Source: an uncultured Sphingobium sp. (GTDB taxonomy: Bacteria; Pseudomonadota; Alphaproteobacteria; Sphingomonadales; Sphingomonadaceae). From it: a DNA stretch of 64,000 bases. Made by a program: the position numbers and the translations under genes. A model generated the notes under the pieces. That model was not told the origin of the DNA. It made no database searches and saw only the letters and a list, made by a program, of their open reading frames with translations. Numbering within the stretch: the first letter of the stretch is position 1; every line of letters begins with the position of its first letter. The stretch is taken from NCBI GenBank assembly GCA_946885845.1, contig CAMPHJ010000007.1, positions 1 through 64,000 of the forward strand, in the 5' to 3' direction. Below are positions 1 to 64,000 of the stretch, one piece after another.

Positions 1-2
1 TC

Positions 3-428
3 GGGCTGGTCGTGCCCACCGGCTACAGCTTCAACCTGGACGGCACCAACATCTATATGACGCTGGCCGCCCTGTTCATCGCCCAGGCGACCAATGTGGA
101 CCTTAGCCTTGGCGATCAACTGCTGTTGCTGCTGGTGGCGATGTTGTCCAGCAAGGGCGCGGCGGGCGTGACCGGGGCGGGCTTCATCACCCTGGCCGCC
201 ACTTTGTCGATCGTCCCGACAGTGCCGGTGGCGGGCATGACGCTGATCCTGGGCATCGACCGTTTCATGAGCGAATGCCGCAGCCTGACCAACTTCATTG
301 GCAATGCGGTGGCGACGGTTGTCGTATCGGTGTGGGAAAAGGGGCTGGACAGGGACCGGTTCGCCGCCGCCATGGCTGGCCTGCCGCTCGATCCTACGCC
401 CGATATGGAGGAAGTCGTCCCCGACTGA
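3..428 (+). CDS. dctA: C4-dicarboxylate:cation symporter DctA, C-terminal part
   Basis: This is the last 141 residues of a DAACS-family (glutamate/dicarboxylate:cation symporter) inner-membrane carrier that imports succinate, fumarate and malate; the 5' part lies before the window. The visible part starts in the conserved [10 protein letters not shown] motif of the transport core, followed by the [13 protein letters not shown] hairpin and the [13 protein letters not shown] helix, all typical of DctA. The acidic tail after the last helix is short. It converges with cpdR, leaving 5 bp between the stop codons. The family is clear; the exact substrate is by analogy with DctA. Confidence 0.93.
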
Positions 429-433
429 TCGGT

Positions 434-811
434 TCAGCTCAGCTCGCTCATCGTTGCGCTGCCGAATATGCGTTCGATTTCCAGCACCAGATCGCGCAGG
501 TGGAACGGCTTGGACAGCACCTTGGCCTGCGGCACTGCCTTGCCCGCCTTCAACGTCACGGCGGCAAAGCCGGTAATGAACATGATCCGCATACCCGGCG
601 CGGCGGTGGCTGCATGTTGCGCCAGTTCGATCCCGTCCATTTCCGGCATGACGATGTCGGTCAGCAGCAGGTCGAACTGATCACTGCTGATCAGCGGTAC
701 GGCGTCCGCGCCATTCGCGACGGCAACGACCTCATAGCCGGTGCGCTCCAGCGCGCGCGAAAGATAGGCGCGCATGCTATCATCGTCTTCGGCCAGCAGA
801 ATTCGAACCAT
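434..811 (-). CDS. cpdR: CpdR-like single-domain response regulator
   Basis: A stand-alone receiver domain of 125 residues with no output domain. It has the acidic cluster EDDD at residues 8-11, the phospho-acceptor Asp52 in LLLTDIVMP, and the Lys of LSKPF. The N-terminal sequence and length fit Caulobacter CpdR, which when unphosphorylated directs ClpXP and its substrates to the cell pole and is phosphorylated by the CckA-ChpT relay. The gene is divergent from an N-formylglutamate amidohydrolase, a neighbourhood I recall for cpdR in other alphaproteobacteria. The CpdR call rests on sequence resemblance and context; another single-domain receiver is possible. Confidence 0.8.
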   Translation of the reverse strand: MVRILLAEDDDSMRAYLSRALERTGYEVVAVANGADAVPLISSDQFDLLLTDIVMPEMDGIELAQHAATAAPGMRIMFITGFAAVTLKAGKAVPQAKVLSKPFHLRDLVLEIERIFGSATMSELS

Positions 812-957
812 CGCTGCGTCAGTCTCGCCTCTGGCCGGTCACGGCCTGCCCCATGTCCCACCCGTCGCGGATGGCGCTTGCAGTTCCTATATGCGACAAG
901 ACACAAATATTATCCAGCCGGGTAACCATTTTTGCCGCGCGGATGAAGGGAGCTGAT

Positions 958-1851
958 TTGACCCATATCGCAACGCGCGCCCCGGCCCAATCCACGATTG
1001 CCTATGACCTGTACCGGCCCGACCGCCTGATCGCGCCGGTCGTGATTTCCGTGCCGCACGCCGGGCGCGATTATGACGACACGCTGCTGGCATCGGCGCG
1101 CGTGGAACCGCGGGTGCTGGAACGGCTGGAGGATCGATGGGCCGATCTGCTCGCCCATCCGCTGGTCGGGCAGAACCATGCCGTGATCATAGCCCGCGCA
1201 CCCCGCGCCCTTATCGACCTTAACCGGCATGAGCGGGAGATTGATCCTGCGATGGTCGCCGGACTGCCCCGCGAAGTGCCGCTTCAGGCCAGCGCAAAAT
1301 TGCGGGGAGGGTTGGGCCTCGTCCCCCGGCGGCTGCCCGGCGCCTATGAACTATGGCGGCGGCCCATCCCCTGGACAGAGGTGCAGCGGCGCATCGCACT
1401 GATTCACCGGCCCTATCACGCGGCGCTCGCCGCGCTGATGCGGGAGGCGCGGGAAACCCATGGCCACGCCATATTGATCGACCTTCATTCCATGCCGCCG
1501 CTGCCGCCACCCGCTGCGGGGCAGAACGCGGCTGCCATAGTGCTGGGCGACCGCTTCGGTCGCGCGGCATCGGCGCGCCTGATGACGCTGGCCGCCGATG
1601 TGCTGGCCGGGCGCGGCATCGCCGTGGCGCAAAACCATCCCTATGCAGGGGGCCATATGATCGAACGGCACGGCCTGCCTGCGCAGGATCTCTACGCATT
1701 GCAGGTAGAGGTAGACCGCACGCTCTACCTCGACGCGACGCTGGATGGGCCGGGCCCCGGCCTTGCCGCCTTGCAAGACACGCTCGTTGCCCTTGCCACC
1801 GCGCTCGCCAGTGAAGCCCCCCGCGCTGCCTATCCGCTAGCCGCCGAGTAG
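958..1851 (+). CDS. N-formylglutamate amidohydrolase family protein
   Basis: A 297-residue protein of the N-formylglutamate amidohydrolase (HutG-like) family, zinc-dependent hydrolases that release formate from N-formyl-L-glutamate. Family signatures seen are VISVPHAGRDY near the N-terminus, the LIDLNRHERE stretch, and LIDLHSMPP. I chose the TTG at 958 because an AAGGGAG ribosome site (946-952) lies 5 nt before it. An in-frame ATG at 943 would have that site inside the gene. No other hut gene is nearby, so a role in histidine breakdown is not supported by context, and the true substrate may be another N-acylated amino acid. Confidence 0.8.
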   Translation: MTHIATRAPAQSTIAYDLYRPDRLIAPVVISVPHAGRDYDDTLLASARVEPRVLERLEDRWADLLAHPLVGQNHAVIIARAPRALIDLNRHEREIDPAMVAGLPREVPLQASAKLRGGLGLVPRRLPGAYELWRRPIPWTEVQRRIALIHRPYHAALAALMREARETHGHAILIDLHSMPPLPPPAAGQNAAAIVLGDRFGRAASARLMTLAADVLAGRGIAVAQNHPYAGGHMIERHGLPAQDLYALQVEVDRTLYLDATLDGPGPGLAALQDTLVALATALASEAPRAAYPLAAE

Positions 1852-1872
1852 GACCCTCCGGCACACGCGAAG

Positions 1873-1907
1873 AAAAGGCCGGAATGGACACCCCATTCCG
1901 GCCTTTT
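1873..1907. terminator. Bidirectional rho-independent terminator
   Basis: A perfect 15-bp inverted repeat (1873-1887 and 1893-1907) with a 5-nt loop. A run of four A and a run of four T at the ends let it work in both directions between the convergent amidohydrolase gene and the fucP-type permease gene. Confidence 0.9.
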
Positions 1908-1930
1908 GCGATTTCAGCGTTTCCGCGCTG

Positions 1931-3235
1931 TCAGCTGATCTGCTGATCCGGCAGGGCATGGGTGGGGCGCGAACCCCACAATGCGTAGAACAGGATATAA
2001 AGCTCGCAAGCGGCGGTCAGCAGGAAGGATGTCTGCAAACCGTAATTGTCGGCCAGCCAGCCCTGCACCACCACCAGCGATCCGCCAGCGATCGCCATGA
2101 TCAGCAGGCCAGAACCTTCCTCGGTCAACGGGCCCAGCCCCTTGATGCCCAGCGTGAAGATGGTCGGGAACATGATCGAATGGAACAGGCCGACCAGGAT
2201 CAACGCCCACATGGCGACTTGACCATGGGTGAACACGGTGACCATCATGACGATGAACGCGCCAATCGAAAACGCGGCCAGAACCTTGCCCGCATCGACC
2301 TTTTGCATGAGCGCCGACCCAACGAAGCGCCCGATCATCATGCCGCCCCACAGGAATGTCAGGTAACGGCCCGCCTGTTCATGGGTCAGGTTGGCGATGT
2401 CGGGCTGGCTGACGAAGTTCACGAACAGGTTTGCGACGCCGATTTCCGCGATCAGGTAGATGAAGATCGCGGGAATGCCGAACACCAGGTTGCGGTGCGC
2501 CCATAGGGAATGGTTCTTGCGCTCTTCCCGTGCCAGCCGTTGCGTCGCTGAACCCATGGCGGGCAGGGGGAATCGGGCGATGACGATCGCCAGTACGAAC
2601 AGGACCAAGGCGACCAGGCCATAGGGCAGGATCACCGATTGCGCGTCGGCCAGCCGTTCCGCTTCGGTCAGGACCGTGTCGGCGCTGGACGTGCCACCCT
2701 TGGACCGGCCCAGGATCAGATAAGCGCCGAACAAGGGGGCCAGCATCGTGCCGGCCGAATTCATCGCCTGCACCAGGTTCAGGCGGGAAGACGCGGTTTC
2801 AGGCTTGCCGACGACCGCGACATAGGGGTTCGCCGCGACCTGCAACAGCGTGATGCCGCTGGCGATGATGAACAGCATGGCCAACGTCACGCCATAGGAT
2901 GGCAGGCTGGCGGCCAGCATCATGCCCAATGACCCGACAGCCATGACCAGCAGGCCGACCACCAGCGATTTCTGATAGCCGACCCGTTCGATCAGCTTGG
3001 CCGATGGAATGGACGCGACGAAATAGGCGATGAACCAGACGGATTCAATCAGCGTGGTCTGCGTATAATTCAGCTCGAACACGCTGCGCAGATGTGGCAG
3101 CAGCGTATTGTTGATGACGGTGATAAAGCCCCACATGAAAAAGAGGCTGGCCAACAGCGTCAGGGCCGGGCCGTAGCGGGTGCCGGGGTTGTGGTCCGCG
3201 GCAACGGCTGCGGTCGATGATACAGGACCTGCCAT
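1931..3235 (-). CDS. FucP-type sugar:H+ symporter (MFS)
   Basis: A 434-residue major facilitator with about 12 hydrophobic segments. It belongs to the FucP/GluP (fucose, glucose/galactose) subfamily: LASLFFMWGFITVINNTLLPHL in helix 1 and QVAANPYVAVVG with SRLNLVQAMNSAGT in the middle are its hallmarks. Inner membrane. It is divergent from the lactonase gene and shares with it a 185-bp promoter region that contains the motif also found before the kinase and dehydratase genes. This makes it the likely uptake system for the sugar handled by this island, probably D-galactose. Substrate is inferred from context. Confidence 0.87.
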   Translation of the reverse strand: MAGPVSSTAAVAADHNPGTRYGPALTLLASLFFMWGFITVINNTLLPHLRSVFELNYTQTTLIESVWFIAYFVASIPSAKLIERVGYQKSLVVGLLVMAVGSLGMMLAASLPSYGVTLAMLFIIASGITLLQVAANPYVAVVGKPETASSRLNLVQAMNSAGTMLAPLFGAYLILGRSKGGTSSADTVLTEAERLADAQSVILPYGLVALVLFVLAIVIARFPLPAMGSATQRLAREERKNHSLWAHRNLVFGIPAIFIYLIAEIGVANLFVNFVSQPDIANLTHEQAGRYLTFLWGGMMIGRFVGSALMQKVDAGKVLAAFSIGAFIVMMVTVFTHGQVAMWALILVGLFHSIMFPTIFTLGIKGLGPLTEEGSGLLIMAIAGGSLVVVQGWLADNYGLQTSFLLTAACELYILFYALWGSRPTHALPDQQIS

Positions 3236-3287
3236 TCATCTCTCTCCAGGAGTGCAAAGGCCCAACCCCACAGGTTGCGCCGTTTCG

Positions 3288-3303
3288 ATTTGTCCGAGTA
3301 TAT
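3288..3303 (-). promoter_or_regulatory. Candidate operator shared by the sugar island (copy 1)
   Basis: Read on the minus strand this is ATATACTCGGACAAAT, matching 14 of 16 positions of the copy at 7952-7967. It lies between the divergent permease and lactonase genes. The likely binder is the FadR-type regulator encoded at 4306-5061, but this is inferred. Confidence 0.5.
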
Positions 3304-3427
3304 TCGTTCGGTCGGGGCGTCAATATTTGGCATGGCACGGACAGGCAATCCATCTTCGTCGTACGCGTCGATGGGCGGCACAGGCGCCATGCGATGATCG
3401 TCCCCTTGGCAGTGAAGGATGGAAATA

Positions 3428-4285
3428 GTGAGCGAATGGAAACGGGTGGATCGTGATGTGCGCGACACGCTGGGCGAAGGGACCTTGTGGTCGGCGCGTG
3501 ACAATGCAGTCTATTGGGTCGATATTCGCGGACCTGCGCTCAATCGCCTGTCGCTGACCGATGGCGCCGTCCAGCGCTGGCCCATGCCCGAACCGCTCGG
3601 CTGGGTGGCGGAACGCCGGGGCGGGGGCTTTATCGCTGGTTTGCAAAGCGGGTTCGCCCGGCTGACGCTGGACCCGCTGGCTATCGACCCGATCGGCGAT
3701 CCCGAACCGCATCTGCCGGGCAACCGGATGAATGATGGAAAGGCGGATTCGGACGGTCGCATCTGGTGCGGCACGATGGACATGGCGGAACAACAGGATA
3801 GCGGCTCCCTCTACCGGCTCGATCCCGACGGCCGCTGGACCGCGATGGACAGCGGCTACGCCGTGCCCAACGGACCCGCCTTTTCTCCCTGCGGCCACTG
3901 GTTCTACCACACCGATTCGGCGCGGCGCACGGTCTATCGCTTTACCCGCACCGAAGGCGGCGGGCTGGCCAACCGGCATCCCTTCATCCTTTTCTCGGAA
4001 GATGACGGCTATCCCGACGGCATGACCGTCGACGCGCAGGGGCATGTGTGGATCGCGCATTGGGGCGGATCGCGCATCAGCCGCTTCACGCCCGACGGAA
4101 TGCTCGACCGCGCCATCCCGCTCCCCGCCCGGCAGGTGACAAACATCACCTTCGCTGGCGCGAATCTCGACCGCATGTTCGTCAGCTCCGCCGCGTTCGG
4201 CCTGCCCGAAAGCGAATATGACGGTGCCTTTTTCGAAGTCGATGCAGGCGTGACCGGCCTTCCCACGCCCCTGTTCGGGGACTGA
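3428..4285 (+). CDS. SMP-30/gluconolactonase family sugar lactonase
   Basis: A 285-residue six-bladed beta-propeller of the SMP-30/Gnl/LRE family, which hydrolyses aldonolactones to aldonates using one divalent metal. The four expected metal ligands are visible: Glu17 (GEGTLW), Asn102 (NDGKAD), Asn148 (PNGPAFS) and Asp197 (PDGMTVD). I prefer the GTG at 3428, because AAGGA (3415-3419) sits 8 nt before it; the ATG at 3419 overlaps that site. It would act after the sugar dehydrogenase of the island, converting galactonolactone to galactonate. Arabinonolactone is an alternative substrate. Confidence 0.87.
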   Translation: MSEWKRVDRDVRDTLGEGTLWSARDNAVYWVDIRGPALNRLSLTDGAVQRWPMPEPLGWVAERRGGGFIAGLQSGFARLTLDPLAIDPIGDPEPHLPGNRMNDGKADSDGRIWCGTMDMAEQQDSGSLYRLDPDGRWTAMDSGYAVPNGPAFSPCGHWFYHTDSARRTVYRFTRTEGGGLANRHPFILFSEDDGYPDGMTVDAQGHVWIAHWGGSRISRFTPDGMLDRAIPLPARQVTNITFAGANLDRMFVSSAAFGLPESEYDGAFFEVDAGVTGLPTPLFGD

Positions 4286-4305
4286 TTTTTCCGTTGGCCA
4301 CAGCC

Positions 4306-5061
4306 TTACGGCACAATCGCACCTTTACCCTGCACAGGCTCCGTCAGCGCCAGGTCCATGTCCGCCAGCGCCAGCCGCAGCAATTCCATCATCGCGTCGC
4401 GGGCCGCCGCCGTGTCGCGCGCGGCGATGGCGCGGCAGACGGCCTTATGATCGGGCAGGGGGTCGCGCGGGGCGGCGCGCTTGCGCTGTTTGAACAATGT
4501 GGTCCATCCGACTGCCGCGCCGACCGAACTCGTCAGCGCAGCCAGCGCATCATTATGAGTCGCGGCCAATATGGCGTTGTGGAATTGCTGGTCCGCCAGT
4601 CGGCCCGCCGGGCTGGCCAGCCCGTTGCGCTCCATCTCCTCCAGCGCGTGCATCATCGCGGCCAGCTGTTTATCGGTTCGCCGCCGCGCCGCCAGTTCCG
4701 CTGCCGCCGGTTCGATCACGCTGCGCAGTTCGAACAGGTCGCGGACAAAGGCTGGCTCAGGCTCGCCTGCGAACATCCAGGCCAGCATTTCGGGGTCCAG
4801 CACGTTCCAGCGGCTGCGCGGCAGGACGTGCGTCCCTGCCTTGGGGCGGCTTTCCAGCATGCCCTTGGACACCAGAATGCGCACCGCTTCCCGATAGGCG
4901 GTGCGGGACACGCCCAGCTTTTCCGCTGCCTCGATCTCACCTTCGAACAGGTCGCCGGGGCGGTGCTTGCCCATCAGGATGGCCGTGCCCAGTTTGCGGG
5001 CAATGGCCTGATGGATGCGCAGCCCGCCATCTTCGGTTCCTAACCTGCGCTCCATCGTCAA
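4306..5061 (-). CDS. GntR/FadR-family transcriptional regulator
   Basis: A 251-residue regulator with an N-terminal winged helix (about residues 14-80; the recognition region is VSRTAYREAVRILVSKGMLE) and a C-terminal all-helical FCD ligand domain (about 100-230, with the metal/ligand-type DQQFHNAILAATHN segment). It is the last gene of the minus-strand operon dehydratase-dehydrogenase-regulator, with 13 bp between it and the dehydrogenase gene. It probably senses a sugar acid intermediate and controls the divergent promoters at 3.3 and 7.95 kb. Ligand and operator are inferred. Confidence 0.85.
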   Translation of the reverse strand: MTMERRLGTEDGGLRIHQAIARKLGTAILMGKHRPGDLFEGEIEAAEKLGVSRTAYREAVRILVSKGMLESRPKAGTHVLPRSRWNVLDPEMLAWMFAGEPEPAFVRDLFELRSVIEPAAAELAARRRTDKQLAAMMHALEEMERNGLASPAGRLADQQFHNAILAATHNDALAALTSSVGAAVGWTTLFKQRKRAAPRDPLPDHKAVCRAIAARDTAAARDAMMELLRLALADMDLALTEPVQGKGAIVP

Positions 5062-5074
5062 CCCTGCGTCCCTC

Positions 5075-6004
5075 CTAATCCTCGAACGCCGTCGTAGGGC
5101 AATGTTCCCCGCAAAGGAAGGCGTCGGCTACCAGCCGCAATGGCGCAATGTCCGCGTCGATGGCGTGGTTGGCGACCAGCGCGACAAAGCGCCGGTACAT
5201 GGCCGGATATTCGTCATCAGGGGCTTTCACCTGGACCTCGCCGTCCAGCCGCAGCATGTTGCCGCCTTCGGACAGCAGCAACTGGCCGTCGTCGGTATCG
5301 ACAGCGATGTCCCAGGTCTGGTGGCCCGTCTGCCGCCAGTCGAACACCGCCTCCACCGACGCGCCCGAAGCGGTCGCCATCTGCAATTGCGCGCCGATCG
5401 GGGTCTGCTTGTTCGCGGGAATCTCCAGCCGCGCTGACAGCAGCGCCAGTGGATCGGCCACGATCTCGGTCAGGATGGACAGAGCATTGATGCCCGGATC
5501 GAACACGCCAAACCCGCCCGCTTCCCAGATCCACGGCTGGCCCGGATGCCAATGGCGCACATCTTCGCGCCACTGGATCGACACATGCCTGATCGTGCGG
5601 GTCGCCATCCATTGCTTCGCCTGCGCCACCGCGGCGGCATAGCGGCTATGCCAGCTGGCATAGAGCGTCACGCCCTGCCGTTCGGCCAGCGCGACCAGCG
5701 CCTCCACTTCCGACACGGTCGCGCCCGGCGGTTTTTCCAGAAAGACATGCTTGCCCGCCAGCAGCGCCTGTCGCGCGGCTTCGTAACGGACCTGCGGCGG
5801 CTGGCACAGGATGACCGCGTCCAGTCCCGGCTCGTTCGCCAGCATCGCGTCAAGGTCGGGATAATTGCTGACTCCCTGCGCCTGGGCGTTGCGGCTGGCG
5901 ACCGCTGCCAGTTCGATCCCGTCCACCTTTTCCATCGCGGGCAGATGCTGGTCGCGCGCGATCTTGCCCAGCCCCACCAGGCCCGCCTTGATCACATGGC
6001 TCAC
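5075..6004 (-). CDS. Gfo/Idh/MocA family sugar 1-dehydrogenase (D-galactose type)
   Basis: A 309-residue NAD(P)-dependent oxidoreductase. The Rossmann motif GLVGLGKIARDQHLPA is at residues 9-24, the EKPPGATVSE motif that carries the Gfo/Idh lysine is near residue 95, and the C-terminal half forms the substrate sheet. Length and sequence resemble D-galactose 1-dehydrogenase of pseudomonads and L-arabinose 1-dehydrogenase of Azospirillum, both of which oxidise the anomeric carbon to a lactone. Its neighbours are a lactonase, dehydratase, kinase and aldolase, the last two of the galactonate type, so D-galactose is the best guess. L-arabinose or D-fucose cannot be excluded. Confidence 0.8.
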   Translation of the reverse strand: MSHVIKAGLVGLGKIARDQHLPAMEKVDGIELAAVASRNAQAQGVSNYPDLDAMLANEPGLDAVILCQPPQVRYEAARQALLAGKHVFLEKPPGATVSEVEALVALAERQGVTLYASWHSRYAAAVAQAKQWMATRTIRHVSIQWREDVRHWHPGQPWIWEAGGFGVFDPGINALSILTEIVADPLALLSARLEIPANKQTPIGAQLQMATASGASVEAVFDWRQTGHQTWDIAVDTDDGQLLLSEGGNMLRLDGEVQVKAPDDEYPAMYRRFVALVANHAIDADIAPLRLVADAFLCGEHCPTTAFED

Positions 6005-6093
6005 AGCGCGCGCTCCGCCCTGATGAATATGGCTTGGTTGCCCATCACTTTACTCCTGCTGGCCGACCCGCGCTTTCCTGGCGGATCGGATCC

Positions 6094-7896
6094 TCAATGA
6101 TTGTCGCGCGGCAGTCCCATGGTCTGGGCGATGCGCTGATATTTCTCCGCCCCTTCCAGGATCGCGCCTTCGTTCAGCTGGCCGACCAGGTTGCGCTGGA
6201 TTTCCTGCCATGGCGTCTGCGAAGCGGGATAGCGATAGCCCCCCGCCGCCGCCAGCCGTTCGCGCCGCGCGCTCAGTTCTTCGTCGGATACCAGGACGTT
6301 CACCGTCCCTGTGTTCAGGTCCATCCGCACCCGGTCGCCAGTCTCGATCAGCGCCAGTCCGCCCATCGCCGCCGCTTCGGGGGAAGCGTTGAGGATCGAT
6401 GGACTGCCGCTGGTTCCCGACTGCCGCCCGTCGCCGATGCAGGGCAGGGCGCTCACGCCTTCGGTAATCAGATAGGCGGGCGGCCGCATGTTCACGACCT
6501 CCGCCGCGCCCGGATAGCCGATCGGCCCTGCCCCGCGCATGAACAGCAGCGTATCGGCGGTGATGCCCGTCGCCGGATCGTCGATCCGCGCGTGATAATC
6601 CTCCGGCCCGTCGAATACGACCGCCAGCCCTTCAAAGGCATTGAGGTCGCCGGGGTTGGAAAGATAACGCTCGCGAAATTCCGGGCTGATGACGCTGGTC
6701 TTCATCACCGCCGCATCGAACAGATTGCCCGACAGCACCAGAAAGCCCGCATCTTCCTTCATCGGCTGGGCGAAGGGACGGATGACCCGTTCGTCCTCAA
6801 TCTCCACGCCCCGGCAATTTTCGCCCATCGTCTTGCCGTTGACGGTCATCGCGCCTTCGCGGATCAGCCCCTGCGTGATCAACTGCCCGACGACGGCAGG
6901 CACGCCGCCCGCATGATAATAATCCTCACCCAGATATTCGCCAGCGGGCTGCAGGTTGACCAGCAACGGCACCTTGTGCCCCACCGTCTCCCAATCCTTC
7001 AGCGGCAGGTCGACGCCGACATGGCGCGCGATCGCGGCCAGGTGGATGGGCGCGTTGGTCGATCCGCCGATCGCGGAGTTGACCAGGATCGCATTGTGGA
7101 ATGACTCCAGCGTCAGGATGTCGGACGGCTTCAAATCCTCATGCACCATTTCGACGATACGCTTGCCGGTGCGGTAGGCGGCTTCCTGCCGGTCGCGATA
7201 GGGGGCGGGGATCGCCGCCGATCCCGGCAGCATCATGCCCAACGCTTCCGCCAGCGAGTTCATCGTCGTCGCCGTGCCCATCGTGTTGCAATATCCGGTC
7301 GAAGGCGCCGACGACGCCACCAGCTTGATAAAGCCGTCATCGTCGATCTTGCCCGCCGCCAGCAATTGCCGCGCATGCCATACGATCGTGCCCGACCCGG
7401 TGCGCTCGCCCTTGTGCCAACCGTTCAGCATCGGCCCGACCGACAGGGCGATCGCCGGGATATTGACGGTCGCCGCCGCCATCAGCAGCGCCGGGGTCGT
7501 CTTGTCGCAACCCGTGGTCAGGATCACGCCGTCCAGCGGATAGCCATATAGCGCTTCGACCAGCCCCAGATAGGCCAGGTTGCGGTCCAGTCCCGCAGTA
7601 GGCCGCTTGCCCGTTTCCTGGATCGGATGCACTGGGAATTCCAGCGCGATGCCGCCCATTTCGCGAATGCCCTCTCGCATGCGTTCGGCCAGCACCAGAT
7701 GATGGCGGTTGCAGGGGGACAGGTCGCTGCCGGTCTGGGCGATGCCGATGATCGGCCTGCCGCTGCGCAACTCCTCTTGGCTCAGCCCGAAATTCAGATA
7801 TCGCTCCAGATACAGGGCGGTCATGTCGATATTGTCAGGATTATCGAACCAGGCGCGGCTGCGCAGCTTGACGGCGGGTTTGACGGTATTTGTCAT
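6094..7896 (-). CDS. IlvD/Edd family sugar acid dehydratase (probable galactonate/arabinonate dehydratase)
   Basis: A 600-residue Fe-S dehydratase of the IlvD/Edd family. Three probable cluster cysteines are visible: Cys62 in SPCNRHH, Cys130 in TTGCDKT and Cys203 in GYCNTMGT, the arrangement of the pentonate dehydratase subgroup. It removes water from an aldonate to give a 2-keto-3-deoxy acid. I chose the ATG at 7896; the frame stays open about 30 codons upstream, but that part runs through the promoter motif. First gene of the minus-strand operon, divergent from the kinase. In E. coli the same step uses DgoD, an unrelated enolase-superfamily enzyme. Confidence 0.86.
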
Positions 7897-7951
7897 GACG
7901 GGGACCCTGACGATGTGGAATAAGGAGCGGATTGACGCATTTGCTCCCCGC

Positions 7952-7967
7952 ATATACTCATACAAAT
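7952..7967 (+). promoter_or_regulatory. Candidate operator shared by the sugar island (copy 2)
   Basis: ATATACTCATACAAAT, 14 of 16 positions identical to the minus-strand copy at 3288-3303. It lies in the divergent promoter region between the dehydratase and the KDGal kinase genes, so that each divergent promoter of the island has one copy. Confidence 0.5.
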
Positions 7968-8030
7968 ACGGTTTCAAGGACTTCACATGCGCGCGCCGAC
8001 TTCCTCCCGCCGTTTCGCGGGGACATTTTT

Positions 8031-8927
8031 GTGAACAGTTACGATGTTTTGGGCGACTGGGGCACCAGCAACCTGCGCCTGTTCCGGGTGCAGGATGGCC
8101 GCATCACCGCGCAATGTGACGGTCCGGGCATCGGCGAAGTCGGACGTCAGGCCGAATCTGCCTTTGCACAAACGATTGCGCCCTGGCTGGAGGACGGCGC
8201 GCCAACCGAAATTCGCCTCTGCGGCATGGCGGGCGCCCGCGACGGCTGGGTCGAAGCGCCCTATGCGATCTGTCCCGCCGATGTGGATGAATGGCGCGCC
8301 GCCGCCATCCGCTTCGATTGGCGCGGCGCCCCGATCAGCATCATGGCCGGGCTGACCTGCACCGGGGCAGACGGCGTCCCCGACGTCATGCGGGGGGAAG
8401 AAACGCAGATATTCGGGGCCTGCGCTGCGCATCCCGAACTGGCCCAGGGCCGCCATCTGTTCGTCCTGCCGGGCACGCATAACAAATGGACGCTGGTCGA
8501 AAATGGCCGGGTCGCCGCCTTCCGCACCGTGCCCACGGGGGAATTGTTCGCCCTGCTGCGCGACCGGTCGACCCTGGGGCCAAAGGATGCGACCGGCGAC
8601 GTGGATCAGGAATCGGCTGGCTTTGCCGAAGGGCTGGACCGCGCCAGCGACGCTCGCCTGCTCACCACTCTGTTCGCCGCACGGTCGATGCGTTTGCGCA
8701 GCGGCAAATCCGCCGATTGGGCGCTGGGCTATCTGTCCGGGCTGCTGATCGGCTGCGAAATCGCCGAAGTCCGCGCCACGCTGGCGCACAGCGGCGATGT
8801 CGTCCTGATCGGCGACCAGCGCCTGTCCGCCCGCTACGCCATGGCGCTCGATGCGCAGGGCGTCGGCTCCCGACTGCTTGATGGTCAATCCTGCGCGCTC
8901 GCGGGCCTTGGCTTTACGGAGAATTGA
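8031..8927 (+). CDS. dgoK: 2-dehydro-3-deoxygalactonokinase DgoK
   Basis: A 298-residue kinase that phosphorylates 2-keto-3-deoxygalactonate at O6. DgoK-family features are the N-terminal phosphate-binding loop [13 protein letters not shown], the [10 protein letters not shown] motif near residue 120, the [11 protein letters not shown] motif, and a final GxGSRLLDG segment. The GTG at 8031 is preceded by GGGGAC and gives the usual family length; longer in-frame starts would run through the promoter motif. It sits directly before the aldolase gene with only 2 bp between them, so the two are co-transcribed and translation may be coupled. Confidence 0.9.
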
Positions 8928-8929
8928 CC

Positions 8930-9559
8930 ATGACAATCGATGACCTGCTTGCCGATGGAGCGCCTCCCGTCGTCGCCATCCTGCGTGGGCTTCAGCCGCA
9001 CGAAGCGGTCGCCGTTGGCGCTGCGCTGGTGGAATCGGGCATCCGCATCATCGAAGTGCCGCTGAACTCGCCAGACCCGCTGGCCAGCATCGCCGCGCTG
9101 CAATCCGCATTTGGCGACACTGCGCTGATCGGCGCGGGGACGGTGCTGTCTGTAGAAGCCGCCGAAGGGCTGCATGGCGTCGGTGGCCGCATCATGGTCA
9201 CACCCAATACCGACCCATCGGTCATCGCCAAGGGCGTCCAGCTGGGGCTTGAGGTCATGCCCGGCTTCATGACGCCCAGTGAAGCCTTTGCGGCGATCAA
9301 CGCAGGCGCGCGTCGCATCAAATTATTCCCCGCCGCCCGGCTGGGCACACCCTATGTAAAGGCGGTGAAGGACGTGCTGCCCCGCAATGTCGGGGTCTGG
9401 GCCGTCGGCGGCACCGACGCCGCCACGATCGGCGAATGGCTAAACGCCGGGTGCGAAGGCATTGGCGTGGGCGGCGCGCTCTACCGTCCCGGCGATAGCG
9501 CCGATCAGGTCGGTGAAAAGGCGCGGCAACTCGTCACCGCATGGAAGGCCGCAAAATAG
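8930..9559 (+). CDS. dgoA: 2-dehydro-3-deoxy-6-phosphogalactonate aldolase DgoA
   Basis: A 209-residue class I aldolase of the KDPG/KDPGal family that splits KDPGal to pyruvate and glyceraldehyde 3-phosphate. The Schiff-base lysine lies in RRIKLFPA, the general-base Glu in IIEVPLNS, and the phosphate loop in AVGGTD. VVAILRG near the N-terminus is a family marker. The ATG at 8930 has GGAG 7 nt upstream; a TTG two codons earlier is less likely. It completes the De Ley-Doudoroff pathway together with DgoK. Convergent with the histidine kinase gene, 18 bp apart. Confidence 0.92.
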   Translation: MTIDDLLADGAPPVVAILRGLQPHEAVAVGAALVESGIRIIEVPLNSPDPLASIAALQSAFGDTALIGAGTVLSVEAAEGLHGVGGRIMVTPNTDPSVIAKGVQLGLEVMPGFMTPSEAFAAINAGARRIKLFPAARLGTPYVKAVKDVLPRNVGVWAVGGTDAATIGEWLNAGCEGIGVGGALYRPGDSADQVGEKARQLVTAWKAAK

Positions 9560-9577
9560 CGACTGAACGGGTCCCGA

Positions 9578-11614
9578 TCACGCCACGCCTTTTGCCTTTT
9601 CCCGGTCCAATATCTCCCGCACCTTGCTCGCCAGGTCGGCATAGGTGAACGGCTTGGTGAGCAACTCCACGCCGGGGTCCAATCGGCCATGGTGGATGAT
9701 GGCGTTGCGCGCATATCCTGTGGCGAACAATATCTTCAGTCCGGGATGACGCGCCAGCGCCTCGCTGGCTATGTCCGCGCCGGTCATGCCGCCGGGCAGG
9801 ACGACATCGGTGAACAGCATGTCGACGGGTGGTGAAGCTTCGTCCAGCCGGGCCAGTGCGGTCGGTCCGTCGCATGCTTCTATCACCCGGTAACCCAGTT
9901 CGGTCAGCACCTCGACCGAATAGGCGCGCACCTTTTCATCATCTTCGCACACTAATATCGTCTCGCCATCGCGTCCCGTTGGCGGCTGGGGGGGCACGGG
10001 CAATTGATCGTTCGCCGCCACCTGCCCATAACTGCGCGGCAGGTATAGCTTGACCGTCGTGCCTTGTCCGGGCTCCGAATAGACGCGCAGATGGCCGCCG
10101 GACTGTTTGATGAAGCCATAGACCATCGACAGGCCCAGACCCGTCCCGCGCCCCACTTCCTTGGTCGTGAAAAACGGCTCGATCGCGCGTTTAAGCGTGT
10201 CATCATCCATGCCATGGCCCGTGTCCGACAGGCTGATCAGCACATATTGGCCGGGACTGACTTCATCTTCCTGCGCGGCATAATGGGAATCGATATGCGT
10301 GTTCGCGACCTCGATGGTCAGCTTCCCGCCGTCGGGCATCGCGTCGCGCGCATTGACCGCCAGGTTCAACAGCACATTTTCCATCTGGTAGACGTCGATT
10401 TCGATGGGCCATGCGCCCGCCGCCTGTATCGTTTCCAGTTCGACGGTGGCGCCCAGCGTCCGGCTCAGCAATTCGGTGGTCTGTCCTACCAGCCGGTTGG
10501 GATCGGCGCGTTCGGGGGCCAGCGGCTGGCGGCGGGAAAATGCCAGCAGCCGCTGCGTCAGCATCGCCGCGCGTTGCGCCCCGCCCATCGCATTGTCTGC
10601 CACGCGCCGCAGGCGGTCATTATCGTCCAGCGCGCGCTGCAACAGTTCCAGATTGCCTGTCACCACCTGCAACAGATTGTTGAAGTCATGGGCCACGCCG
10701 CCGGTCAACTGGCCCAGCGTTTCCATCTTCTGCGCCTGCCGCAGCGCCGCCTCGGTCTCTGCCAGCGCCTGCGCGTGCATCCGCTGTTCCGTCACGTCCC
10801 GGGCCACGCAATAGAGCAGCCCATTGTCCGGCACCGCCGTCCAGCTGAATATGCGATAGCTACCGTCTTTCGCCCGGAACCGGTTTTCAAATCGCTGCGT
10901 GGGGATGCCGTCCTGCAGGGTTTCAACCTCATGCCGGGTTTTGCCAAAATCGTCGGGATGCTCCATCCATTGCGACGTGCGACCCACCAACTCCTCTTCG
11001 CTCCACCCCAATATGTCGGTCCAGGCGGGGCTGGCGGACAGCCAGACACCCGCTTCGTCCGCGATCACGAACGGGTCCCGCGCCAACGCCCACAGACGGT
11101 CGAGGTCGGCCTGCATCTGCCGTTCCGATTCCACGCGCCGCGTGGTTTCGTTGACGATGCACAGCGCGCCGCCGATGGACCCGTCCATCTCGAACACCGG
11201 GGAATAGCTGATGTCGAAATAGACCTGCTCTCCACGACCGCCCGCGCGTTCGATATAGAATGGACGGTCTTTGGCATGAACGGTCTTGCCGTCCTGGACC
11301 ACGGACAGCAGCAGCGGTTCCAGGTCATGCCACAACTCAGCCCAGCTTTCGCGCGCAGGTCGGCCCAGGGCGTGGGGATGCTTGTCGCCAATCGTGGCCG
11401 CATAGGCTTCATTATACAGGGCGCACAGGTCCGGTCCCCAGAACAGCACGATCTCCGCCTGGGATGACAGCAGCAGGCGGACAGTGGACAGCAGGGCCGG
11501 GGACCAATGACACGCGGATCCCAGTGGCGAACATCCATCGATGCGCGCGGTCATCTCGCCCAACGGTCCGTGCGCCGCGATCATTCCGCTCACATCCTGT
11601 ATGGTAGCGCTCAT
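9578..11614 (-). CDS. PAS-domain hybrid sensor histidine kinase with C-terminal receiver
   Basis: A 678-residue cytoplasmic kinase with no membrane segment. It has a PAS-like domain at about 50-160, a second PAS at about 170-280 ending in a PAC motif (ARDVTEQ), a HisKA domain with the phospho-accepting His309 in TGGVAHDFNNLL, a HATPase_c domain (the N-box NLAVNARDAM, GHGMDD and GRGTGLGLSMVYG are all seen), and a receiver domain (EDDEKVR, LFTDVVLPGG, TKPF). Such kinases occur often in sphingomonads with unknown signals. No dedicated response regulator is next to it. The first PAS shows no LOV cysteine motif, so a light-sensing role is not supported. Confidence 0.88.
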   Translation of the reverse strand: MSATIQDVSGMIAAHGPLGEMTARIDGCSPLGSACHWSPALLSTVRLLLSSQAEIVLFWGPDLCALYNEAYAATIGDKHPHALGRPARESWAELWHDLEPLLLSVVQDGKTVHAKDRPFYIERAGGRGEQVYFDISYSPVFEMDGSIGGALCIVNETTRRVESERQMQADLDRLWALARDPFVIADEAGVWLSASPAWTDILGWSEEELVGRTSQWMEHPDDFGKTRHEVETLQDGIPTQRFENRFRAKDGSYRIFSWTAVPDNGLLYCVARDVTEQRMHAQALAETEAALRQAQKMETLGQLTGGVAHDFNNLLQVVTGNLELLQRALDDNDRLRRVADNAMGGAQRAAMLTQRLLAFSRRQPLAPERADPNRLVGQTTELLSRTLGATVELETIQAAGAWPIEIDVYQMENVLLNLAVNARDAMPDGGKLTIEVANTHIDSHYAAQEDEVSPGQYVLISLSDTGHGMDDDTLKRAIEPFFTTKEVGRGTGLGLSMVYGFIKQSGGHLRVYSEPGQGTTVKLYLPRSYGQVAANDQLPVPPQPPTGRDGETILVCEDDEKVRAYSVEVLTELGYRVIEACDGPTALARLDEASPPVDMLFTDVVLPGGMTGADIASEALARHPGLKILFATGYARNAIIHHGRLDPGVELLTKPFTYADLASKVREILDREKAKGVA

Positions 11615-11756
11615 CGATTATCTTGTGTTAACTGGATCATCATCCGGGATACGCCCGGCTGCGCGATTGTATCCGCTATCCTGCTTGTGGCGTTCGCTTT
11701 TCTGTTGGCGGTCACCCTCTTGCAACGGTTCGGCCGTGGGCGCATGAACCCGCGCC

Positions 11757-12812
11757 ATGACCGTGCTTTCTCTCCGCCGCCCTTACATGTCCGCTTGGCG
11801 ACCTGTCGCAATTGCGCGCTGGCTCATGGCCGTCGCCGCGCTCGTCTTTTTGATGGTCGTGGTCGGGGGGATTACGCGCCTCACCGAATCGGGTCTGTCG
11901 ATCACCGAATGGAAACCCATCACGGGGGCGATCCCGCCGCTCACCCATGACCAATGGATGGACGCATTCCGGCTATATCAACAAACGCCGGAATATCAGG
12001 AAATCAACCGGGGCATGTCCCTGTCCGATTTTCAGTTCATCTTTTTCTGGGAATGGGTGCACCGGCTGCTGGGACGGTTGATCGGGCTTGCCTTCGCGCT
12101 GCCGCTCCTCTGGTTCGCCTGGCGACGCGCCATTCCGGCGGGCTACGGACCACGGCTGGTCGCGCTGCTCGCGCTTGGCGGGCTTCAGGGTGCGATCGGC
12201 TGGTGGATGGTCACGTCCGGCCTGTCGGAGCGTACCGATGTCAGCCACTACCGGCTGGCGGTGCATCTTCTCACCGCCCTGTTCATCATCGGCGGGCTGG
12301 TCTGGACCGCGCTCGACCTGCTGGCGCTGGCCCGCGATCCTGCTGCCCGTCTGGCGGCGCTGCGGCCCTTTGCGCTGTTCGTCCTGCTCATCCTGCTGGC
12401 CCAGCTGATGTTCGGCGCTTTCACGGCGGGTCTGGATGCGGGCTATGTTTCCAACACATGGCCATTGATGAACGACCGCCTGGTGCCCGACGGCATACAA
12501 TGGCTGGGGTCGCTGTGGGCAACCGTCTCCAGCGATCCCTATCTCGTCCATTTCATCCACCGCTGGTTCGCCTGGATCGCGGCCATCGCCCTCATCCTTC
12601 TGGCGCGCCGGGCAAAGCGGGCAGGGCGGCGCGGCGCGTCCATCGCCATCAACGCCACGGTCGGGACCCAGGTCGCGCTCGGCATCGCGACGGTGGTCAG
12701 CGGCATCGCCCTGCCGCTCGCCGTGCTGCACCAGGCCGTGGGCGCGCTGGTCGTGGCTGCCGCCGCCTGGGGCGCACATGCGATTGGCGGGCAAAACCGG
12801 CCGCAAAAGTGA
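11757..12812 (+). CDS. ctaA: Heme A synthase, COX15/CtaA type
   Basis: A 351-residue inner-membrane protein with about eight helices that oxidises the C8 methyl of heme O to make heme A for cytochrome aa3. Typical features are GGITRLTESGLSITEWKPI with the extracytoplasmic Glu, the heme-ligand helix FIFFWEWVHRLLGR, the second His-containing repeat VHFIHRWFAWIA, and GALVAGLDAG-like FGAFTAGLDAGYVSNTWPLM. Proteobacterial (type 2) CtaA. The start at 11757 is followed by a second ATG at 11787 that could also serve. A small hairpin (12811-12832) follows the stop but lacks a T run. Confidence 0.93.
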   Translation: MTVLSLRRPYMSAWRPVAIARWLMAVAALVFLMVVVGGITRLTESGLSITEWKPITGAIPPLTHDQWMDAFRLYQQTPEYQEINRGMSLSDFQFIFFWEWVHRLLGRLIGLAFALPLLWFAWRRAIPAGYGPRLVALLALGGLQGAIGWWMVTSGLSERTDVSHYRLAVHLLTALFIIGGLVWTALDLLALARDPAARLAALRPFALFVLLILLAQLMFGAFTAGLDAGYVSNTWPLMNDRLVPDGIQWLGSLWATVSSDPYLVHFIHRWFAWIAAIALILLARRAKRAGRRGASIAINATVGTQVALGIATVVSGIALPLAVLHQAVGALVVAAAAWGAHAIGGQNRPQK

Positions 12813-12851
12813 CGGGTATTATTTTACCCGTCAGGAAAGCCGCCGAATCTC

Positions 12852-12880
12852 TTGACTTCCAGCCCCCAGCCCGTCATTAG
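12852..12880 (+). promoter_or_regulatory. Candidate sigma-70 type promoter of rplM-rpsI
   Basis: TTGACT (12852-12857), a 17-bp spacer, then CATTAG (12875-12880), ending 64 bp before the rplM start. The -35 box is close to consensus; the -10 box is weak, as is common in alphaproteobacteria. Confidence 0.45.
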
Positions 12881-12944
12881 CGCCCATCTTCCGAATGCCT
12901 GAAAAACGCATTCGGTTCACTGTTTCATTCTGGAGATTGGCACC

Positions 12945-13424
12945 ATGAAGGCGCTGATGAAGACGACCAAGCCGGCAACCCCGGCAACGGTCGAAAAGAA
13001 GTGGATCCTGATCGACGCGGAAGGTCTCGTCGTCGGCCGCCTCGCCTCGACCGTCGCGAACATCCTTCGCGGCAAGCACAAGACCAGCTTTACGCCCCAC
13101 GTCGATTGTGGTGACAATGTCATCATCATCAACGCTGGCAAAGTGAAGTTCACGGGCCGCAAGCTGACCGACAAGGTCTATTACAAGCACACCGGCTACG
13201 CCGGCGGCATCAAGGAAACCACGCCTGCCAAGATCCTGGAAGGCCGTTTCCCCGAACGCGTTCTGGAAAAAGCCATCGAGCGCATGATCCCCCGCGGTCC
13301 GCTCGGTCGTCAGCAGATGCGCAATCTTCGCGTCTTCGCTGGCGCCGAACATTCGCACGCCGCACAGAACCCCGAAGTGCTCGATTTCGCGTCGCGCAAC
13401 CGCAAGAACAAGGTGGGTGCATAA
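12945..13424 (+). CDS. rplM: 50S ribosomal protein L13
   Basis: A 159-residue ribosomal protein, slightly longer than E. coli L13 (142) because of a short N-terminal tail of about 15 residues. Core signatures seen are [46 protein letters not shown] and MIPRGPLGR. It binds 23S rRNA early in assembly of the 50S subunit. A GGAG ribosome site precedes the ATG. The stop overlaps the ATG of rpsI by one base, so the two are translationally linked, the usual bacterial rplM-rpsI operon. Confidence 0.98.
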
Positions 13425-13957
13425 TGTCCGATAACCGCCAGTCCCTGTCCGACCTCGCATCGCTGACCGCCAACGCTCCGGCTCCTGCGACCAGCGAAGC
13501 CGTCGCCGTTGACGCGCCTATCGCTCCGATCCAGCCTTCCGCGCCGCTGCGCGAACAGGAAATCGACAGCCTTGGCCGCGCTTACGCCACCGGCCGTCGT
13601 AAGGACGCCGTTGCTCGTGTTTGGGTAAAGCCCGGCACCGGCAAGATCACGGTCAATGGCCGCGATCAGGAAATCTATTTCGCTCGCCCGACCCTGCGCC
13701 TGGTGATCAACCAGCCGTTCGGCGTCACTGACCGCGCAGGTCAGTATGACGTGATTGCCACCGTGAAAGGCGGCGGTCTTTCCGGGCAGGCTGGTGCGGT
13801 CAAGCACGGCATCGCCCAGGCGCTCACGAAGTACGAACCGGCGCTGCGCAGCGCGGTCAAGGCCGAAGGCTTCCTGACCCGCGATAGCCGTACCGTCGAA
13901 CGTAAGAAATACGGTCGTGCGAAGGCTCGCCGCAGCTTCCAGTTCTCGAAGCGCTAA
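13424..13957 (+). CDS. rpsI: 30S ribosomal protein S9
   Basis: A 177-residue S9 with an Ala/Pro-rich N-terminal extension of about 50 residues before the conserved core ([19 protein letters not shown], then [16 protein letters not shown]). It has the strictly conserved basic C-terminus, here ending in FSKR, which reaches the P-site tRNA. The extension is common in sphingomonads and other alphaproteobacteria. Second gene of the rplM operon, followed by a strong terminator. Confidence 0.98.
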
Positions 13958-13981
13958 GCGTTCCTCCAAGCAAATTTTAGG

Positions 13982-14011
13982 AAGGGCCGACATTTGTCGG
14001 CCCTTTTCTTT
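13982..14011 (+). terminator. Rho-independent terminator of rplM-rpsI
   Basis: A 10-bp GC-rich stem (13982-13991 with 13996-14005) with a 4-nt loop, followed by a T-rich tail (TTTTCTTTT). Confidence 0.92.
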
Positions 14012-14101
14012 TGTCTGCCATCCATTCCGTTTCCGAATCGGAAGCAACTTCCTCCGGGTTTGTCCGTTGATTCAACAACCTCAATCGACAGGAGATATTC
14101 G

Positions 14102-14284
14102 ATGGGCGAACTGACAGACAAGCTGAAGGCTGCAGGCAACAAGGCTGCGGGTGCCACCAAGGAAGCTATAGGTCGGCACCAGCGTAACCCAGACCTCGAA
14201 GCCGAAGGTCGCGCGCAGAAGGCGAAGGGCACGGCTCAGAATGTCAAAGGGTCGATCAAGGGCGCTCTGGGCGACGACATTTGA
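14102..14284 (+). CDS. CsbD-family small stress protein
   Basis: A 60-residue hydrophilic protein rich in Lys, Ala, Gly and Gln. It has the CsbD pattern: a DKLKAAGNKAAGATKEAIG repeat followed by a second KAKGTAQNVKGSIKGALGDD repeat. CsbD proteins are small, probably disordered or helical products often induced by the general stress response; no biochemical function is established. The ATG at 14102 has AGGAG just upstream, and longer in-frame starts have no such site. It is monocistronic, bounded by terminators on both sides. Confidence 0.87.
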   Translation: MGELTDKLKAAGNKAAGATKEAIGRHQRNPDLEAEGRAQKAKGTAQNVKGSIKGALGDDI

Positions 14285-14299
14285 TTAAAAGGTGACAGG

Positions 14300-14326
14300 A
14301 GGCCCCATGCAATTGGGGCCTTCTTG
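14300..14326 (+). terminator. Rho-independent terminator after the csbD-like gene
   Basis: An 8-bp stem AGGCCCCA/TGGGGCCT (14300-14307 with 14314-14321) with a 6-nt loop and a short T-rich tail. Confidence 0.8.
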
Positions 14327-14457
14327 CATGCGGGCAATTGCCGCCCCGTTCTCATCCCCCCGTTTTCCTCCCCGGTGCCTGCATCCCGCGCTCTCCCCGG
14401 TGGAAAGTCCGACAAAGATCGCTATGGATGCAGAGAGATCAGATCGGACAGGGAATC

Positions 14458-15798
14458 ATGGGCAGGCGATATTTCGGCACTGACGGCATCCGGGGCCGCA
14501 CCAACCAGTGGCCCATGACGGCGGAACTGGCCATGAAGGTTGGTATGGCGGCCGGGAAATATTTCCAACGCGGCAGTCACCGCCATCGTGTCGTTATCGG
14601 CAAGGATACGCGGCTCTCTGGCTATATGGTGGAAAATGCGCTGGTTGCTGGATTTACCGCCGTAGGTATGGATGTCGTCCAGTTCGGTCCCATCCCGACC
14701 CCGGCCGTTGCTCTGCTTGCCCATTCTATGCGGGCCGACTTGGGTGTCATGATCTCGGCCAGCCACAACCCCTATGCGGACAACGGTATAAAGCTGTTCG
14801 GCCCCGACGGCTATAAGCTGTCAGACGAAGACGAATTGAAAATCGAAGCGATGCTGGAGCAGGACATTCCGCTTGCGCCATCGACTGATATCGGCCGCGC
14901 CCGGCGCGTCGAGGACGCTCGTGGACGCTACATCCACGCAGTCAAATCGAGTTTCCCCGCGGACCTTCGGCTCGATGGCCTCAAGATCGTCGTCGATTGC
15001 GCCAATGGCGCCGCCTATCAGGTCGCCCCATCGGCGCTCTGGGAATTGGGGGCCGAAGTCGTTGCCGTCGGAGTGTCGCCTAATGGCGTCAACATCAACG
15101 ATCAGTGCGGATCGACTTCGCCCCTGCTTTGCCGGGAGACGGTTGTTTCGTCAGGGGCTGACATCGGTATCGCCTTGGATGGCGACGCAGATCGATTGAT
15201 TGTCGTGGATGAAAAAGGCCAGATCGTCGACGGCGACCAGATCATGGCCCTGATCGCGCGCAATTTCGCGCAGGACGGGGCTTTGCGTGGCGGCGGACTG
15301 GTGGCGACCGTCATGTCGAACCTGGGGCTGGAACGCTATCTTGCCGGGCACGGCATCGGCCTTGAACGGACCAAGGTCGGTGATCGCTATGTGCTGGAGC
15401 GGATGCGTGAAGGCGGGTTCAACGTTGGCGGCGAGCAGTCTGGCCATATGATCCTCAGCGACTATGCGACGACCGGCGACGGTACTGTCGCGGCCTTGCA
15501 GGTGCTGGCTGCGCTGGTCCGTTCGGGCAAGTCCGCCAGCGAATTGCTGCATCAGTTCGACCCAGTCCCGCAACTGCTGAAGAATGTGCGTTTTTCAGGT
15601 GGAAAACCTTTGGAAAATGACGACGTGAAACGTGTGATTGCCCAAGCGGAAACGGAACTGAATGGTTGCGGCCGCCTGGTCATCCGCCCTTCCGGGACAG
15701 AGCCTGTCATTCGCGTCATGGCCGAAGGGGATCGGGAAGAGCAGGTCAGGGACGTTGTCGATCGCATTTGCGAGGCTGTAGCCCGGGTCGCGGCCTGA
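14458..15798 (+). CDS. glmM: Phosphoglucosamine mutase GlmM
   Basis: A 446-residue enzyme of the alpha-D-phosphohexomutase superfamily that interconverts glucosamine 6- and 1-phosphate for UDP-GlcNAc synthesis. The phosphoserine is Ser102 in ISASHNP, the Mg2+ loop is DGDADR, the sugar loop GGEQSGH, and the phosphate loop [12 protein letters not shown]. The ATG at 14458 gives the standard N-terminus [11 protein letters not shown]; the open frame upstream is not coding. Its stop shares one base with the start of the small zinc-ribbon gene, which opens a compact operon glmM-DUF1272-thiD-rnhB. Confidence 0.97.
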
Positions 15799-16022
15799 TG
15801 CTGGAAATGCGTCCAGATTGCGAACGATGTGGCGGGGACTTGCCTGCGGACGAACCGGGCGCGTTCATCTGTTCCTTCGAATGCACCTTTTGCGCGCCAT
15901 GCGCAGAGGCGCTGGATGATCGCTGTCCCAATTGCGGCGGCGAACTGATGGATCGGCCTGCGCGAACGGGTGATGCTCTCGTCCGTCATCCCGCGACTGC
16001 GCAGCGTTACCACAAGCCATGA
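15798..16022 (+). CDS. DUF1272 zinc-ribbon-like small protein
   Basis: A 74-residue protein with seven cysteines: CERC, then CSFECTFCAPC, then CPNCGG. This fits the DUF1272 family, likely to bind one or two zinc ions. Function unknown. Its ATG overlaps the glmM stop (TGATG) and its stop overlaps the thiD start (ATGA), so it is translationally embedded in the operon and unlikely to be spurious. Confidence 0.85.
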   Translation: MLEMRPDCERCGGDLPADEPGAFICSFECTFCAPCAEALDDRCPNCGGELMDRPARTGDALVRHPATAQRYHKP

Positions 16023-16780
16023 CCGTCCCGCGTATTCTGGTCATCGCCGGTTCGGATAGCGGAGGCGGCGCCGGCATTCAGGCGGACATTCGCACTGTGA
16101 CCTTGTTGGGCGGCCACGCCATGACCGCGATCACAGCGATCACCGCGCAAAACACGGTGGGGGTTCAGGGCGTACATGCCCTCCCGGTCGAGATGGTGCT
16201 GCGGCAGATGGAAAGCGTCATCAGCGATATCGGTGTCGATGCAGTCAAGATCGGCATGATCGGTTCAGCGGAGACCGCTGCCGCCGTGGCTGACAGGCTG
16301 GCGATGCTGGCCAATGTGCCCATCGTGTTCGATCCTGTGATGATAGCGACCAGCGGCTCCGTGCTGGCGGATGCGGCCACGATCGCATCGTTCGAGCGGT
16401 TGATGGCAATCGCCACGCTGACCACGCCCAATATACCGGAATTGGCTGCGTTAGGCGGGGATGAGATTGCCATTCGTTTTGGCACGCATGTCCTTGCGAA
16501 GGGCGGGCATGGCGAAGGGCCGATGCTGACCGACCGGCTGATTGGTCCGCATGGCGTGCTGAAAGCATGGAGCAACGCCCGGATCGAAACGGTGCATAGC
16601 CATGGCACCGGCTGTACTTTGGCCAGCGCGATCGCAACCGGCCTGGGACAGGGGTGGGATCTGATCGACGCCATTGAGCGCGGCCGCAAATATGTACGCG
16701 AAGCGTTGAGCCTTGCTCCCGGACTAGGGCGGGGACGCGGCCCGATGGGGTCACCGTTCGGATTTCACGGCCATGCCTGA
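16019..16780 (+). CDS. thiD: Hydroxymethylpyrimidine/phosphomethylpyrimidine kinase ThiD
   Basis: A 253-residue ribokinase-superfamily enzyme that phosphorylates HMP and then HMP-P in thiamine biosynthesis. Seen are the N-terminal [16 protein letters not shown], the ITAQNT loop, the [11 protein letters not shown] segment, LTTPNIPEL, the KGGHGEG loop and the catalytic anion-hole motif [12 protein letters not shown]. Its start overlaps the previous gene and its end overlaps rnhB by 8 bp. No TPP riboswitch is seen, in line with its place inside a glmM operon. Confidence 0.95.
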
Positions 16781-17372
16781 TTTCATGCATGAACTGCGCC
16801 ACCATCCCGGCCTTGTCGCCGGGGTCGATGAAGCGGGCAGGGGACCGCTCGCGGGGCCGGTGGTCGCGGCGGCTGTCATCCTGCGGCGCGACGATTGCCC
16901 CGACGGGCTTAATGACAGCAAGCAACTGACAGCAGCCCGGCGCGCCACGCTTGAAGGAGAAATCAAGGCGCGAGCGCTCTGCTGGGGGATCGGCATCGCG
17001 TCCGTCGAGGAAATCGACAGCATCAACATCCTGTGGGCGACCATGCTGGCGATGACGCGCGCCATGGAAGCGTTGGATCGGGATTGTGCCCATGTGCTGG
17101 TCGATGGCAACCGTTGTCCCCAATGGCGCTGGAAATCCACCGCCGTGGTGGAGGGGGATGCCAAATGCCTGTCTATCGCGGCGGCGTCGATTCTGGCCAA
17201 GGAAGCGCGGGACCGGATGATGGTGCAGGCGGCTGCCGACCACCCCCATTATGGCTGGGAAAGCAACAAGGGCTATGGCAGTGCGAAGCATCTGGCGGCG
17301 CTGCGCGAACATGGGCCAACGCCGCTCCACCGCCGCAGCTTTTCGCCCGTCGCGCAGTTGACGTTTCTGTAG
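16773..17372 (+). CDS. rnhB: Ribonuclease HII
   Basis: A 199-residue type 2 RNase H that cuts RNA-DNA junctions and removes misincorporated ribonucleotides. The catalytic DE pair is in [16 protein letters not shown] (Asp19, Glu20). Further markers are LNDSKQL, the HVLVDGN Asp, and [15 protein letters not shown]. It ends with the common GxKTxxHL-like region [24 protein letters not shown]. Overlaps thiD by 8 bp; last gene of the glmM operon. Confidence 0.96.
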
Positions 17373-17442
17373 GGCAAGCCTGTCCCACGACGGGATGAAA
17401 AGCGCACGCCTGCGCATCTTTGGACTGGCGACGTCCGGGGTT

Positions 17443-18192
17443 ATGGTTAAAAAAGCCTATATGCGTTTTGTGCAAAGCCTTTCGCTTATGGCTGCCCTTG
17501 CCCTTGCGCCCCAGACGCAAGCCGCATGGGGGCAGGTGGTGGATGCCGAACAGCTGACGGTCGGAGGATATCGCTGGCTGGAGGACGGGCCGCTCGAAGG
17601 GCCGCTCTACCTGATCATCAGTATCGAGCGGCAGGCGATCCATGTCTATGACGGCGATCGCTTGGTTGGTCTGGCCAGCGTATCCACGGGGGCCAGCGGG
17701 CATCGGACGCCGACGGGGGAGTTTTCCATCTTGCAGAAGAAGGAATGGCACCGGTCGAACCTTTACAGTAATGCGCCCATGCCATTCATGCAGCGGCTGA
17801 CCTGGGACGGGATCGCGCTGCATGCGGGGCACAATCCGGGTTATCCGGCGAGCCATGGCTGCATTCGCCTGCCTACCGGTTTTGCGCGAAAACTGTTCAG
17901 CATGACGCAGATCGGAACGCTGGTGCGCGTCAACACGGATGAAATAAGACCGGCGCTGATGCTGGACAAGCTGGTGCTGTATGATCCCGGCACAACGATC
18001 GTGACGTTCACGCCAAGCGCGCAGCCCCAACCGGTGCAACAGGCTACCGTAGCTAATGAGGCTGTGGTGGTGAAGCAAGCCCCAGCGGCGACGCCCGTCG
18101 CGCCTAGGCAGAAAGCGGTCGAACTGGCAATCCGGGATGCCCCGATGCTGACGGTTGATCCCGGCATTTTCCGGCCACGATTGCGGCGGTGA
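17443..18192 (+). CDS. L,D-transpeptidase (YkuD domain), exported
   Basis: A protein of about 249 residues with a signal peptide (basic start, then QSLSLMAALALAPQTQA) and a YkuD catalytic domain at about residues 40-170. The active-site motif is ASHGCIRLPTGFA, with the catalytic Cys and the upstream His of LHAGHNPGYPASH. Such enzymes make 3-3 crosslinks in peptidoglycan or attach proteins to it. After the domain is an Ala/Val/Gln-rich low-complexity tail. The start is uncertain: ATGs at 17443 and 17461 are both possible, and the frame is open from 17395. Encoded 22-70 bp after rnhB, possibly co-transcribed. Confidence 0.85.
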   Translation: MVKKAYMRFVQSLSLMAALALAPQTQAAWGQVVDAEQLTVGGYRWLEDGPLEGPLYLIISIERQAIHVYDGDRLVGLASVSTGASGHRTPTGEFSILQKKEWHRSNLYSNAPMPFMQRLTWDGIALHAGHNPGYPASHGCIRLPTGFARKLFSMTQIGTLVRVNTDEIRPALMLDKLVLYDPGTTIVTFTPSAQPQPVQQATVANEAVVVKQAPAATPVAPRQKAVELAIRDAPMLTVDPGIFRPRLRR

Positions 18193-18474
18193 TGGTTGGC
18201 GGAATGGCATTTCAGCCGGATACGCAAAACAAGTAGGACGTGAGAGCGCGAACGGGAAGCCCGACCTATTGAAGAGAGCAATCCTAACCAGCGCCGATAT
18301 TGGGCCCGCTTTGTCGTCCGGTGCTGCTCCGCCACGCAATACTGTCGTGCTCCTGCGCAGGCAGGAGTCCAGCCCACCGCATGAAATTGGAATGCGTCTG
18401 CAGGAGCGCATATCCATTATGGCCGCGATGGTTAGAAGCGGCCGCCCTGGATATGTCGTGCGTGCGCAATTAAA
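18193..18474. other. Intergenic stretch without a convincing gene; contains a short palindrome
   Basis: No ORF with a ribosome site was found between the L,D-transpeptidase gene and the ahpF terminator. A palindrome at 18350-18367 (CTCCTGC...GCAGGAG) resembles the small dispersed intergenic repeats of sphingomonads. The rest shows nothing I can name. Confidence 0.5.
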
Positions 18475-18510
18475 GAAGCGGTCGGCACCGGGCCTGGGAC
18501 CGACCGCTTC
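18475..18510 (-). terminator. Rho-independent terminator after ahpF
   Basis: An 11-bp perfect stem (18475-18485 with 18500-18510), 14-nt loop. Read on the minus strand it is followed by a T-rich stretch (CTTCTTTAATT). It serves ahpF. Confidence 0.8.
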
Positions 18511-18537
18511 CCAACCCCCCGCTCAGGGGTTGTCTCA

Positions 18538-20118
18538 TCAGGCTGCTTCCGCCTCTTGCGCCGAAGCTGGCAGGCGGATCAGATGGTCGAAAGCTGACAG
18601 AGCTGCCGTCGAACCGGCTCCACAAGCGATCACGATCTGCTTGTAGGGCACCGTCGTGCAGTCTCCCGCAGCGAATATACCCGGCTGACTGGTTTCGCCG
18701 CGAGCGTCTATCTCAATCTCGCCGCGCGGTGAGAGGGCGACAGCGTCTTTCAACCATTCCGTGTTCGGAACAAGCCCGATCTGCACGAAGATGCCTTCCA
18801 GTTCGACATCGTGCTCGGTTCCGTGGTTCCGGTCCTTGTAGCTAAGACCCGTCACCCTGGTCCCGTCGCCATCCACCTTCGTGGTGAGCGCCGACGTGAT
18901 GATTTGCACATTAGGCAAGCTGGCGAGCTTGCGCTGCAACACCGCATCGGCGCGCAGCTGGCTGTCGAACTCGATCAGCGTCACATGGGCGACGATGCCA
19001 GCGAGGTCGATTGCCGCTTCGACACCGCTATTGCCGCCGCCGATCACAGCCACGCGCTTGCCCTTGAACAGCGGGCCGTCGCAATGCGGGCAGTAGGCCA
19101 CGCCCTTGTTGCGATATTCATCCTCGCCCGGCACGCCCATCTGCCGCCACCGGGCCCCGGTGGACAGGATGACCGTGCGGCCCTTCAGCGATGCACCATT
19201 TTCCAGCACTACCTCATGATAGCCGCCTTCGCTCTTGGCCGGGATCAGCTTGGCCGCCTTTTGCAGGTTCATGACCTCGACATCATATTCCTTCACATGC
19301 TGTTCCAGATGCGCGGCGAGCTTCGGCCCTTCGGTATGGGGGACGGAGATGAAATTCTCGATCGCCATGGTGTCCAGCACCTGCCCGCCGAAACGCTCCG
19401 CCGCGATGCCGGTGCGGATGCCCTTACGCGCCGCATAGATCGCCGCCGCAGCGCCAGCGGGTCCGCCACCGACGATCAGTACCTCGAACGGCTCCTGGCT
19501 GCGGACCTTCTCGGCCGCCCGATCCGCTGCGCCGCTGTCGATCTTAGCGACGATCTGCTCCAACTCCATACGACCCGAAGCAAATGGTTCGCCGTTCAGG
19601 AAGACTGCAGGCACCGCCATCACCTGACGCGCATCGACCTCTTCCTTGAACAGCGCACCGTCGATCGCGACATGCTTGATCCGTGGATTTAGCACGCTCA
19701 TCAGGTTCAGCGCCTGCACCACATCGGGGCAGCTTTGGCACGACAGCGAGAAATAGGTTTCGAAACTGAAGTCCCCGTCCAGTGCCTTGATCTGCTCGAT
19801 CACATCCTGCGCCGCCTTGGACGGATGACCGCCCACCTGCAGCAGGGCAAGCACCAGCGAGGTGAACTCATGCCCCATTGGAATGCCTGCGAAGGTCACG
19901 CCGATATCGGTGCCCACCCGCCGGATCATGAAGCTCGGCTTGCGCTTGTCATCGCCGGAGGCAACGGTCACCTTGTCCGACAGTTCAGCGATCTCGTTCA
20001 GCAAGTCTTCCAACTCGCGTGACTTCGCGCCTTCGTCCAGCGACGCCACCAGCTCGATCGGCTGCGTGATGTTCGCCATATAGGTCTTCAGCTGACCCTT
20101 CAGATTTGCGTCCAACAT
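18538..20118 (-). CDS. ahpF: Alkyl hydroperoxide reductase subunit F
   Basis: A 526-residue flavoprotein disulfide reductase that passes electrons from NADH through FAD to AhpC. It has an N-terminal double thioredoxin-like domain (about 1-200) with the redox pair in SLSCQSCPD, then a FAD-binding domain ([19 protein letters not shown]), the catalytic CPHC in [12 protein letters not shown], an NAD domain ([17 protein letters not shown]) and the terminal [15 protein letters not shown]. The ATG at 20118 has GGAG upstream. It lies 160 bp downstream of ahpC, same strand. Confidence 0.96.
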
Positions 20119-20278
20119 CTTCGTAGCTCCATTGAATTGGCGCACCGCCCAGGGCACGCAGGTCCGCTTGCCGGACAACACGACCCAAGGCCCGGCATGT
20201 CAGCGGTCAAATTGTCAGGTAAAACCCCCGCCGGGCCGGGGAGTTGCTCAACCCGGCCCGGCGAAAGGTCAGGTTTGC

Positions 20279-20842
20279 TTAGATCTTGCCGACGAGGTCG
20301 AGCGAGGGAGCCAGGGTTTCTTCACCCTCTTCCCACTTGGCCGGGCACACTTCGCCGGGATGAGCGGCGACATATTGCGCAGCCTTGACCTTGCGGAGCA
20401 GTTCGGTCGCATTGCGGCCGACGCCTTCCGAAGTGATTTCCATGAACTGGATTACGCCTTCGGGATCGACCAGGAAGGTCGCGCGGTCAGCCAGGCCCAC
20501 GCCCGGACGCATCACGTCGAAATTGTTGGTGATCTGGCCCGATTGGTCGCCCAGCATATAATAGTTGATCTTGCCGATCGCGGGCGAAGTGTCGTGCCAT
20601 GCCTTGTGGCTGAAATGCGTGTCGGTCGAAACCGAATAGACTTCCACGTTCAGCGACTGCAGCGTCGGGTAGATGCCTGCCAGATCTTCCAGCTCGGTTG
20701 GACATACGAAGGTGAAGTCGGCGGGGTAGAAGAAGAAGATCGCCCACTTGCCCTTCACGTTCTCGTCGGTGACATCGACGAACTTGCCTTCCTTGAAAGC
20801 GGTCGCCTTGAACGGCTTGATAGTGGTGTTGATGAGAGCCAT
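20279..20842 (-). CDS. ahpC: Alkyl hydroperoxide reductase subunit C (peroxiredoxin)
   Basis: A 187-residue typical 2-Cys peroxiredoxin that reduces H2O2 and organic peroxides. The peroxidatic Cys is in [14 protein letters not shown] and the resolving Cys in [10 protein letters not shown]; the C-terminus keeps the YF-lacking bacterial form. Reduced by AhpF, encoded just downstream. AAGGAAC lies upstream of the ATG. The promoter region 20843-20940 presumably contains an OxyR-type site, but I could not identify one. Confidence 0.97.
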
Positions 20843-20947
20843 GGGCTTTCCAGTTCCTTCTTAGGGTTGCTGTTGCCCGGCCTATGTAGGGATGGAGACG
20901 AGTCGGGGGAAATTGCTTTTCTCACCCGGTCATATTGAGAAAAGCGA

Positions 20948-21610
20948 TCACTGACCGTTTGATTGATCGACAGGATCGCCCCTCGGCTTCTCAACGATGT
21001 AGGTCATAGCTTCCTCTACCATGGCGAGCGCTTCCTCCGTCGAGAATGTCGATGAATCCAGACACAGCTCCAGCCAAAGCCCGTCCAGCATCGCCGTTAG
21101 GGCGATGGCCGCGACCCGGGCGGCGGGGCGGGGGATTTGCGGTGCGGCTTCCCTTAACAGCACCTCCAGCCGTTCACGCGATCCGCCATAGGTTTCGGCA
21201 TGTGTGGCGGCGATTTCGGGGTTCGTCTTCACCAGGCTCCAGAATGAAATCCAGGTCGCCAGCAAATTGGGGTCCAGCATCGGTGGCTGAAAATTGGCGC
21301 GCAGATAGGCCCAAAGGCGCGCGCGGGGGTCGGGACCAGCCTCTGCAACAGCCTGCTCCATGGCGGCAGCGACCTTTTCGCCGACGTCGCGGTAAGTGGC
21401 CAGGATCAGCGCTTCGACACCGTCGAAATAATGGGTGAGCAATCCGGCCGACACGCCCGCGCGGGCACAGATAGCGCGCACGGACGTCCCGCCCACGCCC
21501 TTTTCGGCTAGGCATTGCGCGGTCGCTTCGATTAGCGCCTGTCGCCTGACGTCTGCCGATTCCCGGACGAATCGTGCCCGTGCCTGGCCTGCGCGAGGAC
21601 TTTTCGCCAT
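20948..21610 (-). CDS. TetR-family regulator (BetI-like)
   Basis: About 220 residues. The N-terminal HTH at about 20-65 contains GVGGTSVRAICARAGVSAGLLTHYFDG, which is the BetI-like form. The C-terminal ligand domain has MLDPNLLATWISFWS, also typical of the BetI C-terminal family. The start is uncertain: ATG 21610 is chosen because AGGAAAAGAGA lies upstream, but the frame is open to an ATG at 21664. It lies between ahpC and a lipoprotein gene, from which it is divergent. No choline or betaine genes are seen nearby, so the ligand is unknown. Confidence 0.82.
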   Translation of the reverse strand: MAKSPRAGQARARFVRESADVRRQALIEATAQCLAEKGVGGTSVRAICARAGVSAGLLTHYFDGVEALILATYRDVGEKVAAAMEQAVAEAGPDPRARLWAYLRANFQPPMLDPNLLATWISFWSLVKTNPEIAATHAETYGGSRERLEVLLREAAPQIPRPAARVAAIALTAMLDGLWLELCLDSSTFSTEEALAMVEEAMTYIVEKPRGDPVDQSNGQ

Positions 21611-21708
21611 CTCCACGTCTCTTTTCCTGTCGTCATGGATGTCCAATGCCCATGGATCGAACATGAGCGTTCACCCGTTTGAGCAAGCGAATGCAAGGGG
21701 AAAGATAG

Positions 21709-22182
21709 ATGAAGTCGAAGCTGACCCACAATCCTTCCCTGCCGATGATGTTGGGACTGCTGTTCCTTACCGGCTGTTCCAAGGCGGTGGACAATCAGGC
21801 GGCGGCTGACAATGCGGTGCAGGCCCCGGCGATAGAGGTGCTTGATGACCCGGATACGCATCGGGTCGGCAACCAGGACGGGGCGGCGGAAAGCCCGACG
21901 GATACCTGGGTCGGGCGCTGGGCAGGTCCAGAAGGTCTGTTCCTGGATATCCAGCCTTCTTCGGACGGACGGCCCGACCATGTTTCGATAACCAACCGTG
22001 ACACATTGGACCGGCAGGCGGAATATTCCGGGGTGAGCGACGGCGCGACCATCCGTTTCGTGCGCAATGGAAAGGATGTCACCATCAGGCCAGGGTCAGG
22101 CGCGGAGACGGGCTTCAAACATCTTGCGGACAAAACAGATTGCCTGATCCTGGTGCTCGGACGTGAAGGCTATTGTCGCTAG
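21709..22182 (+). CDS. Predicted lipoprotein of unknown function
   Basis: 157 residues with a lipoprotein signal: basic start, hydrophobic MMLGLLFL and the lipobox LTGC with Cys at about residue 23. The mature part is hydrophilic, with a segment TWVGRWAGPEGLFLDIQPSSDG that looks like a small beta domain, and a C-terminal GREGYCR. I do not recognise the family. It overlaps the convergent ArsR-type gene by 4 bp. Confidence 0.7.
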   Translation: MKSKLTHNPSLPMMLGLLFLTGCSKAVDNQAAADNAVQAPAIEVLDDPDTHRVGNQDGAAESPTDTWVGRWAGPEGLFLDIQPSSDGRPDHVSITNRDTLDRQAEYSGVSDGATIRFVRNGKDVTIRPGSGAETGFKHLADKTDCLILVLGREGYCR

Positions 22183-22523
22183 GCCGGTTCAGCCAATTCT
22201 TCCAGTGCGGTAAATCGCTGCGACCATAAAGCGCCGTATATGGCCATCCACTGGACAACAGGGGCCAACCCCTTCACTCGCGCACTATAATAGGTTTCCC
22301 GCCCCGCCTTGCGCGCAGTTACCAGGCGCGCGCGTTTCAGCTTTCCCAGATGACGCGAGACCATGGGCTGCGACACTGCGGATATGGCGGTCAGGGCATG
22401 AACGCTCTGTTCGCCCTGCCTGACCAGATATTCCAGCAGCGCCCGCCTTGTTCCGTCGGACAGAGCCTTGAACAACTCATCGCAAGCGACGCTACGGTCG
22501 CCATGGGAAGGGTGATTATCCAT
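22179..22523 (-). CDS. ArsR-family winged-helix regulator
   Basis: 114 residues forming a single ArsR-type winged helix: ELFKALSDGTRRALLEYL (helix 1-2), SVHALTAISAVSQPMVSRHLGKLKRARLV (recognition) and RKAGRETYYSA (wing). No cysteine metal site of the CxC type is present, so this is the non-metal subgroup, often paired with SRPBCC/AHSA1 genes; no such partner is next to it here. I chose the ATG at 22523 because the longer form would use a TTG. Confidence 0.82.
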   Translation of the reverse strand: MDNHPSHGDRSVACDELFKALSDGTRRALLEYLVRQGEQSVHALTAISAVSQPMVSRHLGKLKRARLVTARKAGRETYYSARVKGLAPVVQWMAIYGALWSQRFTALEELAEPA

Positions 22524-22624
22524 GCACAATCCATAACCATAAAGTTATTGGTTGATCAAGATCGACACCCAATTTCGTGCGGGAAGGATCATTAACCAAA
22601 AAAACTTCGACCTGCGTAAACGCT

Positions 22625-23934
<1,310 letters not shown>

Positions 23935-24075
23935 GATGATGTGGTACTCTCGCGACGGCGGGACCCCGGTCCTGCCGACCGTTCGACCCCCCACGGTGGG
24001 ACCTCTACTACTGCCTTCGTAGGAGCACGTGATCGCGTTAAGGGATGCGCGCCTTATCTGCCCTTAAGGATGTCG

Positions 24076-25197
24076 ATGCTGCACACCATACCCCCTCATG
24101 CCCGCCTCTACCTGAAACCCGCATGGTTCGTGCCGACGCCGATCGGGTTGGCGGACGGGTCGGCGGCGCGGATGGGCAATGGCCTGATCTGGTTCCAGGG
24201 TTATGAACTGAGCGCTTTCGACGGCGCGCGGCGGATTGCACGGGGCGTGGTGCCCGTGGCGGGCTTTGACGAGGCGATCGCCGCGCTGCCCGATGCGCTG
24301 GCAGAGCGGGCGCAGAGGCTTGCGGCTAACGTCTCGGCGATTCGCGCGCCGCTGGCGCTGGGCGAGCGCACGATCCGATTCGATGGGCCGCAGGTGATGG
24401 CGATCCTCAATGTCACGCCGGACAGCTTTTCGGACGGCGGCAAACATGGTGGTGACCCCCAGGCTGCTGCCGACGCTGGCTTTGCCATGGCGGCGGCAGG
24501 TGCGGCGCTGGTCGATGTGGGCGGCGAATCAACACGCCCCCGCGCGGCCAGGATATGGGAAGGGGATGAGATCGCCCGCGTCGTGCCGGTGATCGAACGC
24601 CTGGCGGCGGCAGGCGTCGCGGTGTCCATCGACACGCGCAAAGCCGCCGTGATGGAAGCCGCTCTTGCAGCCGGAGCGAAGGTGATCAACGATGTCAGCG
24701 CGCTGCTCCATGATCCGCGCGCGATGGAAGTGGCGGCAAGGGCGGACTGTCCCGTCATCCTGATGCACGCGCCGTCGGCAGGCGATGATCCGCACGATAA
24801 TGTGGCAGGCTATGCCGATGTGGTCACGGATGTTTTCGACATGCTGGAATCGCGCGTCGACGCCTGTGTGGCTGCCGGAATCGCGCGGGAAAGAATCATG
24901 GTGGATCCGGGCCTTGGTTTCGGGAAGTCGCTGGCGGACAATCTGGCTCTGGTGAACGACCTGGCTATTTTTCAGGGGCTGGGCGTGCCCGTGCTGTTCG
25001 CTGGAAGCCGCAAGCGATTGATCGGTGCCTTGTCCAACGAAGCGCCGACGTCGGACCGACTGGGCGGATCGATCGCCCTGGCTTTCCGCGCCGCGCAATT
25101 GGGCGCGCAGATGGTGCGGGTGCATGATGTGCCTGAAAGCGTTCAGGCGCTCCGGCTGTGGCGGGGGCTGGCGGACGCGGGGCTGAGCGCGGTTTAG
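24076..25197 (+). CDS. folP: Dihydropteroate synthase
   Basis: A 373-residue enzyme joining p-aminobenzoate to dihydropterin pyrophosphate in folate synthesis; target of sulfonamides. The TIM-barrel motifs are complete: AILNVTPDSFSDGG, VDVGGESTRP, VSIDTRK, VINDVSAL, DPGLGFGKS and AGSRKR. Before the barrel is an extra N-terminal region of about 110 residues, longer than the E. coli enzyme (282 total). I chose ATG 24076 since AAGG (24066-24069) is 6 nt upstream; ATG 24070 overlaps that site. A palindromic stretch (about 23953-23975) separates it from ccrM. Confidence 0.93.
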   Translation: MLHTIPPHARLYLKPAWFVPTPIGLADGSAARMGNGLIWFQGYELSAFDGARRIARGVVPVAGFDEAIAALPDALAERAQRLAANVSAIRAPLALGERTIRFDGPQVMAILNVTPDSFSDGGKHGGDPQAAADAGFAMAAAGAALVDVGGESTRPRAARIWEGDEIARVVPVIERLAAAGVAVSIDTRKAAVMEAALAAGAKVINDVSALLHDPRAMEVAARADCPVILMHAPSAGDDPHDNVAGYADVVTDVFDMLESRVDACVAAGIARERIMVDPGLGFGKSLADNLALVNDLAIFQGLGVPVLFAGSRKRLIGALSNEAPTSDRLGGSIALAFRAAQLGAQMVRVHDVPESVQALRLWRGLADAGLSAV

Positions 25198-25216
25198 GCT
25201 GTAGCCGCCACCATCA

Positions 25217-25852
25217 TCATTCTGCTTCGGCGGCGGTTCCGTTATCCACCTTATCAGGCGATGCTATCTTTTGTGCAGTCGCCCCCTGAGGCGCGAAGAT
25301 TTCCAGACTGTCGAGCGCTCGCGCCGCGATAGCCTGATATTGTTCGCTCAACATTTCGGGATAGGCGAATGTCGCGATGACTGTGCCGCCTTGCGGCTGG
25401 CGCAGCACTCGGATGGCGACATTGTTGCCGTCATTGTCATTGGCGGTGCCGCGATATTCATTGTCGCCGATAAAGTCGCCATCGACCCCCTCAGCTCCGC
25501 TGCTGACCTTCTCGACGATCTGCTGCAACGTCTGGTCGCCGCGATCATTCTGCCAGAAAACCCGTATATTGGCGCCTGCGCCGGGGTCTTCAAAAACCGC
25601 TCCATCGGCATTGCTGGCCGATGCATCCTTTTGCCATCCTTCGGGGAAGGTCACTGAAAATCCGCGCTCCATATTGACATAGTTGCGGCTTTCCACGTCA
25701 TCTGCCTTTGCGGTGGCCAAGGCGCTGGCGGCTGCGGCATTGGCGGCAGCTGCCAGTTCCTCCTGCGTCGGCATGTCCTCAACCGGCTCGGCACGGCCGC
25801 AGGCGACCAGCAGCAAAAGGGAAAGGCATGCGGCAGGGGGGAAGATTTTCAT
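25217..25852 (-). CDS. Predicted lipoprotein, unknown function
   Basis: 211 residues. Signal MKIFPPAACLSLLLLVACG ends in the lipobox LVAC with Cys at about 18. Then comes an Ala-rich acidic linker (about 25-55) and a globular domain with the segment ERGFSVTFPEGWQKD, a pattern seen in PsbP/DUF1795-like secreted proteins, with an internal GGTVIATFAYPE strand. No enzymatic motif. It is convergent with folP and lies downstream of the sigma-54 activator on the same strand, 88 bp away. Confidence 0.72.
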   Translation of the reverse strand: MKIFPPAACLSLLLLVACGRAEPVEDMPTQEELAAAANAAAASALATAKADDVESRNYVNMERGFSVTFPEGWQKDASASNADGAVFEDPGAGANIRVFWQNDRGDQTLQQIVEKVSSGAEGVDGDFIGDNEYRGTANDNDGNNVAIRVLRQPQGGTVIATFAYPEMLSEQYQAIAARALDSLEIFAPQGATAQKIASPDKVDNGTAAEAE

Positions 25853-25940
25853 CTCCCTTCCAAAGCATAGCCGCCCCGATATTTCAACGCCGCAACGACC
25901 CGTTGAACGACGAGGTGACGATTAGTCCGGGCTGGCGCGT

Positions 25941-27389
25941 TCAGGCCGCGCTGTCGATACCCAACTCCGCCAGCTTGCGGTAAAGGGTGGAACGGCCAAT
26001 GCCCAGTCGCCGGGCGACTTCCGTCATGCGCCCACGATAATGGCCGATGGCGAGGCGGATGACGTCGGCTTCGATTTCGGCGAGCTGGCGCACATGGCCG
26101 TCGCCTTCGAACAGGGTGATACCGGCCGCCTCGCGATGGCTTTGCGGAACAGCGCGCAGGCGGGGATGGGGGGATTCGCCCAGCGCACGAGACCGGATGT
26201 GACTCGCAATCTGGGGAAAGTCCTGCGGCGTCAGGGCATCGCCTTCGCACAACACCGCCGCGCGGAAGAGGGCGTTCTGCAATTGGCGGACATTGCCCGG
26301 CCAGTCATGCTGCATCAGCAACGCCAGCGCGTCGTCCGTCAGGCCAAGGCTGTGCAATCCCGGCTGGGTCGCGATCCGCGCCAGCAGGTGACGGCACAGC
26401 GCCGGGACATCGCCCAGCCGATCGCGTAGCGGCGGCACGGTCAGTTGGACGACATTCAGCCGATAATAAAGATCCTCGCGAAAACGGCCTGCCTCTATTT
26501 CGTCAACCAGCCTCTTGTTGGTGGCGGCGATCACGCGCACATCGACGTGGAAAGGTCGGCGCGCGCCGATGGGCTGCACTTCGCCATCCTGCAAAACCCG
26601 CAACAATTTCACCTGAGCGTCCAGCGGCATTTCGCTAACTTCATCAAGGAAGATCGTTCCCGCGTCGGCGCTCACAAATTTGCCGACATGGCGGTCGAAT
26701 GCGCCGGTGAAGGCGCCGCGTTCGTGCCCGAACAGGTCGGATTCGACGAGGTTGGCAGGAATCGCGCCGCAGTTCACGGTGATCATCGCCTGCTTGTGTC
26801 GGGGCGATGCTGCGTGGATCGCGCGGGCGATCACGTCTTTGCCAACGCCGCTCTCGCCCTCGATCAGCACAGGAACACGGGCCCGGGCCGCCTTGGCCGC
26901 GATGGCGAGTGCGGCGCGGAACTGGGGCGCGGCTCCGACAACATCTTCGAAGGACAGCGCGGCAGAAATCTTCTCGGTCAGCGGACGCAATTCACCCTTG
27001 CCATGTTCACTCGACAAGGTGGCGTTGAGAGCGGCGAGCAGTCGTTCCGGCGCAACGGGCTTCGACAGATAGTCGGTCGCCCCCGCGCGCATCGCTTCAA
27101 CGGCGACGGCGACGCTGTTATGCGCGGTCAGGATCAGGATCGGCAATGCGGGGCGGCGGCTGCGCAGTTCGCGGACGAGGCCTGCGGGTTCATAGCTGGG
27201 GCTCCACTGGTCCAGCAGTACTGCGTCGAGCCGCATGCCGTCCTGCGTGCCGAGCATGGCAATGGCGGTGTCGCCGTCATTGGCGAATATCGTGCGCCAT
27301 CCGGCGCGCGCGGCCAATGCCGACACCAACCTGCGCTGCGCAGGCTCGTCATCTATCAGCATCAGCATGGGTACGCCGTCGCGAGCCAT
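25941..27389 (-). CDS. Sigma-54-dependent response regulator (NtrC family)
   Basis: 482 residues with three domains: receiver (about 5-120; DDEP, Asp in [18 protein letters not shown]), AAA+ activator (about 155-390; Walker A GESGVGKD, the sigma-54 contact loop GAFTGA, Walker B AGTIFLDE, the R-finger region DLYYRLNV) and a Fis-type HTH at the C-terminus ([23 protein letters not shown]). The phospho-acceptor surroundings (DQWSP in place of DxxMP) are unusual. The start at ATG 27389 has GAGGGGC upstream. No kinase gene is adjacent, so the partner and regulon are unknown. Confidence 0.9.
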
Positions 27390-27537
27390 TTCGCCCCTCG
27401 TGTTGAATTGGAGGCAAAGCCTAGCCGCTGGGAGTAAAGGCGGCCTTAACCGGAACGTTTTTTCCGACGTTTGCGGCTTGAGGGGGGGCAGGCTTGGCGA
27501 TAAGAGGGCGCTCGAAAATGCTGACAAGGGGACTGAC

Positions 27538-27663
27538 ATGGCGTCGGAAGGAAATATGGACAGCGCGAACCAGACCTATTCTGGGTTCGTGTCCTTGGTG
27601 AAGTGGGGCACGATCGCAACGGTAATCCTGACCGCGGTCGTCGTTCTACTGATTTCCGGCTAG
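27538..27663 (+). CDS. aa3-type cytochrome c oxidase subunit IV
   Basis: A 41-residue single-helix protein: a short polar start, FVSLVKW, then a membrane helix (about 22-40) to the C-terminus. This fits the small bacterial subunit IV (CoxIV, PF07835-like) of aa3 oxidases, which in sphingomonads is often encoded before pntA. ATG 27538 is preceded by a G-rich stretch but the ribosome site is weak. A second ATG at 27556 would leave 35 residues. Followed 24 bp later by pntAA. Confidence 0.7.
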   Translation: MASEGNMDSANQTYSGFVSLVKWGTIATVILTAVVVLLISG

Positions 27664-27687
27664 GGCACGCGCCGACAGGGGATGCCA

Positions 27688-28806
27688 ATGAAGATAGCCA
27701 TCATCAAGGAACTCGCGCAGGGCGAACGTCGCGTCGCTGGCACGCCGGAAACGGTGAAGAAGTTCAAGGCCTTGGGCGCTGACGTCGCTGTGGAAGCAGG
27801 CGCGGGGCTGACCGCCGATGTCGCCGACGCGGACTATGCCGCCATGGGCGCAACCCTGGGCGATCGTGCTGCCACAGTCGCGGGCGCGGATATCATTCTG
27901 GGCGTGCAGGGTCCCGATGCCGCCAGCATCACAGGCGCCAAGCCGGGCGCATGGATCGTCGCCGGACTCAACCCGTTCGTTGAACGGGCGCGGGTCGATG
28001 CCTATGCAGCGGCGGGTTATGAAGCGCTGGCGATGGAGTTCATGCCGCGCATCACCCGTGCGCAGTCGATGGATATTCTCTCATCCCAATCGAACCTGGC
28101 CGGGTACAAGGCGGTGCTGGACGCGGCGGCTGAATATGGTCGTGCCTTTCCGATGATGATGACGGCGGCTGGCACGATTTCGCCCGCGCGCGCTTTCATC
28201 ATGGGGGTTGGCGTCGCGGGCCTCCAGGCAATCGCCACAGCCAAGCGCCTGGGTGCGCAGGTGTCGGCGACCGATGTCCGCTCAGCGACCAAGGAGCAGA
28301 TTGAAAGCCTCGGCGCGAAGGCGATCTTCGTCGAAAGCGTCGCGGGGATCGAGGGAGAGGGCAAGGGCGGCTATGCCACCGAAATGTCCGACGAGTACCG
28401 GCAGGCGCAGGCTGATCTGGTGTCCAGCCACATCGCCAAGCAGGACATCGTCATTACCACCGCGCTGATTCCCGGCAAACCCGCTCCTCGCCTCATCACG
28501 GATGCGCAGATTGCATCGATGAAGCCGGGCAGCGTCATCGTCGACCTCGCCGTGGAGCAGGGTGGCAATGTCGAAGGCGCGATTCTGGGCGAAGTGGTGG
28601 AGCGTCATGGCGTAAAGATCGTGGGGCACAAGAATGTGCCTTCGCGCCTTGCAGCCGACTCTTCGGCCCTGTTCGCGCGCAACCTCTACAACTTCCTTTC
28701 CGCCTTCTGGAACAAGGACCAGAATGCGCCCGTGCTGGATGAAGAGATTGGCAACGCCATCCGCATCACCCAGGGCGGCAAGGTCGTCAGCGAACGGCTG
28801 CTCTAA
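27688..28806 (+). CDS. pntAA: NAD(P) transhydrogenase subunit alpha, domain I (PntAA)
   Basis: A 372-residue NAD(H)-binding domain I of proton-translocating transhydrogenase, related to alanine dehydrogenase. It contains the RQD-loop region PRITRAQSMDILSSQSNLAGYKAV with the conserved Arg, Gln and Asp; the Rossmann motif GVGVAGLQAIATAKRLGA; and the final VDLAVEQGGN with GHKNVPSRLAADSS. It normally docks with the NADP(H) domain III on PntB. ATG 27688 has AGGGG 6 nt before it. The two genes that follow look like altered membrane-domain remnants, and domain III is missing. Confidence 0.92.
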   Translation: MKIAIIKELAQGERRVAGTPETVKKFKALGADVAVEAGAGLTADVADADYAAMGATLGDRAATVAGADIILGVQGPDAASITGAKPGAWIVAGLNPFVERARVDAYAAAGYEALAMEFMPRITRAQSMDILSSQSNLAGYKAVLDAAAEYGRAFPMMMTAAGTISPARAFIMGVGVAGLQAIATAKRLGAQVSATDVRSATKEQIESLGAKAIFVESVAGIEGEGKGGYATEMSDEYRQAQADLVSSHIAKQDIVITTALIPGKPAPRLITDAQIASMKPGSVIVDLAVEQGGNVEGAILGEVVERHGVKIVGHKNVPSRLAADSSALFARNLYNFLSAFWNKDQNAPVLDEEIGNAIRITQGGKVVSERLL

Positions 28807-28875
28807 ACCCTTGTCAGGCTCTCTCTCCATGGGGGGAGAGCCGATGGGCACAAGCGATCAGGAGGGCGGAGACGA

Positions 28876-29145
28876 ATGAACGCTTTCCTGGTCATTCCAT
28901 TTATATTGGCCTGCATTGTCGGCGGCCTTGCCGCCATCCGCATCCCGCGCAAGGAAGGGTTGGCGCTGGCCGCCATCATATTGGTCCTGTGCGCTAGTGG
29001 ATTGGCTGGTGCGCTGATCGTCGCCGCCGAAGCAGGAAGCGTTGTTGCCCGTTACCTGGGCCTGACCGCGCTGCTGTTCGCCAGCGCGGTGCTACCGGGC
29101 GCGATCATCGCGATCCGCCGCGTCGGTAGAGGGGGGCGGCCATGA
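28876..29145 (+). CDS. Divergent PntAB-like small membrane protein
   Basis: 89 residues with three hydrophobic helices (about 3-20, 30-51, 60-80). By eye it aligns with PntAB, the N-terminal part of transhydrogenase domain II: FILACIVGG for the first helix, GLAGALIVAA at the end of the second, and FASAVLPGAIIAIRRVG where PntAB has a NIFGGFxVTRRML pattern. The highly conserved LHTPLMS segment is lost. Position after pntAA supports this origin. Its stop overlaps the start of the next gene (ATGA). Function unclear. Confidence 0.6.
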   Translation: MNAFLVIPFILACIVGGLAAIRIPRKEGLALAAIILVLCASGLAGALIVAAEAGSVVARYLGLTALLFASAVLPGAIIAIRRVGRGGRP

Positions 29146-29819
29146 GCGGCGATGTGGACGCCGTCATCGTCGGGTGGGCATTATCGGCACTGCTCTTCTT
29201 CCTGTCCCTGTGGAAATATGAGCCAGAGATCAGTCACAGGCGGCGGCATGCCGCCAGTGCTGGCGCGCTGGTCCTTGCGGTTGCGGCGATTTACGGCGCG
29301 GATATCGTGAACCTGCCCGAAATTGCGGGCACGCTGGCCATCGGCGCATCGCTGGGGCTGGTGCTGGCACGCGGGGTGCGACCGCAGATGTTGCCGACTT
29401 TGCTGACCGTATTTTGCGGCGCGATTGGCCTCTCCATGCTGTGTGCGGCGCTTGCCGCCTATCTCAACCCCAATGCTTTTGGCCTCATGCCGGTGCGGGG
29501 CGACGGCGTAACCTGTTGGGCGCTGTCGCTTATCTGCGCTGCGGCGGCGACTGGCGCGCTGGCGTGGGCGGTCGCCGTGGTTGCGATATTCGCACACCGG
29601 GGCGGGCCAAGCGATCAGGCGAGGCGGACCATGTTGCTGGCGTTAGCGGGCGGCCTGGCGGGCTGCTCCGTGACGGCCTTGGCATTTCTGCTGGAGCATG
29701 CGGGGCTGGTCGTGGCCGGGGGGCTGGCGGGTACAGCCGGGCTCCTGTTGTCGGTGCGCCTCCATCGCGGGTCGGGCAGGAAGGGCTTGCCCCGGCGCGG
29801 CGGCGTGCCTAACCCTTGA
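29142..29819 (+). CDS. PntB-like membrane domain without NADP-binding domain III
   Basis: 225 residues with about seven helices. It aligns by eye to the membrane part of PntB: ALLFFLSL, IAGTLAIGASLGLVLARGVRPQMLPTL, then GLSMLCAALAAYLNP, and later ALAGGLAGCSVTALAFLLEHAGLVVAGGLAGTAGLLLS. Where PntB has the proton-path His (VAxxHSxVGL) this protein has Cys (TVFCGAIGL), and the Asn of MLNSYSGW is replaced. The protein stops where PntB continues into domain III (about 200 residues). The open frame and the overlap with the previous gene suggest it is still expressed. Not a normal transhydrogenase beta subunit. Confidence 0.6.
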   Translation: MSGDVDAVIVGWALSALLFFLSLWKYEPEISHRRRHAASAGALVLAVAAIYGADIVNLPEIAGTLAIGASLGLVLARGVRPQMLPTLLTVFCGAIGLSMLCAALAAYLNPNAFGLMPVRGDGVTCWALSLICAAAATGALAWAVAVVAIFAHRGGPSDQARRTMLLALAGGLAGCSVTALAFLLEHAGLVVAGGLAGTAGLLLSVRLHRGSGRKGLPRRGGVPNP

Positions 29820-29869
29820 GCGGCGACGCAGGGGAGGCTTCCTGCCGAGACTTGGGGGTAAGGCGTTAC

Positions 29870-30562
29870 ATGAAGAAACTCGGTCTGATCGGCGGTCTTA
29901 GCTGGACGTCCACCGCGCGCTATTATCAGATCATCAATCAGGCTGTGAATCGCGCCAAGGGCGGGCAACATAGCGCGCCGTTGCTGATCGAAAGCCTGGA
30001 TTTCGCCGATATAGGCCGGTCCGGCACTGCGGATGAATGGACCCATGCGGGGGAGGTTTTGACCGCCTCCGCGCGGCGTTTGGAACAGGCGGGCGCCGCT
30101 GCCCTGCTGATCTGTGCCAACAGCATGCACCGTGTCTATGACGATGTACAAGCGGGCGTCGGCATTCCCATCATCAACATCGCCGATGTCGTCGGCCAGA
30201 AGATGAAAGCCGACGGGATCAGGAAGGCGGCGCTGATCGGCACGCGCAACGTCATGACCGAAGGCTTTTACCGCAAGCGGCTGGTGTCGCACGGCATTTC
30301 GCTATTGCCGGCCGATCTGGAGCTGGCTGAACGGATCGACCGCATCGTCTATGAGGAACTGACCCTGGGCAAGGTGAGCCGCAGTTCCGAACGCTATATG
30401 AAATCGGAACTGACCGATATCGCGAAGGAAGATGTGCAGGCGGCCATCCTTGCCTGCACCGAACTGGAAATGATCGTCGATGTACGCGCCAACGTCCTGC
30501 CGATCTATGACGGCACCGCCATCCATGCGCGGGCGGGGGTCGACTTCATCCTGAGCGATTAA
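29870..30562 (+). CDS. Aspartate/glutamate racemase family protein
   Basis: 230 residues of the cofactor-independent Asp/Glu racemase family (RacX/YgeA type). Two catalytic cysteines are visible: LLICANSMH (about residue 81) and AILACTELEM (about 195). N-terminal GLIGGLSWTSTARYYQIINQ is characteristic. These enzymes make D-amino acids, often of broad specificity, for cell wall or signalling use. ATG 29870 has GGGGGTAAGG upstream; an in-frame upstream extension overlaps the previous gene and is not conserved-looking. Confidence 0.88.
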   Translation: MKKLGLIGGLSWTSTARYYQIINQAVNRAKGGQHSAPLLIESLDFADIGRSGTADEWTHAGEVLTASARRLEQAGAAALLICANSMHRVYDDVQAGVGIPIINIADVVGQKMKADGIRKAALIGTRNVMTEGFYRKRLVSHGISLLPADLELAERIDRIVYEELTLGKVSRSSERYMKSELTDIAKEDVQAAILACTELEMIVDVRANVLPIYDGTAIHARAGVDFILSD

Positions 30563-30575
30563 AATGCCGGACGCG

Positions 30576-30612
30576 GTAAAGGGGACGCCGGAAGCGCCCC
30601 CTTACGTCCTTT
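30576..30612 (+). terminator. Possible terminator between racemase and tadC
   Basis: An imperfect hairpin (30576-30587 with 30595-30605, one bulge/mismatch) followed by GTCCTTTCCC. The T run is poor. Confidence 0.35.
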
Positions 30613-30627
30613 CCCATGCCTGGGCTT

Positions 30628-31620
30628 TTAGAAAGCCGTGCTGATCGAACAGGCCGCCGGGCCCAGAATGACGACGAACAGGGTCGGCAGGATGAAAAGG
30701 ATCAGCGGGACGGTCATGATGGCGGGCAGGCGGGCCGCCTTTTCCTCGGCCCGCATCATCCGTTCGTGGCGGAACTCCGCCGATAGCACGCGCAGCGCCG
30801 AAGCGAGCGGGGTGCCGTATTTTTCGGTCTGGATCATGGTTGTCACCACGCCCTTGATCGCTTCCACCTTCACGCGCGTGGCGAGATTTTCAAACGCCAT
30901 GCGTCGTTCGGTAAGGAAGGACAGTTCGATGGCGGTCAGCTGGAATTCGTCGCCCAGCTCCGGGTAGGCCTTGCCCAGTTCCCGTGCCACCCGGCTGAAG
31001 GCGGCATCCACTGTCAGGCCCGCTTCCGCGCAGATCACCAACAGGTCGAGCGCGTCGGGTATGCCCTTGCGGATCGCAGCCGCGCGCTTCTGGATCTTGT
31101 TATCGATGAACAGGTCGGGGGCCTTGTAGGACAGCAGCAGCGCCACGGCGAAGGCCATGAACCGCTTTGCGCCACCCCAATCCGGGAAAGTCTCCAGGCC
31201 ATAGAGCATCAGTGCAGCGGTCCCGCCGACGACGATCGGCAACACCATCCGACCGAAGATGATGGCGACAGCCCAGTCCTTGGACCGGATGCCAGCCTGC
31301 CCCAGCCGGATTTGCGCTTCCTTCAGCTGGTCGTCCTGCAGCACCTTCAGGCTCGACAGGAATGACCGCATCTGGTCGGTCGTCTGGTTCTTCTTGACCA
31401 GCTTCGCGCGACGGCGGGCGGTGGAGGCGGTGATACCCGCTTTCAACTGTTCACGCCGTTCGTTCAGCGCCTTGACCCGTTTGGCCATCGGGTCGCGCAC
31501 TGTTGTCACCGCATAAAGCGCGAACAAGGTGGCTAGGGTGGCCAGCGCCGCGAGCAATGTGCCGATGTCGGTCGCGGTCATGCCGAACAAGGTGCCGCCG
31601 GGGACGGGAGCGGATTCCAT
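30628..31620 (-). CDS. tadC: Tad pilus inner-membrane protein TadC
   Basis: 330 residues with an N-terminal helix, a second central pair of helices and a C-terminal helix, and a T2SSF domain (about 150-300) containing IPDALDLLVICAEAGLTVDAAFSRVARELGKAYPELGDEF and the AEEKAARLPAIMTVPLILFILPT tail. It forms the inner-membrane platform with TadB for assembly of Flp pili. Last gene of the minus-strand cpaA-B-C-D-E-tadB-tadC operon. Confidence 0.93.
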   Translation of the reverse strand: MESAPVPGGTLFGMTATDIGTLLAALATLATLFALYAVTTVRDPMAKRVKALNERREQLKAGITASTARRRAKLVKKNQTTDQMRSFLSSLKVLQDDQLKEAQIRLGQAGIRSKDWAVAIIFGRMVLPIVVGGTAALMLYGLETFPDWGGAKRFMAFAVALLLSYKAPDLFIDNKIQKRAAAIRKGIPDALDLLVICAEAGLTVDAAFSRVARELGKAYPELGDEFQLTAIELSFLTERRMAFENLATRVKVEAIKGVVTTMIQTEKYGTPLASALRVLSAEFRHERMMRAEEKAARLPAIMTVPLILFILPTLFVVILGPAACSISTAF

Positions 31621-31636
31621 GATTATGTCCTTCCCA

Positions 31637-32635
31637 TCAAATTTCGAAACTGATCATCTGCGCCATGATGAATGCGCCAATGCTCATCCAGCACATGCCG
31701 CCGATGCCGATCACCTGCATCAGCGACAGGCCGAACAGGCCCGCCGGGTCGGGGGTGAAGAACGGCGACATATAGTCGAAGTTGATATAGCAGATCATCC
31801 CGAACACCAGGAACGGCAGCGCGCCGATGATGTAGGCAGAAGCCTTGGATTCCGACGACATGGCCCGAATCTTGAGTTTCATCTGCGAACGCTGACGCAG
31901 CACCGTGGCCAGGTTGGACAGCGTTTCCGCCAGGTTGCCGCCGGTTTCCCGCTGAATGGCAAGGCTGATGACGAAAAACTGGAATTCCGGCGTGTCCAGA
32001 CGATCGGCCGTTTCCTGCATCGCCTGATCCATCGTCTTGCCGATCTTGATGCGTTCGGTGATCAGCTTGAATTCTTCACCCACAGGGCCTGGAACTTCGG
32101 ATGCCACGACGCTGAGCGTTTCGGAGATCGGCAGGCCAGAACGCAAGCCACGCGTCATAAGCTCAAGTGCGTCCGGGAATTTGCTTGTGAACCGCAGCAC
32201 CCGCTTCGTGATCAGGCGACCCACCCACATATGGGGCAGGCCCAGACCTGCCGCCAGGCTGAGCATAACGGCCAGCAGGGGCGGGTAGCCACGCATGAAC
32301 ATCAACGCGCAGACCACGAGGGCAATGACGGCGCAGGTGGTCATATAGTTGTTGAGCGTCCACTTCTTGCCCGTCGCCTTCAACCGTTTCGTCAGGTTTT
32401 CCGGGTTGGGGACAAGCGACGTCAGCATCTTCATTTCAGCGCCGGTTTGGCGATTGGAAATCGCCTTGCGCATCCGCGCTTCCAGGATCGCGTCATGTGA
32501 GCCGCCGTGGCGTGCGCGGATGAGACCGACGCGGCGCCTGCTTGCCTTCCCGACCGACGGCCCGGAAATGGCCATGGCGACCATCCCGAACAGAGTCAGC
32601 AGCAGCACCAAGAGCAGGAAGAAATTGCCGTCCAT
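31637..32635 (-). CDS. tadB: Tad pilus inner-membrane protein TadB
   Basis: 332 residues. T2SSF domain at about 150-280 (FPDALELMTRGLRSGLPISETLSVVASEVPGPVGEEFKLI, then TGGNLAETLSNLATVLRQRSQMKLKIRAMSSE), an N-terminal helix (LLLVLLLTLFGMVAMAIS) and two C-terminal helices. Partner of TadC. Only 30 bp separate it from cpaE upstream, where related operons carry the ATPase gene cpaF/tadA; that gene is absent here. Confidence 0.93.
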   Translation of the reverse strand: MDGNFFLLLVLLLTLFGMVAMAISGPSVGKASRRRVGLIRARHGGSHDAILEARMRKAISNRQTGAEMKMLTSLVPNPENLTKRLKATGKKWTLNNYMTTCAVIALVVCALMFMRGYPPLLAVMLSLAAGLGLPHMWVGRLITKRVLRFTSKFPDALELMTRGLRSGLPISETLSVVASEVPGPVGEEFKLITERIKIGKTMDQAMQETADRLDTPEFQFFVISLAIQRETGGNLAETLSNLATVLRQRSQMKLKIRAMSSESKASAYIIGALPFLVFGMICYINFDYMSPFFTPDPAGLFGLSLMQVIGIGGMCWMSIGAFIMAQMISFEI

Positions 32636-32665
32636 GTGATAGCCCGTTCCGTGAGGGAGTGCCGC

Positions 32666-33949
32666 TTAGTTCTGCGCCGCAGCCTTGCCCTTGCGGCGGA
32701 CAGGGATGCGGGATTTGAGGCCCGCAATCTTGCCGAGCAGGGAGTCGCCCTTCTTTGTCGGCTTGCCGTCGCCTTCATCCTCTTCCGCCGCGCCGATAAC
32801 CGCGTCGAGCAGGCTGACGCAGGCCGCGCCAACCTTGTTGCCCTTTGCGGTTTCAGCCAGGGTCTTGCCCAGCTTGGCCGACTGGGCGGCGATGCGCAGG
32901 TCGAACGGGATCAGGATGTCGATCTTGCGTTCGATCGACGCTTCGAAATCCTTGCGGCTGATTTCCGGCACGCCGGGATGGACCCGGTTGGCGACGACCA
33001 GCACGCGCGATTGCGGAGCGTTGCTCTTCAGCCAGGACAGGACGCGGATCGAATCGCGCGCCGCAGCCAGTGTCAGTTCGGTGACGACCACCGTGACATT
33101 GGCATCCCCCATCAGGTGCGGGTGCTGGATCAGCATGTTGCGCGGCAAGTCGATGACGGTGCATTCGAATGCGGACCGGAATTCTTCCAGCAGCTGATAG
33201 AAAGCGCCGCCGTCCGTCAGCATCGGCTGATTGATCGGTGCTTCGGCCGACAGAATGGCGAGCGTTTCGCTGGCGCGGACCATGGCGCGTTCGATAAACA
33301 GGCCGTCGATACGGCTGGGATTTTCGATCGCATCGGTCAGGCCGCGACCCGGTTCCAGATCCATTGCCAGCGCCGCGGTGCCGAAATGGACATCCAGGTC
33401 GAGCAGGGCGGTTGGACGCTGATGCTTGGTGCTGAGCAGCCAGGCGAGCGACGTCGCGATACTGGAAGCCCCTACGCCACCGCGCGTACCGATGACCGCA
33501 GTGGTGATATGGGTATGTTCGGGCGCGGCATCGCGTGGTGCAAAGAACACCGCCTGCGCTTGCGCCAGCGCCTCACGCAGCTGGTCAGCACCAAATGGCT
33601 TCAACAGATAATCCTGTATGCCGCTGGCCAGCAGGTCGCGGTACAGGCGCACGTCATTGACCTGCCCGGCTGCGATCACGACCGTTCCGGGCTCACAGAC
33701 TTCGGCAAGGCTGTTGATGTCGTTGAGCGGGTCGCCGCTTTCGGACATGTCGACGAACAGGATTTGCGGGCTGGCGGTGACCGACAGGCTCTGCACTGCA
33801 TTGCGCATGCCGCCCTTGTTCACTTTTTCAGGGGCCCATCCCATTTCGGAAACGATGACCGACAGCAGGTCGTGGCTGTGGTCGTCGCATACGAAGGCGT
33901 GGAAGGGATCACGCTGGCCGGTCATTCCGGGTTTCCAGGGCGCGTTCAT
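32666..33949 (-). CDS. cpaE: Pilus assembly protein CpaE/TadZ
   Basis: 427 residues. N-terminal atypical receiver-like domain (about 15-130) and a C-terminal MinD/ParA-like ATPase domain (about 145-390) with the deviant Walker A GTRGGVGASSIATSLAWLLS and LLDLDVHFGTAA. TadZ/CpaE proteins place the Tad machine at a cell pole. The Walker motif has A-S in place of the usual K-T residues, as is seen in TadZ proteins that bind nucleotide weakly. The ATG at 33949 lies 1 bp after the cpaD stop; the longer frame is not used. Confidence 0.92.
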   Translation of the reverse strand: MNAPWKPGMTGQRDPFHAFVCDDHSHDLLSVIVSEMGWAPEKVNKGGMRNAVQSLSVTASPQILFVDMSESGDPLNDINSLAEVCEPGTVVIAAGQVNDVRLYRDLLASGIQDYLLKPFGADQLREALAQAQAVFFAPRDAAPEHTHITTAVIGTRGGVGASSIATSLAWLLSTKHQRPTALLDLDVHFGTAALAMDLEPGRGLTDAIENPSRIDGLFIERAMVRASETLAILSAEAPINQPMLTDGGAFYQLLEEFRSAFECTVIDLPRNMLIQHPHLMGDANVTVVVTELTLAAARDSIRVLSWLKSNAPQSRVLVVANRVHPGVPEISRKDFEASIERKIDILIPFDLRIAAQSAKLGKTLAETAKGNKVGAACVSLLDAVIGAAEEDEGDGKPTKKGDSLLGKIAGLKSRIPVRRKGKAAAQN

Positions 33950-33950
33950 C

Positions 33951-34607
33951 TCAATTGCCTCCATATTGGGATTTAAGTTCGCCCGATCCGGTCGGCGTCT
34001 TTTCGCGATAGGTGGAAATCGCGCGGTTCGACGTCGCGGTGCGCAGGTCACTGTCGCTGCTCTGGCCACGGACCAGATCTTCAGGGTCAGCGATCATCGC
34101 GGCCAGATTGCCGTTCACGCCACAGCCGAAATTGGCCGATGTTCCCATCTGCATGCTGCTTTCGGCCTTGTCCGACCAGTCGGGACAGCCAGGAACGCTC
34201 GCACTGGCGCGGCGCACGATCAGGCGGACGCTGCCGTCGGGAGCCTGTCCCGCAGCAGCGGAGCTGTCTTCGCCGATCAACATGCCCCGGCGGCCCAGAA
34301 CATCGGCGATGCCTTCGCGCAGGGACGGGCTGTAATATGCGCCGTCGGTGACCAGTGCGACCTTGTCGCCATAGCCAAGGCCAATCGAGGCGAGCCAGTC
34401 CTGAAGGCGGACCGCCTCGGTTGCCGTAAGACCGCCATCGGGTCCTGCCTGCACGTCATAGGTGAAGGCGGTGTGGCTGACGACCGGCTGGTGAACCGAT
34501 TCGAGGCCGCGATTGTCATGCTGGCAAGCGGCGAGCGGCAGGGCCAGCAGCGCAAGCGCGCTGACGCGAAGCATCGTCCGGGACGCACGGGTAATGGGTG
34601 ACATCAT
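33951..34607 (-). CDS. cpaD: Pilus assembly lipoprotein CpaD
   Basis: 218 residues with a lipoprotein signal ending at LAAC. The mature domain has the CpaD pattern: an N-terminal segment ending VALVTDG, and the C-terminal CPDWS...NFGCGVNGNLAAMIADPEDLVRG. CpaD is a periplasmic/outer-membrane partner of the CpaC secretin. Of three close in-frame ATGs (34613, 34607, 34604) I chose 34607, 6 nt from AAGGAC. Confidence 0.9.
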   Translation of the reverse strand: MMSPITRASRTMLRVSALALLALPLAACQHDNRGLESVHQPVVSHTAFTYDVQAGPDGGLTATEAVRLQDWLASIGLGYGDKVALVTDGAYYSPSLREGIADVLGRRGMLIGEDSSAAAGQAPDGSVRLIVRRASASVPGCPDWSDKAESSMQMGTSANFGCGVNGNLAAMIADPEDLVRGQSSDSDLRTATSNRAISTYREKTPTGSGELKSQYGGN

Positions 34608-34630
34608 GATCATGTCCTTCGTCCTTCGGA

Positions 34631-36148
34631 TCAGAAGCTGAAGCCGGGAGCGGCGTTCGACTTGGCCTGCCGCTTGCTCTCGTTTCGCGCGGCGACGGCG
34701 GGCATCGACGATGAAGCCTGCGGGCCGGGCGGTGGGATTTGTTCGACCGGACCACGGCTGGGCATGGGCGCGCGAGCGCCGCTGACGCCGTCATGGCCTT
34801 GCTGGAGGAACAGTCCCTGTCCCTGGTTGGCGTTGCGGAAGCCGTCAGTGGGCAGACGCACGTCGGATGCGTTGATCGGCTTCACGAGATACGGCGTGAC
34901 GACGATGACCAGCTCCGTTTCGTTACGCTGGAAAGAACGCGACTTGAACAGGCTGCCCAGGATGGGGATATTGCCCAGGCCGGGAACCTTGTTGACCGAA
35001 TTGCCGGTGTCGTTGCTGAGCAAACCTGCAATCATGAAGGCCTGGCCAGAGCCAAGTTCCACCGTGGTTTCAGCGGTGCGGGTCTTTAATGCCGGGACGT
35101 TCAGGTCGACCGAAAAGTCGAGGGTCGACACTGTCGGGCGTACGCGCAGCGAGATACGCCCGTCCGCCAGAACGGTCGGCGTAAAGGCAAGCTGCACGCC
35201 ATATTGTTTCCATTCCAGGCTGTTGCCCTGCGTGCCGTTGCTCACGGTGTAGGGGAATTCGCCACCGGCCAGGAAGCTGGCGGTTTCCCCCGAAAGTGAA
35301 GTCAGGTTTGGCTGAGCCAGCGTCGTGGACAGGCCAGCCGATTCGGCCAAGTCCAGCGCGCCGGCGACATCGATGCCGAACAGCTTTGCAACGCCGCCCA
35401 GGCTGTACCCGCCATCGATGGGCGAGGTGAAGCTCCACAGATTACGCGCAGGGTCATAATCGGCGAAGTCGCGAGTGCCGCCGCCGACAAAGCCGATCTT
35501 GTTGTTGGTGCCGCCGCCGTCGAAGCTGGAGAAGTTCGTCCCAATCTTGTGGCCGACATCGCGGCTGACTTCGGCGATCTTGACCTGCAGGTTGACCTGC
35601 AGCGGCGTGGCCGTGCGCAGACGGCTGACCACGGTCACGTCCTTGCCCACGAAAGCCTGAGTCAGGCGCTCGGCCTCTGCCGCGTCTTCAGGTGCGGCGA
35701 TCGTGCCGGTCAACAGGACCATGCCATTCATCTTGTTTACCGCGATGTTCGCGTTCGGCATGGCCAGGTCCAGCATGTCGTCGATGCTGGTCAGGTTGTT
35801 GCCCACCCGGACTGTGCCGGAAAACAGCACCTTGCCGTTCGTCGCGGTCACGAACACGGTCGTTTCGCCCGGCTTTTTGGCGATCAGGTAAAGCTGGTTT
35901 TGTGCGCGGACATGAACGTCCACGACTTCGGGATCGGCGATCACCACATCGGACATTTTTGCCGACAGATTGACCACCCGGCTGCCGCCGACCGACATCA
36001 GGATCGCATTGTCCTGCATTGCGGCCGGAGCGGCGTTGAGTGCGGCGGTCGGCGTGGCGGCGATGGCGACGGCCAGGCCCAGCGCGATCGCGGGGCCGAC
36101 GAGCGGTTTGACCGCTGCCTTGCCTGCGTGAAGGTGGAAACGCTTCAT
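34631..36148 (-). CDS. cpaC: Tad pilus secretin CpaC/RcpA
   Basis: 505 residues with an N-terminal signal, a pilus secretin N-terminal domain ([28 protein letters not shown]), a BON-like domain (about 110-180) and a secretin channel domain (about 235-430, with [37 protein letters not shown]). The last 70 residues are Gly/Pro/Gln-rich. It forms the outer-membrane pore for Flp pili. The gap to cpaB upstream is 1 bp. Confidence 0.94.
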
Positions 36149-36149
36149 C

Positions 36150-37157
36150 TTACTTCCCCCCGACCGGAACTTCGGTCACATTGGTGCCGCGAGCGACGCG
36201 GATGACAGGGCCGTTCAGGGCGACTGCGCCGGTGCCCGATCCCCCTGCGGGAACGGCTGCCCCCTGCAAAGGCTTGGCGGGGACGTTGCTGCGCTGATAG
36301 CGTGACACGTCGGCGCCGGTTGAAAAGGTGCCGCCCCGGTCGATCGGACGCGCCGCCAATTTGGCGATTATCGTCTTTTCGGCCTGCTGGCTGGCGCCGT
36401 TGGGCAGGTCGATGTCGGCACCGGCGATTGCAGCGTCCAGCTCTGACGGATTATCAGCCAGCGAACGCAGCGACAGCGACAGCGAACCGATCGTCTGTGC
36501 GACCGCAATCTTTTCGGCAATCTTGGGCGTCACTTCCAGGGTGACGTTGGAATAGGTCTGGACGACCGGCTTGCCGTCGTCGCCCATCGCGTCCATGCGC
36601 TGGTCGGTGGCGAGCACGCGCAGGTTGCGCAGGATCGTTTCGGAAACCTTGAGTGGATCGCCTTCGCCCCCGCCGCTGACGCTTTGCGTCAGGACCAGGT
36701 CGATGCGATCGCCGGGGAAGACAAATCCGGCGACGGAATTCTGAGCGGACACCGGCACCGTCACGGCGCGCATGCCCGGCCCAAGAGCCGCAGCCAGGAA
36801 GCCGCGATCACCCGGCTTGATTACCGAACCCAGCGTCATCGGCTGGCCAACGGAAATGGCGGTGCGAATGACGCTGCCGATCAGCTTGGCCGGATCAGCC
36901 TGTCCCTTGATATAATAGGCCTGTTCGACCAGATCCTTGGGCCAGGGCTGAAAACGGAAGCTTTCCGCATTCAGGATCGAACCTACGGGCAGCGCCTTGG
37001 TGGCGACCAGCACATGGGGCTGGTCTGCTTCCACCGGCATCGCCGATGCACCCGCCTGGGGCGCGCCCGACGAACTCAGCATGTTGCGCGCTAGAAGGGC
37101 CGTCGTGACCGCTATGATAAGCGCTCCGACTAGCAGAACGATTTTCTTGGCGTCCAT
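36150..37157 (-). CDS. cpaB: Flp pilus assembly protein CpaB/RcpC
   Basis: 335 residues. One N-terminal helix ([20 protein letters not shown]), then a SAF domain ([23 protein letters not shown]) and an RcpC domain with [31 protein letters not shown]. The ATG at 37157 gives the usual N-terminus MDAKK; an in-frame ATG at 37205 is possible. GAGGGAGA lies about 10 nt upstream. Binds the secretin and peptidoglycan in related systems. Confidence 0.92.
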
Positions 37158-37207
37158 GATGAAATTCGTCTCCCTCAAACAGGCGAGTTCCGCCTGAACC
37201 TTCATGA

Positions 37208-37681
37208 TTACGCAAATTGGTTAAGATATCGTTCGCCAATCAGCCACAAAGCCGCCACCGATATTGCGACGCCATAAGGTATTTCTGGCTGGCCCAGTCG
37301 GCGGGTCATGCGATGGTGGACGACGGTAACGATAGTGACCACGCCGCCCAGGATCGCCATCACCATCAGCATCGACAACAGGGGTTGCCATGGGAACCAG
37401 AGCGCGAGCGCGCCCAGCATTTTTACGTCTCCGCCACCCATGCACCCAAAGGCGAACAGGACTGCGAAAATCGCGAAAACCGCCAGTGCCAGTATCAGCT
37501 GTACAGCCATGCCGGGCCAGAACGGCAGGCCATTGGCAAGCCACCAAAGAGGCGCCATGGCCGCGATAGACAGGTTCAGCCGATTGGAGATGATCCGCGA
37601 CCGCAGGTCCGTTATGGACGCAGCGATCAGCAGCAGCCCCAAGGCGCACAACAGCGCCAGTTTGAAATATTCCCCCGTCAT
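37208..37681 (-). CDS. cpaA: Prepilin peptidase CpaA/TadV
   Basis: 157 residues of the A24 aspartic prepilin peptidase family, short form. The two catalytic Asp are in ASITDLRSRIISNRLNL and in FGCMGGGDVKMLGALALW (GxGD). Four to five helices. It cleaves the Flp pilin and TadE/F. First gene of the Tad operon in this window; no flp pilin gene precedes it, and only 21 bp separate its start from the divergent hydrolase frame, so the promoter must overlap that gene or the pilin lies elsewhere. Confidence 0.92.
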   Translation of the reverse strand: MTGEYFKLALLCALGLLLIAASITDLRSRIISNRLNLSIAAMAPLWWLANGLPFWPGMAVQLILALAVFAIFAVLFAFGCMGGGDVKMLGALALWFPWQPLLSMLMVMAILGGVVTIVTVVHHRMTRRLGQPEIPYGVAISVAALWLIGERYLNQFA

Positions 37682-37702
37682 GACTCTAATCTTCTAGACC
37701 GG

Positions 37703-38689
37703 ATGGCTTACCAAACCGTAACCATGCGCCCCATGGATTCGCCCCTATTTACTCCACCGGCCTTTGACCGTCGCGCCTGGCCGATGAATGGGCGGCTGGA
37801 TTTCTGGCATGCGCCCGATGGTTGGCCGCTGCGGCGCTATCGCCTGGGCGACGGCAATCGCGGACGGATGCTGGTGTTGGGCGGGCGCGGCGACATGATC
37901 GAGAAGTATCTCGAAGTCATCCATCATTGGGCGGAACAGGGGTGGGCGGTCACCACCTTCGACTGGCGCGGGCAGGGGGGATCGGGCCGACTGACCGCCG
38001 ATCCGCTTTGCGGCCATATCGAAGATTTCGGCCAATGGATCAGCGATCTTATCAGCTTCGCCACCGACTGGCGCGCCGAAGGCGAAGGTCCCACCGTGAT
38101 CGTCGCGCACAGCATGGGCGGCCACTTGCTATTGCGCGCGCTGGCCGAAGGGATGCCGACGCCCGATGCCGCGGTTGCCGTTGCGCCTATGATTGGCGTT
38201 CATGCAGGCCTGTTGCCGCCTTGGCTGGCCCGGTTCATCGCGCGGACAATGTGCGCGCTGGGCTTTGAAGCGCGGCAGGCATGGACCCAGAAGGAAGAAT
38301 CCAGCTGGCAACGCGCCGCCAGGCAAAAACGGCTGACCCATGATCCAGATCGTTATGCCGACGAGCTATGGTGGCGTGATCATAGCCGGGACATCGCCTT
38401 GGGACCGCCCAGTTGGAGATGGGTTGCGCAGGCGCTGGAATCGACCCGGTCGCTGGCGCGGGCCCAAGCGCTGGACCGGATTGCCATGCCCTTGTTGATC
38501 CTGGCCGCGCGCCACGATCGGCTGGTTTCCACCCCGGCAATCCAGCGTGTTGCCAAGCGTATTCCGGGCGCACGCCTGCATATCTACGGGCGAGACGCGG
38601 CGCACGAGATATTGCGTGAAAGCGATCATGTTCGGATGGACGCGCTATGCCGGATCGACGCCTTTTTCGACGAGGCTGCTCCCGCATGA
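37703..38689 (+). CDS. Alpha/beta hydrolase, lysophospholipase-like
   Basis: About 328 residues. The catalytic Ser lies in the GxSxG-like elbow VAHSMGGHLLL; the Asp in AARHDRLVS, and the His in AAHEILRESDHVR. Similar to the PldB/serine aminopeptidase S33 family, which acts on lysophospholipids or monoacylglycerol. There is no signal peptide. ATGs at 37703, 37724 and 37733 are all possible and none has a good ribosome site. Its stop overlaps the start of the FAD oxidoreductase (ATGA). Confidence 0.82.
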   Translation: MAYQTVTMRPMDSPLFTPPAFDRRAWPMNGRLDFWHAPDGWPLRRYRLGDGNRGRMLVLGGRGDMIEKYLEVIHHWAEQGWAVTTFDWRGQGGSGRLTADPLCGHIEDFGQWISDLISFATDWRAEGEGPTVIVAHSMGGHLLLRALAEGMPTPDAAVAVAPMIGVHAGLLPPWLARFIARTMCALGFEARQAWTQKEESSWQRAARQKRLTHDPDRYADELWWRDHSRDIALGPPSWRWVAQALESTRSLARAQALDRIAMPLLILAARHDRLVSTPAIQRVAKRIPGARLHIYGRDAAHEILRESDHVRMDALCRIDAFFDEAAPA

Positions 38690-39789
38690 TCCGATTTGAC
38701 ATCGTCATCGTCGGTGGCGGCATCGCGGGGGCCAGCTTGGGCGCGCAACTGGCGCGACACGCGTCCGTCCTGATGCTGGAGCAGGAACCGAACGCGGGCT
38801 ACCACGCCACTGGCCGTTCAGTCGCGTTCTGGGAAGAAACCTATGGCGGTCGCGTCGTCCAGCCGCTGACGACGGCTTCGGGTCCGATGCTCCGTTCCCC
38901 CGCCCCGGATTTCGCCAGCGGGTCCTTGCTGACGCCGCGACAAACCCTCCATATCGGTCGCGCGTCCGACACCGGCGCGCGCGATCGGTTGATGGATGAT
39001 TTTTCCGACCGGGTCGACTTGCGCCGGGTCGATCCCGCCGCTCTGCTGCCAAGACTGCGTCCTGAATGGACCATTGGCGTGCTGGAACCGGACGTGTGCG
39101 ACATCGATGTCGCGGCGTTGCATCAGGCCTATCTGCGCCAATTTCGCGGACTGGGTGGTGAATTGCGCACCACATGCCGCCTTGAAAGCGCCGTCAGCGA
39201 AGGGGCGGGCTGGAGGATCGGCACGGAACAGGGCGAAGTCCATTGCGGCCTGCTGGTCAATGCGGCGGGGGCCTGGGCCGATCATGTCGCCCAGTTGAGC
39301 GGCGTCGCGCCCATCGGCATTGCGCCGCTTCGTCGCACGGTCGTGCAATTGCGCGTGCCATCCCTTCCGTCGCCAGACTTGCCTTTGGTCATGGACCTGC
39401 AATCGCAATTCTACTTTCGGCCAGAGGGGCGGGACCGCATCTGGCTGACCCCGCATGATGAAGAGCCGTCGCCGCCATGCGACGCCGCGCCAGAAGAACT
39501 GGCGGTGGCTCAGGCGATTGCACGTTTCCAGCAGGTGGTGGACTGGCCGATCGAAGCGGTCGAGCGCAGATGGGCCGGACTGCGCAGCTTCGCGCCCGAC
39601 CGTGCGCCGGTCTATGGGTTCGATCCGATCCGCCCGAATTTCTTCTGGTTCGCGGGACAGGGCGGCTTCGGCATCCAGACGGCCCCGGCAGCCGCACTGC
39701 TGGCGGCCAGCCTGGTGACAGGCGATTCGCTGCCTTCATCCATCGCTACGCTGGACACTGCCGCTTATGATCCGGCCCGCTTCCGCTGA
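38686..39789 (+). CDS. FAD-dependent DAO-family oxidoreductase
   Basis: 367 residues. N-terminal FAD-binding motif DIVIVGGGIAGASLGAQLARHASVLMLE (about 5-32), a second nucleotide segment LLVNAAGAWADHVAQLSG, and the C-terminal FFWFAGQGGFGIQTAPAAALLAA typical of D-amino acid/glycine oxidase or dehydrogenase family members. The substrate cannot be read from sequence; a D-amino acid or imino acid is likely. Translationally coupled to the hydrolase gene before it, for which no metabolic link is obvious. Confidence 0.85.
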   Translation: MIRFDIVIVGGGIAGASLGAQLARHASVLMLEQEPNAGYHATGRSVAFWEETYGGRVVQPLTTASGPMLRSPAPDFASGSLLTPRQTLHIGRASDTGARDRLMDDFSDRVDLRRVDPAALLPRLRPEWTIGVLEPDVCDIDVAALHQAYLRQFRGLGGELRTTCRLESAVSEGAGWRIGTEQGEVHCGLLVNAAGAWADHVAQLSGVAPIGIAPLRRTVVQLRVPSLPSPDLPLVMDLQSQFYFRPEGRDRIWLTPHDEEPSPPCDAAPEELAVAQAIARFQQVVDWPIEAVERRWAGLRSFAPDRAPVYGFDPIRPNFFWFAGQGGFGIQTAPAAALLAASLVTGDSLPSSIATLDTAAYDPARFR

Positions 39790-39793
39790 AAGA

Positions 39794-40288
39794 TCAGGCA
39801 GCCCGGAAGCGTTCCGCTGCGGCGCAGGCGAGTTGGTCGGCCCGCTCATTTTCCGGGTGGCCGGCATGGCCCTTCACCCATTGCCACGCGACTTTGTGGC
39901 GGGCCTGCGCGGCGACCAGCGCCTGCCATAGATCGCCATTCTTGACCGGTTTGCGGTCCGCTGTGCGCCAGCCATTTTTCTGCCAGCCGAAAACCCATTT
40001 CGTGATGCCGTCCATCACATATTTGCTGTCGGTATAGATCGTCACGCTGCATGGCCGCTTGAGCGCGTTCAGCGCTTCAATGGCCGCCATCATCTCCATC
40101 CGATTATTGGTGGTCTGGGCCTCGCCGCCTGAAATTTCCTTCTCGGTGGAACCAGAACGCAGCACCGCACCCCAGCCGCCGGGGCCGGGATTGCCCTTGC
40201 ATGCACCGTCGGTAAAGATTTCGACCTTGGAAGCGGCACTAACCCCGCTGCCCTGCGAAGTCGGGGAGGCGGACATCTGGTCGGCCAT
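39794..40288 (-). CDS. rnhA: Ribonuclease HI
   Basis: 164 residues with a 20-residue N-terminal tail rich in Ser/Ala before the RNase H fold. The catalytic acids are in [42 protein letters not shown] and [11 protein letters not shown]. It degrades RNA in RNA-DNA hybrids. Its start overlaps the thrB stop by one base, an alphaproteobacterial arrangement (ispH-thrB-rnhA). Confidence 0.96.
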
Positions 40289-41265
40289 TATATGTCCAGC
40301 AAATCCGCTGGAGTGGCCTTCGCGTAAAAGTCCAGACGCCGCAGATAGGCGAGCGGGTCCTTGCGCGTCACCATCGCGTCGGCGGGCGTGTTGATCCAGT
40401 CATAGGCGCGGGTCAGCAGAAAACGCAGCGCGGCGCCCCGGCACAGGATCGGAAAGGCCGCCCGTTCCGCTGCCGACAGCCCATGCGCCGCTTCATAGCC
40501 TGCGATCATCGCGCGTCCCCGATCGCCGAACCATGTTGCACCGTCGTTGCTGAAACACCACGCGCCATGCGTCACCGCCAGATCATAGGCGCGGATGTCG
40601 GTGCAGCTGAAGTAGAAGTCGATAAGGCCGGTGACCTCTTCACCCAGCATCAGCACATTGTCCGGGAACAGGTCGGCATGAATGACGGCGCGGGGCAGGT
40701 CGGCTGGCCAGTGCACATCCAGGAAGGCGAGTTCATCGGCAACGCGTTGATGAAGGCCGGGGGCGATGTCGTTGAAATGCTCGCCGCATTTGTCGGCCAG
40801 GTCATGCCAGCCCGGCAGATCCAGCGCGTTGCGGCGTTCGCCCGCAAAACCTTCCGCCGCCTTGTGCAACTGCCCCAACGCCGCGCCCGCCGCACGCGCC
40901 TGCCCGGCTGTCGGTTCAGTCACCGAAATGCCGGTCAGAAATTCGATCAGGCAGGCCGGACGGCCGCTCAATTGCTGCAAACGCCTGCCCTCGCGATCGG
41001 CGATAAAACGCGGCACCAGGCAGCCCCGGTCCCCCAGATGGTCGAGCAGGTCCATGAAGAAGGGAAGATCGGCTTCATCCACGCGCTTTTCATACAGCGT
41101 CAGGATATAGCGGTGGCCATTGCCGTCGGCGCCGGTGGTTTCCAGCAGGTAATTACTGTTTTCCACCCCTTCGGCGATGCCCTTGGCCGATACCAGCCGA
41201 CCAGCGTCATAGCGGGTGAGGAAGGCGTCGATATCCTCCGCCGGAACATGGGTATATACGGCCAT
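40288..41265 (-). CDS. thrB: Homoserine kinase, APH-type (ThrB)
   Basis: 325 residues of the aminoglycoside phosphotransferase-like (type II) homoserine kinase family, the alphaproteobacterial form, not the GHMP kinase of E. coli. Markers are [13 protein letters not shown] at the N-terminus, [12 protein letters not shown], the catalytic loop [13 protein letters not shown] and GLIDFYFSC. It makes O-phosphohomoserine for threonine. Same transcription unit as ispH (3 bp upstream) and rnhA. Confidence 0.94.
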
Positions 41266-41268
41266 GGT

Positions 41269-42231
41269 TCAGGCAGGCTCCAGTCCACGCGGCAGCTTGA
41301 AGGCGATGTTTTCGCGCGCGGTTTCCAATTCTTCCTCATCCACCTCAAATTGCGTGCGCAGTTGGTCGATCACTTCGCGCACCAATATTTCGGGGGCCGA
41401 CGCGCCTGCTGTCAGCCCCAAGGTCTTGACGTTGCGCAGCCAGTTGAAGTCGATTTCGTCGGCGCGCTGGATCAGGCGGGCGGGCGTTCCCTCCCGCTCG
41501 GCCACTTCGACCAACCGGACAGAATTGGAACTGTTGGGCGCGCCGATCACGTAAATCGCTTCACATGCCGAAGCGATCGCCTTGACCGCCGATTGACGGT
41601 TCGACGTGGCGTAGCAGATATCTTCGCCCTTGGGCGCATGGATCGCCGGAAAGCGACGTTGCAGCGTCGCGACGATCGCCGCCGTATCGTCCACCGAAAG
41701 CGTCGTCTGCGTCAAAAAGGACAGGTTGTCGGGGTCGGCGGCAGTGAAGCGCTCCGCATCCTCGACCGTTTCGATCAGCGTCATGTGGACGGCGTCCACC
41801 TGGCCGAAGGTCCCGATCACTTCCGGGTGGCCCCTGTGCCCGATGAACAATATGTGGCGGCCTGCTTCCACCTGCCGTTCCGCCTGGCGATGCACTTTGC
41901 TGACCAGTGGGCAAGTGGCGTCCAGATAGTCGAGGCCGCGTTCCTCCGCCTTGGCCGGGACCGCTTTAGGGACGCCATGGGCGGAAAAGACCACGGGCAC
42001 GCCGTCGGGCACCTGATCCAATTCCTCGACAAAGACCGCGCCCTTTGCCCGCAAACTATCGACGACATATTTGTTGTGGACGATTTCGTGCCGGACATAG
42101 ACGGGCGCGCCATATTTCTCGATCGCCTTTTCGACGATGACAATGGCGCGGTCGACGCCTGCGCAAAAGCCGCGCGGCGCGGCGATCAGCAGTTTCAGAT
42201 GCGGGCGGCCGGTGGTCGAAGGGGCGGTCAT
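41269..42231 (-). CDS. ispH: 4-hydroxy-3-methylbut-2-enyl diphosphate reductase
   Basis: 320 residues. Three Fe-S cysteines are in [23 protein letters not shown] and [11 protein letters not shown]; the substrate motif is [14 protein letters not shown]. IspH makes IPP and DMAPP in the last step of the MEP pathway. The C-terminal tail is about 15 residues longer than E. coli IspH. First gene of the ispH-thrB-rnhA unit. The transposon lies 100 bp upstream of its start, so the promoter may be close to the insertion. Confidence 0.96.
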
Positions 42232-42324
42232 GACTGCCGCTTAGGCCAATGTCGCGCCGGAAGAAAGGGGGGAGAGGGGCGTCTGGGACTGCGCCGCTCC
42301 CCATTACACGGCGCAGTTTGGATG

Positions 42325-42332
42325 GCGCGTTC
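42325..42332. repeat. Target-site duplication, left copy
   Basis: GCGCGTTC, identical to 45263-45270 on the other side of the transposon. Confidence 0.9.
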
Positions 42333-42353
42333 GGTAGTGGGTCAGTTTGAAAT
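42333..42353 (+). repeat. Left terminal inverted repeat of the transposon
   Basis: 21 bp, the exact reverse complement of 45242-45262. Begins GGTAGTGGGTCAG and ends TTTGAAAT. Homology stops at 42354. Confidence 0.93.
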
Positions 42354-42409
42354 TAGCGCACGAAAATGACAGGGTGGCGATCTAGCCGCCGCAATGCCAT
42401 ATTGATGGC

Positions 42410-42634
42410 ATGACAGAGAAGAAGCCGAAACGCCCGCGCGATCCGAACCAGCTTGCGAAGCTGATGGTGGATATTGCCACGGGCGAAGCTGACCAGTCGG
42501 TGCCGAGTGCCAATGAGAAGCGCGCATCAAAGGCTGGCACTGCTGGCGGACCTGCGCGGGCGAAAGCCCTCACGCCCGCGCAGCGATCAGAGATTGCGAG
42601 CATCGCAGCCGCCGCTCGGTGGAAGAAAAGCTAA
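42410..42634 (+). CDS. Small conserved basic protein, transposon passenger
   Basis: 74 residues, Lys/Arg/Ala-rich. It has the pattern KPKRPRDPNQLAKLMVDIATGE at the start and KALTPAQRSEIASIAAAARWKK at the end. I recall short proteins with the same two motifs in many rhizobia and sphingomonads, usually annotated as hypothetical or nucleic-acid-binding; no function is established. This copy lacks the Gly-rich middle that I remember for the family. It runs toward the 158-residue gene, overlapping its end by 4 bp. Confidence 0.7.
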   Translation: MTEKKPKRPRDPNQLAKLMVDIATGEADQSVPSANEKRASKAGTAGGPARAKALTPAQRSEIASIAAAARWKKS

Positions 42635-43107
42635 GCGGCTTCGTCGTCTTCGTCCGACGCCTTACGCCATTCGATGTCGGGGCCAAAATCAGCCTCAAGC
42701 GTAATGGGTTCCTGATCGGGGTTCGCCGCTGCCCAATGATCAAGATCGAATTGCAGCTGCACGACATCACCAACAACCTGTTCGCGACGCCTGTTTGTCG
42801 AACGCACCATCTGCGAACGAGTAGCGTCGTCGATATCAACCCAATAGAAGAAAGTTTCTTGCCCTTGCTTAATGGGGAGTGAGTGATAGGCGCGATAAGG
42901 GCGGCCAGTTTTACGGTCAGTCCGCATCTCTTCGCGCGCAGCTTGGCTAATCTGCTTGACCAACATCTTCATCGGGTCAGTGGGAGCAGGAAGCTCGACA
43001 CCATTCTTTACGGCGAATTTTGCGATCTCGACTGGATCAAGCTCGGTTTTTCCGGTCTTGACCTTATACAATTTGATCATCTGTTGAAGAGTTTTACTGC
43101 CAGCCAT
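42631..43107 (-). CDS. Unrecognised 158-residue protein, partner of the XRE-ImmA gene
   Basis: I do not recognise the family. The protein is soluble, with no signal or membrane segment. It starts with a helical, basic region (SKTLQQMIKLYKVKTGKTELDPVEIAKFAVKNG), has a central strand-rich part with FFYWVDIDDATRSQMVRSTNRRREQV, and ends in a strongly acidic tail (SDEDDEAA). ATG 43107 is preceded by an AAGG-type site (GGGAAGGCTAAGAAAA read on the minus strand). It is the second gene of an operon with the XRE-ImmA fusion (23 bp gap). It could be a toxin, a regulated target, or a peptidase substrate; none is proven. Confidence 0.75.
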   Translation of the reverse strand: MAGSKTLQQMIKLYKVKTGKTELDPVEIAKFAVKNGVELPAPTDPMKMLVKQISQAAREEMRTDRKTGRPYRAYHSLPIKQGQETFFYWVDIDDATRSQMVRSTNRRREQVVGDVVQLQFDLDHWAAANPDQEPITLEADFGPDIEWRKASDEDDEAA

Positions 43108-43130
43108 TTTTCTTAGCCTTCCCGTTTTGA

Positions 43131-44267
43131 TTAGTCGTCTGTCGGATGAATGTCGCCAAATCCATCCGTTTCCGCGCTGGGAATTACATGCTCCCGGACC
43201 GGTTCCAAATGCTGGCGAAACTTGTGATAGTGGCCTGTGTGACGTTGTAACTGGCCTGCTACCAGCCCTGGGTGAACCTTGATTGTTCGCGCGAAACCAA
43301 TGAGATCGCGTTCCGAAAAATATGGAGCTTTGCGGCGGATAAAAGCTTCCATCATGTTGGCGGGAACGCAAAAATTCGCTGCCGCAAAATCTGCTATAGC
43401 TTCCTGCTGGGCCACGGTCGGCTTTAGATCGACTCTAGCGCCGTGGCCAATATCGATGTCCAGCATAGCTTCACCATCCATGCCGTCGCGGTTTCGCACA
43501 TGCTCAAGCTCGTGCCGCAATACGAACAGGAAATTGTCGATCCGATCAAACCGGATTGTCATACCAATGACGGGCGACTTTTCGTCCAGCCACAGGCAAA
43601 CCCCGTCGATCTTCCCGCCGGGAAGACCTTGAACGATCACAAAGCGAATACCGGCCTCTGCCAATATACGCGGCACCTTCCTCATATTTTCGGCATGGCC
43701 GCGCAGCAAAGATATTTTCTCGATTGCCGCCTCAACCGCTTCTGGTGAGTATCGCCCCACCAACATGCCCTCCGCAATAGACTTTACACGGTAAAGCCAT
43801 ACTAGCTGCGAAGGATTAGCATCGACGCTTGTTAGGGTCTTTTTTGCGGCATGTGGCAGAATTTCGACATCTTCGATCCTATTTACCTTGAAAAACCGAC
43901 AAAGTTCATTCTCGACACTTTCAGTATCTTGGATGCCATCTGCAATGAGCCAGCCGCGCTCGATCATCTTGGAAACAGGAAGGTCTCCGTAAATTGTCGC
44001 CCTGTTCACGCGGCGGACACTAGGACGCTCTTCGATGCGGGCTTTCGCAAGGTCGTATTGATGTTGCAGTTCGAGAAATACATGCGCCTCGACCGCAAAC
44101 ACATCCTCAAGCGCAATGGCCAGCTTTGCGCTCACTTTAGTCTGGCCTGAAATAAGTTTCGAAACGCTCGTTTCCCCCATCTCCAAAATCAAAGCGAGCG
44201 CCCGCTTCGTCCAGCCCCGCTCCTCCAGCAGGCTCTCAATTAATTGTCCTGGTGTTCGGTGTTCCAT
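43131..44267 (-). CDS. XRE-family HTH fused to ImmA/IrrE metallopeptidase
   Basis: 378 residues. N-terminal HTH of the HigA/VapI type at about 5-60 (RTPGQLIESLLEERGWTKRALALILEMGETSVSKLISGQ). A middle helical region (about 65-200) links to a zinc metallopeptidase domain of the ImmA/IrrE (COG2856) type with HEXXH at residues 252-256 (RHELEHVRN) and a downstream EAIADFAAANFCVP, whose Glu and nearby residues fit the third ligand. Members of this class act as repressor-cleaving proteases in ICEBs1 and in the Deinococcus IrrE-DdrO stress switch, or as antitoxins. Here repressor and protease are in one chain. Passenger of the transposon. Confidence 0.87.
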   Translation of the reverse strand: MEHRTPGQLIESLLEERGWTKRALALILEMGETSVSKLISGQTKVSAKLAIALEDVFAVEAHVFLELQHQYDLAKARIEERPSVRRVNRATIYGDLPVSKMIERGWLIADGIQDTESVENELCRFFKVNRIEDVEILPHAAKKTLTSVDANPSQLVWLYRVKSIAEGMLVGRYSPEAVEAAIEKISLLRGHAENMRKVPRILAEAGIRFVIVQGLPGGKIDGVCLWLDEKSPVIGMTIRFDRIDNFLFVLRHELEHVRNRDGMDGEAMLDIDIGHGARVDLKPTVAQQEAIADFAAANFCVPANMMEAFIRRKAPYFSERDLIGFARTIKVHPGLVAGQLQRHTGHYHKFRQHLEPVREHVIPSAETDGFGDIHPTDD

Positions 44268-44315
44268 CTATATCCCCACGATGATAAGGCGCGATATTCC
44301 AACTTGCTCAAAATG

Positions 44316-44327
44316 TCAAACTGACCC
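44316..44327. repeat. Internal partial copy of the terminal repeat
   Basis: TCAAACTGACCC matches 12 consecutive bases inside the right terminal repeat and has the same orientation as the right end. It lies in the 101-bp region between the XRE-ImmA start and the transposase start. Confidence 0.55.
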
Positions 44328-44368
44328 TTATGCTTGACTATGGGCGGAAAGGGCTGTATTGAAAATGC

Positions 44369-45253
44369 ATGAACAAGCTGACCATCGAAGAGCGCGCCCG
44401 CATCCTCCACCTTCTCTGCGAAGGCATGAGCATCCGGGCGATCACGCGACTGACTGGCGCGAGCAAGAACACTGTTGCCAAGCTGCTTATCGACGCCGGT
44501 AAGGCTTGCGCGATCTATCACGACGCCAACGTGCGGAACGTGAAGGCCGCTCGCGTTCAGGTCGATGAAATCTGGTCGTTCACCTATGCCAAGCAGAAGA
44601 ACGTAGCCACCGCGAAGGACGCCCCGGAAGGCGCTGGTGATACATGGACTTGGACCGCGATCGACGCCGATAGCAAGATGATCCTATCCTATCTCGTGGG
44701 CGGTCGGGACAGCGAATATGCCATGTGGTTCATGGATGATCTGGCCTCGCGCCTTGCTAACCGCGTCCAGCTTACCAGTGACGGCCACCGTGCCTATCTG
44801 GAGGCTGTGGAAGGCGCTTTCGGTGCCGATGTCGATTACGCCCAACTCGTGAAGCTGTATGGCAATACGCCGGGTTCGGAAGTCCGCTACAGCCCTGCAG
44901 AATGCACCGGTATCCGCAAGCGCACGGTTGAAGGTCGCCCCGACGCCGATCATGTCAGCACCTCTTATGTGGAGCGCAGCAACCTCACCATGCGTATGCA
45001 CATGCGCCGCTTCACGCGCCTGACCAACGCCTTTTCCAAGAAGGTCGAAAACCACGCTCACGCCGTTGCCCTGCATATGATGTATTACAACTTCGTCCGC
45101 ATTCATAAGACGCTGCGCGTCACCCCGGCGATGGCCGCTGGCGTTTCGGATCGCCTTTGGGATATTGCTGACATCGCCAAGCTGGTGGAAGATGCAGAAG
45201 GCAAGCCCACGAAGCGCGGTCCCTATAAAAAGCAGGGTCAGATTTCAAACTGA
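44369..45253 (+). CDS. IS1-like DDE transposase
   Basis: 294 residues. N-terminal HTH (about 10-45, SIRAITRLTGASKNTVAKLL), then a DDE catalytic core with likely residues Asp66 (VDEIWSF), Asp138 (TSDGHRAY) and Glu202 (YVERSNLTMR). The C-terminal RFTRLTNAFSKKVENHAHAVALHMMYYNFVRIH pattern matches single-frame transposases annotated as IS1 family. Unlike classical IS1 there is no frameshift. The stop codon (45251-45253) lies inside the right terminal repeat, so the gene fits the right end exactly. Confidence 0.88.
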   Translation: MNKLTIEERARILHLLCEGMSIRAITRLTGASKNTVAKLLIDAGKACAIYHDANVRNVKAARVQVDEIWSFTYAKQKNVATAKDAPEGAGDTWTWTAIDADSKMILSYLVGGRDSEYAMWFMDDLASRLANRVQLTSDGHRAYLEAVEGAFGADVDYAQLVKLYGNTPGSEVRYSPAECTGIRKRTVEGRPDADHVSTSYVERSNLTMRMHMRRFTRLTNAFSKKVENHAHAVALHMMYYNFVRIHKTLRVTPAMAAGVSDRLWDIADIAKLVEDAEGKPTKRGPYKKQGQISN

Positions 45254-45262
45254 CCCACTACC
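45242..45262 (-). repeat. Right terminal inverted repeat of the transposon
   Basis: 21 bp, exact reverse complement of 42333-42353. It contains the transposase stop codon. Confidence 0.93.
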
Positions 45263-45270
45263 GCGCGTTC
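45263..45270. repeat. Target-site duplication, right copy
   Basis: GCGCGTTC, identical to 42325-42332. Confidence 0.9.
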
Positions 45271-45336
45271 CTTTCGGTTGCGCACCGGGCGGGCTGCGGA
45301 TAAGAAGCCCCACGCCTTTTCCCCAAGGATTATCCC

Positions 45337-45975
45337 GTGACCTTTTCCCGAATTGCGCTGACTGGAATGCTTGCCCTGGCTCTTGGGGCCTGTTCGAACC
45401 GGGGAGAGATTGATTCCACTGGCGGCATCGTGGCCGTTCGTTCGGCCTGTCCGGTGGCGGCCATTCCCGCACAGACTGGCGACATCACACTGTTCAGCCC
45501 GGCTGGCCGCACAGACGCCGCGGCCATAGATGTGGTGGCGAACATCACCGATTTGCGGTCGACCTGTTCGGAAGGCGCGCAATTTTATAGCGAGGCGACG
45601 TTCACCGTAAACGCCCGCCGCAGCGACGCCAGTGTCGCTCGCCAGGTTACGCTGCCCTATTTTTCCGCCGTGGTCCGTGGCGGTAACGCCGTGGTGGCCA
45701 AGCGCATCGGTCAGGTGGTCCTCGATTTCCCTGCTGGTCAATATCGCGCCAGCACGACTGCCAAGGCCGGTTCCTATGTGGACCGGACGGCAGCGACCCT
45801 GCCTGCCGACATCCAGCGCAAGATCACGCAGAAGCGCAAGGCGGGTGATGAAGATGCGGCGATTGACCCGTTTTCCCAGCCCGACGTTCGCGCGGCGCTG
45901 CAACGCACCAGTTTTGAATTGCTCGTGGGCTTCAACCTGACCCAGGACCAACTCCGATATAACGCTACTCGTTAA
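45337..45975 (+). CDS. Predicted lipoprotein of unknown function
   Basis: 212 residues. GTG start at 45337 with AAGGAT 6 nt upstream. Signal with lipobox LGAC (Cys at about 19). The mature part has a cysteine at about 38 and one at about 77, then beta-rich stretches (FYSEATFTVNARR) and ends with FNLTQDQLRYNATR. I do not recognise a named domain. It precedes argS, with a REP element between them, and is the first gene right of the transposon. Confidence 0.72.
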   Translation: MTFSRIALTGMLALALGACSNRGEIDSTGGIVAVRSACPVAAIPAQTGDITLFSPAGRTDAAAIDVVANITDLRSTCSEGAQFYSEATFTVNARRSDASVARQVTLPYFSAVVRGGNAVVAKRIGQVVLDFPAGQYRASTTAKAGSYVDRTAATLPADIQRKITQKRKAGDEDAAIDPFSQPDVRAALQRTSFELLVGFNLTQDQLRYNATR

Positions 45976-45988
45976 AGCCAGCCATTCA

Positions 45989-46064
45989 CCCGTTCGGGCT
46001 GAGCGTGTCGAAGCCCTCTACTTGTGAAGAGAAGAGCAGCCTTCGACAGGTTTCGGGACGAACG
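45989..46064. repeat. REP-like intergenic palindrome (copy 1)
   Basis: A 76-bp imperfect palindrome. CGTTCGGGCTGAGCGTGTCG on the left pairs with CAGGTTTCGGGACGAACG on the right, and the inner part holds GTCGAAG/CTTCGAC. It shares most of its left half with the copy at 55718-55786. Lies between a lipoprotein gene and argS. Confidence 0.75.
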
Positions 46065-46087
46065 GATGTTTTGAGAAAGTTCGTTCC

Positions 46088-47815
46088 TTGTCCCTCTATA
46101 TCCGTTTCACCGCCCATCTGAATGCCGTGCTTGACGCGCTGGAGGCTGACGGCACGCTGCCTGCCGGGCTCAATCGCAAGCCGGTGACGGTAGAACCGCC
46201 CCGCGACCCAAGTCATGGCGACCTGGCCACCAACGCGGCCATGGTGCTGGCAAAGCCTGCCGGTACGAATCCGCGTGCGCTGGCGGAAAAGATCGTCGCG
46301 GGCCTTGAACAATTGGACGAGGTGGAAAGCGCAACCATCGCCGGACCCGGTTTCATCAACCTGACGCTGACCGACCCCACATGGCGCGCGGAACTGGCCG
46401 CCATCCACGCCGAAGGCGCCGATTATGGCCGGTCGCAGATAGGTGACGGCGTCACCGTCAACGTCGAATATGTCTCCGCCAACCCTACCGGTCCCATGCA
46501 TATGGGTCATTGCCGTGGCGCGGTGGTGGGTGACGCGCTCGCAACCCTGCTCGAATATGTCGGGCACAAGGTCATTCGCGAATATTATATCAACGACGCG
46601 GGCGGCCAGGTCGACGTGCTCGCGCGTTCAGCCCATGTCCGTTACCGTGAGGCATTGGGTGAAGATGTGGGGGCGATCCCCGATGGCCTGTATCCCGGCG
46701 ACTATCTGGTCCCCGTTGGCCAGGCGCTGGCCGCCGACTTTGGCGATAAATATTTAGGCGCGCCGGAGGATGAATGGCTCGTCCTGTTCCGCACCCGCGC
46801 CGTGGCCGCGATGATGGATATGATCCGCAGCGACCTTGGGTTGCTGGGTATCCGTCATGACGTCTTTTCATCCGAAGCCGAATTGCAGGCCGCCGGAAAG
46901 CCCGAAGCCGCGGAGAAATGGCTGCGCGACCATGACTTCGTCTATGATGGCGTGCTTGAAGCGCCCAAGGGCGACACGCCCGAAGACTGGGAGCCGGTCG
47001 AGCTGCCCCTGTTCCGGTCGACCCGTTTCGGCGACGATCAGGACCGCCCGATCAAGAAGTCGAACGGCGCATGGACCTATTTCGGCGCGGACATGGCCTA
47101 TCATTTCCAAAAGGCGCAGACCGCCGACCAGCTGATCGACATCTGGGGCGCGGACCATGCCGGTACGGTGAAGCGCATCCAGGCCGCCGTCGCCGCGCTG
47201 ACGGAAGGCAAGGCGCGCTTCGACGTCAAGCTCATCCAGATGGTCCGCCTGCTCCGCGATGGCGAGCCGGTGAAGATGTCCAAGCGGGCGGGCAATTTCG
47301 TCACGCTGGCCGATGTCGTGCGCGAAGTGGGCAAGGATGTGGTCCGCTTCACCATGCTGACGCGCAAGGCCGACGCGCAGATGGATTTCGATTTCGCCAA
47401 GGTGGTGGAGGCGTCGAAGGACAATCCGGTCTTCTACGTTCAATATGCCCATGCCCGTATTTCCTCACTGGGCCGCAAGGCGCAGGAGGCGGGCATCGAT
47501 CTTCCCGCACCCGACCTGTCCCGCCTTGGGACGCAGGAACTGGGGCTGGTGAAGCTGGCGGCGCAGTTCCCCCGCGTGGTGGAAGGGGCGGCGTCGGCCC
47601 GTGAGCCCCACCGTATCGCCTTTTATCTCAATGACTTGGCTTCGGAATTCCATGGCTGGTGGAATGTCGGAAACGATAATCCCGACGCGCGGGTCATCCA
47701 GATGGGCGATCCCGCTACCACATCCGCGCGCCTTTTCTTGAGCCGCGGAATCGGGCAGATCATCCGCAACGGCCTTGCCCTGATGGGCGTGGCCGCTTTG
47801 ACGGAAATGCAATAG
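46088..47815 (+). CDS. argS: Arginyl-tRNA synthetase
   Basis: 575 residues, class I aaRS. It has an N-terminal Add-1 tRNA-binding domain (about 1-90), the HIGH motif as HMGH in NPTGPMHMGHCRGAVVGD, the KMSKR loop in PVKMSKRAGNFVTL, and a DALR anticodon domain at the end. The start is TTG at 46088, with GAGAAAG 8 nt upstream; no in-frame ATG gives a complete N-terminus. It begins a long plus-strand run: argS-SPOR-nagZ-scpA-scpB-tatA-tatB-tatC. Confidence 0.96.
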   Translation: MSLYIRFTAHLNAVLDALEADGTLPAGLNRKPVTVEPPRDPSHGDLATNAAMVLAKPAGTNPRALAEKIVAGLEQLDEVESATIAGPGFINLTLTDPTWRAELAAIHAEGADYGRSQIGDGVTVNVEYVSANPTGPMHMGHCRGAVVGDALATLLEYVGHKVIREYYINDAGGQVDVLARSAHVRYREALGEDVGAIPDGLYPGDYLVPVGQALAADFGDKYLGAPEDEWLVLFRTRAVAAMMDMIRSDLGLLGIRHDVFSSEAELQAAGKPEAAEKWLRDHDFVYDGVLEAPKGDTPEDWEPVELPLFRSTRFGDDQDRPIKKSNGAWTYFGADMAYHFQKAQTADQLIDIWGADHAGTVKRIQAAVAALTEGKARFDVKLIQMVRLLRDGEPVKMSKRAGNFVTLADVVREVGKDVVRFTMLTRKADAQMDFDFAKVVEASKDNPVFYVQYAHARISSLGRKAQEAGIDLPAPDLSRLGTQELGLVKLAAQFPRVVEGAASAREPHRIAFYLNDLASEFHGWWNVGNDNPDARVIQMGDPATTSARLFLSRGIGQIIRNGLALMGVAALTEMQ

Positions 47816-47837
47816 GCCAAGCGGAGGCAAGGGTAAG

Positions 47838-48554
47838 ATGGGCGACTATGCGCGGGGGAGGCTCGATCTCGACGATGACGAGCGTCTGCCCTGGCTCGAG
47901 CCTGCCATGGAAGATGAAGACGAGGATGGCCTTTCGCCGCTGCGGCTGTTGGGCTTCATCCTGTGTGGCCTGTTGCTCATCGGTGTCGTCGTTGCGGGCG
48001 TGTGGCTCATGCAGAATCGGGGCGACGCGGGCGGCGAGGGCAAGCGGATTGCCGCGCCCGCTGGTGACTACAAGGTCCCGGCGAAGGAAGCCGACGCCAA
48101 GAAGTTCGACGGCGAAGGGGATGCCAGCTTCGCCGCCAGCCAGGGCGTGGCCCGTGATGGCCGCATTGACCCCAGCCGCGTTCCTGAAGCCCCGATCAGG
48201 CCTACCGGACCTGCCGGTGATGCGCGCGTCGCCATTCCCGGCAAGCCGTCGCAAAGCGTGACGGCGCGCGTGGCGGATGAAACCAACGCACGTCCCGCCG
48301 CCAGCCAGCCGACGCGCGGCGCAGGCGGTGCCGTGATCCAGCTGGGCGCCTATGGCAGCCAGTCGGGCGCACGCGATGCCTGGGCGCGGCTGTCGAAGCG
48401 TTTTGCCTATCTGGCCCCCCTCACCATGTCGGTCGAACCGACCCAGGTCGGCGGCAGCACGCTCTATCGCCTTCGCGCCTCCGCCGGACCACAGGCCAGC
48501 ACGCTTTGCGGCAAGCTGAAGGTCGCGGGGGAAAGCTGCATCGTCGTCAATTGA
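47838..48554 (+). CDS. SPOR-domain membrane protein
   Basis: 238 residues. An acidic cytoplasmic N-terminus (about 1-32), one helix (LLGFILCGLLLIGVVVAGVWLM), a disordered periplasmic linker and a C-terminal SPOR domain (about 165-238; VIQLGAYGSQSGARDAWARLSKRF and STLCGKLKVAGESCIVV). SPOR domains bind denuded glycan strands at the division septum. AAGGGTAAG precedes the ATG. Conserved between argS and nagZ in alphaproteobacteria. Confidence 0.88.
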   Translation: MGDYARGRLDLDDDERLPWLEPAMEDEDEDGLSPLRLLGFILCGLLLIGVVVAGVWLMQNRGDAGGEGKRIAAPAGDYKVPAKEADAKKFDGEGDASFAASQGVARDGRIDPSRVPEAPIRPTGPAGDARVAIPGKPSQSVTARVADETNARPAASQPTRGAGGAVIQLGAYGSQSGARDAWARLSKRFAYLAPLTMSVEPTQVGGSTLYRLRASAGPQASTLCGKLKVAGESCIVVN

Positions 48555-48677
48555 CGATGGCCTGAAAGGGCGCGCGCCGGGATCTGGCGCGCGCTCGTTT
48601 CGGCAAGATCGGCATAGCGGTCCCGATCCCAACAAACCCCTTCGACAGCAGCGTTTCCACCCGCTACCATCTTCGGC

Positions 48678-49691
48678 ATGAAACCCGTCATCTTCGGCCT
48701 GTCAGGCGAAACCCTCACCCCTGACGAGCGCGCCTTCTTTGCCGATGTGCAGCCCGCGGGCTACATTCTCTTTCGCCGCAATATCGCCGATCGCCAGCAG
48801 CTTCGCGCCCTGACCGACGACCTGCGCGCGCTGCATGGCCGCGACGACCTGCTCATCATGATCGATCAGGAAGGCGGACGCGTTGCACGGATGCAGGCGC
48901 CGGTCTGGCCCAGCTTTCCCCCTGCCGGGATATTCGACCGCCTTTATGATGTAGCGCCGTCCAGCGCGATCGCCGCCGCCCGCGCCAACGCGCACGCCAT
49001 CGCCGTCACTCTGGCGGAGGCGGGGATCACCGTCGATGCGCTCCCGCTGCTTGATGTACGCCAGGAAGGCGCCAGCGACATCATGGGTGATCGCACATTC
49101 GGGACCGAGCCCATGCGGGTGGCCGCTTTGGGGCGCGCCGTCATCGAAGGACTGGCAAAGGGTGGCGTCGTCGGCATCGTCAAGCATATGCCGGGGCATG
49201 GACGGGCGCTGGTCGACAGCCATCTGGACCTGCCGGTCGTCACCGCCGACGAAGATGCGCTGCTGACTGACCTCGCCCCGTTCCAGACGCTCAAGGATGC
49301 GCCGATCGGCATGACCGCGCACGTCGTCTACACCGCCTGGGACGCTGACTTGCCCGCCAGCCTTTCGGCCACCGTCATCGACACCATCATACGTGGAAAG
49401 ATCGGCTTTGACGGCCTGCTGATGTCGGACGACCTGGACATGAAGGCGTTAAGCGGCAGCATCCCTGAACTTGCCGCAGCAGCGGTGGCGGCGGGGTGCG
49501 ACCTGGCGCTTAATTGCTGGGGTCGAATGGATGACATGGTGGGGATCGCCCGTCTGCTGCCCGACATCGGCGTGAAGTCAAAGGCCCGCTTGGACCGCGC
49601 CATGGCGTCAGCCAGGCTGGACAGGGATAATCCCCCGCTGGAAACGCTGCTGGCCACGCGCGACCATCTGCTGGCGATGGCGGCCGCGTGA
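48678..49691 (+). CDS. nagZ: Beta-N-acetylhexosaminidase NagZ
   Basis: 337 residues, glycoside hydrolase family 3 form. Seen are the N-terminal GYILFRRNIADRQQLRAL and LIMIDQEGGRVARM, the KHMPGHGRALVDSHLDLP motif with the catalytic His of the NagZ loop, and MSDDLDMKAL with the nucleophile Asp. It releases GlcNAc from anhydro-muropeptides during wall recycling, in the cytoplasm. Its stop overlaps the GTG start of scpA. Confidence 0.94.
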   Translation: MKPVIFGLSGETLTPDERAFFADVQPAGYILFRRNIADRQQLRALTDDLRALHGRDDLLIMIDQEGGRVARMQAPVWPSFPPAGIFDRLYDVAPSSAIAAARANAHAIAVTLAEAGITVDALPLLDVRQEGASDIMGDRTFGTEPMRVAALGRAVIEGLAKGGVVGIVKHMPGHGRALVDSHLDLPVVTADEDALLTDLAPFQTLKDAPIGMTAHVVYTAWDADLPASLSATVIDTIIRGKIGFDGLLMSDDLDMKALSGSIPELAAAAVAAGCDLALNCWGRMDDMVGIARLLPDIGVKSKARLDRAMASARLDRDNPPLETLLATRDHLLAMAAA

Positions 49692-50497
49692 GCTTTCCGG
49701 CGACAGATATTCTTCACGCGGTGGACGAAAGACCCTCGTCCGCAGCCCGCGCCGACGTGCTGACAGTCAGCTTCGACAGCTGGGAAGGCCCGCTTGACCT
49801 TCTGCTTGCCCTGGCTCGTTCGCAGAAGGTCGATCTGCGCGAAATCTCCATCCTTGCGCTGGTCGAACAATATCTTGCCCATATCGAAGGCGCGCGAAAG
49901 CTGAAGCTGGAGTTGGCAGCCGATTATCTGGTGATGGCCGCCTGGCTCGCTTATCTGAAATCGTCGCTTCTGCTGCCGCGTGAGGCACAGCCCGAACCCG
50001 CACCGGAAGAACTGGCCCTGCGGCTCCAGTTACGGCTTCAGCGACTGCAGGCCATGCGGGAAGCCAGCGCCCGGCTGATGGCCAGCGATCGGGTTGGCCG
50101 CGACGTGTTCGTGCGCCCACATCCTGAAGGATTGCGGCTGGTCCGCCGCGCGAAGTGGACGGCCAGTCTGTTCGATCTGCTGCAATGCTATGGGCAGATC
50201 CGTGCCCGGACGCAGCCCGTCGTTCATATGGTCGTGGCGCGCCCGGTCATGACGCTTGATGAAGCGATCCAGCGCGTCGGCGCATTGTTGGGCGCGGCGA
50301 TCGACTGGACGGCGCTGCAATCTTTTCTGCCCACCGGTCAGGATGATGCCATGGCGAAATCCGCGCTCGCCAGCAGCTTTGTCGCAGCGCTGGAACTGGC
50401 GCGGCAGGGGCGGCTGGAAATTCAGCAGGAAGGGATATTCGAACCGATCTTCCTGCGTGCGGCGCTGCCCGAACATGGTGGAGCGCTATTGCCGTGA
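49688..50497 (+). CDS. scpA: Segregation and condensation protein A
   Basis: 269 residues. N-terminal SWEGPLDLLLALARSQKVDLREISILALVEQYLAHIE is the ScpA hallmark that binds the Smc head. Middle linker, then a C-terminal winged helix (SSFVAALELARQGRLEIQQEGIFEPIFL). ScpA is the kleisin of the Smc-ScpAB condensin. GTG start at 49688 overlapping the nagZ stop; 4-bp overlap with scpB. Confidence 0.95.
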   Translation: MSFPATDILHAVDERPSSAARADVLTVSFDSWEGPLDLLLALARSQKVDLREISILALVEQYLAHIEGARKLKLELAADYLVMAAWLAYLKSSLLLPREAQPEPAPEELALRLQLRLQRLQAMREASARLMASDRVGRDVFVRPHPEGLRLVRRAKWTASLFDLLQCYGQIRARTQPVVHMVVARPVMTLDEAIQRVGALLGAAIDWTALQSFLPTGQDDAMAKSALASSFVAALELARQGRLEIQQEGIFEPIFLRAALPEHGGALLP

Positions 50498-51087
50498 CGC
50501 AGGAACCCGACGATTTCATCCGCGCGGTAGAAGCTGCGCTCTTCGTCGCGGAACATCCGCTGTCCCTGACGGAATTGCGCCAGCATGTCGGCGAGGGGGG
50601 CGACCTGTCCGCCACCCTGGCCACGCTGACCGGCCATTATGCCGGGCGCGGCGTCAATCTGGTGGAGCGCGGCGGGCGATGGCATTTCCAGACGGCCGCT
50701 GACCTTGCCCACATATTGCGCCGGGAAAAGGACGAAAGCCGCAAATTGTCGCGCGCAGCCATGGAAACGCTGGCGATTATCGCCTATCATGAACCCGTCA
50801 GCCGCGCCGAAATAGAGGCCATTCGCGGCGTTCAGGTGGCGAAGGGCACGCTCGACGTGCTGATGGAGGCAGGCTGGGTCCGTCCCGCCGGGCGGCGCGA
50901 AGTGCCGGGGCGGCCTCTGATCTATACGACGACAGTAGAATTTCTGTCACATTTCGGGCTTAGCAGCCGCCGTGACCTTCCCGGACTGGACGATCTGCGG
51001 GCTGCTGGATTGCTCTATCCGGTCGATCTGGCGCTGGAAGGGCTGGGTGCTCAATCCGGTCTGGAAAATGACGATGAAGACGCCTAG
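50494..51087 (+). CDS. scpB: Segregation and condensation protein B
   Basis: 197 residues with tandem winged helices: RAVEAALFVAEHPLSLTELRQHVG and LSRAAMETLAIIAYHEPVSRAEIEAIRGVQVAKGTLDVLMEAGWVRPAGRREVPGRPLIYTTTVEFLSHFGL, the latter the standard ScpB motif. Dimer partner of ScpA. GTG start overlapping scpA. The tatA gene follows after 28 bp. Confidence 0.95.
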   Translation: MTQEPDDFIRAVEAALFVAEHPLSLTELRQHVGEGGDLSATLATLTGHYAGRGVNLVERGGRWHFQTAADLAHILRREKDESRKLSRAAMETLAIIAYHEPVSRAEIEAIRGVQVAKGTLDVLMEAGWVRPAGRREVPGRPLIYTTTVEFLSHFGLSSRRDLPGLDDLRAAGLLYPVDLALEGLGAQSGLENDDEDA

Positions 51088-51115
51088 ATAGGTTGGGTTT
51101 CAGGAGTACGTTCAA

Positions 51116-51352
51116 ATGGGTTCCTTTTCATTGATGCATTGGGTCATCGTCCTCCTGGTGGTGATGCTGCTATTTGGTGGTGGTCGCATTTCCGGCCTGA
51201 TGGGCGACGTCGCAAAAGGCATTAAGAGCTTCAAAAAGGGGATGGCGGACGACGATGATGTCACGCCCACCAAGCCCGCGACCCGTCTTGAAGGGCATCG
51301 CGTGCCTGAACAGGACGCGCCGACCGCCACGGAAGAAAAGACCAAGGCCTGA
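51116..51352 (+). CDS. tatA: Sec-independent translocase TatA
   Basis: 78 residues. One N-terminal helix ([20 protein letters not shown]), an [24 protein letters not shown] amphipathic helix with the FG hinge, and an acidic C-terminus. It forms the pore of the Tat system for folded proteins. CAGGAGT upstream of the ATG. Confidence 0.94.
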
Positions 51353-51381
51353 TCTTTCCACCGACCGGGCGGTAGACGCGC

Positions 51382-51798
51382 ATGTTCGATATCGGTTCGA
51401 CCGAACTTTTGCTGATCGTGATCATCGCGGTGATCGTGATCGGTCCCAAGGACTTGCCTCGCGCCTTGTACAAGGTGGGACAGGTTCTGGGGAAAGCGCG
51501 CGGCATGGCCCGCCATTTCCGCACCGGCGTCGATGCAATGGTGCGCGAAGTGGAGATGGAAGAACTGGAAAAGAAATGGGCCGACCAGAACCGTCGCATC
51601 ATGGAAGAGCATCCGTCGGAAACGCCGTCCGTCGTTGATGCGGAGCCGTCTTCCTCGGCGACAGATGGCGTGACTCCGCCGTCATCGCCGCCACCTTTCG
51701 TGGCCCAGTCCGCGCCCGCAGCGCCCGCTCCGGCAAGCGATGGCCCGCCCTATCTTGTGGCTCAACCCGATACGAGCAAGGGCGACCCCGCCGCATGA
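51382..51798 (+). CDS. tatB: Sec-independent translocase TatB
   Basis: 138 residues. N-terminal helix [37 protein letters not shown] with the Glu and GP residues of TatB, a long amphipathic helix (about 25-75) and a Pro/Ala/Ser-rich tail (about 80-138). It forms the Tat substrate receptor with TatC. Overlaps tatC by 4 bp. Confidence 0.94.
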
Positions 51799-52580
51799 TG
51801 GACATTGACGACAGCAAAGCGCCGCTGCTCGAACATTTGATCGAACTGCGCGGGCGGCTTTTGAAATGCGTGTGGGCTTTGTTCCTGACGGGCGCCGTCT
51901 GCTTCTATTTCTCGGAGCAATTGTTCGCTTTCCTGGTCCACCCGCTGAAGGAAGCCTTTGGCGATGGCGGCGGGCGTCTGGTCTACACGAAACTTTACGA
52001 AGCCTTTTTCGTGCAGGTAAAAGTCGCGATCTTTGGCGCTTTCTGTCTGTCCTTCCCCATCATCGCCAACCAGCTCTGGGCCTTTGTAGCGCCTGGTCTC
52101 TATGCCAAGGAAAAGAAGGCGCTGCTGCCATTTCTGGTCATGACGCCGGTGCTGTTCCTGATGGGCGCCAGTCTGGCCTATTATGTGGTGATGCCCACCG
52201 CCTTTCACTTTTTCCTGCAATTTCAGGGTAATAGCGGTGGTCTTCAAGTGGAGGCCCTGCCCAGCACCGATGCGTACCTGACGCTGGTGATGCAGTTCAT
52301 TCTGGCGTTCGGCATCAGTTTCCTGATGCCCGTGCTGTTGATGTTGCTCAACCGTGCCGGTTTCGTCACCCGCGCTCAATTGATCGGGCTGCGGCGTTAC
52401 ATGATCGTGGCCGCGTTCGTGGTGGCCGCCGTGCTGACGCCGCCTGATGTGGTATCGCAGCTGATGCTCGCAATCCCGCTACTGCTGCTTTATGAAATCA
52501 CGATCGTCGCGATCTGGTTCACCGATCGCCGGAAAGTGGTCGAAACCGACGTCACCGATACTTCCGACGCGCCCATGTAA
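51795..52580 (+). CDS. tatC: Sec-independent translocase TatC
   Basis: 261 residues with six helices. N-terminal [23 protein letters not shown] (the conserved EHLxELRxR), then [46 protein letters not shown], and a final [14 protein letters not shown]. Signal-peptide receptor of the Tat system. Start at 51795 overlaps tatB (ATGA); ATG 51798 is also possible. A terminator follows directly. Confidence 0.95.
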
Positions 52581-52581
52581 A

Positions 52582-52606
52582 AAGGGCTCGCGCGATGCGA
52601 GCCCTT
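52582..52606. terminator. Rho-independent terminator between tatC and the entericidin-like gene
   Basis: A 10-bp perfect stem (52582-52591 with 52597-52606) and a 5-nt loop, with a run of A before it, so it can serve the minus-strand gene; in the plus direction the T run is short (CTT). Confidence 0.75.
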
Positions 52607-52633
52607 CGACAGACGCTGCAGCGTCCGCCTTGC

Positions 52634-52762
52634 TTAATCAGCTGCTTCTTCGACGGCCTGGCCAGCGCTCTGCACGTCTTTGCCTGCGCCTTCTACGGTG
52701 TTGCATGCCGCTACCATCAGCGAACCGGAAAGCAGCAGGGCGGCAAGGATCTTCTTGGTCAT
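52634..52762 (-). CDS. Entericidin A/B-family lipoprotein
   Basis: 42 residues: MTKKILAALLLSGSLMVAAC, lipobox VAAC with Cys20, then NTVEGAGKDVQSAGQAVEEAAD. This is the entericidin pattern (C-N-T-x-x-G-x-G-x-D-x-x-x-x-G). Small bacteriolytic-type lipoproteins or envelope stress proteins; real function in alphaproteobacteria is unknown. AAGGAG lies 6-7 nt before the ATG. An EcfG-type promoter is upstream. Confidence 0.85.
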   Translation of the reverse strand: MTKKILAALLLSGSLMVAACNTVEGAGKDVQSAGQAVEEAAD

Positions 52763-52817
52763 GTTAGTCTCCTTAAAACTTGGCCGACTGGGCACGCCAA
52801 GTCAGCAGCGGAAACAA

Positions 52818-52842
52818 AACCCATGGAGTTGGAATACGTTCC
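52818..52842 (-). promoter_or_regulatory. Candidate EcfG (general stress sigma factor) promoter
   Basis: Read on the minus strand: GGAAC (52838-52842), a 17-bp spacer, then GTT (52818-52820), fitting the alphaproteobacterial EcfG consensus GGAAC-N16/17-CGTT except for the C. It lies 55-80 bp before the entericidin-like start. Confidence 0.5.
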
Positions 52843-52889
52843 GCATCCGCAAACATCTTCAAAAAGAAGGAAATATCCCGAAAATAGCT

Positions 52890-52940
52890 GAGCCCGGAAC
52901 GCGTCGGGGGGGGGGAGAAGCGTTCCGGGCTCATTTTTTT
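52890..52940 (+). terminator. Strong orphan terminator with a G10 tract in its loop
   Basis: A perfect 12-bp stem (52890-52901 with 52921-52932), a 19-nt loop containing ten consecutive G (52906-52915), and a run of eight T after the stem on the plus strand. No plus-strand coding gene ends here: tatC stops 310 bp upstream and has its own terminator. It may end a small RNA. Confidence 0.8.
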
Positions 52941-53146
52941 TGGACAGCAAGAGCGGGGGGCAAAAGATTTGCTATCCGAGGTGTAGAACCCCCGTCCTTT
53001 GAATTTGGTTCCCCTGATATTCGTGATCCTAAAATATTAAAATGCGCTCATATCTCAACAGGTTGGCGATTCCTCCCCATTATCCGTGAGAAAAATTCAC
53101 CTTTTTCCTGTTGCGTGGACAGGTGCAAACCGGCTTCATCGACCTG
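52941..53146. other. Intergenic stretch, lower GC, no gene seen
   Basis: No ORF with a ribosome site. Sequence between the orphan terminator and the end of the SleB-like gene is clearly more A/T-rich than its surroundings (for example around 53020-53110). An inverted repeat at 53118-53124/53142-53148 is too short to call. Confidence 0.4.
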
Positions 53147-54079
53147 TCAGATGCGGGGGCGACCTGTATTTCGATATTCCGGGCGGATAGTGGACTGCGG
53201 CAACGCTGCCTCCTCCATCGCATCTGCGCTAGTGGCCGACGTCGATTGAACGCCCTCATGCACGTTGGCCACACTATAAAGGGGAGCGGTCACGAGGGGA
53301 GCAGGCGGCGAAGGCCGGAATGAAGGGCCGGACTGATATTCGCGCCCGGAATAGGAAATGCGGAAAGAGGCTGGAGCGCCTTTTACCCCGGGCATCCGGT
53401 AAAAAATATGCGCGCCGACGACGGCGACCGGGTTAAGTGACGGTGCCCAACTGGGTCTGACCGCCAGCGTGTGGTAGAAAGTCGCAAGCCCTACCGGTGC
53501 ATAGGCCTTCCCGGAAAGCGCTTCCTGCGCGATTCGTCGGGCTCGCGCCCAGCTTTGCCGGTCACTTGCGCGCGCCATCGACCCGTCGCAACTGAACGTG
53601 AACTGGCAGCGGAGATCTGTTCTTTCCGATCCCTGATAGACGACGCCGCAAACGCTGTTCGGCCAGAGCGGGCTGCGTACTCGGTTCAACACGACCTGGG
53701 CGACGGCCCGCTGACCCTCCTGCGGTTCGTTGCCAGCTTCATAATAAATCGCCGACGTCAGGCAGTTGAGCGCGCGATAGCTGTCGAGCGCCGTCCCCCC
53801 GCGAAAGACCGCAGCCGGTGCCGCTGGAGACGCGCCAAGCGTCAACACCGCGGTGCTGGCGGTTGGCCGGTAAGCGGGCAGGCGGTCGAACAATCCCTGG
53901 GCAAAGAAGAAGGCGGAACCTGGAAAGTTGGCGCCCGGCTCTTCTGCCAGGTCTTCCCGCGCGGCGGCGTCGTCCAGCAGGTCGAGCGGCGCGGCGGTGA
54001 TCAGGCGCGGCGCGCCCAGCGCCAGCAACGCCAGCGCGGCGATCACCCCATGCCTTGTCCCTGCGCCCGCTCGTGCCAA
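53147..54079 (-). CDS. SleB-like cell wall hydrolase
   Basis: 310 residues. N-terminal signal/anchor (ARAGAGTRHGVIAALALLALGAPRLITAA), a linker, and a Hydrolase_2 (SleB/CwlJ) domain at about 100-235: LNCLTSAIYYEAGNEPQEGQRAVAQVVLNRV with the catalytic Glu, SPLWPNSVCGVVYQGSER, CQFTFSCDG, and ATFYHTLAVRPSW. These are lytic transglycosylase-like wall hydrolases common in non-sporing alphaproteobacteria. C-terminal 75 residues are Ser/Pro-rich. Confidence 0.88.
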   Translation of the reverse strand: MARAGAGTRHGVIAALALLALGAPRLITAAPLDLLDDAAAREDLAEEPGANFPGSAFFFAQGLFDRLPAYRPTASTAVLTLGASPAAPAAVFRGGTALDSYRALNCLTSAIYYEAGNEPQEGQRAVAQVVLNRVRSPLWPNSVCGVVYQGSERTDLRCQFTFSCDGSMARASDRQSWARARRIAQEALSGKAYAPVGLATFYHTLAVRPSWAPSLNPVAVVGAHIFYRMPGVKGAPASFRISYSGREYQSGPSFRPSPPAPLVTAPLYSVANVHEGVQSTSATSADAMEEAALPQSTIRPEYRNTGRPRI

Positions 54080-54263
54080 GTCGTACCGTTCCTGAAAAAG
54101 CCGGAAAATCGCTTCTTCCCAAGGGCGTTAGAGTAAAAAACTTGCGATTTCCTGATCAAATTCAGGCGTGTCCCGCGCCGGGACAATGTCATCGCCAAAT
54201 GTTACGGCCTATCCGCCAAGCGTCTCTTTTGCCGGATCATCATTCCCTTGCTTGGCAAGGGTC

Positions 54264-55283
54264 ATGTCCCTCCGCTATGCCAACGCCATGCTGGTTCAAA
54301 AAGATAGCCTCGCCCTGATTGGCAACACGCCCATGGTGCGCCTTGCCGGGCCTTCAAAGGAAACGGGCTGCGACATTTTCGCCAAATGCGAATTTGCCAA
54401 TCCCGGTGCGTCCGTGAAGGACCGCGCCGCGCTGTTCATCGTCAACGATGCGGAGGAAAAGGGGCTGTTGCAGCCTGGCGGCACCATTGTCGAAGGGACT
54501 GCGGGCAATACCGGCATCGGGTTGGCGCTGGTCGCCAATGCCAAAGGGTATAAAAGCATCATCGTCATGCCGGAAACGCAAAGCCGGGAGAAGATGGACA
54601 CGCTACGCGCCCTGGGGGCGGAACTGGTCACGGTGCCTGCAGCCGCCTATTCCAACCCCGGCCATTTCGTCCACACATCCCGCCGGATCGCGGAGGAGAC
54701 GAAAAATGCGGTCTGGGCCAACCAGTTCGACAATATCGCCAATCGCAAGGCGCATATCGTCGGCACTGCCGAGGAAATCTGGACCCAGATGGATGGGCAG
54801 GTCGACGGCTTCACCTGCGCGGCGGGGACCGGCGGCACCATTGCTGGCGTGGGCCTGGGTCTCAAGGCGCATGATGAGGATATCACCATTGCCCTGACCG
54901 ACCCCCATGGCGCGGCGCTCTATAATTATTACGCTCATGGCGAATTGAAGGCGGAAGGGTCTTCGGTCGCCGAAGGCATTGGCCAGGGGCGCATCACCGC
55001 CAATCTGGAAGGCGCGCCCATCGACACGCAGTTCAGGATTTCCGACGAGGAAGGGCTGCTGTGGGTCAGGCGACTGCTGGCGGAAGAGGGGCTGTGCCTT
55101 GGTCTTTCGTCGGGCATCAACGTCGCGGGCGCAGTCGCGTTGGCGAAGGAGCTTGGTCCGGGCAAGCGGATCGTCACCATCCTGTGCGACACGGGCTTCC
55201 GCTATTTGTCCACTTTGTACAATCGTGATTGGCTGGAAGCGAAGGGGTTGACGATATTCCCCTGGCTCGCGCACAATCGCTGA
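54264..55283 (+). CDS. Cysteine synthase, PLP-dependent (CysK family)
   Basis: About 339 residues of the tryptophan synthase beta-like PLP family. The PLP lysine is in NPGASVKDRAA (Lys52 from this start), with phosphate loop GTGGTIAGVGLG and TAGNTGIGLAL for substrate. ALIGNTPMVRL at the N-terminus is typical. It forms cysteine from O-acetylserine and sulfide. The start is 54264 (AAGG upstream) or 54288. The C-terminal TILCDTGFRYLSTLYNRDWLEAKGL resembles the CysK2/cystathionine beta-synthase-like group, so a related reaction is possible. Confidence 0.88.
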   Translation: MSLRYANAMLVQKDSLALIGNTPMVRLAGPSKETGCDIFAKCEFANPGASVKDRAALFIVNDAEEKGLLQPGGTIVEGTAGNTGIGLALVANAKGYKSIIVMPETQSREKMDTLRALGAELVTVPAAAYSNPGHFVHTSRRIAEETKNAVWANQFDNIANRKAHIVGTAEEIWTQMDGQVDGFTCAAGTGGTIAGVGLGLKAHDEDITIALTDPHGAALYNYYAHGELKAEGSSVAEGIGQGRITANLEGAPIDTQFRISDEEGLLWVRRLLAEEGLCLGLSSGINVAGAVALAKELGPGKRIVTILCDTGFRYLSTLYNRDWLEAKGLTIFPWLAHNR

Positions 55284-55323
55284 CAGCCGACACAGGTCGC
55301 GGCGGCGAAGAAAAGAGCATTGA

Positions 55324-55629
55324 ATGGCTGAAACACCCCGCCGTCAGGAAGGGTTGCAGCGCGTCCAGATCGGCCTCACGGGGCTGGCGGGCGTGGTTCT
55401 GCTGGTCGGTTTGGCCAACATCGTGATCGACAAGGCGCGGGTCGATGACGCCGCCATGCCGCCGCCAGCCGTCCCGACACTGGAACTGAACGCGATCGCG
55501 CCCAAAGAGCCACTGGCTGAACTGGGCGTGCAGCCCGCACCTGAACAGGCGCCGATCGTGCCTGATCTTCAGCCCGATCCCAATCTGAAAAAGCCGATGG
55601 ATCAGGACCTTCAGCCAACGGAGCCTTGA
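55324..55629 (+). CDS. Small membrane protein of unknown function
   Basis: 101 residues: short basic N-terminus, one helix (about 16-35, IGLTGLAGVVLLVGLANIVI), then a Pro-rich periplasmic tail with repeats of the kind PxPAPxxxPxxPDLQPDP. No domain recognised. It follows the cysteine synthase gene after 40 bp and might be co-transcribed. Confidence 0.65.
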   Translation: MAETPRRQEGLQRVQIGLTGLAGVVLLVGLANIVIDKARVDDAAMPPPAVPTLELNAIAPKEPLAELGVQPAPEQAPIVPDLQPDPNLKKPMDQDLQPTEP

Positions 55630-55717
55630 GCCACCGCGCCCGCCGTCCTGCGCTGACATGCCAGTCACCCTTTGCGGTGCTTGACCGCCCCGTGCCCTTT
55701 ATCTGAATCCCTCAACC

Positions 55718-55786
55718 CCGTTCGGCCTGAGCTTGTCGAAGCGCTCTACTTTCCAAAAAGAAGTGGAGCCCTTCGACAGGCTCATT
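55718..55786. repeat. REP-like intergenic palindrome (copy 2)
   Basis: Imperfect palindrome. CGTTCGGCCTGAGCTTGTCG starts the left arm; TGTCGAAGCGCTCTACTT pairs with AAGTGGAGCCCTTCGACA. Related to the copy at 45989-46064. Confidence 0.75.
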
Positions 55787-56015
55787 GGCATGCAATCAAA
55801 CTTGGGACAGACGGGGTAAACTGCACATTAAAACCAGAACAAAACAGGATTTCCCAGTTTTCCCCTAAATTTCCCTTTTCTTGTCGGCCTCCCCTTGGTA
55901 TTTGAATGCCATAGGGGTTTTCAGGCTTTGCTAGTCCTGCGGACCGGGCTGCTGTGATGCGGTTCGGCGGCTGACGGCCTGCGCCCTTTTGAACAGAGGG
56001 GCAAACGGTCCAAAC
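55787..56015. other. Leader region of the dcw cluster
   Basis: No coding gene. It holds the putative MraZ operator (55851-55880) and presumably the main promoter of mraZ. I could not fix the promoter boxes. Confidence 0.5.
55851..55880 (-). promoter_or_regulatory. Candidate MraZ operator: three direct repeats with 10-bp period
   Basis: On the plus strand TTCCCA, TCCCCT and TTCCCT begin at exactly 55851, 55861 and 55871. Read on the minus strand these are GGGA/GGGG repeats (one is TGGGA) with 10-bp period, matching the E. coli MraZ operator plan of TGGGN repeats separated by 5 nt. It lies about 140 bp before the mraZ start. Confidence 0.6.
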
Positions 56016-56513
56016 GTGTCGGAAACCATTCTCTTTACGGGTAACGCATTCAGCGTCGCGGACGGCAAAGGCCGCTTCGTGTTGCCCCTGGAGATGCGTC
56101 GGCAGGTCAAGCTGTCCAGCGGCAATGAAAATCGGCTTTATCTCTCGGTCCACGGCGACAACCCCTGCGCCACGGGCTTTGGGGAATCGCACCGCCGCCA
56201 CCTGTTCAACGAAGTCGAGGACCTGGCCCGCGAAGCGCGTGCGCAGGGCCGCGAATATAATGCCGACCTGGAACTGGAGCGCCGCCTCGGCACCATCGAG
56301 GAAGTGAATTTCGACGAAGGCGGGCGCTTTGCCATGCACCCCGATATCAAGGATGAATATGGCATCACCGACGCCGTCTTCTTCTATGGCGTGGGCCGTT
56401 ACATGCAGCTGTGGAGGCCCGAAACGCTGGTCGATAGCAAGGACCGGCCCGAACTGATCCGCAACAAGGTGCGCCGCTGGCTCGACCAGCGCGATTCGGG
56501 AGCCGGCAAGTGA
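56016..56513 (+). CDS. mraZ: Transcriptional regulator MraZ
   Basis: 165 residues with two AbrB-like swapped-hairpin halves. First half [26 protein letters not shown]; second half [36 protein letters not shown]. MraZ forms a ring that binds direct repeats before its own gene and represses the dcw cluster. The GTG at 56016 is the most likely start. The second-half signature is less like E. coli MraZ, as is usual for sphingomonads. Overlaps rsmH by 4 bp. Confidence 0.93.
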
Positions 56514-57472
56514 CCGCTGTTGCCGCCGATCCCGATCGCCACATTCCCGTACTGCTCGATGAAGTGCTCGACGCTCTCGCCATCAACCCCGGCGAAGTGC
56601 ATGTCGATGGGACCTTTGGAGCGGGCGGCTATTCCAGCGCCATGGCGGCGCGCGGGGCGAAGGTCTTTGCATTCGACCGTGATCCCGATGCGATTCGCGA
56701 AGGGCAGGCGCTCGCCGATGCCAATGGCATCACGCTGATCGAGGGTGAGTTTGCGAGCATGGACGTCCTGTTGGCGGAGCGCGGTGTCGCTTCGGTGTCG
56801 GGCGTCACGTTGGACATTGGCGTGTCGTCGATGCAGCTCGACCGGGCGGAGCGCGGCTTTTCCTTTCAGTCCGACGGCCCGCTGGCCATGACGATGAGCC
56901 AGTCGGGGATGAGCGCGGCTGACTTCCTTAACACAGCGGCTGAGCAGGACATTGCCGATGTCCTCTACCGCTATGGTGAGGAACCTCGGTCGCGCCGGGT
57001 GGCGCGCGCGATTGTCGACGCCCGACCGCTGGAACGGACGGCCCAGCTTGCCAGCGTCGTTCGTCGCGCGCTGGGGCACAAGCCGCATGACAAGAAGGAC
57101 CCCGCCACCCGCACTTTCCAGGCGATCCGCATCCATGTGAATGGTGAACTGGACCAGCTGGAACGTGGGCTGGAAGCGGCCGAGGCGCTGCTGGAGGAAG
57201 GCGGCCGCATCGCCGTCGTCACTTTCCACAGTCTGGAAGACCGGATCGTCAAGCAGTTCCTCCGCAAGCGTAGCGGTGGAGAAGGAAGTGGTTCGCGCCA
57301 CCTTCCTGAAAAGCAGGCTGGGGAGGCCCCCACCTTCCTCAAGCCTGCAAAGGCGGTGCGGCCGGGGGATGCGGAACTCGCCCGCAACCCCCGTGCCCGC
57401 TCCGCCACATTGCGCAGCGCCGTTCGAACGTCGGCGCCCGTGCCTGCTTCGTCGCGGAGTGCCCGGTCATGA
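56510..57472 (+). CDS. rsmH: 16S rRNA m4C1402 methyltransferase RsmH
   Basis: 320 residues. [13 protein letters not shown] with [12 protein letters not shown] (AdoMet site), [28 protein letters not shown], the long insertion domain, and [14 protein letters not shown] near the end. It methylates N4 of C1402 in 16S rRNA. GTG start overlapping the mraZ stop, and its stop overlaps the ftsL-like ATG. Confidence 0.96.
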
Positions 57473-58119
57473 TCGCGGTCAAAAGGTTGCAGAGCCTGAT
57501 CTGGATCCTGCTCGTCGCGCTGGGCGCGCTGGGCGCATATCTGGTGTCGTTGAAGGTCGCGACCGAACGGAATGAACTGATGCGCGTCCAGGCGCAGATT
57601 GCGCGTGCCCAATCCGACATCCGCTATCTGGAAACCGAATTCAGCGCGCGTGCCAACATGCGCCAGCTTGAGCGGTGGAACCAGGAAGATTTTCTGTACG
57701 CGACGCCTACCGCCCAGCAATATCTGGGCGGTGAGCGGGCGCTGGCGCATCTGGACGGGGTTCAGCCCAATGGACCTGACTATGTCGCGCCGCCGGTGAT
57801 GGTGGCGATGGTGCAGACGCCTGCCGATCTGCCCTCCGCCCCGCAGGCCGCGCCAGCAAGCCCTGCCGCGACCCAGATTCGCAGCAACATCGCCGTCATT
57901 CGTGAAGCGCATGCGGCGGACAATGTCGACAAAATCGCCAAGCCCGCCGCCAGTGGCGCGCAGGACAAGGCCAAGGCTGACGCCGATGTGTCGAAACCCA
58001 ATCCGCTGGCTCGCCGCGCCGAACGCATGGCGATGCTGGATGCAAAGCTGCTGGATGACAGCACCATCAGCGATATCAGTGACAAGGCCGCACGCGAGCG
58101 CAAGAAGAGGACGCACTGA
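57469..58119 (+). CDS. ftsL: FtsL-like cell division protein with extended C-terminus
   Basis: 216 residues. A short cytoplasmic start, one helix ([19 protein letters not shown]), then a coiled coil/leucine-rich stretch ([36 protein letters not shown]) as in FtsL. The remaining 120 residues, Ala/Lys/Asp-rich, are longer than in E. coli FtsL (121 total). Position between rsmH and ftsI is the ftsL slot. The family call is by position and topology. Confidence 0.8.
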
Positions 58120-59825
58120 TGGCGACGATCATCGTCCAGCCGGGTGGTGCGCGCGCAGGCAAGCAGCGGATCGACCTGACCGCCGTCGCGCACAACCGGC
58201 TGATGTTGTTGCTGATCCTGTTCCTCTGCATCACGGCTGTGCTGATCCTGCGGCTGACCTGGGTCGGCATTTTTTCGGGCAATGGCCGGGATGGCGTTGC
58301 CGGTGCGGGCCTGCTGCCCGCGCGCGCCGATATTGTCGACCGCAACGGCGTGCCGCTGGCCCGGACCATGGATGCCTATTCGGTCGCCGTGCGCCCGTCC
58401 AAGCTGATCGGCGAACCCGCCGAGCTGGCGCGCAAGCTCCACGAAATCTTCCCCGACGAACCCGAAACGTCCTTTTACAAGGCGTTGACCGGAAAGGGCT
58501 GGGCCTATCTGCGCCGCCGCGCGCTGCCCGAAGAAGTGGCGGCGGTGAACGCGCTGGGTGAAATCGGCATCGAATTCCCGCGCGAAAAGGAACGGCTTTA
58601 TCCGCAGCGCAGCCTGGCCGCCCACGTGCTGGGCTTTGCGCCGAACCGGGAAGGTGTCGGCGGCATGGGCGTCGAATCCGCGTTCAACGACCGCCTGACC
58701 GACGCGGCGCTTCGCGGTCAGCCTTTCGCCATTTCCATTGACAGCCGGGTGCAAGGCGCGCTGGAAAGCGAGCTTTATGCGCAGATGGTTGCGCAAAATG
58801 CCAAGGGCGCAGGCGGCGTCATTCTGGACGCCAACACTGGCGAAATAATCGCCATGGCGTCCATCCCCGTGTTCGATCCCAACAAGCTGGCGAACTATGC
58901 AGGCAAGACATGCAGCCAGTCGCCGCTCTGCAATCACATGGTCCAGGCGCGCTATGAGCTTGGTTCGACATTCAAGCCTTTGTCGATTGCCGCCGCCATG
59001 GATCGCGGCATCGTCACGTCCATGGGCAAGCGCTACGACGCCACCGCGCCGCTCGCCGTCGCGGGCTTCCGTATCAAGGATGATCATGCGCTTGGCCGCT
59101 GGCTCAATGTGCCGGAAATCCTGGTGCACAGCTCGAACATCGGCACGGCCCGGATCGCGGACGAAATGGGCGCTGAATCCATGCAGCAGCTTTTCCGCAA
59201 CCTGCAATTCGACCAACGCGCCCCGATTGAGCTGAAGGAACGCGCCAAGAGCTTGTGGCCGACCAACTGGGGCCGCATCACCACCATGACCGTGTCCTAT
59301 GGCCACGGCATCGCCGTAACGCCTTTGCATCTCGCTTCGGCTTATGCCGCGCTGGTGAACGGCGGCATCTGGCGCCCCGCGACGCTGCGTAAACTCCACG
59401 CTAATGAAGTGCCGGAGGGGCATCGCGTCTTTTCCGCCGCCACCAGCGCGCGGATGCGGCAGCTGTTGCGGATGATCGTCGCCGCGGGTACAGGTCGCAG
59501 CGCCGACGCCAAGGGATTCCGGGTGGGCGGCAAGACGGGTTCCGCTGAGAAGCCTGAAGAAGGCCGGTATAATAAGAGTTCTCTGGTGACGACTTTCGCG
59601 TCCGCATTTCCGATGGACAATCCCCGCTACGTTGTGCTGACCATGATGGACGAGCCTAAAGGCAACACACAGACATTCGGCCTGCGCACTGCCGCATGGA
59701 CAGCCGCGCCCGTGGTCAAGCGGGTGGTGGAGCGGGTCGGACCGATGTTGGGCGTCCTGCCTGATGAACGGCGCGACGTTGATATTTCCGACCTCATGCC
59801 CCTGCTCGGCAAGGAGGATCATTGA
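58119..59825 (+). CDS. ftsI: Peptidoglycan transpeptidase FtsI (PBP3)
   Basis: 568 residues. N-terminal helix (LMLLLILFLCITAVLILRLTW), PBP dimerisation domain (about 70-220) and a transpeptidase domain with the active Ser in GSTFKPL, SSN in HSSNIGTA and KTG in GGKTGSAEK. Septal D,D-transpeptidase working with FtsW. One-base overlap with ftsL and with murE. Confidence 0.96.
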   Translation: MATIIVQPGGARAGKQRIDLTAVAHNRLMLLLILFLCITAVLILRLTWVGIFSGNGRDGVAGAGLLPARADIVDRNGVPLARTMDAYSVAVRPSKLIGEPAELARKLHEIFPDEPETSFYKALTGKGWAYLRRRALPEEVAAVNALGEIGIEFPREKERLYPQRSLAAHVLGFAPNREGVGGMGVESAFNDRLTDAALRGQPFAISIDSRVQGALESELYAQMVAQNAKGAGGVILDANTGEIIAMASIPVFDPNKLANYAGKTCSQSPLCNHMVQARYELGSTFKPLSIAAAMDRGIVTSMGKRYDATAPLAVAGFRIKDDHALGRWLNVPEILVHSSNIGTARIADEMGAESMQQLFRNLQFDQRAPIELKERAKSLWPTNWGRITTMTVSYGHGIAVTPLHLASAYAALVNGGIWRPATLRKLHANEVPEGHRVFSAATSARMRQLLRMIVAAGTGRSADAKGFRVGGKTGSAEKPEEGRYNKSSLVTTFASAFPMDNPRYVVLTMMDEPKGNTQTFGLRTAAWTAAPVVKRVVERVGPMLGVLPDERRDVDISDLMPLLGKEDH

Positions 59826-61267
59826 TGCGCCTGGGACCGCTGGTCGATGGGCTGGACGCCCGGATCGATCCCGGCGCGCCGCTGGAATCGGTGGTGTCGG
59901 GCTTTGCGATCGACAATCGGAAAGTAGCACCCGGAACGGTCTTCGGCGCCTTTCAGGGTCTGCGCGTCAATGGCGAAGACTATATTCCCGACGCTGTCCG
60001 TGCGGGAGCGGTAGCGGTCGTCGCGCGCCCGCAGGCGACGGTGGAAGGCGCGGTGCACATCGCCCACGACAATCCCCGCCGCCTGTTCGCCTTGCTCGCC
60101 GCGCGCTATTTCGCGCCTTTCCCCGATGTGACCGTTGCCGTCACCGGCACGAACGGCAAAACATCGACCGTCGAACTGGCCCGCCAGCTGTGGCGGATGC
60201 TGGGGCATCATTCCGCATCCATCGGCACGCTGGGCGTCACTACATCGGTCGATCAGGTGTCGACCGGCCTCACCACGCCGGACATCGTCACATTTCTGTC
60301 CAACATGTCGGGCTTGAGGCGCGAAGGCATCAGCCACGCCGCTTTCGAAGCGTCCAGCCACGGCCTTGCCCAGTATCGGACGGAGGGCCTGCCTGTGTTG
60401 GCGGCGGCCTTCACCAACCTGTCGCGCGATCATCTCGACTATCATGGCGACATGGACAGCTATTTCGACGCGAAGATGCGGCTGTTTGATGAAGTTGTCG
60501 CGCCCGACGGGACGGCCATCGTGTGGGCTGACGACCAATGGTCGGACAAGGTGATCCAGCGAGCTACGAAGCGGGGGCTTCGTGTGCTGAGCGTCGGGGT
60601 GCAGGGGCAGGCATTGCGTCTTGCCAACCGCACCCCGACCCAGTTGGGCCAGACGCTGGAGGTCGAGGCCGATGGCAAGCTCCATAGGGTTAACCTGCCG
60701 CTGATCGGCGCTTATCAGGCTGCGAACGCTTTGACCGCGGCCGCGCTGGTGATCGCAGGCGGGGAAGATGCGGCGAAGGTCCTGGAACTGCTCGGCCGGG
60801 TCCAGCCGGTGCGCGGTCGCCTTGAACGCGCCGTCATTACGAAGGCGGGCGCGCCTGTCTATGTCGATTATGCCCATACGCCCGATGGCCTGCGCGCTGC
60901 GATCGATGCGCTGCGCCCCCACACGCGCGGTCGCCTTATCGCCTTGTTCGGCGCAGGCGGCGACCGCGATGCTGGCAAGAGGCCGCAGATGGGCAAGGTG
61001 GCGGCGGAGCTTGCCGACCATGTCATCGTAACCGACGATAACCCTCGTTCGGAAGATCCATCGGCCATTCGCGCCGCCGTCATGGCGGGTGCGTCGGGTG
61101 CCGAAGAAATCGGCGGTCGTCGCGACGCCATCGCCGCCGCCATCGCGCAGGCGGGTGCGGACGATATCGTCCTGCTTGCCGGCAAGGGCCACGAACAGGG
61201 CCAGATCATCGGCGACCGCGTCCTGCCGTTCGACGATGTCGCCGTGGCACGGGAGTGCGCGGGTTGA
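59825..61267 (+). CDS. murE: UDP-MurNAc-Ala-Glu ligase MurE (meso-DAP type)
   Basis: 480 residues. N-terminal UDP-binding domain (VSGFAIDNRKVAPGTVFGAFQG), the ATP loop TGTNGKTSTVELARQLWRML, and in the C-terminal domain DNPRSEDP, the motif that selects meso-diaminopimelate over lysine. Cytoplasmic. ATG 59825 shares its first base with the ftsI stop (TGATG). Confidence 0.96.
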   Translation: MRLGPLVDGLDARIDPGAPLESVVSGFAIDNRKVAPGTVFGAFQGLRVNGEDYIPDAVRAGAVAVVARPQATVEGAVHIAHDNPRRLFALLAARYFAPFPDVTVAVTGTNGKTSTVELARQLWRMLGHHSASIGTLGVTTSVDQVSTGLTTPDIVTFLSNMSGLRREGISHAAFEASSHGLAQYRTEGLPVLAAAFTNLSRDHLDYHGDMDSYFDAKMRLFDEVVAPDGTAIVWADDQWSDKVIQRATKRGLRVLSVGVQGQALRLANRTPTQLGQTLEVEADGKLHRVNLPLIGAYQAANALTAAALVIAGGEDAAKVLELLGRVQPVRGRLERAVITKAGAPVYVDYAHTPDGLRAAIDALRPHTRGRLIALFGAGGDRDAGKRPQMGKVAAELADHVIVTDDNPRSEDPSAIRAAVMAGASGAEEIGGRRDAIAAAIAQAGADDIVLLAGKGHEQGQIIGDRVLPFDDVAVARECAG

Positions 61268-62649
61268 GCCCGTTATGGACATCCGATGAAATCGCGCAGG
61301 CCGCGGGGGGCGTCGCATCGGCGCCCTTCGCCGTTTCGGGCGTCGCTTTCGACAGCCGGGAAGTGACCGGCGGGGACCTGTTCGTCGCGATGAAGGGCGA
61401 ATCGACCGACGGCCATCGCTTCATCGGGAAGGCGTTCGAACAGGGCGCATCCGGCGCGATCGTCAGCGAACCGATCGAACAGCCGCACGTGCTGGTCCAG
61501 GATAGCGCGGCGGCGCTGGAGGCGCTGGGCCGCGCATCCCGCCAACGGATGGTGGGCAAGGTGATTGGCGTCACCGGTTCGGTCGGGAAAACCGGCACCA
61601 AGGAAGCGCTGTTCCACGCACTCGACCGTATCCGCCCCGGCGAAGTGCATCGTTCGGTCAAGAGCTATAATAACCATGTCGGCGTGCCGCTCAGCTTGTC
61701 GCGCATGCCGCGTTCGTCGGCGTTCGGCGTGTTCGAAATGGGCATGAACCATGCGGGCGAACTGGCGGAACTGACCCGGCAGGTCCGGCCTCATGTCGCC
61801 ATCGTAACCGCGATCGCGCCTGCCCATATCGAATTTTTCGGGACTGAAACCGCGATTGCGCAGGCGAAGGCGGAAATATTCGAAGGGCTGGAGCCGGACG
61901 GGACGGCGATCATTCCATATGACAGCCCGCATGTCGCGACCCTGTATGACAAGGCGGAACAACATGCCGCCCATGTCCTGACCTTTGGCTTCGACCCCGA
62001 AGCGGACGTGCATGTCCGCGACATGGTGCCCGCGGCGAACGGCGGGACGCTGGTGACGGCGAAATTGCCCAGCGCCGAACTATGCTTCACGGTCGGTGCG
62101 CCGGGCGAACATTGGGTGTCCAACGCGCTGGCCGTTCTGGCCGCAGTCGAAGCGCTGGGCGGTGACCTGGCCGTGGCTGGCCTGGCCCTTGCCGAAATGC
62201 CCGGTCTTCCCGGACGTGGTGAGCGCAGCAGGCTGGCCGTGGGAGAGGGCGAGGCGCTGTTGATCGATGAAAGCTACAATGCCAACCCCGTCAGCATGGC
62301 GGCGACGCTGAAGCAACTGGGCCGTGAACAGGCCAATCGCCGGATCGCGGTGCTGGGCGGCATGCGCGAACTGGGCGACCGCAGCGGCGAATTGCACAGC
62401 GGCCTTGCCGACCCGCTGACAGCGGCGAAGGTGGACCATGCCATATTGGTGGGCGCGGAAATGGCGCCGCTGGCGCAGGCGCTTGCCGGGGTGCTGCCTT
62501 TCGACCATGTATCCGACGCTGCCGAAGCGACGCGCCTCATCCAGCATGAAATGCGCGCGGGGGACGCGATCCTGGTCAAGGGGTCGAACGGCATCGGCCT
62601 GTCCCGGTTGGTCGCCGCGCTCGTCACTGACAAGAATCTGGGGGGCTGA
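61264..62649 (+). CDS. murF: UDP-MurNAc-pentapeptide synthase MurF
   Basis: 461 residues. N-terminal substrate domain (AVSGVAFDSREVTGGDLFVAMKGESTDGHRFIGKAFEQGA), the ATP loop TGSVGKTGTKEAL, FEMGMNHAGELAEL, and YNANPVSMAATL for the C-terminal domain. Adds D-Ala-D-Ala. I prefer the TTG at 61264, which overlaps the murE stop and has GGGAG (61250-61254) 9 nt upstream; the GTG at 61255 is too close to that site. Confidence 0.95.
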   Translation: MSPLWTSDEIAQAAGGVASAPFAVSGVAFDSREVTGGDLFVAMKGESTDGHRFIGKAFEQGASGAIVSEPIEQPHVLVQDSAAALEALGRASRQRMVGKVIGVTGSVGKTGTKEALFHALDRIRPGEVHRSVKSYNNHVGVPLSLSRMPRSSAFGVFEMGMNHAGELAELTRQVRPHVAIVTAIAPAHIEFFGTETAIAQAKAEIFEGLEPDGTAIIPYDSPHVATLYDKAEQHAAHVLTFGFDPEADVHVRDMVPAANGGTLVTAKLPSAELCFTVGAPGEHWVSNALAVLAAVEALGGDLAVAGLALAEMPGLPGRGERSRLAVGEGEALLIDESYNANPVSMAATLKQLGREQANRRIAVLGGMRELGDRSGELHSGLADPLTAAKVDHAILVGAEMAPLAQALAGVLPFDHVSDAAEATRLIQHEMRAGDAILVKGSNGIGLSRLVAALVTDKNLGG

Positions 62650-62655
62650 CGATCG

Positions 62656-63729
62656 ATGCTTTACTGGCTTGCCCAAACCATGGATTTCGCGGGGATCTTC
62701 AACCTCGTCCGCTACCTGAGTTTTCGCGCAGGCGCGGCGATTGCGACGGCGCTCATCATCGGGCTTGTCATCGGTCCCCGCTTCATCGGCTGGCTGCGCG
62801 TGCGGCAGGGCAAGGGTCAGCCGATCCGCGACGACGGTCCGCAAACTCATCTCGCCAAACGCGGGACGCCGACCATGGGCGGCCTGATGATCCTGACGTC
62901 GGTGATGGCGTCGGTCCTGTTGTGGATGGACCTGTCGTCCATCTATGTATGGGCCTGCCTGTTCGTGACGCTGGGGTTCGGGGCGATTGGCTTCCTGGAC
63001 GATTATGACAAGGTGACGAAGGCCAGCCACAAGGGGCTTTCGGGCAAGATGCGGCTGGTGCTGGAATTCCTGATCGCGGGCTTTGCCGCCTGGCTGATCG
63101 TTAATCAGCATGGCAATACGGCGCTCTATCTGCCCTTCTACAATGGCCCGGCGATTGAACTGGGGCCATTCTACTTCCTGTTCGCCGCTTTCGTGATCGT
63201 CGCGTTCGGCAACGCGGTCAACCTGACCGACGGGCTGGACGGGCTGGCCACCATGCCGGTTATCATCGCGTGCATGGCGTTCATGGCGATCGTCTATCTC
63301 GTCGGTCGCGCCGATTTTGCCGAATATCTGGGTATTCCGCATGTGCCCGGCGCTGGCAACCTGACCATATTATGTGGCGCTATCATTGGCGCGGGGTTGG
63401 CCTTCCTCTGGTTCAACGCGCCGCCCGCCGCCGTGTTCATGGGCGATACCGGCAGTCTGGCGCTAGGCGGCACCATCGGCGTGATCGCGGTGACCGCGCA
63501 TCATGAAATCGTGCTGGGCGTTATCGGCGGCCTGTTCGTGGTGGAGGCGATGAGCGTCATCATCCAGGTCTTTTTCTACAAGCGGACCGGCAAGCGTGTA
63601 TTCCGCATGGCGCCCATCCATCATCATTTTGAACAGCTGGGCTGGGCCGAACCGACCGTCGTGATCCGTTTCTGGATCATCTCGTTCGTGCTGGCGCTCG
63701 CTGGCCTTGCCACGCTGAAGTTGAGGTAA
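62656..63729 (+). CDS. mraY: Phospho-MurNAc-pentapeptide transferase MraY
   Basis: 357 residues, ten helices. Signatures are [34 protein letters not shown] (DDD region), [27 protein letters not shown] and [15 protein letters not shown]. Transfers phospho-MurNAc-pentapeptide to undecaprenyl phosphate, forming lipid I. 6 bp after murF. Confidence 0.97.
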
Positions 63730-63734
63730 TCGGG

Positions 63735-64000
63735 ATGGGCATTGTTTCCACCGCCGCCTTTGCTGGCAAGACCTACGCCGTCCTGGGCCTGGCCCGTTCC
63801 GGCCTCGCCACCGTCGAAACGCTGGTCGCCAGCGGCGCGCGCGTCGTTGCCTGGGACAACCGGGATGAAGCGCGCGCAGTTGTGGCTGACAAAGCGGAGC
63901 TTGCCGACCCGCTCGACATCGATCTGGCGGGCTTCGACGGGGTGGTCGTGTCGCCGGGCGTGCCGCTGAACAAACATCCCATCGCCATGCACGCAAAGCT
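63735..64000 (+). CDS. murD: UDP-MurNAc-Ala--D-Glu ligase MurD, N-terminal part
   Basis: The first 88 residues; the gene runs out of the window. YAVLGLARSGLATVETLVASGARVVAWDN is the MurD N-terminal Rossmann-like domain, followed by VVVSPGVPLNKHPI. GGG lies before the ATG, 5 bp after mraY. Position after mraY fits the dcw order. Confidence 0.93.
   Translation, partial: MGIVSTAAFAGKTYAVLGLARSGLATVETLVASGARVVAWDNRDEARAVVADKAELADPLDIDLAGFDGVVVSPGVPLNKHPIAMHAK

Follow-up and report, generated by a model that had tools for sequence, protein, structure and literature searches.

The window analysed here, a 64,000-nucleotide stretch of DNA from an uncultured Sphingobium sp., contains a mobile element of 2,930 bp which, read directly from the sequence, extends from position 42333 to 45262. 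A repeat search of the window identified its ends as 21 bp terminal inverted repeats (GGTAGTGGGTCAGTTTGAAAT) at 42333–42353 (+ strand) and 45242–45262 (− strand, overlapping the end of the transposase gene). The two repeats are identical, without a mismatch, and are the sole matches to this sequence in the window at up to three mismatches; none was found in 100 dinucleotide shuffles. Directly outside them lies an 8 bp target-site duplication, GCGCGTTC, at 42325–42332 and 45263–45270. In 12 of 12 loci fetched from relatives the site is empty, ispH adjoining the lipoprotein gene without any match to the element. The join can be aligned in the 7 loci lying in the compared orientation, with small differences in and near the 8 bp target. 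Perfect ends, duplication and empty site bear out the claim of an earlier note on this DNA that a complete IS1-like unit of 2.93 kb moved as one piece.

From left to right, the element encodes h1, a basic protein of 74 aa (42410–42634, + strand); C, a protein of 158 aa when counted from the ATG at 43107 (42631–43107, − strand), whose stop codon overlaps that of h1; B, a predicted fusion of a HigA-type HTH repressor and an ImmA/IrrE-type metallopeptidase, 378 aa long (43131–44267, − strand); and an IS1-like DDE transposase of 294 aa (44369–45253, + strand). The open reading frame listed for C measures 246 aa from an upstream TTG.

The transposase occupies one open reading frame in a single frame, as the earlier note had it. 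It scores 32.4 bits against PF03400 (gathering cut-off 24.1), and its residues D66, D138 and E202 are conserved in 100 of 100 aligned sequences. Members of the IS1 family have ends beginning with GGT and target duplications of 8–9 bp. The window element shares with them the GGT-initial ends, the 8 bp duplication and a DDE_Tnp_IS1 domain above gathering; its transposase differs in its single reading frame of 294 aa and in its score against the NCBIfam IS1 model (NF033558), 62.1 bits with a cut-off of 100. Because of this score we use the name 'IS1-like' and do not treat it as a standard IS1 member.

A scored database search listed at least 8,000 homologues of the transposase. We collected 135 transposase loci including the window, of which 108 passed a test for element ends and yielded 101 non-redundant complete elements. 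The 27 failing loci were at contig ends, degraded or had ends that were not found. Duplicates, false ends and broken copies (L035, L036, L037, L184, L208, L101 and L103) were removed by hand; L076, with its transposase in two open reading frames, was not mended and was excluded from the trees; cargo classes were assigned by hand for L023, L046, L058 (HARE-HTH cluster) and L092. The complete elements span 1.9–4.2 kb. Target duplications of at least 8 matching bases border 86 of the 101, 6 have 7 matching bases and 9 have none.

An additional open reading frame of at least 110 aa is present in every one of the 101 elements, and 37 carry both B and C. These counts refute the view that the passengers landed by chance in a single copy of an otherwise ordinary insertion sequence whose ends elsewhere flank only a transposase, a view to which we now attach practically no probability. 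The h1 gene (about 75 aa) is found in 99 of 101 elements, nearly always at the left end. Accordingly, the claim of three passenger genes stands in that the passengers belong to the element, but the 74 aa gene is better counted as part of its core. Since a further open reading frame occurs in all 101 elements and h1 in 99, the core comprises transposase and h1 around interchangeable cargo. More specifically, comparison of the complete elements shows a fixed core, made up of the IS1-like DDE transposase, terminal repeats with 8 bp duplications and h1, enclosing cargo that is exchanged. Judged from these sequences, the window element belongs to a family of compact transposons with cargo, whose hosts are mainly Alphaproteobacteria. 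Homologues of h1 in M. loti and Novosphingobium are labelled 'histone H1'. A survey of 385 alphaproteobacterial genomes gave 35 longer transposase matches, 28 of them with h1 no more than 4 kb away; of 47 h1 matches, 14 have no transposase match within that distance.

Upstream of the transposase gene, TTGACT (44334–44339, + strand) is the probable −35 of its promoter and TATTGA at 44358–44363 a candidate −10; TTGAC occurs between −45 and −20 of the transposase in 81 of 101 elements. Just upstream of the −35, counting of 9-mers revealed a copy of the terminal repeat's inner part (44318–44326, − strand; AAACTGACC in + strand letters). This exact box lies between −70 and +4 in 36 of 101 elements, where 0.02 matches are expected. 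Because 11 of these 36 elements belong to the K and single cargo classes, we assign the box to the core and not to B. The agreement between box and repeat type (53 of 63 elements versus 2 of 38) is not significant after correction for the relatedness of the elements, which leaves 3 usable pairs at about 2 to 1. The presence of an end-repeat copy in the transposase promoter suggests that the transposase may regulate itself.

The B and transposase genes are divergent, their start codons about 100 bp apart, and in most HigB-carrying elements the operon starts at a similar distance from the transposase. This arrangement, together with a modelled B fold that appears to resemble repressor-protease stress switches, could mean that B acts as repressor of the divergent transposase promoter and that its protease lifts the repression upon DNA damage, so that the element jumps under stress. 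We consider this unlikely: the promoter box also accompanies other cargo, no separate conserved operator of HigA type reached significance (3 of 37 at 5% or less), and the B and C module is missing from 64 of the 101 elements.

Residues 6–360 of B match the PADLOC profile PD-Lambda-2_B (PDLC03982) with an E-value of 8.4e-37, and B also scores above the cut-off of the HigA model TIGR02607. It contains the motif HELEH, and HExxH is present in 48 of 48 B-type proteins. The M78 profile (PF06114) has no match to the window protein at E≤1 and reaches merely E 0.034 with the relative L040. A Foldseek search with the B model returned CapP (E 5.6e-4), HigA, PprI with ssDNA and IrrE (E 2.3e-3 to 4.4e-3 for PprI and IrrE) in partial alignments; the match to CapP, PprI and IrrE is weak (TMq 0.22–0.27), and the VIA rows bear mainly on residues 3–92. 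The reading of B as an HTH-metallopeptidase fusion is consistent with HELEH and the partial structural match, but Pfam M78 does not recognise the peptidase part at E≤1.

The second gene of the module, C, had been described as a tight partner of unknown type. It occurs in 37 of 101 elements and always together with B (37 of 37), and it takes the position of the third gene of PD-lambda-2. The protein has no Pfam, PADLOC or PHROG match, and its structure model is confident, with no clear match to a known fold. PD-lambda-2 is, in the available parts of its description, a tested defence system with HigB as component A, in which B alone was toxic, A relieved the toxicity, and the third gene, C, is a relative of a P4 phage antitoxin (PMC9519451). 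Against that partial account, the window element shares the HigA-peptidase fusion with a further gene behind it, to which 21 sister elements add HigB; it differs, together with 15 other B and C elements, in carrying no HigB, and its C has no PADLOC match (PMC9519451). Compared with HigBA toxin-antitoxin systems, the HigA antitoxin domain is present in the window element and the HigB toxin gene is absent from it, the HigB profile having no match in the element. By homology, the window's cargo is PD-lambda-2-like, consisting of B and C without HigB.

This composition bears on the proposal that the module is an addiction system which stabilises the element by poisoning cells that lose it. The homology of B to HigA-family antitoxins, HigB in 21 of the 101 elements, PemK and HipA types among other cargo, and toxin-antitoxin (TA) pairs integral to Tn3 transposons in the available part of PMC7157771 all speak for it. 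However, HigB is missing from the window element and from 15 others that carry B and C, and several elements carry a single gene as the only cargo seen, with no visible antidote. The missing HigB weakens the case for classical addiction, and we regard the proposal as quite improbable.

With the toxin gene gone, the module might instead be the remnant of a decaying TA locus, carried without function. This is very hard to reconcile with the HExxH motif retained in all 16 HigB-less PD-lambda-2-type B proteins, with their open frames at 40–76% identity to window B, with the presence of B in every C-bearing element, and with the grouping of HigB-less B proteins on one branch of the B tree (support 84/76 only). 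On that tree the presence of HigB requires 1 change (12.6 when shuffled). It requires 12 changes (12.3 when shuffled) on the transposase tree, a quick tree in which 39 of 97 inner branches are open. Since 1 change on the B tree stands against 12 on the transposase tree, the HigB-less form is probably an old, kept variant moving between transposons. Among the compared elements, L013 has the transposase nearest to the window's (94%) with a B only 39% identical, and L026 has the nearest B (75%) with a transposase 80% identical. Taken together, these comparisons show separate histories for cargo and transposase.

The cargo of sister elements includes Fic, Bro-N, P63C, HipA, PemK, NYN, Abi, AAA and XRE-IrrE genes. 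Many of the representatives outside the window carry cargo of TA- or defence-like type; K1, K2, K16 and L193 are unclassified.

As one explanation of these results we favour, with somewhat more confidence than doubt, a core with swappable cargo, a self-limiting transposase and a phage-protection switch of B and C that lacks HigB. Cargo would be swapped when elements recombine homologously through the h1 and transposase arms that they share. The transposase would bind its own ends and the end-sequence copy in its own promoter, limiting its own expression and possibly affecting the divergent cargo operon too. B would act as a repressor-protease that keeps itself and C in check until the protease is switched on by ssDNA arising in phage replication or DNA damage; ssDNA likewise activates CapP and PprI, according to the available parts of PMC10904395 and PMC13373217. 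As far as those parts describe the CapH/CapP and PprI/DdrO pairs, the likeness lies in an HTH repressor, an IrrE-type protease and a presumed ssDNA trigger, and the difference in window B joining both domains, with a HigA-type HTH, in one chain (PMC10904395, PMC13373217). The activated protease would release a growth-arresting response that needs C, and the host would be protected from phage by the element, which would thereby be kept. The window variant would act without HigB; because B alone was toxic in the tested PD-lambda-2 and A, which relieved this, is missing here, the module would need another brake. We infer an ssDNA-sensing defence switch, and the idea that the module protects its host, raised in the earlier note, is in our judgement the best-fitting guess, given the match of B to PD-Lambda-2_B.

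Large islands, prophages and plasmids are the known setting of much phage defence. If our reading is correct, transposons of 2–4 kb that regularly carry one or two exchangeable modules of TA- or defence-like type would offer a simple route of gene transfer between bacteria. They would also serve as a genomic trap for new modules, any open reading frame between h1 and the transposase being a candidate, and a lineage living without HigB would provide a natural experiment on its role in PD-lambda-2. A bolder version, which we consider less likely than not, is that these elements form a transposon class undescribed so far, in which transposase and h1 are a universal chassis for small immune or toxin modules and the promoter box ties cargo expression to the transposase level. 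HigB-free B and C would then be a new two-gene immune switch, with repressor and ssDNA-activated protease in one chain and C, possibly of a new fold, as effector or guide.

Among known elements, the window element is best placed with the cargo-carrying transporter IS (tIS), derivatives of insertion sequences with passenger genes in the available parts of PMC9330008 and PMC7986276. Set beside those partial accounts, it resembles tIS in its IS-type transposase, terminal repeats, target duplication and internal passengers; its family differs in having further open reading frames in 101 of 101 elements, a second fixed core gene, h1, and repeated exchange of cargo that is often TA- or defence-like (PMC9330008, PMC7986276). 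Tn3 transposons, so far as the available part of PMC7157771 describes them, are alike in being mobile, in bearing exchangeable TA modules beside their transposition genes and in a proposed sharing of regulatory DNA. The window family differs from that description in its IS1-like transposase, its size of 2–4 kb, the fixed h1 and cargo beyond TA pairs (PMC7157771). Unlike the Tn3 family, no resolvase was present among the representatives scanned.

Outside the complete set, one locus that failed the ends test, L096, measures 1,651 bp, with ends matching at 18 of 22 positions, no duplication and little beyond h1 and the transposase; it may represent a form free of cargo. Miniature elements were also found that share the ends of the complete elements but encode no transposase.

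The element at 42333-45262 of the window is a mobile unit of 2,930 bp, bounded by perfect 21-bp inverted ends and flanked by an 8-bp direct repeat, GCGCGTTC, and the earlier note had described it correctly in all these respects as a complete IS1-like transposon. At up to three mismatches, no further copy of the end sequence occurs elsewhere in the window, nor did any occur in 100 shuffles. The search for an empty site that the note had proposed was carried out in 61 genomes drawn from the genus of the host of a related element, L013 (Sphingobium phenoxybenzoativorans). The right flank was matched in all 61, a few of them weakly, and in 12/12 of the best loci, which were fetched, the lipoprotein gene comes directly after ispH, with no element between them. 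Alignment across this join in seven loci (those in the orientation compared) revealed small differences around the target. Part of the flank (45976-46050) is a dispersed short repeat with many scattered matches in genomes of the genus.

From left to right, the element carries h1 (plus strand, 74 aa), C (minus strand, 158 aa counted from ATG), B (minus strand, 378 aa) and the transposase (plus strand, 294 aa). B, a fusion of a HigA-type HTH and an ImmA/IrrE-type protease, and its partner gene C are separated by 23 bp, are both directed away from the transposase and probably form one operon; C and h1 overlap at their stop codons. The transposase contains the IS1 DDE domain PF03400, with a score under the NCBIfam IS1 cut-off, and its residues D66, D138 and E202, invariant in 100/100 aligned family members, would constitute the catalytic triad.

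The window element is not a one-off and belongs to a family. Relatives were collected from the genome collection (the best 80 of 277 kept), viral contigs (16), plasmids (23 records, five of which were opened for the transposase) and 385 evenly drawn alphaproteobacterial genomes (matches in 50; 33 loci fetched). Together with the window this gave 135 transposase-bearing loci. The ends test was passed by 108 of them, and removal of duplicates and broken copies left 101: the genome scan contributed 64, the even draw 23, viral contigs nine and plasmids four, and the window element itself completes the set. These elements measure 1,947-4,224 bp (median 3,198), and the target duplication has at least eight matching bases in 86, seven in six and none in nine. 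Most of the named loci belong to Alphaproteobacteria. Other taxa are given for a few draft genomes, for example those of L044 (Anaerolineales) and L072 (Nitrosopumilus), possibly through errors in binning. In Tsuneonella rigui, one 2,047-bp element with cargo of unknown type lies at four contig ends (L034-L037), probably a recent multiplication whose true copy number is uncertain.

Alongside the transposase, h1 is a core gene of the family. A profile grown from the window protein matches 99/101 elements (exceptions L066 and L214), in L212 only within a 380-aa ORF, and 96/98 short copies share the direction of the transposase. Among the 385 alphaproteobacterial genomes h1 is present in 38, 33 of which also have a transposase match (4.9 expected); 28/35 longer transposase matches have h1 at less than 4 kb, and 14/47 h1 matches have no transposase match nearby. 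The last part of the consensus, roughly KRPRD...ATGE...GGxARAxxLTPExRxEIAxxAAxARW, recurs inside larger cargo proteins (L045, of RhuM type, L050, L069, L079, L093, L201, of P63C type, and L212), as though these proteins had a tag in common. As a guess, h1 might be a DNA-bending or transposition helper. The sister elements L193 and L199 carry an inverted h1 and long, unclassified cargo.

Every element (101/101) has an ORF of at least 110 aa clear of the transposase and h1, which alone is no proof of a gene; in 89 the cargo class is common to another element or has a named domain, and in 12 neither applies. A domain scan of representatives identified Fic/SoFic and PemK (both L066), RhuM/PDC-S05 (L045, incomplete element), P63C (L201), Bro-N/PDC-S13 (L051), HipA (L080), AAA HEC-04 (L044), nSTAND-like (L057), SocA/Panacea (L092), RmrT (L048), RmrA (L081, incomplete), NYN (L020), Abi_2/PD-T4-5 (L097), DUF3800/PDC-M04A (L091), PDC-M06B (L194), HARE-HTH (L023), a ClpP-like SDH protease (L003) and ParA-like (L086) cargo. 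The scanned representatives of classes K1, K2, K5, K15 and K16, as well as L193, L199, L207 and others, gave no match or no informative one.

Sequence comparisons across the family show that cargo moves INDEPENDENTLY and that modules are exchanged. Among the elements compared, the transposase nearest to that of the window is in L013 (94%), whose B is only 39% identical, and the nearest B is in L026 (75%), which has a transposase with 80% identity. On the B tree (39 rows, two outside transposons), presence of the toxin gene HigB changes once, compared with a mean of 12.6 and a minimum of 8 in 500 label shuffles; on the transposase tree there are 12 such changes, against a mean of 12.3 in shuffles. 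The HigB-less branch of the B tree has moderate support (84/76), and the protease motif is conserved without HigB. Because B+C and other cargo alternate 19 times on the transposase tree against a shuffled mean of 30.4 (minimum 24), cargo does follow the transposase, loosely. The transposases of L200 and L201, both from one genome, are sisters (support 100), yet the two elements differ in cargo, which is of class K8 (whose representative L057 is AAA/nSTAND-like) and P63C type. Such swaps may proceed by recombination in the shared arms.

Upstream of the window transposase, AAACTGACC at 44318-44326 copies the inner portion of the terminal repeat and is followed by TTGACT and TATTGA. The exact 9-mer lies within -70..+4 in 36/101 elements (0.02 matches expected, judging by the remaining sequence of the elements), with 23/37 exact matches at position -51 on the minus strand; at up to one mismatch it is found in 55 elements against 2.5 expected. 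This promoter box also occurs with other cargo and therefore belongs to the core. It accompanies GGTCA-type ends in 53/63 elements versus 2/38 with other ends, an association that may reflect descent. Through this box the transposase might regulate itself.

Transporter IS (tIS; PMC9330008, PMC7986276) and toxin-antitoxin pairs in Tn3 transposons (PMC7157771) provide precedents for an element of this kind. CapP and PprI undergo activation by ssDNA (PMC10904395, PMC13373217); by analogy, B may be activated likewise, and B+C would act as an ssDNA-triggered defence.

The same ends also occur without the transposase. At up to two mismatches the end sequence was found in 41/397 genomes of the family of L013. 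Most close end pairs among those listed are 2-4 kb apart, a further pair is 1.6 kb apart, and none listed for these 397 genomes has the spacing of roughly 1.1 kb that a bare IS would give. At L153 (654-2368), an end-bounded 1.7-kb unit without a transposase match carries an ORF of 396 aa whose product, on visual inspection, resembles a secreted aspartyl protease. Seven fetched pairs of such ends are miniature elements lacking the transposase: one of 92 bp (L152, 454-545), and 6/6 pairs fetched from one genome (L146-L151, 111-114 bp). That genome, of 2.9 Mb, contains 62 end matches, 30 forward and 32 reverse.
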